DNA of 33,712 nt from a virus, in IMG/VR virus record IMGVR_UViG_3300025853_000022, positions 1 through 33,712 of that record. The stretch is one strand, 5' to 3'. The position numbers and the translations under genes were made by a program. Below, piece by piece: positions 1 through 33,712 of this stretch (positions within the stretch are counted from its first letter, which is position 1; each line of letters starts with the position of its first letter). The notes under the pieces are model-generated. The model made no database searches and had not been told where the DNA came from. It saw nothing but the letters and a program-made list of their open reading frames with translations.

Positions 1-93
1 CTACCCCTAGCTCATAGTGAGCTACCCCCCCTAGCTCATAATGAGCTACCCCTAGCTCATAGTGAGCTACCCCACCTAGCTCATAGTGAGCTA
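1..93 (+). repeat. Origin iterons, left-end block
   Basis: Four more copies of the 17-bp palindrome start at 8, 32, 53 and 77, with the same 24/21/24 spacing. The copy at 8 is the same as the one at 33691 if the 29-base end overlap is merged, which gives at least 12 copies in the closed molecule. The last copy is followed by an A-rich, C-poor stretch. Copy number may be underestimated, because arrays like this collapse in assembly. Confidence 0.85.
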
Positions 94-339
94 CAATACA
101 ACCTAGATAACAACCTAGATAACAACCCTTCTTCAACTCCACTCTCAACAGAGGAGAGCAATGGAGAGGTCAATGGAGAGTTTGACAGGATGATTAATGA
201 GCTCGCTGAAATGACTCACTGCTCATTGGACGAAGCGAGAGGACGAGTTGAGCATTACGCCTCTGTACGCCAGATTAGTCAGCTAGATGCATTAAGGGCT
301 ATTCAGAACATGACCGCAAAGATGAGGAGAGCAAGATGA
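1..339 (+). CDS. O-like replication initiator, C-terminal part (continues from 33712)
   Basis: The frame is open from base 1 with no start codon and ends in TGA at 337-339, overlapping the ATG of the helicase loader. It gives 112 residues. The first 31 continue the LAHSELP repeats. Next comes an Asn/Asp-rich stretch (QYNLDNNLDNNP) encoded by a 12-bp tandem repeat. A polar Ser/Glu linker follows, and then a compact helical tail with DRMINELAEMTHCSLDEA and a basic end (MTAKMRRAR). In lambda O the C-terminal domain contacts the helicase loader P. A similar role is plausible here because the loader gene is translationally coupled just downstream, but this is inference. The gene is split only by where the circular map was cut. 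Confidence 0.8.
   Translation, partial: LPLAHSELPPLAHNELPLAHSELPHLAHSELQYNLDNNLDNNPSSTPLSTEESNGEVNGEFDRMINELAEMTHCSLDEARGRVEHYASVRQISQLDALRAIQNMTAKMRRAR
100..123 (+). repeat. 12-bp tandem repeat beside the iterons (possible unwinding element)
   Basis: AACCTAGATAAC occurs twice in tandem, seven bases after the last iteron. The stretch is richer in A and T than its surroundings and stays in frame, encoding NLDNNLDNN-type residues. An A+T-rich element next to iterons is where strands open in lambda-type origins. The position fits that role here, but the function is inferred. Confidence 0.45.
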
Positions 340-1259
340 GTGAGATGACTAGATTGGGGGCAGCTCAGGAATGGGCCGCGATCCGGAGCCAGCTAAGAGA
401 CCTCCAAGCAACCTACCAGCTTTTCAAGCGGGACGAGCCACCGAAGCAGTTGTTGGACTTTACTCATTTAACTCACTCCAATCTAGAGGATCAAGGATGG
501 ATTGACGAAGCAGCCCCTCGCCTCACAGTCAAAGAGATTCCTCTCTGTGGTCGCTGTGATAACGGCTGGCTCAGAGTACCCGACACGCGCCACACAGTTA
601 GGCTGTGTCCCCATTGTGAGGTACCAAGACGAAAGGCCAAGCAACTCAACAAACTCTCTCTGCCAGCTGATGCCATAGGGATGAGTCTCTCTAAGTATGA
701 GTGGGATAGTCCGGCGCAACAGCAGTTGATTCTCTCTATGCTCGCTCACCTCTCAGGCTCAGAGGTAAAGCCTCATTGCCCTTCTGCCTATATGTGGGGG
801 CCTCCTGGCAACGGCAAGACTTCACTGCTTTACAGCCTTGCTAGGTGGGGATGCTTTCAGGGATTGCGCGTACAGTACACCACACACACGCGAATTATGA
901 ACGGCATCAAGGAGAGCTTCAATGACGTGAAGAGACGAGAGGCCCTAGCGGCTTGGCTTGATCGCACAGACCTTCTGTTGCTCGATGAGCTCGGAGGACT
1001 AGGGGGAAAGGCCAACGCCACCCAATGGTACACATCGACCACAACGGAAATCATAGGCACGATTTATGAGCGTTGGGCTGGTGGGAAGCTTGGAGTGATC
1101 ATCACCTCTAATCTTAACCCGTCAGAACTAGCGCGCCTATTTGATCGCAATGCCGCTGTGCTCTCTCGCTTGCGCTCGATGTTCGGGTCACCCCTTCAGA
1201 TGGTTGGGCCTGACCGGCGAATCACGGGCAATGAGCGCCTCTCTGAATGGGGGTTGTGA
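336..1259 (+). CDS. DnaC-like helicase loader (AAA+ ATPase)
   Basis: A 307-residue AAA+ protein of the DnaC/IstB type, expected to load the host replicative helicase at the phage origin. Residues 71-94 carry two CxxC pairs (CGRC and CPHC) that could bind zinc. Walker A is GPPGNGKTS at 155-163 and Walker B is LLLLDE at 213-218. A sensor-type stretch IITSNLNP lies near 255-262, and an arginine-rich RLRSMF near 278-283 fits the DnaC signature. Its ATG overlaps the stop of the initiator gene (ATGA), so the two are probably translated together. No helicase gene is present, which fits use of host DnaB. The zinc-binding N-terminus resembles that of DnaI/DnaC-like loaders, but the helicase-binding part cannot be confirmed by eye. 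Confidence 0.88.
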   Translation: MSEMTRLGAAQEWAAIRSQLRDLQATYQLFKRDEPPKQLLDFTHLTHSNLEDQGWIDEAAPRLTVKEIPLCGRCDNGWLRVPDTRHTVRLCPHCEVPRRKAKQLNKLSLPADAIGMSLSKYEWDSPAQQQLILSMLAHLSGSEVKPHCPSAYMWGPPGNGKTSLLYSLARWGCFQGLRVQYTTHTRIMNGIKESFNDVKRREALAAWLDRTDLLLLDELGGLGGKANATQWYTSTTTEIIGTIYERWAGGKLGVIITSNLNPSELARLFDRNAAVLSRLRSMFGSPLQMVGPDRRITGNERLSEWGL

Positions 1260-1550
1260 TCAGCTCACGAAGTCTTGAGCGTAATAACATTTACACATCA
1301 CCACACGACCAATAGCGTTCACTCGATAGTGAACCAAGGCTGTTCCTTCTTCACACAGCTTGATTCTGTGGCGCTGAAATCGGCCTTGTTGATAGCTAAT
1401 CTCAATGACGTCAATCAACCCTGTGGGGCAGCTCCAAGCCCAACGGCCTGAGCCGTCCAGCCACAGCGAAGTCATTAACTCCACCTCGCTTCCTACATCA
1501 ATAATCTCAATCTCAATGGCTGCATCACCAAGCTGAAACTGATCAATCAT
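1260..1550 (-). CDS. Small protein of unknown function, opposite strand
   Basis: A 96-residue protein, acidic in its first half (MIDQFQLGDAAIEIEIIDVGSEVE), then with several Trp and Cys residues, including a terminal VVMCKCYY. No family is recognised. The start is supported by an AAGGAGAGAG ribosome site about five bases ahead of the ATG. Its stop abuts the stop of the helicase loader (1257-1259) without a gap. It is the only leftward gene in the rightward early region and is divergent from the ribbon-helix-helix-like gene at 1624, so it probably has its own promoter in the 73 bases between them. It could be a moron-type accessory gene or a small regulator. Confidence 0.65.
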   Translation of the reverse strand: MIDQFQLGDAAIEIEIIDVGSEVELMTSLWLDGSGRWAWSCPTGLIDVIEISYQQGRFQRHRIKLCEEGTALVHYRVNAIGRVVMCKCYYAQDFVS

Positions 1551-1567
1551 TAGCTCTCTCCTTGACC

Positions 1568-1589
1568 GTGTGTCTCATTTGTGACACAC
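1568..1589. promoter_or_regulatory. Inverted repeat between divergent genes (candidate operator)
   Basis: GTGTGTC at 1568-1574 and GACACAC at 1583-1589 form perfect 7-bp arms with an 8-base spacer. The repeat is the most ordered element in the short gap between the leftward 96-residue gene and the rightward ribbon-helix-helix-like gene. A weak TTGACC at 1562-1567 could be a -35 box. Binding by the neighbouring regulator is a guess from position. Confidence 0.4.
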
Positions 1590-1623
1590 TAGCTCATGGT
1601 TGGATTTACCACAAGGCGAAGAT

Positions 1624-1875
1624 ATGGACGCCTTCAAGAGATGGGCCTTGGAGGCGTCCTTATCACTAGGGGATTTTTTAATGACTGTAAGAAACAAGGT
1701 TTGTCATGTACGCCTAAGTTGCGCGGAAGCTAGCTTCGTGGACGGCGAGGCCATGCGGCTAGGCGCCAATCGCTCTGATGTTATTCGAGCGCTGATCTCG
1801 TTGCTGTGGGAAGCCAGGAAGAACAATGGAGAGCTCACCACTCGACTAGAGAAAGAACTGAAGCATTATGATTAA
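1624..1875 (+). CDS. Ribbon-helix-helix-like small DNA-binding protein
   Basis: The ATG at 1624, preceded by AAGGCGAAG, gives 83 residues. A TTG at 1600 and an ATG at 1681 are alternative starts. The segment KVCHVRLSCAEASFVDGEA followed by MRLGANRSDVIRALISLLWE has the strand-helix-turn-helix pattern of the Arc/MetJ/CopG family, where the strand contacts DNA and the protein dimerises. The gene is followed by ssb with an eight-base overlap. It may regulate the divergent pair around the inverted repeat at 1568. Family membership is by pattern only, so moderate confidence. Confidence 0.6.
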   Translation: MDAFKRWALEASLSLGDFLMTVRNKVCHVRLSCAEASFVDGEAMRLGANRSDVIRALISLLWEARKNNGELTTRLEKELKHYD

Positions 1876-2248
1876 CTCAATCCAGCTGCTTGGGAATCTT
1901 GGCAAGGATCCAGAAATGAGGACTACGCCAGCCGGCCAAAGCTACTGTTACTTTTCTTTGGCCACCAACTCATCTCGTCAAGTTGATGGCGCTTGGGTCA
2001 CAGACACAGAGTGGCACAACATCAAGCTGTGGGGTAAGTCTGCAACTAGAGCGAGCGAGCAACTTAAGAAAGGCGCTCGCTGTTACGTAGAGGGCAAAAT
2101 ATCAAGCTATGAGGTAGACGGCCAAAGGCGAATTGAGATCAAGGCTTACAGCTTCAAGGCACTAGACAAGCTTGATCACCTTCTCCCGCCGGATGGGCCG
2201 CCAACCTATCAGTCATCTCCTGGCTTTGGGTCATGGAGTGCGCCATGA
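1868..2248 (+). CDS. ssb: Single-stranded DNA-binding protein
   Basis: A 126-residue SSB with a single OB fold. The start MINSIQLLGNLGKDPEMRTT is the classic SSB N-terminus. It is followed by FSLATNSS, then TEWHNIKLWGKSA and KKGARCYVEGKIS, which are typical OB-fold strands. The usual C-terminal acidic tip (DDDIPF-like), used to recruit host repair and replication proteins, is missing. The protein ends in PGFGSWSAP after a short Pro/Ser linker, so it may not dock host partners in the usual way. It would coat single strands during replication and RecT-mediated annealing. The gene overlaps both neighbours, so it belongs to the rightward operon. Confidence 0.92.
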   Translation: MINSIQLLGNLGKDPEMRTTPAGQSYCYFSLATNSSRQVDGAWVTDTEWHNIKLWGKSATRASEQLKKGARCYVEGKISSYEVDGQRRIEIKAYSFKALDKLDHLLPPDGPPTYQSSPGFGSWSAP

Positions 2249-2436
2249 AGAGTTATGAGAGAGACGTACTAGAGCGACTGAAGGAGCTGTTAGAGTTAAG
2301 AGAAGAGATTCATGGTGAAGAGATGGTGCGTCATAGCCGAGATCTCTATGAGCATATCATCGCAACGCTGAACGCTGAAGAGAATGCGCTCAACGATTTG
2401 AGAGGGCGACCTCTGGAGAGCGATGATGAGCCCTAA
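2245..2436 (+). CDS. Small helical acidic protein, unknown function
   Basis: Starting at the ATG that overlaps the ssb stop, this gives 63 residues (MKSYERDVLERLKELLELREEI and onward). The protein is almost all charged helix, could form a coiled coil and ends in ESDDEP. A start 12 bases upstream (2233) is also possible. No family is recognised. It sits between ssb and the terminase genes, where small accessory or nuclease-inhibitor-like proteins are common, but nothing here identifies a function. Confidence 0.6.
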   Translation: MKSYERDVLERLKELLELREEIHGEEMVRHSRDLYEHIIATLNAEENALNDLRGRPLESDDEP

Positions 2437-2476
2437 TAAAATCACTTTCGACACACTCCACACGGGCGCGCTATGA
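2423..2476 (+). CDS. Possible 17-residue leader peptide before terminase small subunit
   Basis: ATGATG at 2423 has a good ribosome site (GGAGAG) two bases ahead. The frame encodes MMSPNKITFDTLHTGAL and stops in the TGA of an ATGA overlap with the next gene at 2473. That next gene has no clear ribosome site of its own (upstream is GGGCGCGCT), so this short frame may deliver ribosomes to it. Too short for any family evidence. Confidence 0.4.
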   Translation: MMSPNKITFDTLHTGAL

Positions 2477-2925
2477 CCATCTCAAAGGAAAGGCGTGAGG
2501 AGCTCCTCGACAACTTGCGTCAAGGTATGTCAATCAGGGCCGCTTGCGCTTTGGTGGGCATCAGTGAGCGAACCTATCAGCGCTGGCGTGAAGAGGATGA
2601 GGATTGGGTTGAAGCCAGTGACCACGCAATCAGATTCAGCGAACCCATCCTCATAGCAAGGATGAAGGCGCTAGCTGAAGAGAAGGGAGATTGGCGCGCT
2701 CATGCTTGGCTACTTGAAAGACGGTTTCCTAAAGAATGGGGGCCGCGTCAAGAGATCGAGGTCAACCAGAATATTCAAGATGGAGGCGCCGGCTTAGTGC
2801 TGGCGATGATCGAGCAAACAGACCAGCGGCTTAAACAGCTGACAGAGGAGACGGACAATGAGCGAGATGCTGAGGACAACACTCTTGAGGCAGTGGTCAA
2901 TGCTGCACCATCACGAGAGGACTGA
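2473..2925 (+). CDS. Terminase small subunit-like, helix-turn-helix
   Basis: A 150-residue protein. Residues about 17-45 (QGMSIRAACALVGISERTYQ then RWREEDEDW) form a helix-turn-helix. The segment DWRAHAWLLERRFPKEWGPR around residues 73-92 is typical of phage proteins of the terminase small subunit / phBC6A51-type HTH group. The C-terminus is acidic and helical, perhaps for oligomerisation. It would recognise the packaging site and hand DNA to TerL. The large subunit begins about 150 bases downstream, after one small overlapping gene, which supports the call. Start at 2473 fits the ATGA overlap with the short upstream frame. Confidence 0.75.
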   Translation: MTISKERREELLDNLRQGMSIRAACALVGISERTYQRWREEDEDWVEASDHAIRFSEPILIARMKALAEEKGDWRAHAWLLERRFPKEWGPRQEIEVNQNIQDGGAGLVLAMIEQTDQRLKQLTEETDNERDAEDNTLEAVVNAAPSRED

Positions 2926-3121
2926 TTATGAAGTGGAAGGCTCTTGGTGTGTGATCGCTGAAGAGCCAGCCGATAACGGTTGGGAGAGGATCACCTTAGA
3001 CCTAGTTGACATTGAGCTAGGAGCGCGAGTGATTAAGCGATACTCTGACCGGCAAGGGCGCGTTAGCTCATCAATATGGGTCGCGACCAAGGAGGGCTTG
3101 AAGCCTTGGCAAGAGAGCTGA
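2858..3121 (+). CDS. Unknown protein between the terminase genes
   Basis: An 87-residue protein overlapping the end of TerS by 68 bases and the start of TerL by 46. The start ATG has a strong GAGGAGACGG ribosome site. It contains a Trp-rich middle (GSWCVIAEEPADNGWERITL) and ends KPWQES. No family is recognised. The long overlaps in different frames could mean the true start is a downstream ATG at 2900, but the ribosome site favours 2858. It may be a packaging accessory; nothing shows this directly. Confidence 0.6.
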   Translation: MSEMLRTTLLRQWSMLHHHERTDYEVEGSWCVIAEEPADNGWERITLDLVDIELGARVIKRYSDRQGRVSSSIWVATKEGLKPWQES

Positions 3122-4491
3122 TCCTCAACCCGCTCCAACAAGACTTGATCGCGAGGATCAGGAGAGAGGATAGAGTCATCTCAGCAAGGTGTGGATGGGG
3201 GGCTGGCAAAACCTCAGCGCTTGTCTTCTCCATCCTCTTCATCTCCAAGTGGAGGCCGGGTACATCAACTCTATTGGTGACGGATACAAACCCGCGTTAC
3301 AACAGCGTGTTAATGCCTGAGATGGAGAAGTGGCTAGGCCCTTTGGGCTGGACATATAATCACTCTCTCAGGCAATGGCTAGACCCGTCCACAGGCTCAA
3401 CTGTTTGGTGTCGGTCTTATTTTAGGCCAGGAACCAGAGACGCCACACACAATCCTCTAGAGGGGCTGAATATCACATCAGGCTGTTGCCTGATCGACGA
3501 GTGTCAAACCCTATCTGCGGAGGTGGCCCACAAGGCGTTAGGCCGTTTGCGCTCTGGCCCATCTCCTATCCTGATTCTAGTGGGGCTACCTGTAGCGGAC
3601 GCTTGGTGGGTGCAGCTCGCTGAGCAATCAGGCCTCTCACCTCTACTCTACACCTCTTACGTCAACCGCGCTCATCTGAGTGAGGAGTGGTTTGAGGCAA
3701 CTGAGCTGCTACCCAAAGAAGAGCGTGAGGCTATGGTCATGAATCAGCCAAGGCCTCCAAGCGGCTTGGTGTATTCAGAGTTTAGGCCTGATGAAATGGT
3801 GCTCGATGATTGGGTGTATGACCCATCAATGAGCGGAAGGATTGCAATTGATTGGGGCTTTCGGAAGCCAAGTGTTTTGATCTTCGCTCATGATCCTCTG
3901 CTAGATGCAGACGTGATCTGTGCAGAGCTCAATCCCCATGAGGTAACCATAGAGCAATTGGCCCGTCTCATCCTGAGCGTAGCTTGGCCGAGATCGCTCA
4001 GGGATCAAGCGCCGGGTGATCGAATCTGGATTGATCAGGGTTGTGCTGATAAGGCCGGTAAAGCTCGCAATGATCAAACAGGAGCCTCAGCATTTAGAGC
4101 AATGCGAGCGCCACCACCTAACGGTTTGGGGATCCCGCTGAGATCGACCACAGACCCGATTAGAACGGATGTTTTGAACGGGGTTCAAAAGCTCAAGCGC
4201 GCCTTCACGCGCAAGCAGTATTTAATCACCAGAGAGGTCTGGAGTTCTGGCGAGCGTGCAACAGGCAACAGCATCAGGAAGGCGCTCATGTCTTATGCTT
4301 GGGAGACCTCCAAAGAGCAACCTAAGAAGGATGGAAGAGAAGACCCGCTTGACGCGCTGAGGTATGATTGCATCATGTTTAGGTGGGCTGATGATCAAGC
4401 GGTTGATCAACGGCGGTACACGCGCTCCACCTCAAGGCCTAAGACCAACAGGAGAATAAGAGCAGGGAGCGCCAAGAGAGGACGCTTTTGA
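3076..4491 (+). CDS. Terminase large subunit
   Basis: A 471-residue packaging motor with the two expected domains. The ATPase half has Walker A at residues 39-48 (CGWGAGKTSA) and Walker B at about 137-142 (CCLIDE), followed by a coupling-type stretch ending LILVGLP. The nuclease half has RNase H-fold acidic residues at D259 (AIDWGF), D320 (IWIDQG) and the D423/D427 cluster (REDPLDALRYD). A very basic tail (residues 445-471) may contact DNA or the portal. The family is clear. The packaging style (cos or headful) cannot be read safely from the sequence. The initiator ATG has no strong ribosome site, so translation is probably coupled to the overlapping gene upstream. Confidence 0.93.
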   Translation: MGRDQGGLEALARELILNPLQQDLIARIRREDRVISARCGWGAGKTSALVFSILFISKWRPGTSTLLVTDTNPRYNSVLMPEMEKWLGPLGWTYNHSLRQWLDPSTGSTVWCRSYFRPGTRDATHNPLEGLNITSGCCLIDECQTLSAEVAHKALGRLRSGPSPILILVGLPVADAWWVQLAEQSGLSPLLYTSYVNRAHLSEEWFEATELLPKEEREAMVMNQPRPPSGLVYSEFRPDEMVLDDWVYDPSMSGRIAIDWGFRKPSVLIFAHDPLLDADVICAELNPHEVTIEQLARLILSVAWPRSLRDQAPGDRIWIDQGCADKAGKARNDQTGASAFRAMRAPPPNGLGIPLRSTTDPIRTDVLNGVQKLKRAFTRKQYLITREVWSSGERATGNSIRKALMSYAWETSKEQPKKDGREDPLDALRYDCIMFRWADDQAVDQRRYTRSTSRPKTNRRIRAGSAKRGRF

Positions 4492-5279
4492 CAGACCGAA
4501 TCATCTCTGAAGAGGAGCTCTATACAGAGCGCTCTCTAACTATAGTGCTTCTCGATCTCGTAAACTCAACGGGCTTTGTTTCGCGCTTCGGTGCTCAGCG
4601 TGCCGCGCGCTGGTTCCAATATCATGACCGTCTGACGCGCTCTCTGCTATACCGGTTTAGGGGACGTGAGATTGATCGCTCAGACGGTTTCCTCTTTACG
4701 TTTGATCGAGCGGTAGACGCGCTTAACTTTGCGCTTTATTATCAGCAGACAGTCCCGCTAAAGGTAAAGATCAAGGCTAGGGTGGGCGTTCACTATGGGG
4801 CAGTGGTGGAGGTTCAACAGCGGGAATTATTGGTCTTGGCCGGCGCCAAGCCAATTGAGGTTGAGGGCATCACAAAGAACATTGCCGCCAGGACAATGGG
4901 GCTAGCCATGCCTGACCAAGTTCTCCTGACTCGTGACGCCTTTTATCAAGTGCGCAATCGAGCAAGCTCAGAGACTCCAAAAGGAACGCGCTTCGCTCTA
5001 GTGGGCCTCTATCGATTCCAAGGCGTTCCTGATGCTCAGGTGATTTATGCCGTGGGCTCAACGATTGAATCTCTGCAGCCTCCACCATCGAGCGACAAAG
5101 CCAAGAGGCTAGGAGGGCCGCGAAAGATCAGATCAAGGATGAGGCACAAAAGATTCAAGGAGTGGCTTGAGCTTATCACTATATTGCTCTCAGTGGCGGC
5201 CTTTGGCTATATCCTTTGGGTGATGTACCCTTATATAAAATACAAAGTCCTTGAGTGGTGGAGCAAGCCAGATGAATGA
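4488..5279 (+). CDS. Class III nucleotidyl cyclase domain with C-terminal membrane anchor
   Basis: A 263-residue protein starting at a TTG that overlaps the TerL stop, after an AGAGAGGA ribosome site. Residues 15-190 match the class III cyclase fold: TIVLLDLVNSTGF with D23 for metal A, RSDGFLFTFD with D66 for metal B, RVGVHYGAVV, then GITKNIAARTMGLAMPDQVL with N131 and R135 in the transition-state positions. Two base-selecting positions differ from ordinary adenylyl cyclases. The Lys of the K-x-x-G-D motif is absent (IDRSD), and the Asp of G-D-x-V-N is replaced (GITKN). Residues 201-225 are basic and 226-250 form one membrane helix, so the enzyme would face the cytoplasm. The product could be a cyclic purine or pyrimidine nucleotide. 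It sits between TerL and portal, a usual spot for cargo genes. Confidence 0.82.
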   Translation: MTDRIISEEELYTERSLTIVLLDLVNSTGFVSRFGAQRAARWFQYHDRLTRSLLYRFRGREIDRSDGFLFTFDRAVDALNFALYYQQTVPLKVKIKARVGVHYGAVVEVQQRELLVLAGAKPIEVEGITKNIAARTMGLAMPDQVLLTRDAFYQVRNRASSETPKGTRFALVGLYRFQGVPDAQVIYAVGSTIESLQPPPSSDKAKRLGGPRKIRSRMRHKRFKEWLELITILLSVAAFGYILWVMYPYIKYKVLEWWSKPDE

Positions 5280-5715
5280 AGAAGACAAGAAGACCAAACG
5301 CGGCTGGTGGTTCAGCGTCATCTTTCTAACGCTGGTGATGGGGCTGATTGTCTTTTTGGCTCGCGTTGAAATCATAGAGAAAAACCGTGATGTGCTCATT
5401 GGCATCTTAGGTGTGCTGACTGGCTCGATCTCCTCAATGCTCGCGATAGCATCAGGGCGCGATCCCGCTGAGGTGGATGAATTAAAACAGGAGCTGAGCA
5501 AACAAGAGGCAGATCGAGCCGCGCTCATCGCTCGCTTGAGAGATGCTCACATCCATAGTCAACTAAAGAGTGATCAGCTCATGCATCTGCAGCTCGCAAT
5601 GATTAAGGCGCTCACTCCTCTTGATGTTCAGGTCTTGACTGAAGACATGGTTCAGCTGAATGAGCACGTTGAGGAGTGGTTGCCTAATGTTGAAAAAAGT
5701 GAAGAGTCAAGTTAA
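5272..5715 (+). CDS. Membrane protein with C-terminal coiled coil
   Basis: With the start at 5272 the protein has 147 residues and overlaps the end of the cyclase gene by eight bases, so the two are probably co-translated. A charged N-terminus (MNEEDKKTKRG) is followed by two hydrophobic stretches, WWFSVIFLTLVMGLIVFLA and VLIGILGVLTGSISSMLAIA. A helical tail (DELKQELSKQEADRAALIARL and onward) then looks like a coiled coil. The layout resembles small phage holins or membrane-tethered coiled coils, but no family is certain. A cyclic-nucleotide-binding domain is not apparent. The tight linkage suggests a partner or effector of the cyclase. A second possibility is an unrelated holin-like protein. 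Confidence 0.72.
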   Translation: MNEEDKKTKRGWWFSVIFLTLVMGLIVFLARVEIIEKNRDVLIGILGVLTGSISSMLAIASGRDPAEVDELKQELSKQEADRAALIARLRDAHIHSQLKSDQLMHLQLAMIKALTPLDVQVLTEDMVQLNEHVEEWLPNVEKSEESS

Positions 5716-5744
5716 GATGAGTAGAATATGATAGGAGCGATCAC

Positions 5745-7136
5745 ATGACGGAGCGCAAAACACCACGCCACCTTAGAGCCACCTCTCCAAGATTTGGGGC
5801 TCGTGGCATTAGCGGCACACAGCTCAACGGTGGCGCTTTATCAGTAGAAAGCAATCCTGAACTGACCGGCCTCAATTGGGTTCAAGCTGCTGAGGAGATG
5901 CTCAGAACTGACCCGATAGTGAGGCGCTCTTGGCATATGCTGAGGCAGACTCTTCTCAGTGCAACTTGGCGGTGGGAACCAGGCATAGAGGGTGACCTTA
6001 TGGCTGAGGAGCTCGCCAGGTTCGCTAATGAATGTTGGGGCCTAGATGGCTACTCTGGGCAAATGGAAAGCTCATGGGAAGAACAGCTATCTTATCTCTT
6101 TGAGTTCGTGCCCGTTGGCTACCGATACGCCGAAGAGATCTACAAGGTGGGGCCGGACTCAAACGGACTGGTCAAGGTGTGGCTCTCCCACTATGCCGAC
6201 AGAGAACCAAGCGCTCACTCTCGCTGGCTTTCTCGTGATGATCAGCATCTTGATGGGGTACTTCAAAACATGGTGGGCTCTGGCAAGACTCCTGAGCCGA
6301 TACCGGCCAATAAGCTAATCCTGTTAACGCTCAACCGAACTGGCTCAAACTTCGAGGGCGTGGGGATGCTGAGGCCTGTGTGGTGGTGGTGGCAGACGAA
6401 GCAGCGGGTCTCTAACCTCATGTGTGTAGGGCTCGACAGGTGGGCCGCGCCAACTCCCAAGGTAATAATTAATCGAGCAGCAGCCGAACAGATAGGCCTA
6501 ACTGATGGCGATATTGACGCCATGATTGATGATGCAGAGGCACAGGCCCAAGCCTTCATCTCAGCAGAGCAAAGCTATTTGGTTGAGAACGCGGCCATCA
6601 AGTTTGATACATACGCGGCTCAACCGTCCATGTATGCAGACGGCCCAATTAACATCATAACTAAATGTGACTCCCAAATAGCTGCGGCCTTCCTCGCTCA
6701 ATTCGCTGATCTTGGAAACACTGAAACAGGAGCGCGCTCAGTGGGAGAGATTCACCTCAGCATATTCAGGAGAGCAGCAATCAACCTGTGTGATCTGGTA
6801 GCCGCTCAGGTTAGCGGGGTTGATCGCCGTGGTGGTGGAACCATTGGGCGCTTGGTTCGGTGGAACTATGGGGCCGTTGATCCTTCCAAGCTACCAAGGC
6901 TAACTCACACAGGGCTTGACACTGATGATCTAGCTGAGTCTTTAGCTATGCTACCTAACCTAGTTCAGTCAGGTTTGATTACTCCTGATGATGAGCTTGA
7001 GCGAGTGATTAGGGCGAAGCTTGGCGCCGGTGATCTCCCTGAAGATGCTCAACGTCCGGCGCTCTCACGTATCCCTTCAGCGGGTGGCGTCTCTGCCTTG
7101 GCCGAATCAATCAGGATCAGGAGGCGCAATGGTTAA
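5745..7136 (+). CDS. Portal protein (Mu gp29/DUF935-like)
   Basis: A 463-residue protein with a good GATAGGAGCG ribosome site. It has the Mu gp29-type layout: an N-terminal DPIVRRSWHMLRQTLLSATWRWEP stretch, WEEQLSYLFEFVPVGYRYAEEIYK, a SHYADREP region, then a long helical segment and ARSVGEIHLSIFRRAAINLCDLVAAQV. The dodecameric portal would sit at one capsid vertex and pass DNA in and out. Its place between terminase and protease/scaffold genes supports the call. The C-terminus is basic (IRIRRRNG), and the stop overlaps the next gene. Confidence 0.88.
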   Translation: MTERKTPRHLRATSPRFGARGISGTQLNGGALSVESNPELTGLNWVQAAEEMLRTDPIVRRSWHMLRQTLLSATWRWEPGIEGDLMAEELARFANECWGLDGYSGQMESSWEEQLSYLFEFVPVGYRYAEEIYKVGPDSNGLVKVWLSHYADREPSAHSRWLSRDDQHLDGVLQNMVGSGKTPEPIPANKLILLTLNRTGSNFEGVGMLRPVWWWWQTKQRVSNLMCVGLDRWAAPTPKVIINRAAAEQIGLTDGDIDAMIDDAEAQAQAFISAEQSYLVENAAIKFDTYAAQPSMYADGPINIITKCDSQIAAAFLAQFADLGNTETGARSVGEIHLSIFRRAAINLCDLVAAQVSGVDRRGGGTIGRLVRWNYGAVDPSKLPRLTHTGLDTDDLAESLAMLPNLVQSGLITPDDELERVIRAKLGAGDLPEDAQRPALSRIPSAGGVSALAESIRIRRRNG

Positions 7137-9090
7137 GGCGATCAAGAAGAAGAGAACCAAAGCACAGACGCCAGCCAAGCCCAACGAGAGAATCAAGGGC
7201 AGTAGGGCAAACCCGAAAGGCTCAGCGAGCGGCTCAAGAGGTGGTGTTGAGTTAAGCGCCAAAGTTATTAAGGCGTTGGAGAATATGCGAGATGAGCATA
7301 ATGATGCCTTTGATCTAGGAGTCAGGATGGTCAACCTAGGTCAGCTGAAGGCCGTCTACCGGCGAGGCGCTGGAGCCTTTAGCGTGTCCCATAGACCTAA
7401 CATGAGCCGGAACGGTTGGGCCATGGCAAGAGTTAGAGCCTTCCTAAAGCTGGCTGGACGCGACCAAAGAAAGAAGGCCTACACAGGTGATCTTGACCTC
7501 TTGCCAGATGGTCACCCATCCAAGCCCAAAGATCAGAAGCGCTCAGAGCTCAACGCTAAGCGCTATTCACACATTGACTTCACACCACCAAAAGCAGCAC
7601 AAGAGGCCGGTCGAAGAGCGCTTGAAGTTCGGGAGAAGAAGCCAATCTCACAGCGTGGTATGACTCCCGTTGGAATCGCTCGCGCTAGAGATTTGAGTAA
7701 TGGTAAAGAGCTCTCACCTGAGACCGTCAAGCGTATGCTGAATTACTTCACCCGTCATGAGATCGACAAACAAGGATCTACTTGGGATGACCAAGGGAAG
7801 GGTTGGCAGGCTTGGCAAGGTTGGGGGGGGGATGCCGGTTACGCTTGGGCCAGAAAGATAGTTAAGCAGATGAATGCCGCAGACAAAAAAGCGCAAGCTC
7901 TGAGAGCATACTCAGAGACCTCCAACAGCCGGGCTACATATGACTTGCCCGAAGGCCTCACAATAGGACGCCCATTTAAAACTTTGAGCTTGGGTCAAGT
8001 GAGCTCAAGGATGAGCGGTGAGAACGTTGGTAAAGAGATTACCGCCGAGATGCTCAGCGAGATGCTCAGAGTCTTCAGGGCTCGAAGAGAACAAGATCCC
8101 GTGGTGATCGACTGGCAACACGCCACATCACCTTTTCAAGACGGGCCGCCGGCTCCTCCTGAAAGCGGCAACGCGCTAGGCCTTATAGCTGATCTAGAAC
8201 TCAGAGAAGATGGCCTCTACGCAATCCCTGCCTATAATGAGAGAGGGCTCTCAGTTGTCACCTCAGCCGGTGGCGTGCTGTGGAGCTCTCCAGAATTTTT
8301 GGCGGGTGACGTTTACGACCGGTCAGGAGGTGAGAGGATTGGAGGCGCTCAATTGCTCGCCGTCACACTCACACCAAGGCCGGCCCAATCCCATAACACC
8401 ATTGACCGCGTTACGCTCAACGAAAGGCTAAGCGACATGGACAATCTAGAGACAATGGATCTTGACGACCTCAAGCAGCTACTCATTGCAAAAGATGAGA
8501 TGGTTAAACAGCTTGAGGCTCAGATCAAAGATATGAAGAGTGATGAGCAGTCAAAGCTTTCATCAGGTGAAAACCTAGAAGAGAAGAGCGATGATGAAGA
8601 CTCAGACAAGATGGCTGAAGACAAAGAAGAAGAGAAGATGATGGAGCGCAAGGAGTATAACAAGATGAGCGAGTCTCTCTCTCCCGCTCTGCTCTCTGAG
8701 ATCAACGCTTTACGAGAGCGTAACGCAGACATGGCGAAGCGCCTTGAGGTCATCGAGACAGAGAAGCGCAACATGGAGCGAGATACAGCAGTCAGCGCTT
8801 TATTGCGAGAGGGCAAGATTGAGCCTTCTCAGAAGACCGTTGCAGGCAAGGCTTGGGAGCTCAAAGAGGTTCAGCCTGAGTTCTGGCAGATGTTCAGCGA
8901 GCGGCCAGCCGGTCAAGCTGTGCCTCTCCAAGAGATTGGGCATGGCGCCAGTGGTCGAGAGATCACACGTCAAACGCTCGACCAAGAAATTAAAAAGCTC
9001 GCTGCTGAGAAGTCAATCTCTTACTCAGAAGCGCTCACTACAATCAGAGCCCAACGGCCTGACTTTTACACCAAAGCATTTGGAGGCTGA
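7129..9090 (+). CDS. Fused head maturation protease and scaffold with extra N-terminal domains
   Basis: The ATG at 7129, preceded by CAGGAGG and overlapping the portal stop, gives 653 residues. Residues 1-35 are basic and disordered. Residues 55-135 (GVRMVNLGQLKAVYRRGAGA to LLPDGHP) and 176-250 (RGMTPVGIARARDLSNGKEL to WARKIVKQMN) match two short domains often seen in large-phage structural proteins. Residues 265-430 resemble the Mu I serine protease, with VIDWQHATS, LWSSPEFLAGD and LLAVTLTPRPA. Residues 440-560 are a highly charged coiled coil of scaffold type, and the tail resembles the common scaffold end. An ATG at 8437 with AAAGG upstream could give the scaffold alone, as Mu does with I and Z. 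The protein is much longer than typical Mu I. Confidence 0.8.
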   Translation: MVKAIKKKRTKAQTPAKPNERIKGSRANPKGSASGSRGGVELSAKVIKALENMRDEHNDAFDLGVRMVNLGQLKAVYRRGAGAFSVSHRPNMSRNGWAMARVRAFLKLAGRDQRKKAYTGDLDLLPDGHPSKPKDQKRSELNAKRYSHIDFTPPKAAQEAGRRALEVREKKPISQRGMTPVGIARARDLSNGKELSPETVKRMLNYFTRHEIDKQGSTWDDQGKGWQAWQGWGGDAGYAWARKIVKQMNAADKKAQALRAYSETSNSRATYDLPEGLTIGRPFKTLSLGQVSSRMSGENVGKEITAEMLSEMLRVFRARREQDPVVIDWQHATSPFQDGPPAPPESGNALGLIADLELREDGLYAIPAYNERGLSVVTSAGGVLWSSPEFLAGDVYDRSGGERIGGAQLLAVTLTPRPAQSHNTIDRVTLNERLSDMDNLETMDLDDLKQLLIAKDEMVKQLEAQIKDMKSDEQSKLSSGENLEEKSDDEDSDKMAEDKEEEKMMERKEYNKMSESLSPALLSEINALRERNADMAKRLEVIETEKRNMERDTAVSALLREGKIEPSQKTVAGKAWELKEVQPEFWQMFSERPAGQAVPLQEIGHGASGREITRQTLDQEIKKLAAEKSISYSEALTTIRAQRPDFYTKAFGG

Positions 9091-9096
9091 TCAATC

Positions 9097-9489
9097 ATGG
9101 CGAACACAGATAACATCTTGAGCTTTGTCTCAGCTGAGGCAATCACTGAATACGCGATAGTGTCACTTAACAATGATGGTAAGGTGGTTATCACTGACGC
9201 GGCAACTGACGATAATGTCATTGGCGTCGCTCAGCGCGCTTGCGCTTCAGGTGATCCCGTTGAGGTTCTAGTGCATGGCCTTACTCGTGTTATTGCTGGC
9301 GAGTCCATCACGTTCAATTCAACCCCCATCTTGGCGGCCTCAGCTGATGGCAAGGTGCAGCCGTGTGAGTCGGGAGATACAACCTTCTGGCCTATCGCTA
9401 GAGTCATCCCCAATATCAACCAAACAAGTGCATCTGCCGGTGATCAAATTCGAGTGCTCTTCACCGGCCCCACTTCACTTAATACCTAA
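9097..9489 (+). CDS. Capsid decoration-like protein (DUF2190-like)
   Basis: A 130-residue beta-rich protein with a GGAGGCTGATC ribosome site, seven bases after the protease stop. The order SAEAITEYAIVSLNNDGKVV, VIGVAQRACASGDPVEVL, VHGLTRVIAG and IARVIPNINQTSASAGDQ follows the pattern of small head-stabilising proteins of the DUF2190 type that are encoded just before the major capsid gene. These bind the outer capsid surface as trimers. The call rests on pattern and position. Confidence 0.75.
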   Translation: MANTDNILSFVSAEAITEYAIVSLNNDGKVVITDAATDDNVIGVAQRACASGDPVEVLVHGLTRVIAGESITFNSTPILAASADGKVQPCESGDTTFWPIARVIPNINQTSASAGDQIRVLFTGPTSLNT

Positions 9490-9499
9490 GAGGTGATTC

Positions 9500-10492
9500 A
9501 TGGCTAGTTCATATTCTAACTTACATCCAGTTGATCAGATCCTAACCAGTCTGGTTGTTGAGGCTGTGCCTAGTGATGATCAGCTCATTGCTGACAAGAT
9601 CACAGAAAACATCACGGTTCCCGAACGCTCAGGAACATTGCTTCTTGAAGAGACCCGCAACTTTATGGGCGCTGGTGCAGGGCTCGATCTTGAGCGCGCT
9701 CCTGGCGCCTCTCGCGCTGTTATCGGTGGCTTCGACCGCTCAAGCCAAACCTTCAAGGCGCGGATCTATGCGGCCTCAGATTCAATTGCAATGGAGGACA
9801 TCCTCGATTCGCAATATCCAGGCAGTGAAGAACAGCGCATTGCTCGAAAGGTAGCGCGAGTTATGAAGCTCGCCAAAGAGAAGCGCTTTGCTGATGTGCT
9901 CTTTGACTCCACAGCATTTGCAACCAGCTCTCCGGCGACCAAGTTTGACGCGGCTGGCGGTGAGCCACTCACCTTCCTTCATGAGCTTAAGGACACAGTC
10001 TTTGCAGCTGCTCATGGGATCAATCCCGACTCAATGATTCTAGGCCGTGATGTGTTCAGAGCTCTAGCGCGTAATCCTGAGATTCGGGGATATGTTGGCT
10101 CAACAGGAAACGGCTTGGCGGCTGGTAGCCGAATCCTCAACGATGAGGCAGTGCTCAGCGTTCTTCGTGATGTGCTTGGCATCCCTAATATCCATGTGGG
10201 GCAAGCACGCCGCGATACTGCCGTTCCTGGTGCAACCTCCTCTGAGTCTTACATTTGGGAGGGTGAAACCATCTTCATGGGGATCCTCAAAGGCGCTGAT
10301 GCAATTGTGCAGAAGAGCGGCAATGTTAAGGGGATGCCTGTGGCGGCTCTCAACTTTGAGTTTGGCTCAATGGTGGCCGGCCAATATGACAGCCTCGATA
10401 AGACGCGCCGTTATGTCTACGCTGAGGAGGTGCATCAGGTGAAGGCGATTGACTCAACTCTTGGTCACGTTGTTACTAACTGTTTGGCCTGA
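9500..10492 (+). CDS. Major capsid protein
   Basis: A 330-residue protein with a strong AAGAGGTGATTC ribosome site. It comes right after scaffold and decoration genes, the usual place for the major capsid gene. Visible features fit an HK97-fold capsid protein: an early strand region (ENITVPERSGTLLLEE), a long helix with RKVARVMKLAKEKRFADVLF, and the segment SMILGRDVFRALARNPEI. Then come INVHVGQ-type strands (IPNIHVGQARRDTAVPG) and the WEGETIFMGILKGADA stretch common in phage capsid subunits. Proteolytic trimming by the upstream protease is possible but not visible. Confidence 0.88.
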   Translation: MASSYSNLHPVDQILTSLVVEAVPSDDQLIADKITENITVPERSGTLLLEETRNFMGAGAGLDLERAPGASRAVIGGFDRSSQTFKARIYAASDSIAMEDILDSQYPGSEEQRIARKVARVMKLAKEKRFADVLFDSTAFATSSPATKFDAAGGEPLTFLHELKDTVFAAAHGINPDSMILGRDVFRALARNPEIRGYVGSTGNGLAAGSRILNDEAVLSVLRDVLGIPNIHVGQARRDTAVPGATSSESYIWEGETIFMGILKGADAIVQKSGNVKGMPVAALNFEFGSMVAGQYDSLDKTRRYVYAEEVHQVKAIDSTLGHVVTNCLA

Positions 10493-10495
10493 TTG

Positions 10496-11413
10496 ATGTT
10501 GATGCCTAGTGAGTGTGGCTGTGGAACTCCACGCGCAATGTTGTTTTCAGAAGACGCTGATAAGAAGGCCATCGATGATCTTAATCGACAGGTTAAAAGC
10601 CAGCGTCCACCACTCAGCCAACTCACTAGGGCCAAGCGAGATCAGCTTATAGCTGAGGTATCCGCTGAGCGTTCATTTGAACGCGCTCTTGGGTCAGCTA
10701 GACAAGAGCTCTCTGATTTATTAGAGCTGGCCTTGTCGAGTAATGACCCTAGCCTCTTGCTCTCACTCGATGATCAACAGCTGTCAGACTTCATTCTTCA
10801 AGGAGGGATGGGGCTTGCTGTTGAAGACTTCGTTGGCAGTCAAGAGAGAATTAGAGAGGCAGCCCTAAAAGGGTTGCAACTCGTGAACCCTGACTTAACA
10901 GCTGATGGACTCCCTGAGCTTGACAGCATTCAAGCCCAACTAGTCAGCCAAGTCTTTGATGATGTGATTCTGCCTGACACCAAGAAGGCGATCAGAGGAG
11001 CGCTCACATCTATTGCTTTAGATGTGCCTGATGAGATCATCATGAGTGATTTAAATAGGGCTCTATCATCAAGCACCGGCCGCCAGCTCACAGAGGTTAA
11101 GACGGCCATTTCTCAATATGGCAGGTCGATCACAGCGGCCGCGGCAGCTGCAGCAGAGCTTGATCACTATCTTTACACAGGGCCGCTTGATGGCATCACC
11201 AGGCCCTTCTGTAAGGTGCTTGTAAATAAGGTGGTAACCAGCTCACAAATGAGAGAGCTAAGAAACGGCCAGGGCTTAGCGGTCATAACTAGCGGTGGGG
11301 GTTATAACTGCCGCCACAGCTGGAGCCCGGTAACAGATTCATTTGTTGAAGCGGCTGACCTTGAAAGGGCAACGGCCTCTGATATTAGACGCGCCAACGC
11401 TCGCGGGAGATGA
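10496..11413 (+). CDS. Minor head morphogenesis protein (Mu F / SPP1 gp7-like C-terminus)
   Basis: About 305 residues. The start is uncertain among TTG 10493, ATG 10496 and ATG 10502, because no strong ribosome site is present. The N-terminal two thirds are helical. The C-terminal part carries HYLYTGPLDGITRPFCKVLV, then MRELRNGQGLAVITSGGGYN and CRHSWSPV. This is the typical Y-G-D-TRP-C ... GG-NCRH-W pattern of minor head proteins that bind the portal and may be ejected or guide DNA. An unusual run of seven alanines lies around residue 215. The gene is usually placed beside portal, but here it follows the capsid gene. Confidence 0.78.
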   Translation: MLMPSECGCGTPRAMLFSEDADKKAIDDLNRQVKSQRPPLSQLTRAKRDQLIAEVSAERSFERALGSARQELSDLLELALSSNDPSLLLSLDDQQLSDFILQGGMGLAVEDFVGSQERIREAALKGLQLVNPDLTADGLPELDSIQAQLVSQVFDDVILPDTKKAIRGALTSIALDVPDEIIMSDLNRALSSSTGRQLTEVKTAISQYGRSITAAAAAAAELDHYLYTGPLDGITRPFCKVLVNKVVTSSQMRELRNGQGLAVITSGGGYNCRHSWSPVTDSFVEAADLERATASDIRRANARGR

Positions 11414-12357
11414 TGATGAGAAAAGCAACGACTGGCCAAGATATCAAGTTTGTGTGGCATCCTCGCACACCATACAGCGGTAACCCAACGTTGACGGTGG
11501 GGTTCTCCACTCCCTTTAGTAGCGTGCTCTCTCAGCTTCGCTCAGATGTGAGCGTCTCAAGTGTGGCTACTGACAGAAGGACATTAACCTTATCAGCGCC
11601 GGTAGTGACTCAGCTTGAACGCGATGAGGTGAAGGCTTTCTTGCTCACCACTAGAGACACATGGTTCTCAGTTAAGGTCACTCGTTTAGGTGGCTCAACT
11701 GCTGTGCTCGCTGAGCCTCTGCCAAGAGAGTTGGACTTAACCACAGTGGCCACTCTTAATTTCTCAGCCTCATCAGTGACCATTGGTTCAGCCTATGCGA
11801 CAACCGGCCTTTATCCCTACACGATAAGCTATACCAGTGAAGCCGGCGTGATTGATGCTGAGAGTGGAGTGCTGAAGGTTACACCTAGGCCGTTTGATAC
11901 AGGACTCGATCATGAGCAACTCACTGACCGTTTTCCTCAATTGGCTGATATGGTGCCACGCCGTCAGAGTGATCTCTTGCCACAGATTGACGCGGCCTTA
12001 CATGAGATCATCCTAGCGATTAGAGATCATGTGATTGCAGATAACTGCACTGAAGACGAGGTCTTTAATCAGGGCTCATTCTTGAGCGCTCATGCTTATT
12101 GCTCAGCGGCTCTAGTCTACGAATCAGTTCTTCAACTCGACGTGGCTAGCGCCATGAGAGAGAGGTGTGAGGAGCTCCTCAAGTCTGCTCTTAGATCGCT
12201 AGTGTTAGACCTAGATGGTGATGGTGTGATTGATGAGGGAGAGGTTGACCTAAGAAGATCAGGAGGCAGCGCCACAGACTTTAGGGCAAGCTGGCGATCA
12301 TTTAACAAGAGCGCTTATGATGCTCGCTTCACTCCCAAGAGAGGAATGAGGCACTAA
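11410..12357 (+). CDS. Head-tail connector-like protein with an EF-hand loop
   Basis: A 315-residue protein. ATGs at 11410, 11413 and 11416 all follow GGGAGA, so the exact start is open. Residues 1-155 are beta-rich, with many Ser, Thr and Val. Residues 165-265 are helical and resemble connector subunits (LTDRFPQLADMVPRRQSDLL then PQIDAALHEIILAIRDHVI). Residues 267-278 read DLDGDGVIDEGE, a perfect 12-residue EF-hand calcium loop with D1, D3, D5, D9 and E12. The tail is basic (SAYDARFTPKRGMRH). It would join portal and tail. The beta-rich N-terminus is unlike a simple connector, so a fusion of two neck proteins is possible. Confidence 0.65.
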   Translation: MMMRKATTGQDIKFVWHPRTPYSGNPTLTVGFSTPFSSVLSQLRSDVSVSSVATDRRTLTLSAPVVTQLERDEVKAFLLTTRDTWFSVKVTRLGGSTAVLAEPLPRELDLTTVATLNFSASSVTIGSAYATTGLYPYTISYTSEAGVIDAESGVLKVTPRPFDTGLDHEQLTDRFPQLADMVPRRQSDLLPQIDAALHEIILAIRDHVIADNCTEDEVFNQGSFLSAHAYCSAALVYESVLQLDVASAMRERCEELLKSALRSLVLDLDGDGVIDEGEVDLRRSGGSATDFRASWRSFNKSAYDARFTPKRGMRH

Positions 12358-12875
12358 TGCCAGCGCGCGTTAATCTTAGTCTACCGTCTAGCCTGTGGAC
12401 TGCTCGCGACTCAATGAGGCTGGCTAGCAATACCTTGGCCTCAATCAAGATCCGAACGAGTAAAGGCATTGACGCCAATGGCCGTCCATTCAAGGGGTAC
12501 TCCACTGAGCCGCTATATGTCTCTAAGAGAGGCGCAAGGCTAAAGCCCAAAGGAGGACGCAAGACCAAGACGGGCCTTAGTGTTTTCTATGAGGGAGGTT
12601 ATAAGCAATACAAGCACGACTCTAGAAGACGCGGCCGGCGATCAGGCACGGCTGAAGTTGATTTGGTTCTATCGGGTAACATGATGAACAATCTAGTTGT
12701 GCTCAGCGCGACCAAGAAGGGCTTTGTGATTGGGCTCACTCAGCACGCTCAATATGGGTTTTATGTAAATGATGATCGTGAGTTCATTGGCCTGAGTCCA
12801 CGTGATGTTGAGGTCTTAGTGGCTGCCGTTCAGGCTGAGCTGGTGAGCAAGATCAACAGGAGGAGGACGCGATGA
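12357..12875 (+). CDS. Virion morphogenesis / tail completion protein (Mu G or HK97 gp10-like)
   Basis: A 172-residue very basic protein overlapping the stop of the connector by one base. The pattern IDANGRPFKGYSTEPLYVSKRG, then VDLVLSGNMMNNLVVLSATK, YGFYVNDDREFIGLS and PRDVEVL matches phage virion morphogenesis proteins. The Y-G...VN..R.FIGL segment is the most telling. It should help close the tail end or join head and tail. Basic runs (SRRRGRRSG, SKINRRRTR) may contact DNA. It lies in the expected place before the tail terminator. Confidence 0.75.
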   Translation: MPARVNLSLPSSLWTARDSMRLASNTLASIKIRTSKGIDANGRPFKGYSTEPLYVSKRGARLKPKGGRKTKTGLSVFYEGGYKQYKHDSRRRGRRSGTAEVDLVLSGNMMNNLVVLSATKKGFVIGLTQHAQYGFYVNDDREFIGLSPRDVEVLVAAVQAELVSKINRRRTR

Positions 12876-13333
12876 GTCAAGGGATAGCTTCGGCGCTGAC
12901 CCACCTTGAAACCATGATTATGGAGGTGAGCCCAAAGAGAGATGTACATCAAGGATTCGTTGCATTGTCTAGAGCTGATGGCGCTACCTCGCCACTCAGT
13001 CAACGGGCTCACTCAAACCGATTCTTCACTCTTGAGATTGAGGGCTTCACAGAGGATGATGGGGCCGCCGGTCTCAGCGGTCGCCGTAGGGCCGTTATCA
13101 ATTTGAATGTTCGGTATGATATCCCAAGGGATCCGCTATATCTTCAGCGTATGATTGCAGAAGACGCCGACTCTTTATTGGTTCGCCTCAAAGGGCCGGA
13201 GTATGACCTCATCAATACGGGGATTGTGTCAGTCATTCCAGAGGCGCCATCACTGACAGATGTTGATCCAACCATAGAGTCAGGCTCTGTCATCCTGACC
13301 TTACCATTCACTCTTCTTTACTTGGAGGCTTAA
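12872..13333 (+). CDS. Tail terminator-like protein
   Basis: A 153-residue protein whose ATG overlaps the previous stop, with GGAGGAGGAC ahead. An N-terminal helix (ASALTHLETMIMEV) and later strands (NRFFTLEIEGF, RRAVINLNVRYDIP, GSVILTLPFTLLYLEA) follow the alpha-beta layout of gpU-type terminators that cap tail polymerisation. A paired helix (PLYLQRMIAEDADSLLVRL) fits as well. The call depends on position between neck and tube genes as much as on the protein. Confidence 0.62.
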   Translation: MSQGIASALTHLETMIMEVSPKRDVHQGFVALSRADGATSPLSQRAHSNRFFTLEIEGFTEDDGAAGLSGRRRAVINLNVRYDIPRDPLYLQRMIAEDADSLLVRLKGPEYDLINTGIVSVIPEAPSLTDVDPTIESGSVILTLPFTLLYLEA

Positions 13334-13335
13334 CC

Positions 13336-14643
13336 ATGACGGTTACTCATAGATCAATAGGCGTGGCTGTTGAAAGCTCATTTGGCAGCTTGTCAGCGAG
13401 CACAGGACTACCCGACAATTCAGGGTTAACTTACATCTCAATACCCTGTGAGCGAGATCCAATCGTGATCCCTGGTGAGCCTGTGGCGAGCGAAAGAAAT
13501 GATGCTAGAGATGGCGCCTACTTCGTACCACCTGAGCCAGACACAGTTTGGTCAAGTGGAAGCAGGGTAAGAAGAAGAACCGGTCAAGTTGTTGTTCGGG
13601 TTGACCTCACAACCGTTGGATCGAGCGCCGACACTTACGCCTCTAACTATCTTGGTCACCTGCTTGGCGCCGGCCTAAAGAATCAGCTCCCTTCAATCGT
13701 TGACGGAGACGCGGCCGCAGGGATTACCAACGTCAACACCTTCGCGCCCACAACGCCTTACGCTGTCGGTGATGTGGGTTGCTTGATTGGCGCTGACCTC
13801 AATGGGCGTGCTGAATACTCAGCCATTACTGATAATGATGTAACGGGGAATGTGACAGTAAGCCCGGCCTTCAGCTCAGGCTTTACCGGAACCCCAACGC
13901 TTTACTCATTGGCCACTTGGTTTGTACCAAGCCGGAATGAGAGCGGCACCAAGGAACACTCTCTGAGCTTTCGGATTGATGGCGTTAATTATCGTTCATA
14001 TGCTTATGGCTGTGTTCTTGAGAGCCTGGCAATCTCGCTTGATAACGGTCGGTTGATGGGTGAGTTCACTTATCAATCAGCGCTTATTCAGGATGACCAC
14101 AGCAGCGCTAGTGGCCCGATTGAGCCTGTGTATAATGCAGGCTCACCACCATTCTTTAGAGGCTCTTATGTGGTGATTAGTGATGGCTCACCTGCCAGCC
14201 TTGCCAATGGAACGGTGGGAGAAACACAAGGCCGGATTGCGCTTGACTGTGAAGACTTCAGCTTGACGCTTACCAATACACTCACGCCTCTTGGTCACAG
14301 CAATTCCATTCTCGCAATGAGCGGCATGGATATTAGCGATGTAAGCGTTGAGCTAAGCCTGACTCTTAGCTCAGTCAACACCACAGTGGCAGACGATTAT
14401 TTTAATCGCACTGTTCGACAAGTCATTGTAGGCACTGGCCCAATTGGAGATGGGAAGGGTTGCGCTCTTATGATTCCCGCTGCTCAACTCACCAATGATC
14501 CAAGCGCTTATGATGTGAGCGGGAATGACATTGTGAGACAGACCTTGACCTATCAGCAATCTCGATATGCGGGAGATTTTACCACGGCATCATATGAGAG
14601 TGGCGCCGGCAATAGCCCATTCAGATTAGGGCTAGGAGTCTAA
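13336..14643 (+). CDS. Probable tail tube (major tail) protein
   Basis: A 435-residue, Ser/Thr/Gly-rich, beta-strand protein with a GGAGG ribosome site. It starts TVTHRSIGVAVESSFGSLSA, a common opening of phage tube-like proteins, and has SFRIDGVNYRSYAYGCVLES then LAISLDNGRLMGEFTYQSAL, a pattern of duplicated beta-sandwich subunits. It sits between the terminator and the chaperone pair, which is where the tube gene lies in siphophages. It is longer than the 150-250 residue usual size, so an added domain or a different role such as a tail sheath-like or decorated tube protein cannot be excluded. Confidence 0.62.
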   Translation: MTVTHRSIGVAVESSFGSLSASTGLPDNSGLTYISIPCERDPIVIPGEPVASERNDARDGAYFVPPEPDTVWSSGSRVRRRTGQVVVRVDLTTVGSSADTYASNYLGHLLGAGLKNQLPSIVDGDAAAGITNVNTFAPTTPYAVGDVGCLIGADLNGRAEYSAITDNDVTGNVTVSPAFSSGFTGTPTLYSLATWFVPSRNESGTKEHSLSFRIDGVNYRSYAYGCVLESLAISLDNGRLMGEFTYQSALIQDDHSSASGPIEPVYNAGSPPFFRGSYVVISDGSPASLANGTVGETQGRIALDCEDFSLTLTNTLTPLGHSNSILAMSGMDISDVSVELSLTLSSVNTTVADDYFNRTVRQVIVGTGPIGDGKGCALMIPAAQLTNDPSAYDVSGNDIVRQTLTYQQSRYAGDFTTASYESGAGNSPFRLGLGV

Positions 14644-14644
14644 T

Positions 14645-15157
14645 ATGGCCATCAGGTTTCTCACCAACTCTGAAGACACCATTGAGGTTGTTGTTACGTG
14701 TGACTCTGAGGTGATTGCTAGTGAAGAACAGCGAGCCAAATATTTAGAGCTTGCAGACCTTGACGCGCTTGAGTCCATTGGCAGAGGAGCCACAATATTC
14801 AAGCTCAAAGCTCTCTCTCCTAGCGAGCGTGAAGAGGCAGAGATTAGGGCCGGCGCTCTCCAACGCTCTGAGCTTGGGAGGATGCTTTGGGGTGAAGCTC
14901 CAAGTGACTCTGTTGAGCGTGCTCGATGGCATCACGAACTATCCAATGATGAGCGTGAAGCAATGGCTCAATATAACGCTTATCTTTCGAGAGTCTATAC
15001 TGAGATGATCAGAGCAAGCTTGGTGTCTATAGATGGCGAGTCAGCGAGCGTTGAGCAGCTCGACAGCATCAGGCCAGACTCTCAGCGCCTTCAGGTCATC
15101 TCAGAGTTAGTGCTCCACATTCAGAGAATCAGCCTCTTAGGCATCGAGGGAAAATAG
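14645..15157 (+). CDS. Tail assembly chaperone, short form (lambda G-like)
   Basis: A 170-residue acidic helical protein with an AGGAG site. It follows the probable tube gene and is followed by a second frame and then the tape measure. That order is the hallmark of the lambda G/GT chaperone pair. The end reads RISLLGIEGK and stops at TAG right after a GGGAAAA slippery heptamer. The protein probably coats the tape measure during assembly and is absent from the finished virion. No strong sequence similarity is claimed; the identity comes from order, size and the frameshift site. Confidence 0.75.
   Translation: MAIRFLTNSEDTIEVVVTCDSEVIASEEQRAKYLELADLDALESIGRGATIFKLKALSPSEREEAEIRAGALQRSELGRMLWGEAPSDSVERARWHHELSNDEREAMAQYNAYLSRVYTEMIRASLVSIDGESASVEQLDSIRPDSQRLQVISELVLHIQRISLLGIEGK
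15148..15154 (+). promoter_or_regulatory. Programmed -1 ribosomal frameshift site, GGGAAAA
   Basis: The heptamer is phased as G GGA AAA in the chaperone frame and is followed at once by the TAG stop. A -1 slip enters a frame with no stop from 15154 to 15582. Downstream bases can pair: GGCCT at 15157-15161 with AGGCC at 15192-15196, and a small TGGC/GCCA hairpin between. Such a structure can stimulate frameshifting, but the folding was not calculated. Confidence 0.7.
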
Positions 15158-15585
15158 GCCTGGCGGCTTCTGTCTGGCTCAGCCATTCAAGAGGCCGCGC
15201 TTGGAGCTGTGACCAATGCAGAGCAAGACCCTCTCTTAGAACTCTTCGTGGTTCTTGTGGTGGAGCATTCAAGCCGGGCTTGCCATTGAGCCAAGAGGAT
15301 GAGGCCGGCCTTTATGTTGATGGGTTTAGGGTTTGTCCTGATAGCGGTGAAGAGTTCGCCGAGCTGAAGATTAGATCTTGTCCAGTGGCGAGCGCCAATA
15401 AGATGGCGGCTGTTATCGTCTCTTATCGTCGACATCGCTCTGGTATCTACCCCATTGAGAAGGCGTACCCTCAACCCACCTGTGCTATCATTGAGGCGAT
15501 GGAGACGCTACACCACAACACTGAGGCCGCGCAAATTAGAGCGCAAGAGAGAGCCAGTCAGGAGATGAACCATGTCGCAAAATGA
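15154..15585 (+). CDS. Frameshift extension of the tail assembly chaperone (lambda T-like part)
   Basis: The -1 frame is open from the slippery site to TGA at 15583-15585 and adds 143 residues, for a fused product of about 313. There is no good start codon with a ribosome site near its beginning, which supports access by frameshift. The extension holds several Cys residues (WSCDQC, RGSCGG, FRVCPDS, IRSCPV) that might bind a metal. The final part, SQEDEAGLYVDGF to HHNTEAAQIRAQER, has clear coding character. The long form would bridge tape measure and tube. A frame-0 segment after the TAG (15158-15283) also lacks stops, so the exact shift point deserves a check. Confidence 0.68.
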   Translation: MGLAASVWLSHSRGRAWSCDQCRARPSLRTLRGSCGGAFKPGLPLSQEDEAGLYVDGFRVCPDSGEEFAELKIRSCPVASANKMAAVIVSYRRHRSGIYPIEKAYPQPTCAIIEAMETLHHNTEAAQIRAQERASQEMNHVAK

Positions 15586-17638
15586 GATTGATATTGAGGT
15601 TAACGTTGACGCCAACAAAGCGCTCAAGAACATGGAGAAGCTTGAGGCCGCCGGCGAGGCAGTAGGAGAAAGCTTTAACTCTTTGGGTGGTGCTGTTGCT
15701 GGTATGGGTGGAGTGATCAATGAGAATCTAGGCGCTCTTGGTGAAAGTATGGGGGGATTGACCGAGGCGTTGGTCGGAGTGGGTCAAGCCGCCAGGGGTT
15801 CGGGTATATCATTCACAGCGCTAGCCGGCCCCATTGGAATGATTGCGGTTGCATTGGTCGAAGCCTATCAGGCTTACCGTGATTTTATTGGAGTGAATCG
15901 CGACGCTGAGATTAATACCAAAGCTTATGAGATCGCCACTGGAGAGCTTACCATTGCAATAGAGGAGCTGGCTACAGCTCAAGTTAAACTCAATAAAGCT
16001 CAAATCCAAGAGCTCATGACCTTAAGCATGAGTGCCAAGATTCCGATTGAACGCGCTCAAATGCTGAGAGAGGACAACGCTGAGAGAGTCCGGCGACTAG
16101 ATGTAATTGACAAAGAAATTGCTCAGATACACAGGCAGAACCGCGCAATGCTCGCGATAGAGAGAGCGCAACGAAATGCCTTTAGTTCAGGCTTAATAGA
16201 CAGGCAACTCAATGAGTTAATTAAAGAGAGGATAGAGCTTAAGGAAGAGCTGAACCGCAAAGAGATGGAGTCTATTGACTTAATGATTGAAGGCTCTGAG
16301 CTCTTTGCCAAGTTTGAGGCGCGCAAGCTTGAGCTAGAAAAACAGAGTGCTGAGTTTAAAGAGGAGGTTGCCAAGAAGGAGCAAGCGCTTCTAGATGATG
16401 CCGCTGTTAAGAATCTCAGCAGAACGAAGCATACACTGCAAACTCAAACCTCACTTGCTATGATGGAGACCGAGAAGCGGATTCGAGAAATCAACGCAAT
16501 TGAGGATATTAGTGACGAGGTTAGAGCCAAGGCTATTATAGCTGAGCAAAAAGCGCTTTTAGCGCGTCTAGATGAGTTGAGGATAGCAGACGCTCAAAAA
16601 CGGGTTGCTCAACGGAAGCAGGCCCAAGCCATGAGGATGGCGGCAGCCATGAGGCGTCTGGCTTTAGAGCGAAAGACTCAAAGTGAGCTTGACAGAATCA
16701 GACGCGCTGAGATTGAACAGCTAAGACTGCAAGGGGCTACTGAGCTTGAGGTTTTGGATATGCACCAAGAGCTTGCTCTCAAAGCTGTGCAGAAGAATGA
16801 GCGCCTTAAGACTGCCGTAACGCTGGAGTTCGAAAACAAGCGGACTAGGATCATGCAGGAGCAAGAGCGCAAGCGAGCAGAGGAGGCTAAGCGAGCGGCA
16901 GAGAAGGAGCGCCAAGAGGCAGAGCGCCGGCGAGCCTTTGAGTTTAACTCAGCAGAGTTTGACGCTCAGAGAATAAAGGATGGGCTTGAGAGGGAGTTGG
17001 CCTTACTGAACCTCAAGTACCGTAAAGAGTTGGAGATGGAAGAGCGCTCTCAATCTGAGATTACTGAGCTCAGGAGAAGGCACGCCATAGAACGAAATGA
17101 AATCACTGAGGCGAGCACCAAGGCACAGATTGAAGCCGCGGCTCAACTCACATCAGTCATTAGTCAAGGCCTAGCAGATAGCGCCTATAACGCCTTGGTC
17201 TTTGGTGAGAGCTTCACTGAGAGCATTGGTAAGATGCTGATTGGGCTTGGTCAACAGGCCGCTGTAGAATCACTTATGGAGCTCGCCAGAGGAACGGCGG
17301 CCTTGTTCCTAAATCCAGCGCTCGCGGCTAATCACTTCACGGCGGCCGGCCTCTACGCTGGAGCAGCTGCAACAGCTGGCGTTGCAGGCTCAGCGCTTAG
17401 CGGTGGCGGTGGCTCAGTGAGTGCGCCGAGTGCCTCAGCCTCTCCATCAGGCTCACCACAATCAGCACCCAAACCAGAGAGAGAGAGGGCTGAATCTCAA
17501 GCCCTAGTCTTCAACATCAACTTTGGCAATAGTACAATCTACGACACCAAGCGAGCCGCTCAAGATGCAATGGCCTCAGAGATCATGAGGACAATGCAAC
17601 GGCAGAGACGTGGCGCGCCTCGATTTATGGGAGTGTGA
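15572..17638 (+). CDS. Tape measure protein
   Basis: A 688-residue protein with an AGGAGATGAACC ribosome site. Residues 1-75 begin with a VNVDANKALKNMEKLEAAGEA segment, the usual tape measure opening. A hydrophobic, Gly-rich part (77-110) could insert in the membrane during DNA entry. Residues 110-500 are a long charged coiled coil with EKERQEAERRRAFEF-type stretches. Residues about 530-610 are small-residue-rich (RGTAALFLNPALAANHFTAA), another typical tape measure feature. Using about 0.15 nm per residue, the tail would be near 100 nm. It is the last gene of the chaperone block, as expected. Confidence 0.88.
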   Translation: MSQNEIDIEVNVDANKALKNMEKLEAAGEAVGESFNSLGGAVAGMGGVINENLGALGESMGGLTEALVGVGQAARGSGISFTALAGPIGMIAVALVEAYQAYRDFIGVNRDAEINTKAYEIATGELTIAIEELATAQVKLNKAQIQELMTLSMSAKIPIERAQMLREDNAERVRRLDVIDKEIAQIHRQNRAMLAIERAQRNAFSSGLIDRQLNELIKERIELKEELNRKEMESIDLMIEGSELFAKFEARKLELEKQSAEFKEEVAKKEQALLDDAAVKNLSRTKHTLQTQTSLAMMETEKRIREINAIEDISDEVRAKAIIAEQKALLARLDELRIADAQKRVAQRKQAQAMRMAAAMRRLALERKTQSELDRIRRAEIEQLRLQGATELEVLDMHQELALKAVQKNERLKTAVTLEFENKRTRIMQEQERKRAEEAKRAAEKERQEAERRRAFEFNSAEFDAQRIKDGLERELALLNLKYRKELEMEERSQSEITELRRRHAIERNEITEASTKAQIEAAAQLTSVISQGLADSAYNALVFGESFTESIGKMLIGLGQQAAVESLMELARGTAALFLNPALAANHFTAAGLYAGAAATAGVAGSALSGGGGSVSAPSASASPSGSPQSAPKPERERAESQALVFNINFGNSTIYDTKRAAQDAMASEIMRTMQRQRRGAPRFMGV

Positions 17639-17641
17639 CAG

Positions 17642-18847
17642 ATGCCTCTTAATAACCCGGCTCCAAACTTTGGCCTCTTGACTGCCTATGATCTCAGACC
17701 TCAGGACAGTGTAAAGATCTTTACTCGCGGATCCAATGCCGTTCACCTTCCTTCCTTCTCAACGGGTGAAGGTGTCTATGAGGACGCGCTCTTTCTCCTA
17801 AATGGAAGGGCGAGCCACACGAACAACACAGCTACGGATCAGCTTCAAGCGCTCTCTAATTTTGGTAGTTCATGGACGGTGAGCATTAGCTCTAGTGACA
17901 AGGTGACCATTACCTCAGATGCTCAATTCAAGCTTCTGCTCACTGGCTCAGATGACCCGTTTGGTTTTGGATCAAGCACAATCCCGTCAGTAGCGTCCGG
18001 CTCTGATTGGGTTGTTGAAGCTTCGGGAGATTGGGCTAGAGGATTACTCGACCTCACCAACGTTTCTTATCAAGTCATAGAGACCGGTGGTAGCCTGACC
18101 TTCAATTGGCCGGCAGTGCGGAAGTTGAAGATTCAAGACGTGCCCACCTTCATTAGAGACAGATCGACAGTTGCAGACGCTGACGCTTTTGGCCTGAGCT
18201 CTATTGAGGAGCTCGACCAAACAGCAGCCTCTAACCCTGGCATCACATGGGCGCTAACAGATGAAGGCTACGTTCAAACTTATTACCTCACATCTCTAGG
18301 GGATATCGTGTGGAATGATGATGAGGTGAGAAGCCTGTTAGGGTTTGAGGGCGATGAGGCGCCGGTCACTTCCGGCGTCTACTCTCAACTTACCTCCACT
18401 CATAAAGCGGCCGGCGTCCTGATTCCTAGCCGGCCTTATCAAGACCATCATTTGAGAGTCACTAACCTTAGTCAAGCACGCCGGCTGATTGGGGGTGGGT
18501 ACGCCTCCAACTTCGTAGGCTCTTATGTCTCTTCGGCGTTGCTCTTTGTTCTGGATGCTCTGCTTGATGAGGTCAGTGACTATCGGCATTTCTCAAATCG
18601 TTGGTTGCCTCTGTGCTCGCAAGGTGAGCGCGTTAGCTTCTATCAGGCGTGGGGAGACTCAAGGCGAGCGCTTAGAAATGCTCAGGTCACATCTGCTCAA
18701 CCCGCTTATGATTCGCTTTACACCTCAGAGGATGACGGGGAGTATGGAAGGATTAGAGGATCAATGTTGAGTAGTGAGTTTGATCTGGCATACCCTGGCC
18801 GGCTCAAAAGGCGAGTGCCCGTCCAGATAGAGATTGAGCATCTATGA
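17642..18847 (+). CDS. Minor tail protein, distal tail region
   Basis: A 401-residue protein with a GGGAGTG ribosome site. It comes straight after the tape measure, where distal tail or baseplate proteins are encoded. The pattern is beta-rich with many aromatic residues (TWALTDEGYVQTYYLTSLGD, SGVYSQLTSTHKAAGVLIPS). A Trp/Tyr-rich helical part follows (FSNRWLPLCSQGERVSFYQA), and the C-terminus (LKRRVPVQIEIEHL) resembles a strand that pairs with a neighbour. No named family is recognised. The stop overlaps the next gene, and the four genes to 23606 look like one translationally coupled tail-tip module. Confidence 0.62.
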   Translation: MPLNNPAPNFGLLTAYDLRPQDSVKIFTRGSNAVHLPSFSTGEGVYEDALFLLNGRASHTNNTATDQLQALSNFGSSWTVSISSSDKVTITSDAQFKLLLTGSDDPFGFGSSTIPSVASGSDWVVEASGDWARGLLDLTNVSYQVIETGGSLTFNWPAVRKLKIQDVPTFIRDRSTVADADAFGLSSIEELDQTAASNPGITWALTDEGYVQTYYLTSLGDIVWNDDEVRSLLGFEGDEAPVTSGVYSQLTSTHKAAGVLIPSRPYQDHHLRVTNLSQARRLIGGGYASNFVGSYVSSALLFVLDALLDEVSDYRHFSNRWLPLCSQGERVSFYQAWGDSRRALRNAQVTSAQPAYDSLYTSEDDGEYGRIRGSMLSSEFDLAYPGRLKRRVPVQIEIEHL

Positions 18848-19920
18848 GTAATTCATTCACGTCACCGCCGGTCTTGGTTGACCCTGCACGAGTCACAGCA
18901 GGCTTAACCATCAGGTCAGAGGAAGCATCACGACTAGGAGATATGGGTAACTATTCCTTTGCTCAGGTGGGCTGTGGCAATGTGATCAGCCAGGCATGGG
19001 ATGATCAAGTTTGGCCATTCAGCGTCAACTCTATGACTGATGTTTGTGAGTGGGTGGTGCCTCATCCATCTGAGGAGCACGTCACTTTTAATTTTGTCTT
19101 GATGGCTCACTCCACTCAGCCGGGCAGCTCCGCCAAGGTTACTGTTGAGTTCCCATTGAGCGGCAACACATATTTCTCAACATCAACAATCTCAGACACG
19201 GCCCGATTTGGAGGCGCCTTTGAGCTGATCACTGTGAGCATCAGCGCGGTTGAGGATGAGACGATTGCTCAGGTGAGACTATCCCTTGAGGCTGGCTCAG
19301 GTGCTGTGGTGTATGTGGCAGGAGTGCAGGCATCTTGGGCCGCTCTCTCTTCGCCTCTGGCGGCCAGAGCTCTTGATCAATATGGAGAAGCATTTATTCC
19401 TTCCGGCAGCTTGCGCCTAGGCGCTGACCTGCCATTGACCTCTCGCTTTGGTGTCGATCAGATTAACAATATTGCGATGTTGAGAAAGCGCAAGCGAACC
19501 CTGTTAAGCTGGTCTGGTGCAAGCACAAGCGATACCTACACGCTATCAGGAACCTCTCATAGAGCAGCGCAAGGGCTAGGCTCTTTTGATCCTCAGTTGC
19601 TGTATTCTGAAACAGCGCTCTTTGCAGGTATGCCAGAGACTGGACTAGATGTAGACGTATACATCAAAGCCGCTAACGTTGGTGGTACTGCTCTTGATGT
19701 TGAGATCTTTGGTTATAGATTTAGCGTCTCCTCAAACGGCTGGAGCTCCTACGGTGTAGACTTGCGACAACCTGAGCTAGCCAGAGGCGTTGAGTTTAGA
19801 TTGCCTATGTATCGAGTTGGGCTAGAGCCCACTCAGCTCAACGCTGATAACCTGCTTTCAGACACCAACCGAATTTCAACAGCGCCTCACATAATTGGCC
19901 TTTGTATATTAGGGGTTTAG
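18844..19920 (+). CDS. Virion protein of the tail tip module
   Basis: A 358-residue Ser-rich beta protein overlapping the previous stop (ATGA). It has regular strand-like stretches (VTFNFVLMAHSTQPG, AKVTVEFPLSGNTYF, ELITVSISAVEDET) like a jelly-roll carbohydrate-binding domain. A second half holds a short basic helix (MLRKRKRTLLSWSG) and further strands ending HIIGLCILGV. No family is certain. Placement suggests a tail tip or receptor-contact role. Confidence 0.58.
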   Translation: MSNSFTSPPVLVDPARVTAGLTIRSEEASRLGDMGNYSFAQVGCGNVISQAWDDQVWPFSVNSMTDVCEWVVPHPSEEHVTFNFVLMAHSTQPGSSAKVTVEFPLSGNTYFSTSTISDTARFGGAFELITVSISAVEDETIAQVRLSLEAGSGAVVYVAGVQASWAALSSPLAARALDQYGEAFIPSGSLRLGADLPLTSRFGVDQINNIAMLRKRKRTLLSWSGASTSDTYTLSGTSHRAAQGLGSFDPQLLYSETALFAGMPETGLDVDVYIKAANVGGTALDVEIFGYRFSVSSNGWSSYGVDLRQPELARGVEFRLPMYRVGLEPTQLNADNLLSDTNRISTAPHIIGLCILGV

Positions 19921-19923
19921 CTC

Positions 19924-20529
19924 ATGCTTATACCAACAGCTTATCAGAGACTACCAAGCGTTCAGGGCTGTTATAATGGGCGGCTTCTCTTCGGTGGTGC
20001 AGTTTCTCAAATGGCCTCAGCGCTCGCTCAAATCACTAGGGCTAAGGCACTGAGTGAAGCCCATTATTATGTTGGGCGTGGCGTGCTCACCTCTGCCGGC
20101 GGTCGCTCATATTTGGGCTTCGGGCTGAAAGGCGCTACGACCTATCACTTCATCCACAGAGCAAATCCGGCGGCCTCTCATCTTGGGCTCATCTTTAAGT
20201 ACATCAGCGCCAATCACAGGACAACAGCGGTAAGAGCTGACTTCAAGCTGAGAGCCACGGCAGGCAACTCCTATACAGGCACCACTCTTGATCATGGGAT
20301 CAGGTTTAGTGAGGTTGAGCTAGAGTCATCTCCTCGAACGCCGGCGGTATCGAGCACAGGAGCTGAGCTTATTGAAGCGCCCACCAACACCACACCAGAG
20401 GCGCCACGGCCTTTATATATCCCTGTGGCCAATCGTGGTGAGCTGCTTAATATAGAGCTGGAGGCCACGCAGATAATCCCGCTCTCAGTCTCCATCTATG
20501 ATCTCTTCATTGCAGAGGTGACACCATGA
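19924..20529 (+). CDS. Small virion protein of the tail tip module
   Basis: A 201-residue beta-rich protein starting four bases after the preceding stop, with AGGGG upstream. It ends in strands (LLNIELEATQIIPLSVSIYD then LFIAEVTP), and its stop overlaps the start of the large hub protein. Early sequence includes GCYNGRLLFGGAVSQMASAL and a His-rich KGATTYHFIHRAN patch. No family is recognised. Similar small proteins often accompany the hub of siphophage tail tips. Confidence 0.58.
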   Translation: MLIPTAYQRLPSVQGCYNGRLLFGGAVSQMASALAQITRAKALSEAHYYVGRGVLTSAGGRSYLGFGLKGATTYHFIHRANPAASHLGLIFKYISANHRTTAVRADFKLRATAGNSYTGTTLDHGIRFSEVELESSPRTPAVSSTGAELIEAPTNTTPEAPRPLYIPVANRGELLNIELEATQIIPLSVSIYDLFIAEVTP

Positions 20530-23500
20530 TTACTAGCCAGCATGGCCGGCGGGTCTTCGCTCTTCAGATAGCAGGGCTTGAATATAGGTATCACTCGAAC
20601 ACTCCGCCGGCGTCCAGTAACCTCGCCTCAAATGTGGCCACGGGCATTCCCTATGTTGATCAAGAAGGGCTTGTCTCAATCAGCGACTTCAGCGCCTCAA
20701 TTGATCCTAGTGGCGGGGTGGCTCAATATGATTCCATAACGCTCACGCTAGGCATTGATAAGAGACGCGGTGGGGTTGGTGATCCTGGCATTATCTTTGG
20801 GCGCTGTGGCGCTCGCTCTGGTTCTATCCGCTCTCAGCTCTCAGCCTCTGCTTCTCGTAGTGACCTGACGTTTCAGACGGCCTCAGACTTGACCTCTCTC
20901 TCATATCCTCGATTGATGCACATAGGCGCTGAGACTGTTCGAGCATCTAGCGCCACGTCCTCCTCAGTCACTGTTGCTAGGGCTGTTGGTGGTTCGGTTA
21001 GGCAGGCTCACGCCGTTGGGCTTGAGGGCTCTTTTACTCCTGAGCTAGCTGATGAGATCACCACATTTAGAGGACGCCTCGCCAAGCTCTATATGGCTCA
21101 TCGATATCCTTCAGGCTTGGTCTCTGATTATGCTGAGATCTGTAACGGGTTCATTTCAGAGTCTCCTTACATCGAGGGCACTGATACAATCTCGTTGAGC
21201 CTCCTACCGCTGACCGCTTTGATTGATACGTCTTTAGCAGACAAGGGAATTGGTCAAACTCGTTTACTGCAAGGCTACCATTATTATGATGGGCTCAACG
21301 GCTCAACGCTCGAATATCTCTCTGTCCTGAAGAGAGCGCCTCAATCCAACAATGACTACATCACCTTAACACCTGACACATCAGCATCAATTACAGCCTC
21401 TACGTTTCAGCTGATTATTGAGAATCAGAGTGGGGGGCCTAACCTCCTAGATGACTTTGACCCATCCCTTGCAGCTGGTCCGGATGCTGATGACTTCATT
21501 GAGGAGCACCCTAGATTTCCCAAGTTCAGGAGAGCAGAAGACTTTGACAACTCTGATGAGGGAGTCTTTACAACAGCGCTTACTTATGGCGCCGGTATCC
21601 CTGGCTATGTGGTCAACGCCAATAGCACGCCCAGCAACGCGCTCTCAGCCGGCCAGATATCGGCCACTGATTCTTTGAGATTGAACCTTGGAAGGGCTGA
21701 GCTAAAGCAGCATTCTTTAGGCAGCGCCGAGGTCAAGCTATGGCCCCAAGTCATCAACGATACACTAGAGGCAGATGGCCCATCATCGACCAGCGGCTAT
21801 GCTGGAGGCATCTTGAAATGGCGGTTGACTCCTGACTATCAGATCAAAGCCGAGAAGCTGAGCAACTCCCCATTCAACGCTTACCTTGCATTGTTCACGA
21901 ATCGAGCCACACTTATTTGGGCTCGCGATACGCTAGGCATTGAGCGCCCACGGGCTTGGTCTTCCGACTCCTCGAATCTAGAGGTGCCGGACTTGGCGCG
22001 GTTCGTTTATCCATTCCAATATTTCATGGACGAGACAGGGCAGGTCTTTCAGCAGTTTGGAGAGTCAGCGCCTCGAATGTATTTCGGCGTTAATGCAGCC
22101 GGGAGGGACCTAACAGGAGCGCGGCAACTGCCCCAACCACCTTCAGCTTACTATCAACAATATGAGTCTGTGATCTTGGTTGAGGGCTCGCTAGGCTTGC
22201 CGAGTTCAGCCGGCGCTGACCTCTATGACGTGGTGGTTAGATACCATGACCTAGAGCAAGACGCTGAGCGCGAGCAGGTCTTTAAGTGTACCCATGAAAC
22301 TACGGCCTCTTATGGGGGATCTTCGGTGGGCGTGCTGTTGCATATCGCCAGCTCAAACGACTTCCCTTTAAATGTTAGCTTTGGTGATTGGCCTGATCAG
22401 GATCGAGCTCTGATATTTAGGGGGGGTCAACTTCAGAGAGAGAGACCAGGTGAGGCACTGCTAAAGCTCTTGCAGTCAGGAGGAGGCGATCAGCTTAACG
22501 GCTCTTATGACGTTTTGGGAATAGGGCTTAATCTCAGCTCAGCTCACATTGATGAGGATAGTTTCTTAAGCGTCGACAACGCGGCCTCTCTTCCCATCAC
22601 AGGCAACCTCTTAGGAGACGGCCAAGACCTTAAGCAGATCTTTGAGGGATTGCTTAAAATGATGGGCGCTGTGTTGACCATGCAGAGAGACCCATCAACA
22701 GGCTTGAGCAGATTGACATTAACCGCAGTGGGAAACGAAAAGACGGGCTCAGTGAGCGCGACTATTGAGGCTGGTGATTGGGTGGCAGACCCCCCACCTC
22801 ATTGGGGCATATATGAAGACTTAGTGACTCAGATTGAATTCAGGTATGACTATGAGCCAGCTGAGCAAGACTACAGATCTAATCTCATATTCAACAACCA
22901 AGAGGCTATCTCTCGTTATGGTGGAGAGCGCTCTAAGATTGTGCTCGATGTGCCAGGAGTCAGCTCATTAATATTTGGGCGTGGAGCTGCTAACGCCTTT
23001 AGTTACTTCCTTCCCACATCGAGCCGGATATTCAATTTACTCTCTAATCCTCTGAGGACTTGGAGCGGTTCAATTGCCACAGGTCAAAGCGCATACCTCG
23101 ATGTAGGAAGTTACATCAAGGTTAGCTCTCCTCACCTCAGAGGCTATTCAGATGAATATGGTGTGACTGGCGGGATAGGCATGATTCGAGCAATCAGGCA
23201 ATCTCTTGAAGGAGAGGGATGTGAGCTTGAGATTATAGCCACCGGGCTCTCTCCGGTTAACTGGAATCGAGCCGCTAGAGTAAGCTCAGTTGATAGCTCT
23301 ACTGCGGTTAGCGTAGAAGCTAACGCCTTCAGCGCTTCGGGTTCTGACGCCTCATTCTATTCTGCCGGCGATGTGGTTCAACACTTGCCACGCGGCAACC
23401 AAGACGGCGCGGGTTCACAGCTGACCATTGATAGCATTGTTGGGAACGTCATCACATTCACAGCGGCTCATGGAATCTCATCAACAGGAGGAACCATTGA

Positions 23501-23606
23501 GCCGGTTACTTATGCTAGCGCCTCAACAGCTCACAGAGAAGATGCTTATCTTGCTGACAATTCTGATAGGATCAACTTAACCATAGCAGCCCAGGAGTTT
23601 AATTGA
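20526..23606 (+). CDS. Large tail tip / hub protein
   Basis: The longest gene, 1026 residues, with GAGGTGACACC ahead of an ATG that overlaps the previous stop. Its N-terminal region (GRRVFALQIAGLEYRYHS) and the central TISLSLLPLTALIDTSL segment suggest a multi-domain baseplate hub. The C-terminal part (IKVSSPHLRGYSDEYGVTGG to GCELEIIATGLSPVNWN) is a common hub pattern, followed by a beta-rich tip (ASFYSAGDVVQHLPRGNQDG and onward). It ends YLADNSDRINLTIAAQEFN. It probably forms the central tail-tip fibre or hub that starts tube assembly and contacts the host. No catalytic motif was seen. Confidence 0.68.
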   Translation: MITSQHGRRVFALQIAGLEYRYHSNTPPASSNLASNVATGIPYVDQEGLVSISDFSASIDPSGGVAQYDSITLTLGIDKRRGGVGDPGIIFGRCGARSGSIRSQLSASASRSDLTFQTASDLTSLSYPRLMHIGAETVRASSATSSSVTVARAVGGSVRQAHAVGLEGSFTPELADEITTFRGRLAKLYMAHRYPSGLVSDYAEICNGFISESPYIEGTDTISLSLLPLTALIDTSLADKGIGQTRLLQGYHYYDGLNGSTLEYLSVLKRAPQSNNDYITLTPDTSASITASTFQLIIENQSGGPNLLDDFDPSLAAGPDADDFIEEHPRFPKFRRAEDFDNSDEGVFTTALTYGAGIPGYVVNANSTPSNALSAGQISATDSLRLNLGRAELKQHSLGSAEVKLWPQVINDTLEADGPSSTSGYAGGILKWRLTPDYQIKAEKLSNSPFNAYLALFTNRATLIWARDTLGIERPRAWSSDSSNLEVPDLARFVYPFQYFMDETGQVFQQFGESAPRMYFGVNAAGRDLTGARQLPQPPSAYYQQYESVILVEGSLGLPSSAGADLYDVVVRYHDLEQDAEREQVFKCTHETTASYGGSSVGVLLHIASSNDFPLNVSFGDWPDQDRALIFRGGQLQRERPGEALLKLLQSGGGDQLNGSYDVLGIGLNLSSAHIDEDSFLSVDNAASLPITGNLLGDGQDLKQIFEGLLKMMGAVLTMQRDPSTGLSRLTLTAVGNEKTGSVSATIEAGDWVADPPPHWGIYEDLVTQIEFRYDYEPAEQDYRSNLIFNNQEAISRYGGERSKIVLDVPGVSSLIFGRGAANAFSYFLPTSSRIFNLLSNPLRTWSGSIATGQSAYLDVGSYIKVSSPHLRGYSDEYGVTGGIGMIRAIRQSLEGEGCELEIIATGLSPVNWNRAARVSSVDSSTAVSVEANAFSASGSDASFYSAGDVVQHLPRGNQDGAGSQLTIDSIVGNVITFTAAHGISSTGGTIEPVTYASASTAHREDAYLADNSDRINLTIAAQEFN

Positions 23607-24265
23607 TGCCTACTAAGAGCCAGTTAGAGAACAGAGTCGATGAGCTTGAACAAGACATGAGGCGGTTGAAGCGTGCCTATGGTCAAGCCATGATCGACCT
23701 TCCCAAATTTAAAGAGCGAGACTCGCAAGGGCCACAGGCTACTTGGTGTCCACATTCCCAAGCGGCAATTCAGCGAGCCCTTGCAGAGTGGGAGAAGAAT
23801 ATTATTGAGCCTGATCCTGAGATTGATAACTACATCAGGAGCCGTGATGGGCTTGGCTGGACGTGGACAGATCAATATGTCAAGAATGGTCAGTTTGCCT
23901 GGTGTGGCGCGTTTGCGGCTTGGTGCTGGACTGACGCCAGATATGATCTGAGACAAAAAGTTTTTCCGTCATGTTACCGGCTCCATGCCCGATGGGCCTC
24001 CACATCAAGGCGAATCAAAGACCCGCTTCAAATGTTGCCTGGTGATATTGTTGTAATCTCCACCAGCAACGGCGCCTCATGGGGTGACCACATCACGCTA
24101 TGTTTAGAGGCTCCTAACGGTGAGGCCACTTACAAGGCGATTGAGGGCAATGCACGAGGCGAGCTCAGCAACGGTGAGAGGGCTGAAGGGGTTGTTGTAA
24201 ACACTCGACCACTAGATAGAGTGATGTTTGTTTATCGACTCCTTGAGGAAGATTTAGATGTCTGA
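23606..24265 (+). CDS. CHAP-like cell wall peptidase / endolysin
   Basis: With the ATG at 23606 (AGGAG eight bases ahead) the protein has 219 residues; a TTG at 23603 is an alternative. Residues 1-30 form a short coiled coil. The catalytic part has FAWCGAFAAWCW with C100, then MLPGDIVVIST, SWGDHITLCLEA with H162, and YKAIEGNARGE with E180/N182. The Cys, His and acidic order is that of CHAP or NlpC/P60 papain-like enzymes. It could be the lysis enzyme, since a holin-like gene follows, or a tail-associated enzyme, since it overlaps the tail hub gene. Lysis is the slightly better guess. No signal peptide is seen. Confidence 0.8.
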   Translation: MPTKSQLENRVDELEQDMRRLKRAYGQAMIDLPKFKERDSQGPQATWCPHSQAAIQRALAEWEKNIIEPDPEIDNYIRSRDGLGWTWTDQYVKNGQFAWCGAFAAWCWTDARYDLRQKVFPSCYRLHARWASTSRRIKDPLQMLPGDIVVISTSNGASWGDHITLCLEAPNGEATYKAIEGNARGELSNGERAEGVVVNTRPLDRVMFVYRLLEEDLDV

Positions 24266-24473
24266 GAGCACCACAACCGAAAGGCTAGGAGGCCGAAAGG
24301 CTACAGCGTTTTATGCCTCGCTGGCGTGCATGATGGTGCTGGCGCTCATGGACAAAGCCCATACTCATGTGCTTGGTCTGATTGATACTCTGTTCCTTGT
24401 CTACGCTGGAGCCAATGTTATGGCTAAGCCTAAGACTGAACCAAAACCCACAACTATCAAGGAGGAGCCATGA
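24258..24473 (+). CDS. Holin-like small membrane protein
   Basis: A 71-residue protein overlapping the peptidase gene by eight bases, with GAGGAAG ahead. A charged N-terminus (MSESTTTERLGGRK) is followed by two hydrophobic segments (FYASLACMMVLALMD and VLGLIDTLFLVYAGANVMA) and a basic, Pro-rich tail (KPKTEPKPTTIKEEP). This is the shape of a class II holin with both ends in the cytoplasm. Its position after the CHAP enzyme supports a lysis role, but the family is not recognised. Confidence 0.65.
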   Translation: MSESTTTERLGGRKATAFYASLACMMVLALMDKAHTHVLGLIDTLFLVYAGANVMAKPKTEPKPTTIKEEP

Positions 24474-24841
24474 GGCTAGGAGTAAGCGACCCGACAAGCG
24501 CGGGTGTTATCATTGCGGCCTATGATGCAAGCGCCGTTAACAATACAGATTGGAACTCTCTTACAGCCACAGATTTTTATGATCCATCCACAGGCACACA
24601 GCTTGACGCTTCCATGAAGTTTGCATTTGTGGGCGCTGCGAGTGCCTCAACTATGTATCTCAGATTTAGATCAGGCAACGCCGGAGATGGGGCCACTAAT
24701 ACAGATGGGGTGATCCCCTTGCTTGGTGGTTTCACCATCGACTCACAAGCGATTAGTGCGGCCAACTCCATCACAACCATTGGCTACAAAAAGAGCGTAG
24801 GGACAGACACTTGCATCATCTACGCCGGCTTTAATTACTAA
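24470..24841 (+). CDS. Unknown small beta-rich protein
   Basis: A 123-residue protein with a strong GGAGGAGCC site, overlapping the holin stop. It is Ala/Thr/Ser-rich, with alternating hydrophobic strands (VIIAAYDASAVNNTDW, KFAFVGAASASTMYLRF) and a Gly-rich middle. No family is recognised. It sits directly before the tail fibre, so a fibre-associated or virion role is likely by position. Confidence 0.6.
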   Translation: MRLGVSDPTSAGVIIAAYDASAVNNTDWNSLTATDFYDPSTGTQLDASMKFAFVGAASASTMYLRFRSGNAGDGATNTDGVIPLLGGFTIDSQAISAANSITTIGYKKSVGTDTCIIYAGFNY

Positions 24842-24851
24842 GGAGAAATCA

Positions 24852-26930
24852 ATGGGCATATCATTTTCCATACCCGGTTCATCAGCTGCAGAGACAGACA
24901 CGCTAGACACAGTGACAACGCGAGGCGCGACCACGGCGAATTCAGTTCAAGTTGGTGGGCTCAATGTTGCCGGCAACTATGCCTTGCCGACTGCTGACGG
25001 AACCAATGGGCAGGTCTTGACCACAGATGGATCAGGCTCACTATCATTCAGCACAGTGACAACCACAGGAGCCCTTAGTTACAAAGGTAGCTACAACGCG
25101 GCCACGTCTACGCCATCCCTGACCACAGCTCTCAAGGGAGACTTTTATTTGGTAGGTGTGGCGGGCACGTTAGCCGGCGTGTCGTTGAGCGTTGGTGATC
25201 ACATTGTATTTAACCAAAACTCAGCTAACCCTGTTACGTCCGCAATGTTCGATGTGATCGACAACAGCGAAGCCGACACGCTAGACACAGTGACAACGCG
25301 AGGCGCGACCACGGCGAATTCAGTTCAAGTTGGTGGGCTCAATGTTGCCGGTAACTATAACCTGCCCACAGTGGACGGCTCAGCAAATCAGGCCATCACA
25401 ACCAACGGTTCAGGCTCGCTCTCATTCTCCACAGTTCTCACTGATGTAGTTCAAGATTTGACGCCTCAGCTTGGTGGGCCTTTAGACGTGAATGGCCAGA
25501 GCATCACAAGCGCGGCTAATGGTGATATTACACTTGACCCAAATGGAACGGGTGAGGTGATCGCTGGAGCTGATGTTGTGCCTGATGCTGACGCCACACA
25601 TGACCTTGGAGCAGAGGACACGCGGTGGGCTCAGATTCATGGTGAGTTGAATGGGGCCGTTCAATTCAAGGCCAAGAATGATTCAGGTGGAGTCATCAAC
25701 AAGGGCCAAGCCGTTTACATCAAAGGCGTAAGCGGGACGGTTCCAACAGTGGGGCTGGCGCGTGCAAACTCAACGCTGACTATGCCGGCCTTTGGCCTCG
25801 CGTCAAGCTCCGCAAATGATCAAGCGGAGTTGCAGGTAATCACCTTTGGAAACCTCAGCGATTACAACACCACAACTTACAGCCTAGCGCTCAATGATAC
25901 TGTGTATGTGAGCGCGGCTACAGCTGGAGCGCTCACGTCTAGCGCTCCATCTACTGAGGCTAACCTCATCCAGAATATTGGGCGAGTGATTAGAGCTGAC
26001 GCCTCAGCCGGCATCATCAAGGTGGGTGGCGCCGGCAGGAGTAACGCAACTCCTAACCTCAATGATGGTCAGATCTTCAAGGGCAACGCGAGCAATCAAG
26101 CAGAGTCAGTGGCGCTCTCCTCTATCGGGCTTAGTTCATTCAACAATGACTTGGGCTTGGCAACCGTCGCGACCACAGGAGCTTATAGCGACCTGAGCGG
26201 AACACCAACGCTAGGCACAGCGGCCTCTCAAGATGTCGGCACGAGCGCCTCAAATGTGGTCCAGCTGGACGGGAGCGCCAGGCTTCCCGCTGTAGATGGA
26301 AGTCAGCTAACGAACCTACCAAGCGCTAGTGCCGCATCTGAGACAGTGGCGGGAGTGATTGAGATTGCAACAAACGCTGAGGCTGGAGCAGGAGCAGCGA
26401 CGGATAAAGCGTTGGTGCCTAGCAACGTGAGCTCACTCGCGTTGTCAAGCTCTCAGGTGTCAGGCTTGGCGACCGTCGCGACCTCAGGCGCCTACAGCGA
26501 TTTGAGCGGAACACCAACGCTAGGCACAGCGGCCTCTCAAGATGTCGGCACGAGCGCCTCAAATGTGGTCCAGCTGGACGGGAGCGCCAGGCTTCCCGCT
26601 GTAGACGGCTCACAGCTTACCAACCTGCCAAGCGCTAGCGCGCCAAATGTGACGGCGGCCTCACCGGGCGCGGCCTACACAATCACCACGCATGCAGGAA
26701 TTGAAGAAATCTATCTGCTGACACCTAGCGCCAGCGTCGCGGTCAATCTCCCTGCAGCTAGTGCGGCTGGGTCGGGATTCAAATACAATATTAAGAATCT
26801 GTCGGGCACCTACAGCCTTACCCTCACCCCAGCATCTGGGACGATTGACGGCGCGTCTACACATGTCATCGATGTGCAATTTGAGTCTATCACTATTGTC
26901 AGTGATGGCACGAATTACCATATTATTTAA
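24852..26930 (+). CDS. Tail fibre protein with internal repeats
   Basis: A 692-residue, Ala/Ser/Thr/Gly-rich protein with an AAGGAG ribosome site. It contains two copies of a TLDTVTTRGATTANSVQVGG block (near residues 16 and 142) and two nearly identical SGTPTLGTAASQDVGTSASN blocks (near 448 and 551), each followed by VVQLDGSARLPAVDGSQLTN. Repeated short beta segments of this kind are typical of trimeric fibres. The last 70 residues (AAYTITTHAGIEEIYLLTPS to TNYHII) look like a beta-structured tip. It probably binds the host surface. The DNA repeats could recombine and change fibre length. Confidence 0.75.
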   Translation: MGISFSIPGSSAAETDTLDTVTTRGATTANSVQVGGLNVAGNYALPTADGTNGQVLTTDGSGSLSFSTVTTTGALSYKGSYNAATSTPSLTTALKGDFYLVGVAGTLAGVSLSVGDHIVFNQNSANPVTSAMFDVIDNSEADTLDTVTTRGATTANSVQVGGLNVAGNYNLPTVDGSANQAITTNGSGSLSFSTVLTDVVQDLTPQLGGPLDVNGQSITSAANGDITLDPNGTGEVIAGADVVPDADATHDLGAEDTRWAQIHGELNGAVQFKAKNDSGGVINKGQAVYIKGVSGTVPTVGLARANSTLTMPAFGLASSSANDQAELQVITFGNLSDYNTTTYSLALNDTVYVSAATAGALTSSAPSTEANLIQNIGRVIRADASAGIIKVGGAGRSNATPNLNDGQIFKGNASNQAESVALSSIGLSSFNNDLGLATVATTGAYSDLSGTPTLGTAASQDVGTSASNVVQLDGSARLPAVDGSQLTNLPSASAASETVAGVIEIATNAEAGAGAATDKALVPSNVSSLALSSSQVSGLATVATSGAYSDLSGTPTLGTAASQDVGTSASNVVQLDGSARLPAVDGSQLTNLPSASAPNVTAASPGAAYTITTHAGIEEIYLLTPSASVAVNLPAASAAGSGFKYNIKNLSGTYSLTLTPASGTIDGASTHVIDVQFESITIVSDGTNYHII
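24897..24973 (+). repeat. Fibre gene repeat A, copy 1 (copy 2 at 25275-25351)
   Basis: Seventy-seven bases are identical at 24897-24973 and 25275-25351, 378 bases apart (126 codons). The match continues for six more bases after one difference. The distance is in frame. Identity at the DNA level, not only in protein, points to a recent duplication or to gene conversion. Confidence 0.85.
26194..26296 (+). repeat. Fibre gene repeat B, copy 1 (copy 2 at 26503-26605)
   Basis: One hundred and three bases are identical at 26194-26296 and 26503-26605, 309 bases apart (103 codons, in frame). Flanking codons encode the same residues with different third bases, so only the core looks recently homogenised. 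Recombination between copies would delete or add 103 residues. Confidence 0.85.
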
Positions 26931-26941
26931 GGGCTTAAACG

Positions 26942-27418
26942 ATGACATATCCTTTAGGGCTTCGGGCGATCCCGAAAAAAACGCGCATGCACGAACTTAC
27001 GCTGAGTAGCTCACAGACCGTTAACTCAGGCGATGTGATCAAGTTCGATACGTTGCGCTCAACGTCAAGCGGTGGTGTATCGAATAACTCGACCACTGGT
27101 GAGATTACGCTATCTAGTAGCTACCGTTACACGCTTATAGCGTCGCTCGACGTGAGTCGCGCTTCCATCACAAACTCGGTGCGCGTGGCGTGGTTTGACG
27201 GCGCTACAGAACTCGTTGCATCAACCGGCGGCTATGCCGCGACATGGACTTATCACGCGAGCAGCGCCACGAATAACCTGACTAATAACACAATGCAGGC
27301 GTGGTATGTTCCCGCGGGAGCTCCTGCTAGTCCAGTAACATTGAAGGTCTTTGATGTGGGCAATAACAGCACTATCAACACGTCGATGAGCGTTCTAGTT
27401 ATTGAAACGGAGGTGTAA
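26942..27418 (+). CDS. Small beta-sandwich protein, possible receptor-contact subunit
   Basis: A 158-residue Thr/Ser/Asn-rich protein with regular strands (TLSSSQTVNSGDVIKFDTLR, GEITLSSSYRYTLIASLDVS, PVTLKVFDVGNN then MSVLVIETEV), similar in outline to C1q/TNF-like trimeric domains at fibre tips. No strong ribosome site is seen. Arginine codons are all CGN and Ser TCG is frequent, unlike the AGA/AGG-rich genes around it, so it may have been acquired. It shares outline with the 160-residue protein at 27837. Confidence 0.6.
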   Translation: MTYPLGLRAIPKKTRMHELTLSSSQTVNSGDVIKFDTLRSTSSGGVSNNSTTGEITLSSSYRYTLIASLDVSRASITNSVRVAWFDGATELVASTGGYAATWTYHASSATNNLTNNTMQAWYVPAGAPASPVTLKVFDVGNNSTINTSMSVLVIETEV

Positions 27419-27420
27419 CA

Positions 27421-27840
27421 ATGACTTATAAGCCTGCATCCGCGCCACTCACTAACCCTTTTTGGATCGCGAGCAGAAGCACATCACAACAACTGCCATC
27501 AGTCCCAAACGACTTCAGCGCCAACACGTTCACAAATTGCACCGAAGCGACAACATCAGGGCGAGCGCTCACGACTACTAAAGCGTTCTGTGTCGGTGAA
27601 TTGAGGGTTCAGGGAGACCCCGATTATAATCTCTTTGATACAGGCATAGCGGGTGGGGGTATCACTCAGATTTCGCAGGGATACCAAGTACGCAGCAATG
27701 GAGCTGGCTCGGTGCTGACAGACGATGCGTGTTATGGCACAGCGGAAAAGAATTCGGAAATACGTATTCGTGCGCTAGATGGTTCGACAGCCGACACGTC
27801 AGCGGGAGAGCTTAGGATTTTAGGAGTTAGGACTAAATGA
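27421..27840 (+). CDS. Unknown virion-associated protein
   Basis: A 139-residue protein with a good GGAGGTGTAACA site, two bases after the preceding gene. It is Thr/Ser/Gly-rich with a few Cys residues (TNCTEATT, KAFCVGELR, DDACYGT) that might form disulphides outside the cell. The same MTY start begins the two adjacent genes (MTYPL, MTYKP, MTYVA). No family is recognised. Confidence 0.58.
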   Translation: MTYKPASAPLTNPFWIASRSTSQQLPSVPNDFSANTFTNCTEATTSGRALTTTKAFCVGELRVQGDPDYNLFDTGIAGGGITQISQGYQVRSNGAGSVLTDDACYGTAEKNSEIRIRALDGSTADTSAGELRILGVRTK

Positions 27841-28319
27841 CATACGTTGCAAGTATCCAGCAAATCACAGAGATTCAGTCTTCTGTCATTAACTGCCAAA
27901 CTCCAAGCTCTGCCGCCGTCAATGGTGTTTTCTCGCTATCGGGTACCCCCACACCAAACTCATCAATCTCATCAAATAGCTTAGTCCTCAGCGCGGGGCA
28001 TCATTTTTACTTAGAGGCTTCGGTCTTGGTGCAGAATTCTGGCACGAATGGTGCCCTAGAGTGGTCTTTTCACGATGGCTCTTCGTTCATCGGTCAGGAA
28101 GGGTTCATGAATTTTGCCACTTCGTTTGGCGGCGTGTCGCGGGTGAGCCGAAGGGTTGCGCGTGCGCTGATCACAGATACAGGGTCTGATCAGACGGTAG
28201 ATTGTCGAATCAAGAGCTTATCAGGTAGTGGCTGGAATATGACCGTCACAGCAACAGGGATCTCGACTTTTAACTATGTGGGTTATCCTAGTCTTAGGAT
28301 CTGGGAGGTCAAAGCGTGA
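27837..28319 (+). CDS. Second small beta-sandwich protein
   Basis: A 160-residue protein whose ATG overlaps the previous stop, with TAGGAG upstream. Its order of strands (SLVLSAGHHFYLEASVLVQN, ALEWSFHDGSSFIG, MTVTATGISTFNYVGYPSLR) parallels the 158-residue protein at 26942, including a WFDG/SFHDG-like motif in mid-protein (VAWFDGATEL and WSFHDGSSFI). The two may be distant paralogues forming separate fibre tips or alternative adhesins. No family is certain. Confidence 0.6.
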   Translation: MTYVASIQQITEIQSSVINCQTPSSAAVNGVFSLSGTPTPNSSISSNSLVLSAGHHFYLEASVLVQNSGTNGALEWSFHDGSSFIGQEGFMNFATSFGGVSRVSRRVARALITDTGSDQTVDCRIKSLSGSGWNMTVTATGISTFNYVGYPSLRIWEVKA

Positions 28320-28663
28320 ATCTTAGAAACAGAGACGCTGGGCCTGTGGTGGCAGGGCTGCATCCCGGCGGCCTGATCGCTGGCGTGATAGTCTTGGCTA
28401 TGCTCTCTTATGCGTGGGGAGTTTACGCTGGCTCATCGAAAAGCGAGGCCATCCACAAGGCCAGAGAGGCTGAGTGGACTATCGAGCTCAGCAACCTCAA
28501 GGCCACGATTCACGAGCTCCAAGCTGAGCGAGTCAGCGCCAAGGTTCAAGCAGCTGCTGACTCAGTGCTTGACTGTGAAGCGGTCTGTGCTGAAGAGGTG
28601 GCTAACGCGCTAGCGATCACCACAGAGCTACTCTGTGATCGACCGTGGGAGAAGAAGCTATGA
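28316..28663 (+). CDS. Rz-like inner membrane spanin candidate
   Basis: A 115-residue protein starting at GTG, which overlaps the preceding stop and has GGGAGGTC ahead. It has one N-terminal membrane helix (GGLIAGVIVLAMLSYAWGVY) followed by a charged helical stretch (REAEWTIELSNLKATIHELQ and onward). This is the layout of Rz-type i-spanins. Its C-terminal end holds three Cys residues (LDCEAVC, LLCDR). No outer-membrane lipoprotein partner was found in or beside it, so the assignment is tentative. Confidence 0.55.
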   Translation: MNLRNRDAGPVVAGLHPGGLIAGVIVLAMLSYAWGVYAGSSKSEAIHKAREAEWTIELSNLKATIHELQAERVSAKVQAAADSVLDCEAVCAEEVANALAITTELLCDRPWEKKL

Positions 28664-29097
28664 ACCTCCTCTGGCTGATTCCTTGGACGATCTATGGAGC
28701 CGCTAATGAGATCATCATGGGCGAGCATGAAGACCCCATTGTAGCTGCGCGCATTGAGTTGACAGACCACCGAGACCCATTGATGGCGATCCCTGTTAGA
28801 GATTGGGTTCGGCTCAAACGGCGAGCGGAGAGCGCTTTAGGCTATTGCGACTCATCAATCCAGGCCGCCGTCAAGAGCGCTCATGAGCAGTGCTTGATTG
28901 AGATTGGTCAGGCTGTGAGCATGCAGGAGCAGAGCACAGCAGACTCTCAACAGATGATTGCCGCTCTTCAGCTCAGCCTTGATTTGAGGCGTGAGGAGCT
29001 CCAAGCGGCTAGGGCCACTGCTGAGACGATGACTTGGGTTTCCATAGGTGTGGGCGCTGTGGCGCTCACCTCAACTCTGCTTTGGGTTACTAAGTAG
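28660..29097 (+). CDS. Membrane protein with helical middle, lysis-region
   Basis: With the ATG at 28660 (GGGAGAAGAAG ahead, overlapping the previous stop) the protein has 145 residues. A hydrophobic N-terminus (MNLLWLIPWTIYGAANEIIM) and a C-terminal membrane helix (WVSIGVGAVALTSTLLWVTK) flank a long charged helix with a coiled-coil look. It could span the periplasm between two membranes or be a tail-anchored partner of the upstream protein. No lipobox is seen. Its last 27 bases overlap the convergent gene at 29071. Confidence 0.55.
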   Translation: MNLLWLIPWTIYGAANEIIMGEHEDPIVAARIELTDHRDPLMAIPVRDWVRLKRRAESALGYCDSSIQAAVKSAHEQCLIEIGQAVSMQEQSTADSQQMIAALQLSLDLRREELQAARATAETMTWVSIGVGAVALTSTLLWVTK

Positions 29098-29583
29098 AGC
29101 GCGGCGTTTGTGGTACTGCTCACGCCAATACTGCCTGACAGCCTCGATCTGTTCGGCGCTCATGGCGGCTCTTTTTCGCCGGCGATATTCTCTTTGGTAT
29201 TGGCGGCGAGCCTCTAGCTCTTCCTCGCTCATGCTCAGTAGCTTGAGCTTGCGATAGACTCTTTCGTCCTCGCGTTGCTCTTCAGTCATGTTGGCTCTAC
29301 GCTCGCGGTCATATTCGCGCTTATATTGGCGCATAGCCTCACGCTGTGTAGGTGTCATGTTGGCGTACCATTGGCGCTGATATTCACGCTTAGCCTCTCG
29401 CTGTTCTTCAGTCATCTGCCTTCTCTTTTCATTTTGTTCTTTGCGCTCCTGCTCGCTCATTTGGGCGCGTCTTTGGCGCTGGCGCTCGACCTTGGCTTTA
29501 CGTTGCTCCGGTGTCATCCTTGCATAGTGAAGGCGCGCATATTGACGATTACGCTCTTTCTCGGCTTCGAGATCTTCAGTCAT
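29071..29583 (-). CDS. Highly charged helical repeat protein 2
   Basis: A 170-residue protein made almost entirely of Arg, Lys, Glu, Gln and Tyr in helical repeats of about 19-23 residues. Each begins with a Met-Thr/Ser-x-Glu-Gln step (RMTPEQRKAKVERQRQRR, QMTEEQREAKREYQRQWY, NMTEEQREDERVYRKLK, AMSAEQIEAVRQYWREQ). The design recalls STPR-type DNA-binding repeats, but the unit is shorter. No catalytic or membrane segment is present. The ATG overlaps the end of repeat protein 1. It is the last gene of the leftward operon, and its stop lies inside the convergent rightward gene. Nucleic-acid binding is inferred from charge. Confidence 0.72.
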   Translation of the reverse strand: MTEDLEAEKERNRQYARLHYARMTPEQRKAKVERQRQRRAQMSEQERKEQNEKRRQMTEEQREAKREYQRQWYANMTPTQREAMRQYKREYDRERRANMTEEQREDERVYRKLKLLSMSEEELEARRQYQREYRRRKRAAMSAEQIEAVRQYWREQYHKRRALLSNPKQS

Positions 29584-30352
29584 CTGCCTTCTCTTTTCTT
29601 TTGTGGTACTGCTTGCGCCTATATTCGCGCTGATATTCGCGCTGATATTCGCGCCAGGCCTCTAGCTGTTCGGGAGTCATGTTGGCGTACCATTGGCGCC
29701 GATATTCACGCTTAGCCTCTAGCTGTTCGGGAGTCATGTTGGCGCGCCACTTGCGGTCATGCTCACGCTTAGCCTCTCGCTGTTCGGGAGTCATGTTCGC
29801 GCGCCACTTGCGCCTATATTCGCGCTCAGCCTCTCGCTGTTCGGGAGTCATGTTGGCGCGGCGCTTGCGCTTATATTCGCGCTCAGCCTCTCGCTGTTCG
29901 GGAGTCATGTTGGCGCGCCACTTGCGCTGATATTCGCGCCTAGCCTCTAGCTGTTCGGGAGTCATGTTGGCGCGGCGCTTGCGCTTATATTCGCGCTCAG
30001 CCTCTCGCTGTTGTCGGTGATATTCCCTCTGTTGAGCGTAATAAGCGGCACGCTCCTCTTCACTCATATTGGCGATCTTTTCCCGGCGTGACTGGCGCCT
30101 CTTCGCTCGCCTCTGCTCTTGCTCTTCAGGGCTCAGGCTCTGCCAGTAGAGGCGTTGTTGTAGCGCCATCATTCTTCGATCCTCATCAGTCCGATTAGCA
30201 GCATATTGACGTTGCCTCATCTTGTGGCGCTCGCGGTAAGCATCCAGCTCTTCTGGCGTCATTCGAGCTCTACGCTTGCGCTGATACTCTCTGTGATAGG
30301 CTCGCCGTCTCTCAGCCTGTTCCTCTTCAGTGTATATCTTGTGGCGTCCCAT
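29576..30352 (-). CDS. Highly charged helical repeat protein 1
   Basis: A 258-residue protein. The N-terminus (MGRHKIYTEEEQAERRRAYH) leads into repeats whose core unit is 19 residues, ANMTPEQREAEREYKRKRR. Six copies near residues 125-240 are almost perfect, with more diverged ones before them. Predicted structure is one long, very basic and acidic helix with a regular Met-Thr-Pro-Glu break. It lacks Cys and has no hydrophobic core, so it may bind nucleic acid or fold on a partner. The ATG overlaps the stop of the RecT-like gene (TGATG), so it is probably translationally coupled to it. This links it to recombination or DNA packaging by context only. Confidence 0.75.
   Translation of the reverse strand: MGRHKIYTEEEQAERRRAYHREYQRKRRARMTPEELDAYRERHKMRQRQYAANRTDEDRRMMALQQRLYWQSLSPEEQEQRRAKRRQSRREKIANMSEEERAAYYAQQREYHRQQREAEREYKRKRRANMTPEQLEARREYQRKWRANMTPEQREAEREYKRKRRANMTPEQREAEREYRRKWRANMTPEQREAKREHDRKWRANMTPEQLEAKREYRRQWYANMTPEQLEAWREYQREYQREYRRKQYHKRKEKADD
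29666..30007 (-). repeat. 57-bp tandem repeat inside repeat protein 1
   Basis: The marker CTGTTCGGGAGTCATGTT (plus strand) recurs at 29666, 29723, 29780, 29837, 29894 and 29951, exactly 57 bases apart, so each unit encodes 19 residues. Variation between units lies mainly at the charged or aromatic positions. Copy number could change by slippage or by RecT-type annealing. Confidence 0.9.
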
Positions 30353-31497
30353 CAGGAGGCTGAGCCCATCTCCATGTCATCATCGAGGATCGATTGAACA
30401 TAGTCAAAGGCCGTCCAGTCCATGGGGTTCATCTTCTTGAGGACATTTAAAGCCACCTCTCTGCGATCCTTATCTTTGATCATCTCGCTAAGCTTGAGCG
30501 TCTCCATGAAGGCGCCACAGGGGAGGCGTGGCCCAAGGTGCTGGACGCTCAAAAACTTGGTCAGTGGTAGCTGATCCCATAGTGCTCTGTGGATGGGCTC
30601 AACCTCTCTCATGGAGCCATTGAACCAATGCTGAGAGATGGAGTTATCCATGAGTGCATGAGGAGCACAGCGAGAGTAGAAGAGCGCCTCTCTCTGTTGA
30701 GGAGTTAGCGAGGTTGGAGACTCCACCGTTTCACTGATGAAGGCCACAGCGTCCTCAAGGTTTACTCCCCATGAGCGACAGGCCTTTGTCAGCGCGTCAT
30801 CACTGCTCCAATCATACAGCCTGTTGGGCTCTGGCTGTGACTGTGGCGGCTGTGACTGTGGCGGCTCTGACTGCTGAGGAGCTCGCTGAGATTGCTGAGG
30901 AGCTCGCTGAGATTGCTGAGGAGCTCGCTGAGACTGAGGTGGCCTAGATGGTAGGTCAGTGCCAAGAGCATGAGCTGTGATCACATCTCTCTCATGGTCG
31001 CTCATTGATGTGTTATCAGCGATCTCATCAGCAGAGTATACCCCACTCACTGCATCTGGAAAGGTGGCCCGAAGCCCTAGGGTGAGCGCTCGGGCTCTCA
31101 GCATCTGCTGAGGCATCTGTTGCCAGTTTCGGTTTCTCGTGAGCCCTTGTTGTTGGGCCATCTGAATCGTGAAGCTGTACGTATGGACAATCTCATCAGG
31201 CTCATCTGTACGAGCCATCTCAAGAGAGCAGACCTCAGCGCTCCACTCTGTAATTCGCAGATAACGGCAAAGGCCTGAGCGTCTGCATATGCCGGCCATA
31301 GCGTCTGCGTTAAGCGTTGGCTTGCCCTTCAGGACATAGCCTTGAGTCATGGTTAAGCCAAGATCGCCTCCAAAGTGATGGCCGAAGGCAGCGTGAAGCT
31401 GGAGCAGATCCATGGGCTTGCCGTTGCTTAATAGGTTGCTCATATCGAGCGCCTCTTGTACTGAGGCTGGATTCCATATAGAAGTCTTAGTTGTCAT
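30352..31497 (-). CDS. RecT-like single-strand annealing protein
   Basis: A 381-residue protein with AAGGTCACACC before the ATG. Residues 15-165 follow the RecT family: LDMSNLLSNGKPMDLL, GLTMTQGYVLKGKPTLNADA, MAGICRRSGLCRYLRITEWS, SFTIQMAQQQGLTRNRNWQQ, then MLRARALTLGLRATFPDAVS and GVYSADEI. It should anneal complementary single strands during phage recombination. Residues 185-225 are a low-complexity SQRAPQQ/Pro linker made of 21-bp DNA repeats. Residues 226-381 form a separate helical domain not seen in short RecT proteins. No exonuclease partner gene was found beside it. SSB at 1868 would be its working partner. Confidence 0.85.
   Translation of the reverse strand: MTTKTSIWNPASVQEALDMSNLLSNGKPMDLLQLHAAFGHHFGGDLGLTMTQGYVLKGKPTLNADAMAGICRRSGLCRYLRITEWSAEVCSLEMARTDEPDEIVHTYSFTIQMAQQQGLTRNRNWQQMPQQMLRARALTLGLRATFPDAVSGVYSADEIADNTSMSDHERDVITAHALGTDLPSRPPQSQRAPQQSQRAPQQSQRAPQQSEPPQSQPPQSQPEPNRLYDWSSDDALTKACRSWGVNLEDAVAFISETVESPTSLTPQQREALFYSRCAPHALMDNSISQHWFNGSMREVEPIHRALWDQLPLTKFLSVQHLGPRLPCGAFMETLKLSEMIKDKDRREVALNVLKKMNPMDWTAFDYVQSILDDDMEMGSAS
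30872..30934 (-). repeat. 21-bp tandem repeat in the RecT-like linker
   Basis: Three tandem 21-bp units start at 30872, 30893 and 30914. They encode the SQRAPQQ heptapeptide three times, and the adjoining Pro/Ser/Gln stretch continues the same flavour. The linker probably sets the distance between the annealing core and the C-terminal domain. Length may vary between relatives. Confidence 0.85.
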
Positions 31498-31541
31498 GGT
31501 GTGACCTTATCGGGTTGTTGTTAGGGTGATCGGGTTCTGTT

Positions 31542-31802
31542 TCAATGACCTGATAGGGTCATCATCTTTTGTTGGTTGGTTGGTGACTGGCACCACTGCG
31601 AGGCCCTTTGGCCTCCTGTCAATTGTAGCGTGTTGGGGACAGCTCTAGCGGCCTTTAGGCAATCGTGATGAGCCTTGCGCTGGTGGTGTGTTCCGTAGGT
31701 GTCGATGAGGAAGTAGCCGAGAATTGAGGCGGCTACCCACACGGCCAAAGGTATGAGCATGAAGCGTTCAGCCTCTCTGTTCTCTTCTCTTGTGAGCATC
31801 AT
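31542..31802 (-). CDS. Small membrane protein, unknown function
   Basis: An 86-residue protein. The start is at 31802 with AGGA nine bases ahead; the next Met is one codon in. A charged N-terminus (MMLTREENREAERF) is followed by one membrane helix (MLIPLAVWVAASILGYFLI). The tail is His- and Gln-rich with Cys (HHQRKAHHDC) and probably lies outside or in the cytoplasm. It lies between the duplicated-domain gene and recT, so it belongs to the leftward early operon. It could be an exclusion-type or host-modifying protein, but nothing here shows this. Confidence 0.6.
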   Translation of the reverse strand: MMLTREENREAERFMLIPLAVWVAASILGYFLIDTYGTHHQRKAHHDCLKAARAVPNTLQLTGGQRASQWCQSPTNQQKMMTLSGH

Positions 31803-31841
31803 GATGAAGTCCTGGTTGGTGGTTGGGTTTGGTCTGGCTGG

Positions 31842-31898
31842 CTAGAGGAGCTCAGCGAGACACATCAAGGTATAGATGATAATGAATAGTATGGTCAT
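31842..31898 (-). CDS. Possible 18-residue hydrophobic peptide
   Basis: A short frame encodes MTILFIIIYTLMCLAELL, a single membrane helix. It starts ten bases after the stop of the 210-residue gene, in the same operon. No clear ribosome site is seen (CCCCAACCC upstream), so translation would depend on coupling. Reported because small hydrophobic peptides are often missed. Low confidence. Confidence 0.25.
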   Translation of the reverse strand: MTILFIIIYTLMCLAELL

Positions 31899-31907
31899 GG
31901 GTTGGGG

Positions 31908-32540
31908 TTAAGCGATTAAGCCAAGATCGAGCGCTCTTGAGTCAGCGAGTTCATAGAGAGGGGTTAGAACTTCGGCTAAGGTGTCGGCTGATACTCCATT
32001 GAGATGGGCTTGCTGATGGATTGAGCGCAACTCATTAAACGCCCAAATCAAGCCTTCAGCGTCTCCGTTCTGCATAGTGTGGTATAGGCCGTTAAGTGTC
32101 TCAGCACAGCTCACTGCATAGCCTTCTGTGGGCTCTTCTTCGATGATCTCAGCTGGCTCACTGATGAGCTCTTCGCTGGCCACCTCAGTGGGCATATTGT
32201 TAAGCTCATGAGCGCGAGCGTCAGAGAGTGCATAGAGAGGGCTGAGCACAGTCTCAAGCACGCTGGCAGAAACAGCGTGAAGGTGTGCGTGCTCATGAAT
32301 GGCGCGAAGCTCATTAAAGGCCACAAGGACGCCTTCACGGTCTGCCGTCATCATCGTCTCAGCGAGTTCTTGGAGCTGTTCAGCGAGCTCATAAACGGGC
32401 TCTAGCTCGCTGAATGCCTCAGCGCTGTATAATCGACTCTGATATGTCTTTCGGATCTCTGAGAGAGCAATCTCGAAGCTGTTGGTTCCAGAGGCGTTGA
32501 GGATGTCAGCAAGCTGATTGAATGTGTTTGTGATTGTCAT
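31908..32540 (-). CDS. Protein with internal duplication, first gene of leftward operon
   Basis: A 210-residue acidic helical protein with AAGGAACACACC ahead of the ATG. Two segments of about 55 residues are clearly related. The first has VLVAFNELRAIHEHAHLHAV and SPLYALSDARAHEL; the second has LIWAFNELRSIHQQAHLNGV and TPLYELADSRALDL. An acidic Glu/Pro linker lies between them. No family is recognised. Its leader resembles that of recT (AAGGTCACACC). As the first gene after the divergent control region it is probably expressed early, so roles in host takeover or recombination are possible. Confidence 0.68.
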   Translation of the reverse strand: MTITNTFNQLADILNASGTNSFEIALSEIRKTYQSRLYSAEAFSELEPVYELAEQLQELAETMMTADREGVLVAFNELRAIHEHAHLHAVSASVLETVLSPLYALSDARAHELNNMPTEVASEELISEPAEIIEEEPTEGYAVSCAETLNGLYHTMQNGDAEGLIWAFNELRSIHQQAHLNGVSADTLAEVLTPLYELADSRALDLGLIA

Positions 32541-32570
32541 GGTGTGTTCCTTAAGTGGATGGGTTCATGT

Positions 32571-32593
32571 GGGCCGCCGAATTGGCAAGGCCC
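32571..32593. other. Stable hairpin in the leftward leader
   Basis: GGGCCGCC pairs with GGC-AA-GGCCC around a five-base GAATT loop, giving an 8-bp stem with a 2-base bulge. It lies about 30-55 bases ahead of the leftward start at 32540. No T-run follows on either strand, so it is not an ordinary terminator. It may affect leftward transcription or translation. Confidence 0.35.
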
Positions 32594-32682
32594 TAAGATG
32601 GTTAGGTCACCAGGTCATCGTCTCGGTAGTGTCAAAGAGTTGAGGTGTTAGGGCTGGCCACCGTGGGCCTGATCACCTCATC

Positions 32683-32699
32683 TGTCAAGTAGCTTGACA
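32683..32699. promoter_or_regulatory. Operator-like palindrome 1
   Basis: TGTCAAGTAGCTTGACA has perfect 7-bp arms around a TAG centre. It contains a TTGACA that could be a -35 box, so a bound repressor would block polymerase. The likely binder is the HTH protein encoded at 32797. Confidence 0.65.
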
Positions 32700-32713
32700 T
32701 AGGCACATGAATC

Positions 32714-32730
32714 TGTCAAGCTACTTTACA
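32714..32730. promoter_or_regulatory. Operator-like palindrome 2
   Basis: TGTCAAGCTACTTTACA matches operator 1 with one arm mismatch and an inverted centre. Its start is 31 bases from operator 1, about three helical turns, so two dimers would lie on the same face of the DNA. Confidence 0.6.
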
Positions 32731-32796
32731 ACAGGTGGTCAACTTTTTTCACCTGACACCTACTCAAGCCCTAGATATAGGGCACAAGGAGACATC

Positions 32797-33231
32797 ATGA
32801 CACCAACTAAACTGGCTCACCTCAAGTCCATGACCTCAATCTCAGCGCTCGCGCTGACTGCCGGCGTGAGCCGTCAGACGGTCTACACTGCTCTCAATCG
32901 CACCCTGTTTCCCTCTAAAGAGGTTGCTGTTCGGTTGGCATCTGCGGCCTGTGCTCTCTGCGACACCAACGCCTTTGAGGCCCATGACTTTAACCCGAGC
33001 ATCCCCAAGTCAATTCGCAACCTGACTGATCAGCGCTTCGTCGTCACAGACTTAGATCTCAAGTCTCACGTATGGGCCACGGCTGAGGAGCTCCTCTTAG
33101 AGTACAGTGATGATATCGATCTTATCTCAGCGCTTCATGATTGTGTCAGTGACGGTGAGCGCCAGCTTGTCCACGGGTATCTTCTCGTTGAGCTAGACAA
33201 CAGCTCAGATGACGATCTGAGTGACGTATGA
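32797..33231 (+). CDS. Helix-turn-helix regulator, first rightward gene
   Basis: The ATG at 32797 with AAGGAGACATC gives 144 residues. An upstream in-frame ATG at 32707 would run through the second operator and is less likely. Residues about 13-34 (TSISALALTAGVSRQTVYTA) form a Cro/CI-like HTH, followed by a second helix pair (SKEVAVRLASAACALCD). The C-terminal half is acidic (DLDLKSHVWATAEELLLEY to DNSSDDDLSDV) and may dimerise. It lies beside two operator-like palindromes in a pL/pR-like region, so it is probably the phage's main early switch. It could be a Cro-type or an activator. No separate CI-like repressor or integrase is present in the window. Confidence 0.7.
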   Translation: MTPTKLAHLKSMTSISALALTAGVSRQTVYTALNRTLFPSKEVAVRLASAACALCDTNAFEAHDFNPSIPKSIRNLTDQRFVVTDLDLKSHVWATAEELLLEYSDDIDLISALHDCVSDGERQLVHGYLLVELDNSSDDDLSDV

Positions 33232-33712
33232 AAGAGGTACAGATTCGGGCGGCCATATATAGCTTGACGCTCAAGCCAAACACTAAGCTTACCCTGTTGG
33301 GTGTTTTGTCTGTGGTCGACTGGAAGACGTTCAGCGGCCCTTGCTCCTCGCGTGATGTGGGCAAGCGGATGAGCATGAAGGAAACATCTGTAAGGCGTTC
33401 TTTCAAAGAGTTGAATGAGATGGGCCTTATAAGGCGTTCGGCATCAAGGCGAGCGGCTGACCAGCATCACAGAGCTGTGACCTATCTAGAGGTTCAGGCC
33501 ATCTTAGACCTAGCTCATAATGAGCTACCCCCCCTAGCTCATAGTGAGCTACCCCTAGCTCATAATGAGCTACCCCCCCTAGCTCATAATGAGCTACCCC
33601 TAGCTCATAGTGAGCTCCCCCCCCTAGCTCATAATGAGCTACCCCTAGCTCATAGTGAGCTACCCCCCCTAGCTCATAATGAGCTACCCCTAGCTCATAG
33701 TGAGCTACCCCC
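33228..33712 (+). CDS. O-like replication initiator, N-terminal part (continues at base 1)
   Basis: This is the first 161 codons of a gene that runs off the window end. The ATG overlaps the stop of the HTH regulator (ATGA). Residues 1 to about 95 look like a winged helix: a helical stretch with the segment SSRDVGKRMSMKETSVRRSFKELNEMGLIRR, which has the shape of a recognition helix plus wing seen in phage replication initiators. From about residue 95 the frame runs through tandem DNA repeats that encode LAHNELPPLAHSELP units without a stop. The last 29 bases match bases 1-29 in the same frame, so the gene continues at the window start and ends at 339, for about 264 residues in all. The next gene is a DnaC-type loader, as in the lambda O-P pair. 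The role of origin recognition is inferred from fold, iterons and neighbours. Confidence in the reading frame is high and in the function good. Confidence 0.82.
   Translation, partial: MKEVQIRAAIYSLTLKPNTKLTLLGVLSVVDWKTFSGPCSSRDVGKRMSMKETSVRRSFKELNEMGLIRRSASRRAADQHHRAVTYLEVQAILDLAHNELPPLAHSELPLAHNELPPLAHNELPLAHSELPPLAHNELPLAHSELPPLAHNELPLAHSELP
33511..33712 (+). repeat. Origin iterons inside the initiator gene (right-end block)
   Basis: Nine copies of a 17-bp palindromic unit start at 33511, 33535, 33556, 33580, 33601, 33625, 33646, 33670 and 33691. Spacing alternates 24 and 21 bp. One form is TAGCTCATAATGAGCTA, with 8-bp arms around a central A. The other is TAGCTCATAGTGAGCTA, with 7-bp arms around TAG. 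The copy at 33601 ends in C instead of A. Both spacings are multiples of three, so the frame stays open. Units are separated by runs of C. Iterons inside the initiator gene are the lambda-type origin design, so this is the probable replication origin. Confidence 0.85.

Follow-up and report, generated by a model that had tools for sequence, protein, structure and literature searches.

Two repeat genes behind recT in a viral genome appear to encode diverged relatives of STPR DNA-binding proteins

The window analysed here is the whole of a virus record of 33,712 bases. On its minus strand, a recT-like gene is followed by two genes, named W1 and W2, whose products are built of charged tandem repeats (Table 1). 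The recT product (P0003) matches PF03837 with 29.7 bits (cut-off 24) and a RecT-like PHROG with 80.8 bits. The three genes overlap by 1 and 8 nt, as if translationally coupled, and the early operon ends at a convergent late gene on the far side of W2.

Table 1. Features of the recT-W1-W2 region, in window coordinates
Feature	Coordinates	Strand	Remarks
W1, 258-aa STPR-like protein of charged, predicted helical tandem units of 19 residues (some 23)	29576..30352	-	ATG start
Six near-identical 19-aa units of W1 (residues 128-241), period 57 bp	29630..29971	-	
W1 residues 1-114, portion conserved with the first L003 repeat gene	30011..30352	-	85% identity
W2, second repeat gene, 170 aa	29071..29583	-	Residues 57-170 88% identical to L003c
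Overlap of the W1 3' end with the W2 5' end	29576..29583	-	8 nt
recT-like single-strand annealing protein	30352..31497	-	PF03837; stop overlaps W1 start by 1 nt (TGATG)
Convergent gene adjoining spanin-like gene	28645..29097	+	Overlaps W2 end tail to tail

W1 contains 76 Lys and Arg against 49 Asp and Glu residues, a net charge of +27, and only 9 of its 258 residues are Ile, Leu, Val or Phe. Therefore, its description in an earlier note on this DNA as charged and without a hydrophobic core holds. The same note had given the coordinates of the reading frame correctly and had noticed six near-perfect 19-residue units besides diverged ones. The former were located by Tandem Repeats Finder (57 bp × 6.6 copies at 29639-30012, 87% matches, score 543); the latter, of 19 or 23 residues, precede them. 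W2 and the 23-residue units had been overlooked. Unit lengths in W1 and W2 also include 23 and 15 residues, and thus change in steps of 4. The spacings between unit anchors in the window are 19 (seven times), 23 (twice), 42 (twice), and 24, 15 and 34 (once each), which differs from a regular tandem array of 23-residue units. Repeats also occur elsewhere in the recT operon. An upstream gene (31908-32540, minus strand) consists of two similar halves, and its counterpart in the viral contigs L003 and L019 is enlarged by (EELTEEPAEE)n text, so that the operon as a whole gathers repeats. Within recT itself, three perfect 21-bp repeats (30872-30933) encode a QQSQRAP linker from the annealing domain to the C-terminal part.

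In the AlphaFold2 model of W1, calculated with 11 aligned relatives, every unit is a helix of its own, eleven in all, and the chain is interrupted at each T-P-E motif (mean pLDDT 94.7, pTM 0.48). The low pTM indicates that the mutual placement of the helices is not defined. Seven helices (96.8) were predicted for L012d, a relative encoded on contig L012. A chain of separate helices, one per repeat, as in STPRs, is thus predicted by the AlphaFold2 models of both proteins (11 and 7 helices), and the single long regular helix proposed in the earlier note is contradicted by the W1 model. A Foldseek search of the PDB with the two models returned just an unrelated designed protein with E > 1, and silkworm FMBP-1 was not among the matches listed. 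A VIA second look at both models, confined to that designed protein, gave nothing useful.

No family match was found for W1 or W2 in Pfam (hmmscan), NCBIfam or PADLOC. The Pfam family STPRs (PF21107) has a curated cut-off of 27 bits; in a six-frame search, W1 scored 15.3 and 11.2 bits, under this value, and W2 gave no match. The same relaxed six-frame search also gave sub-cut-off signals in 4 of 14 control genomes. An HMM built from the four repeats of FMBP-1 alone does not separate either protein from shuffled sequences, the best unit of W1 being equalled by 11 of 300 shuffles and that of W2 by 121 of 300. Profile A2, made from five proteins of the window and L003 alone, did not find FMBP-1 among the PDB sequences. 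PHROGs 6573 and 10510 gave 37 and 32 bits with W1; since no single stretch passed, and since phrog_6573 had no six-frame match in the window, in L003 or in the controls, these scores were put down to composition noise. The Glu4-Arg9 salt bridge is reported to be important in FMBP-1 repeats (PMC4821344). The corresponding pair (E/D at position 4, R/K at position 9) is present in 42 of 51 canonical phage 23-mers and 7 of 14 recT-side 23-mers, and in a minority of recT-side 19-mers (8 of 22). The FMBP-1 motif ATNTWTNTA occurs once in the window versus 3.3 expected, and is thus not enriched. Because W1 does not pass the direct tests, a minority of the recT-side 19-mers keep the E4-R9 pair, the motif is not enriched and no structure match was obtained, W1 and W2 are not filed as STPR members.

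The resemblance to FMBP-1 (PDB 5d23, 5d2q, 5d2s) lies in the tandem x-T-P-E-(Q/E)-R ... Y ... R-x-A-N units, in their basic character, and in one predicted helix per unit. In contrast to FMBP-1, the units of W1 and W2 are mostly 19 residues long (one turn shorter), carry Met for Glu at position 1, keep E4-R9 in a minority of cases and score below the Pfam cut-off. Moreover, FMBP-1 is from an animal (silkworm), whereas W1 and W2 are from a phage.

Canonical STPR genes are found in the same phage lineage. Scans of viral contigs with W1 relatives and with RecT identified similar genes right behind recT in L003, L019, L009/L010 and L011 (contigs L009, L010 and L011 also appear as L020, L021 and L022), while L012 has a tandem series of five; a later find brings its total to six. 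A further scan with the L012 and L023 genes gave at least 26 loci. In most of them, relatives of the terminase, DnaC, SSB, cyclase or portal genes of the window are present. The repeat genes of these loci read ANETPEQREKRLAKxREYxRxRR in 23-residue units, and 51 of 74 unit spacings in the canonical relatives equal 23. The Pfam STPRs cut-off was passed by 9 of the 10 relatives given to Pfam, with 154.1 bits for L050 (the best), 140.5 for L048, 86.4 for L012f and 78.0 for L049; L012d reached 50.9 bits. With phmmer, FMBP-1 (5d23) was the sole PDB sequence with E < 1 for L049 (E 2.9e-11) and the one significant PDB sequence for L012d (E 2.3e-8). It also ranks first among PDB sequences (5.8e-8) for profile A3, which comprises 14 phage proteins. 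The repeat genes of the lineage (L003, L009/L010, L011, L012, L019, L023, L048-L072) resemble W1 and W2 in repeat type, phage neighbours and colinear segments, and differ from them, with variation, in unit length, gene number (1 to 6) and genome position.

An HMM of the 51 phage 23-mers connects these genes to the window. W1 scored 17.9 bits (maximum of 500 shuffles 10.5), W2 17.2 bits (maximum 8.6) and FMBP-1 29.2 bits (shuffle maximum 10.4), so the unit pattern of W1 and W2 is recognised above composition, each beating 500 of 500 shuffles. Among nine recT-side proteins, a set that excludes L009c and L011b, which carry an extra C-terminal domain, eight scored above all shuffles and L9b was equalled by 1 of 500. 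Additionally, residues 58-147 of W2 align colinearly to L012e with 62% identity over 90 aa (E 5.6e-31); L012e in turn has a canonical STPR unit at its end and outscores 300 of 300 shuffles with the FMBP-1-only HMM. The R14-E15-Y16-x-R18...A22-N23 residues of the 23-mer correspond to R10-E11-Y12-x-R14...A18-N19 of the 19-mer, the R-E-Y-x-R...R-A-N block being exactly 4 positions earlier in the 19-mers. The 19-residue unit therefore looks like a 23-residue unit less four middle residues, equivalent to one helical turn. The link of W1 and W2 to STPRs is weak directly and strong through the phage intermediates, and the two proteins are diverged STPR relatives, not formal members, which probably work like STPRs. 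The earlier suggestion of a likeness to STPR repeats with a shorter unit is strengthened by the Pfam-passing 23-residue relatives and by the profile that beats all shuffles; the repeat-aware profile search that went with it recognised W1 and W2 through the phage unit HMM and fell short of the Pfam cut-off. Given the canonical relatives and this profile recognition, binding of nucleic acid by W1 and W2 is a reasonable inference.

Some repeat proteins have additional features. The final recT-side cassette genes of L009 (6852-7553) and L011 (6362-7060), encoding L009c and L011b, differ from W1 and W2 in combining repeat units with a C-terminal domain of C-x2-C pattern, for which no match was found in Pfam, PHROGs or PADLOC. 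A 190-kb viral contig with no homologues of the window genes (L064, 4882-7191) contains three tandem genes with an N-terminal C-x2-C...H-x3-C pattern followed by many ANMTPEQRE-type units. Two sets of Lys/Ala-rich repeats from other viruses, with (A/M)-(T/S)-P-x-Q-R units (L014 1854-2711, inside a structural gene cluster; L015 ~6001-6456), were set aside for their different genome context, although they pass the STPRs cut-off in six-frame searches; they are possibly a separate histone-like group. Weak viral matches (L004, L016, L017) were not counted as family members.

The distribution of STPR genes was surveyed in loci chosen by terminase similarity alone, namely the best 80 of 146 relatives of the window terminase in IMG/VR, with overlapping contigs of one phage counted as separate loci. 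STPR-type ORFs were found in 21 of these 80 loci, and in 16 of the 43 loci with both SSB and TerS. At a threshold of 12 bits, 29 real ORFs passed and no reversed ones; the contigs used to train the unit HMM included 3 of the 21 positive loci (L059, L088, L093), the other 18 being outside training. The genes lie between SSB and TerS in 9 positive loci, between the contig end and TerS in 4, between TerL and the cyclase gene in 3, between DnaC and SSB in 2, and on the recT side in 2 (L077, L085), with single cases elsewhere. Carried by 21 of 80 loci at several positions, they are thus accessory and change place within the early region. The SSB-TerS interval is a variable spot of the lineage, and in L023 it also holds an HNH-type gene beside the STPR genes (1379-2014, minus strand).

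Outside the viral contigs, a tblastn search of phages and plasmids with W1 and two relatives, queries partly masked by SEG, found nothing. The L048 protein recovers 26 of 27 known STPR loci under SEG, and as a query it found no match in 50,697 phage (INPHARED) or 72,556 plasmid (PLSDB) records. None of 398 sampled Pseudomonadota genomes had a match over the STPRs cut-off, and unit pairs used alone as the query found nothing. Six matches from a bacterial genome scan (among at least 590 candidates) were short, secreted or out-of-frame, with MTPEQR-like text, and were judged unrelated. Literature searches on STPR and FMBP-1, including in combination with phage, found no report of a phage STPR among the largely open-access sources covered.

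The contig L003 shows how these genes vary. Its recT is about 90% identical to that of the window, and three repeat genes come after it, one more than in the window. The N-terminal part of W1 matches the first L003 gene and its C-terminus resembles the end of the second, whereas W2 corresponds to the start of the second plus the whole of the third (88% over 114 aa). The repeat genes thus appear to change by unit shuffling. The orthologous parts are under purifying selection as protein, with dN/dS of 0.24 for W1 residues 1-115 and 0.18 for W2 residues 57-170 versus L003c, compared to 0.08 for recT.

The coupling to recT described in the earlier note is found in the window and in six more contigs (L003, L019, L009/L010, L011, L055, L056), but the majority of the lineage's STPR genes lie at other positions. 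The repeat gene overlaps recT by 1 nt in L003, as in the window, and by 4 nt in L056, and follows it after 2 nt in L019, 7 nt in L010 and 81 nt in L055. Units behind recT are of the 19-residue type in the window, L003, L019, L009/L010 and L011, and canonical in L056 and L055. In a RecT scan of 23 loci, in which overlapping contigs of one phage were taken as separate loci, a repeat gene lies behind recT in 5 (L018 to L022), and none was found in the 14 loci inspected downstream of recT. Therefore, RecT does not require a repeat gene. In its position directly behind recT, W1 resembles the partner genes of RecT-family annealing proteins (PF03837); unlike such partners, W1 and W2 are not nucleases and have no similarity to RecE or exonuclease partners in Pfam, PHROGs, NCBIfam or PADLOC. 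Since most STPR genes of the lineage lie at other sites and most recT relatives have none behind them, a recT-specific role, such as the recombination accessory suggested earlier, is not specifically supported. The link is compatible with such a role and equally with mere membership of the early operon.

These observations are brought together with moderate confidence in the proposal that W1 and W2 are STPR-derived tandem-helix DNA-binding proteins, made together with RecT from the early operon and most likely serving phage DNA metabolism as accessories that coat or mark DNA. A structural paper of 2016 reportedly shows the tandem helices of STPRs following the major groove, with about four base pairs per helix. 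In W1 and W2, each unit would form one short basic helix, capped by (M/E)-T-P-E and joined by a three-residue turn to the next, and the unit would be the 23-residue STPR unit minus four residues, or one helical turn. The most plausible inference is that this helix chain binds along the major groove, each helix spanning a few base pairs as in FMBP-1; by this analogy, the 11 helices of W1 could line a long DNA stretch, probably with low sequence specificity. The STPR domain of FMBP-1 is helix-rich and rigid on DNA and flexible without it (PMC4821344).

The proteins might instead regulate transcription, of late genes for instance, binding DNA in the STPR way without being coating or recombination factors. 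Late-gene regulators are often located just before terminase genes, and the SSB-TerS interval is the commonest STPR site (9 of the 21 positives among the 80 terminase-selected loci), with 4 more between contig end and TerS. FMBP-1 is itself a transcription factor (PMC4821344). This possibility deserves attention but is doubtful, given that STPR positions vary (behind recT, DnaC-SSB, TerL-cyclase, TMp-portal), that W1 and W2 are not beside the terminase gene in the window, and that a single regulator would not usually come as several paralogues in one phage (L012 has five or six) with lengths from ~60 to 355 aa. Binding of RNA or single-stranded DNA in aid of RecT-mediated annealing would suit the direct coupling to recT, with its overlaps of 1 or 4 nt and gaps of 2 or 7 nt. 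Arginine-rich helices are able to bind RNA. This role is nonetheless quite unlikely, as STPR is known to bind double-stranded DNA and 14 of the 23 RecT-scan loci have no such gene downstream of recT.

The two remaining alternatives dispense with nucleic-acid binding or with the protein itself. W1 and W2 could be convergent, low-complexity charged helices of compositional STPR likeness, serving as spacers, scaffolds or protein-binding rods. The failure of W1 with the Pfam cut-off and the FMBP-1-only HMM points this way, as do the MTPEQR repeats of unrelated bacterial secreted or LTXXQ-like proteins. Such convergence is rather unlikely in view of the unit scores of W1 and W2 (each reached by none of 500 composition-preserving shuffles), the ratio of 29 real to 0 reversed ORFs in the 80 loci, the colinear chain from W2 through L012e to the canonical STPR genes of its cassette, and the basic excess of +27 in W1. 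The near-perfect 57-bp repeats and their evident reshuffling between the window and L003 could also mean that the array acts as DNA, as a recombination hot spot or replication element with an incidental reading frame. This is highly improbable, because the frame is kept in all units, dN/dS is 0.18-0.24 in the orthologous parts, and the protein pattern is kept in relatives with different DNA.

Extending the DNA-coating proposal, it is tentatively suggested that STPR is a modular coating system of this lineage of uncultured tailed phages, with one to six genes per phage, reshuffled through recombination between repeats and inserted at varied early-region sites. Its recT branch, one turn shorter, would form a second class that follows the major groove with a different helical step, the recT-coupled forms would load with RecT on phage DNA, and transfer of the repeat between phages and animals would have taken place. 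Among DNA-binding domains, STPR is a rare type. It has been described from nematodes to humans (Takiya 2005, title), and canonical genes across a phage lineage would take it beyond animals. They offer biophysics a set of small natural proteins with 2 to 15 repeats, and the natural 19-residue variant could test whether repeat length must match the groove. The STPR link also gives an initial clue to what unannotated genes do in a lineage with no terminase relative among the isolated phages searched.

The window terminase (3076-4491, plus strand), with 146 relatives in IMG/VR, had no tblastn match at 1e-10 in the 50,697 phage records; by these matches it marks a sizeable lineage that is not represented by isolates in that collection. 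No relative of it was found in the 398 Pseudomonadota genomes, in a search without positive control. Directly after this gene lies a class III nucleotidyl cyclase-like gene (4488-5279, plus strand), which matches PDB 1ybt (phmmer E 7.6e-9) and other cyclases, with no Pfam match at E 0.01 and none in PADLOC. Homologues are present in 60 of the 80 terminase-selected loci (best 80 of 146) and none was found in isolated phages by tblastn; this lineage-wide phage cyclase merits separate study. The next gene (5251-5715, plus strand), present in 48 of the same 80 loci, encodes a probable membrane protein with a weak, below-cut-off match to SLATT_fungal (E 0.004), a 2TM effector domain. We take the cyclase and 2TM protein to resemble Pycsar-like pairs. 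A gene that probably encodes a replication initiator runs across the record ends (33232-33712 and 1-300). Its middle contains an array of 21/24-bp units with a AGCTCATWATGAGCT-like palindrome core, read as (PLAHxELP)n, and it precedes a DnaC-like loader gene (336-1259), as with an origin inside the initiator gene. Similar in-frame repeats are found at the initiator position in L019, L022 and L027.
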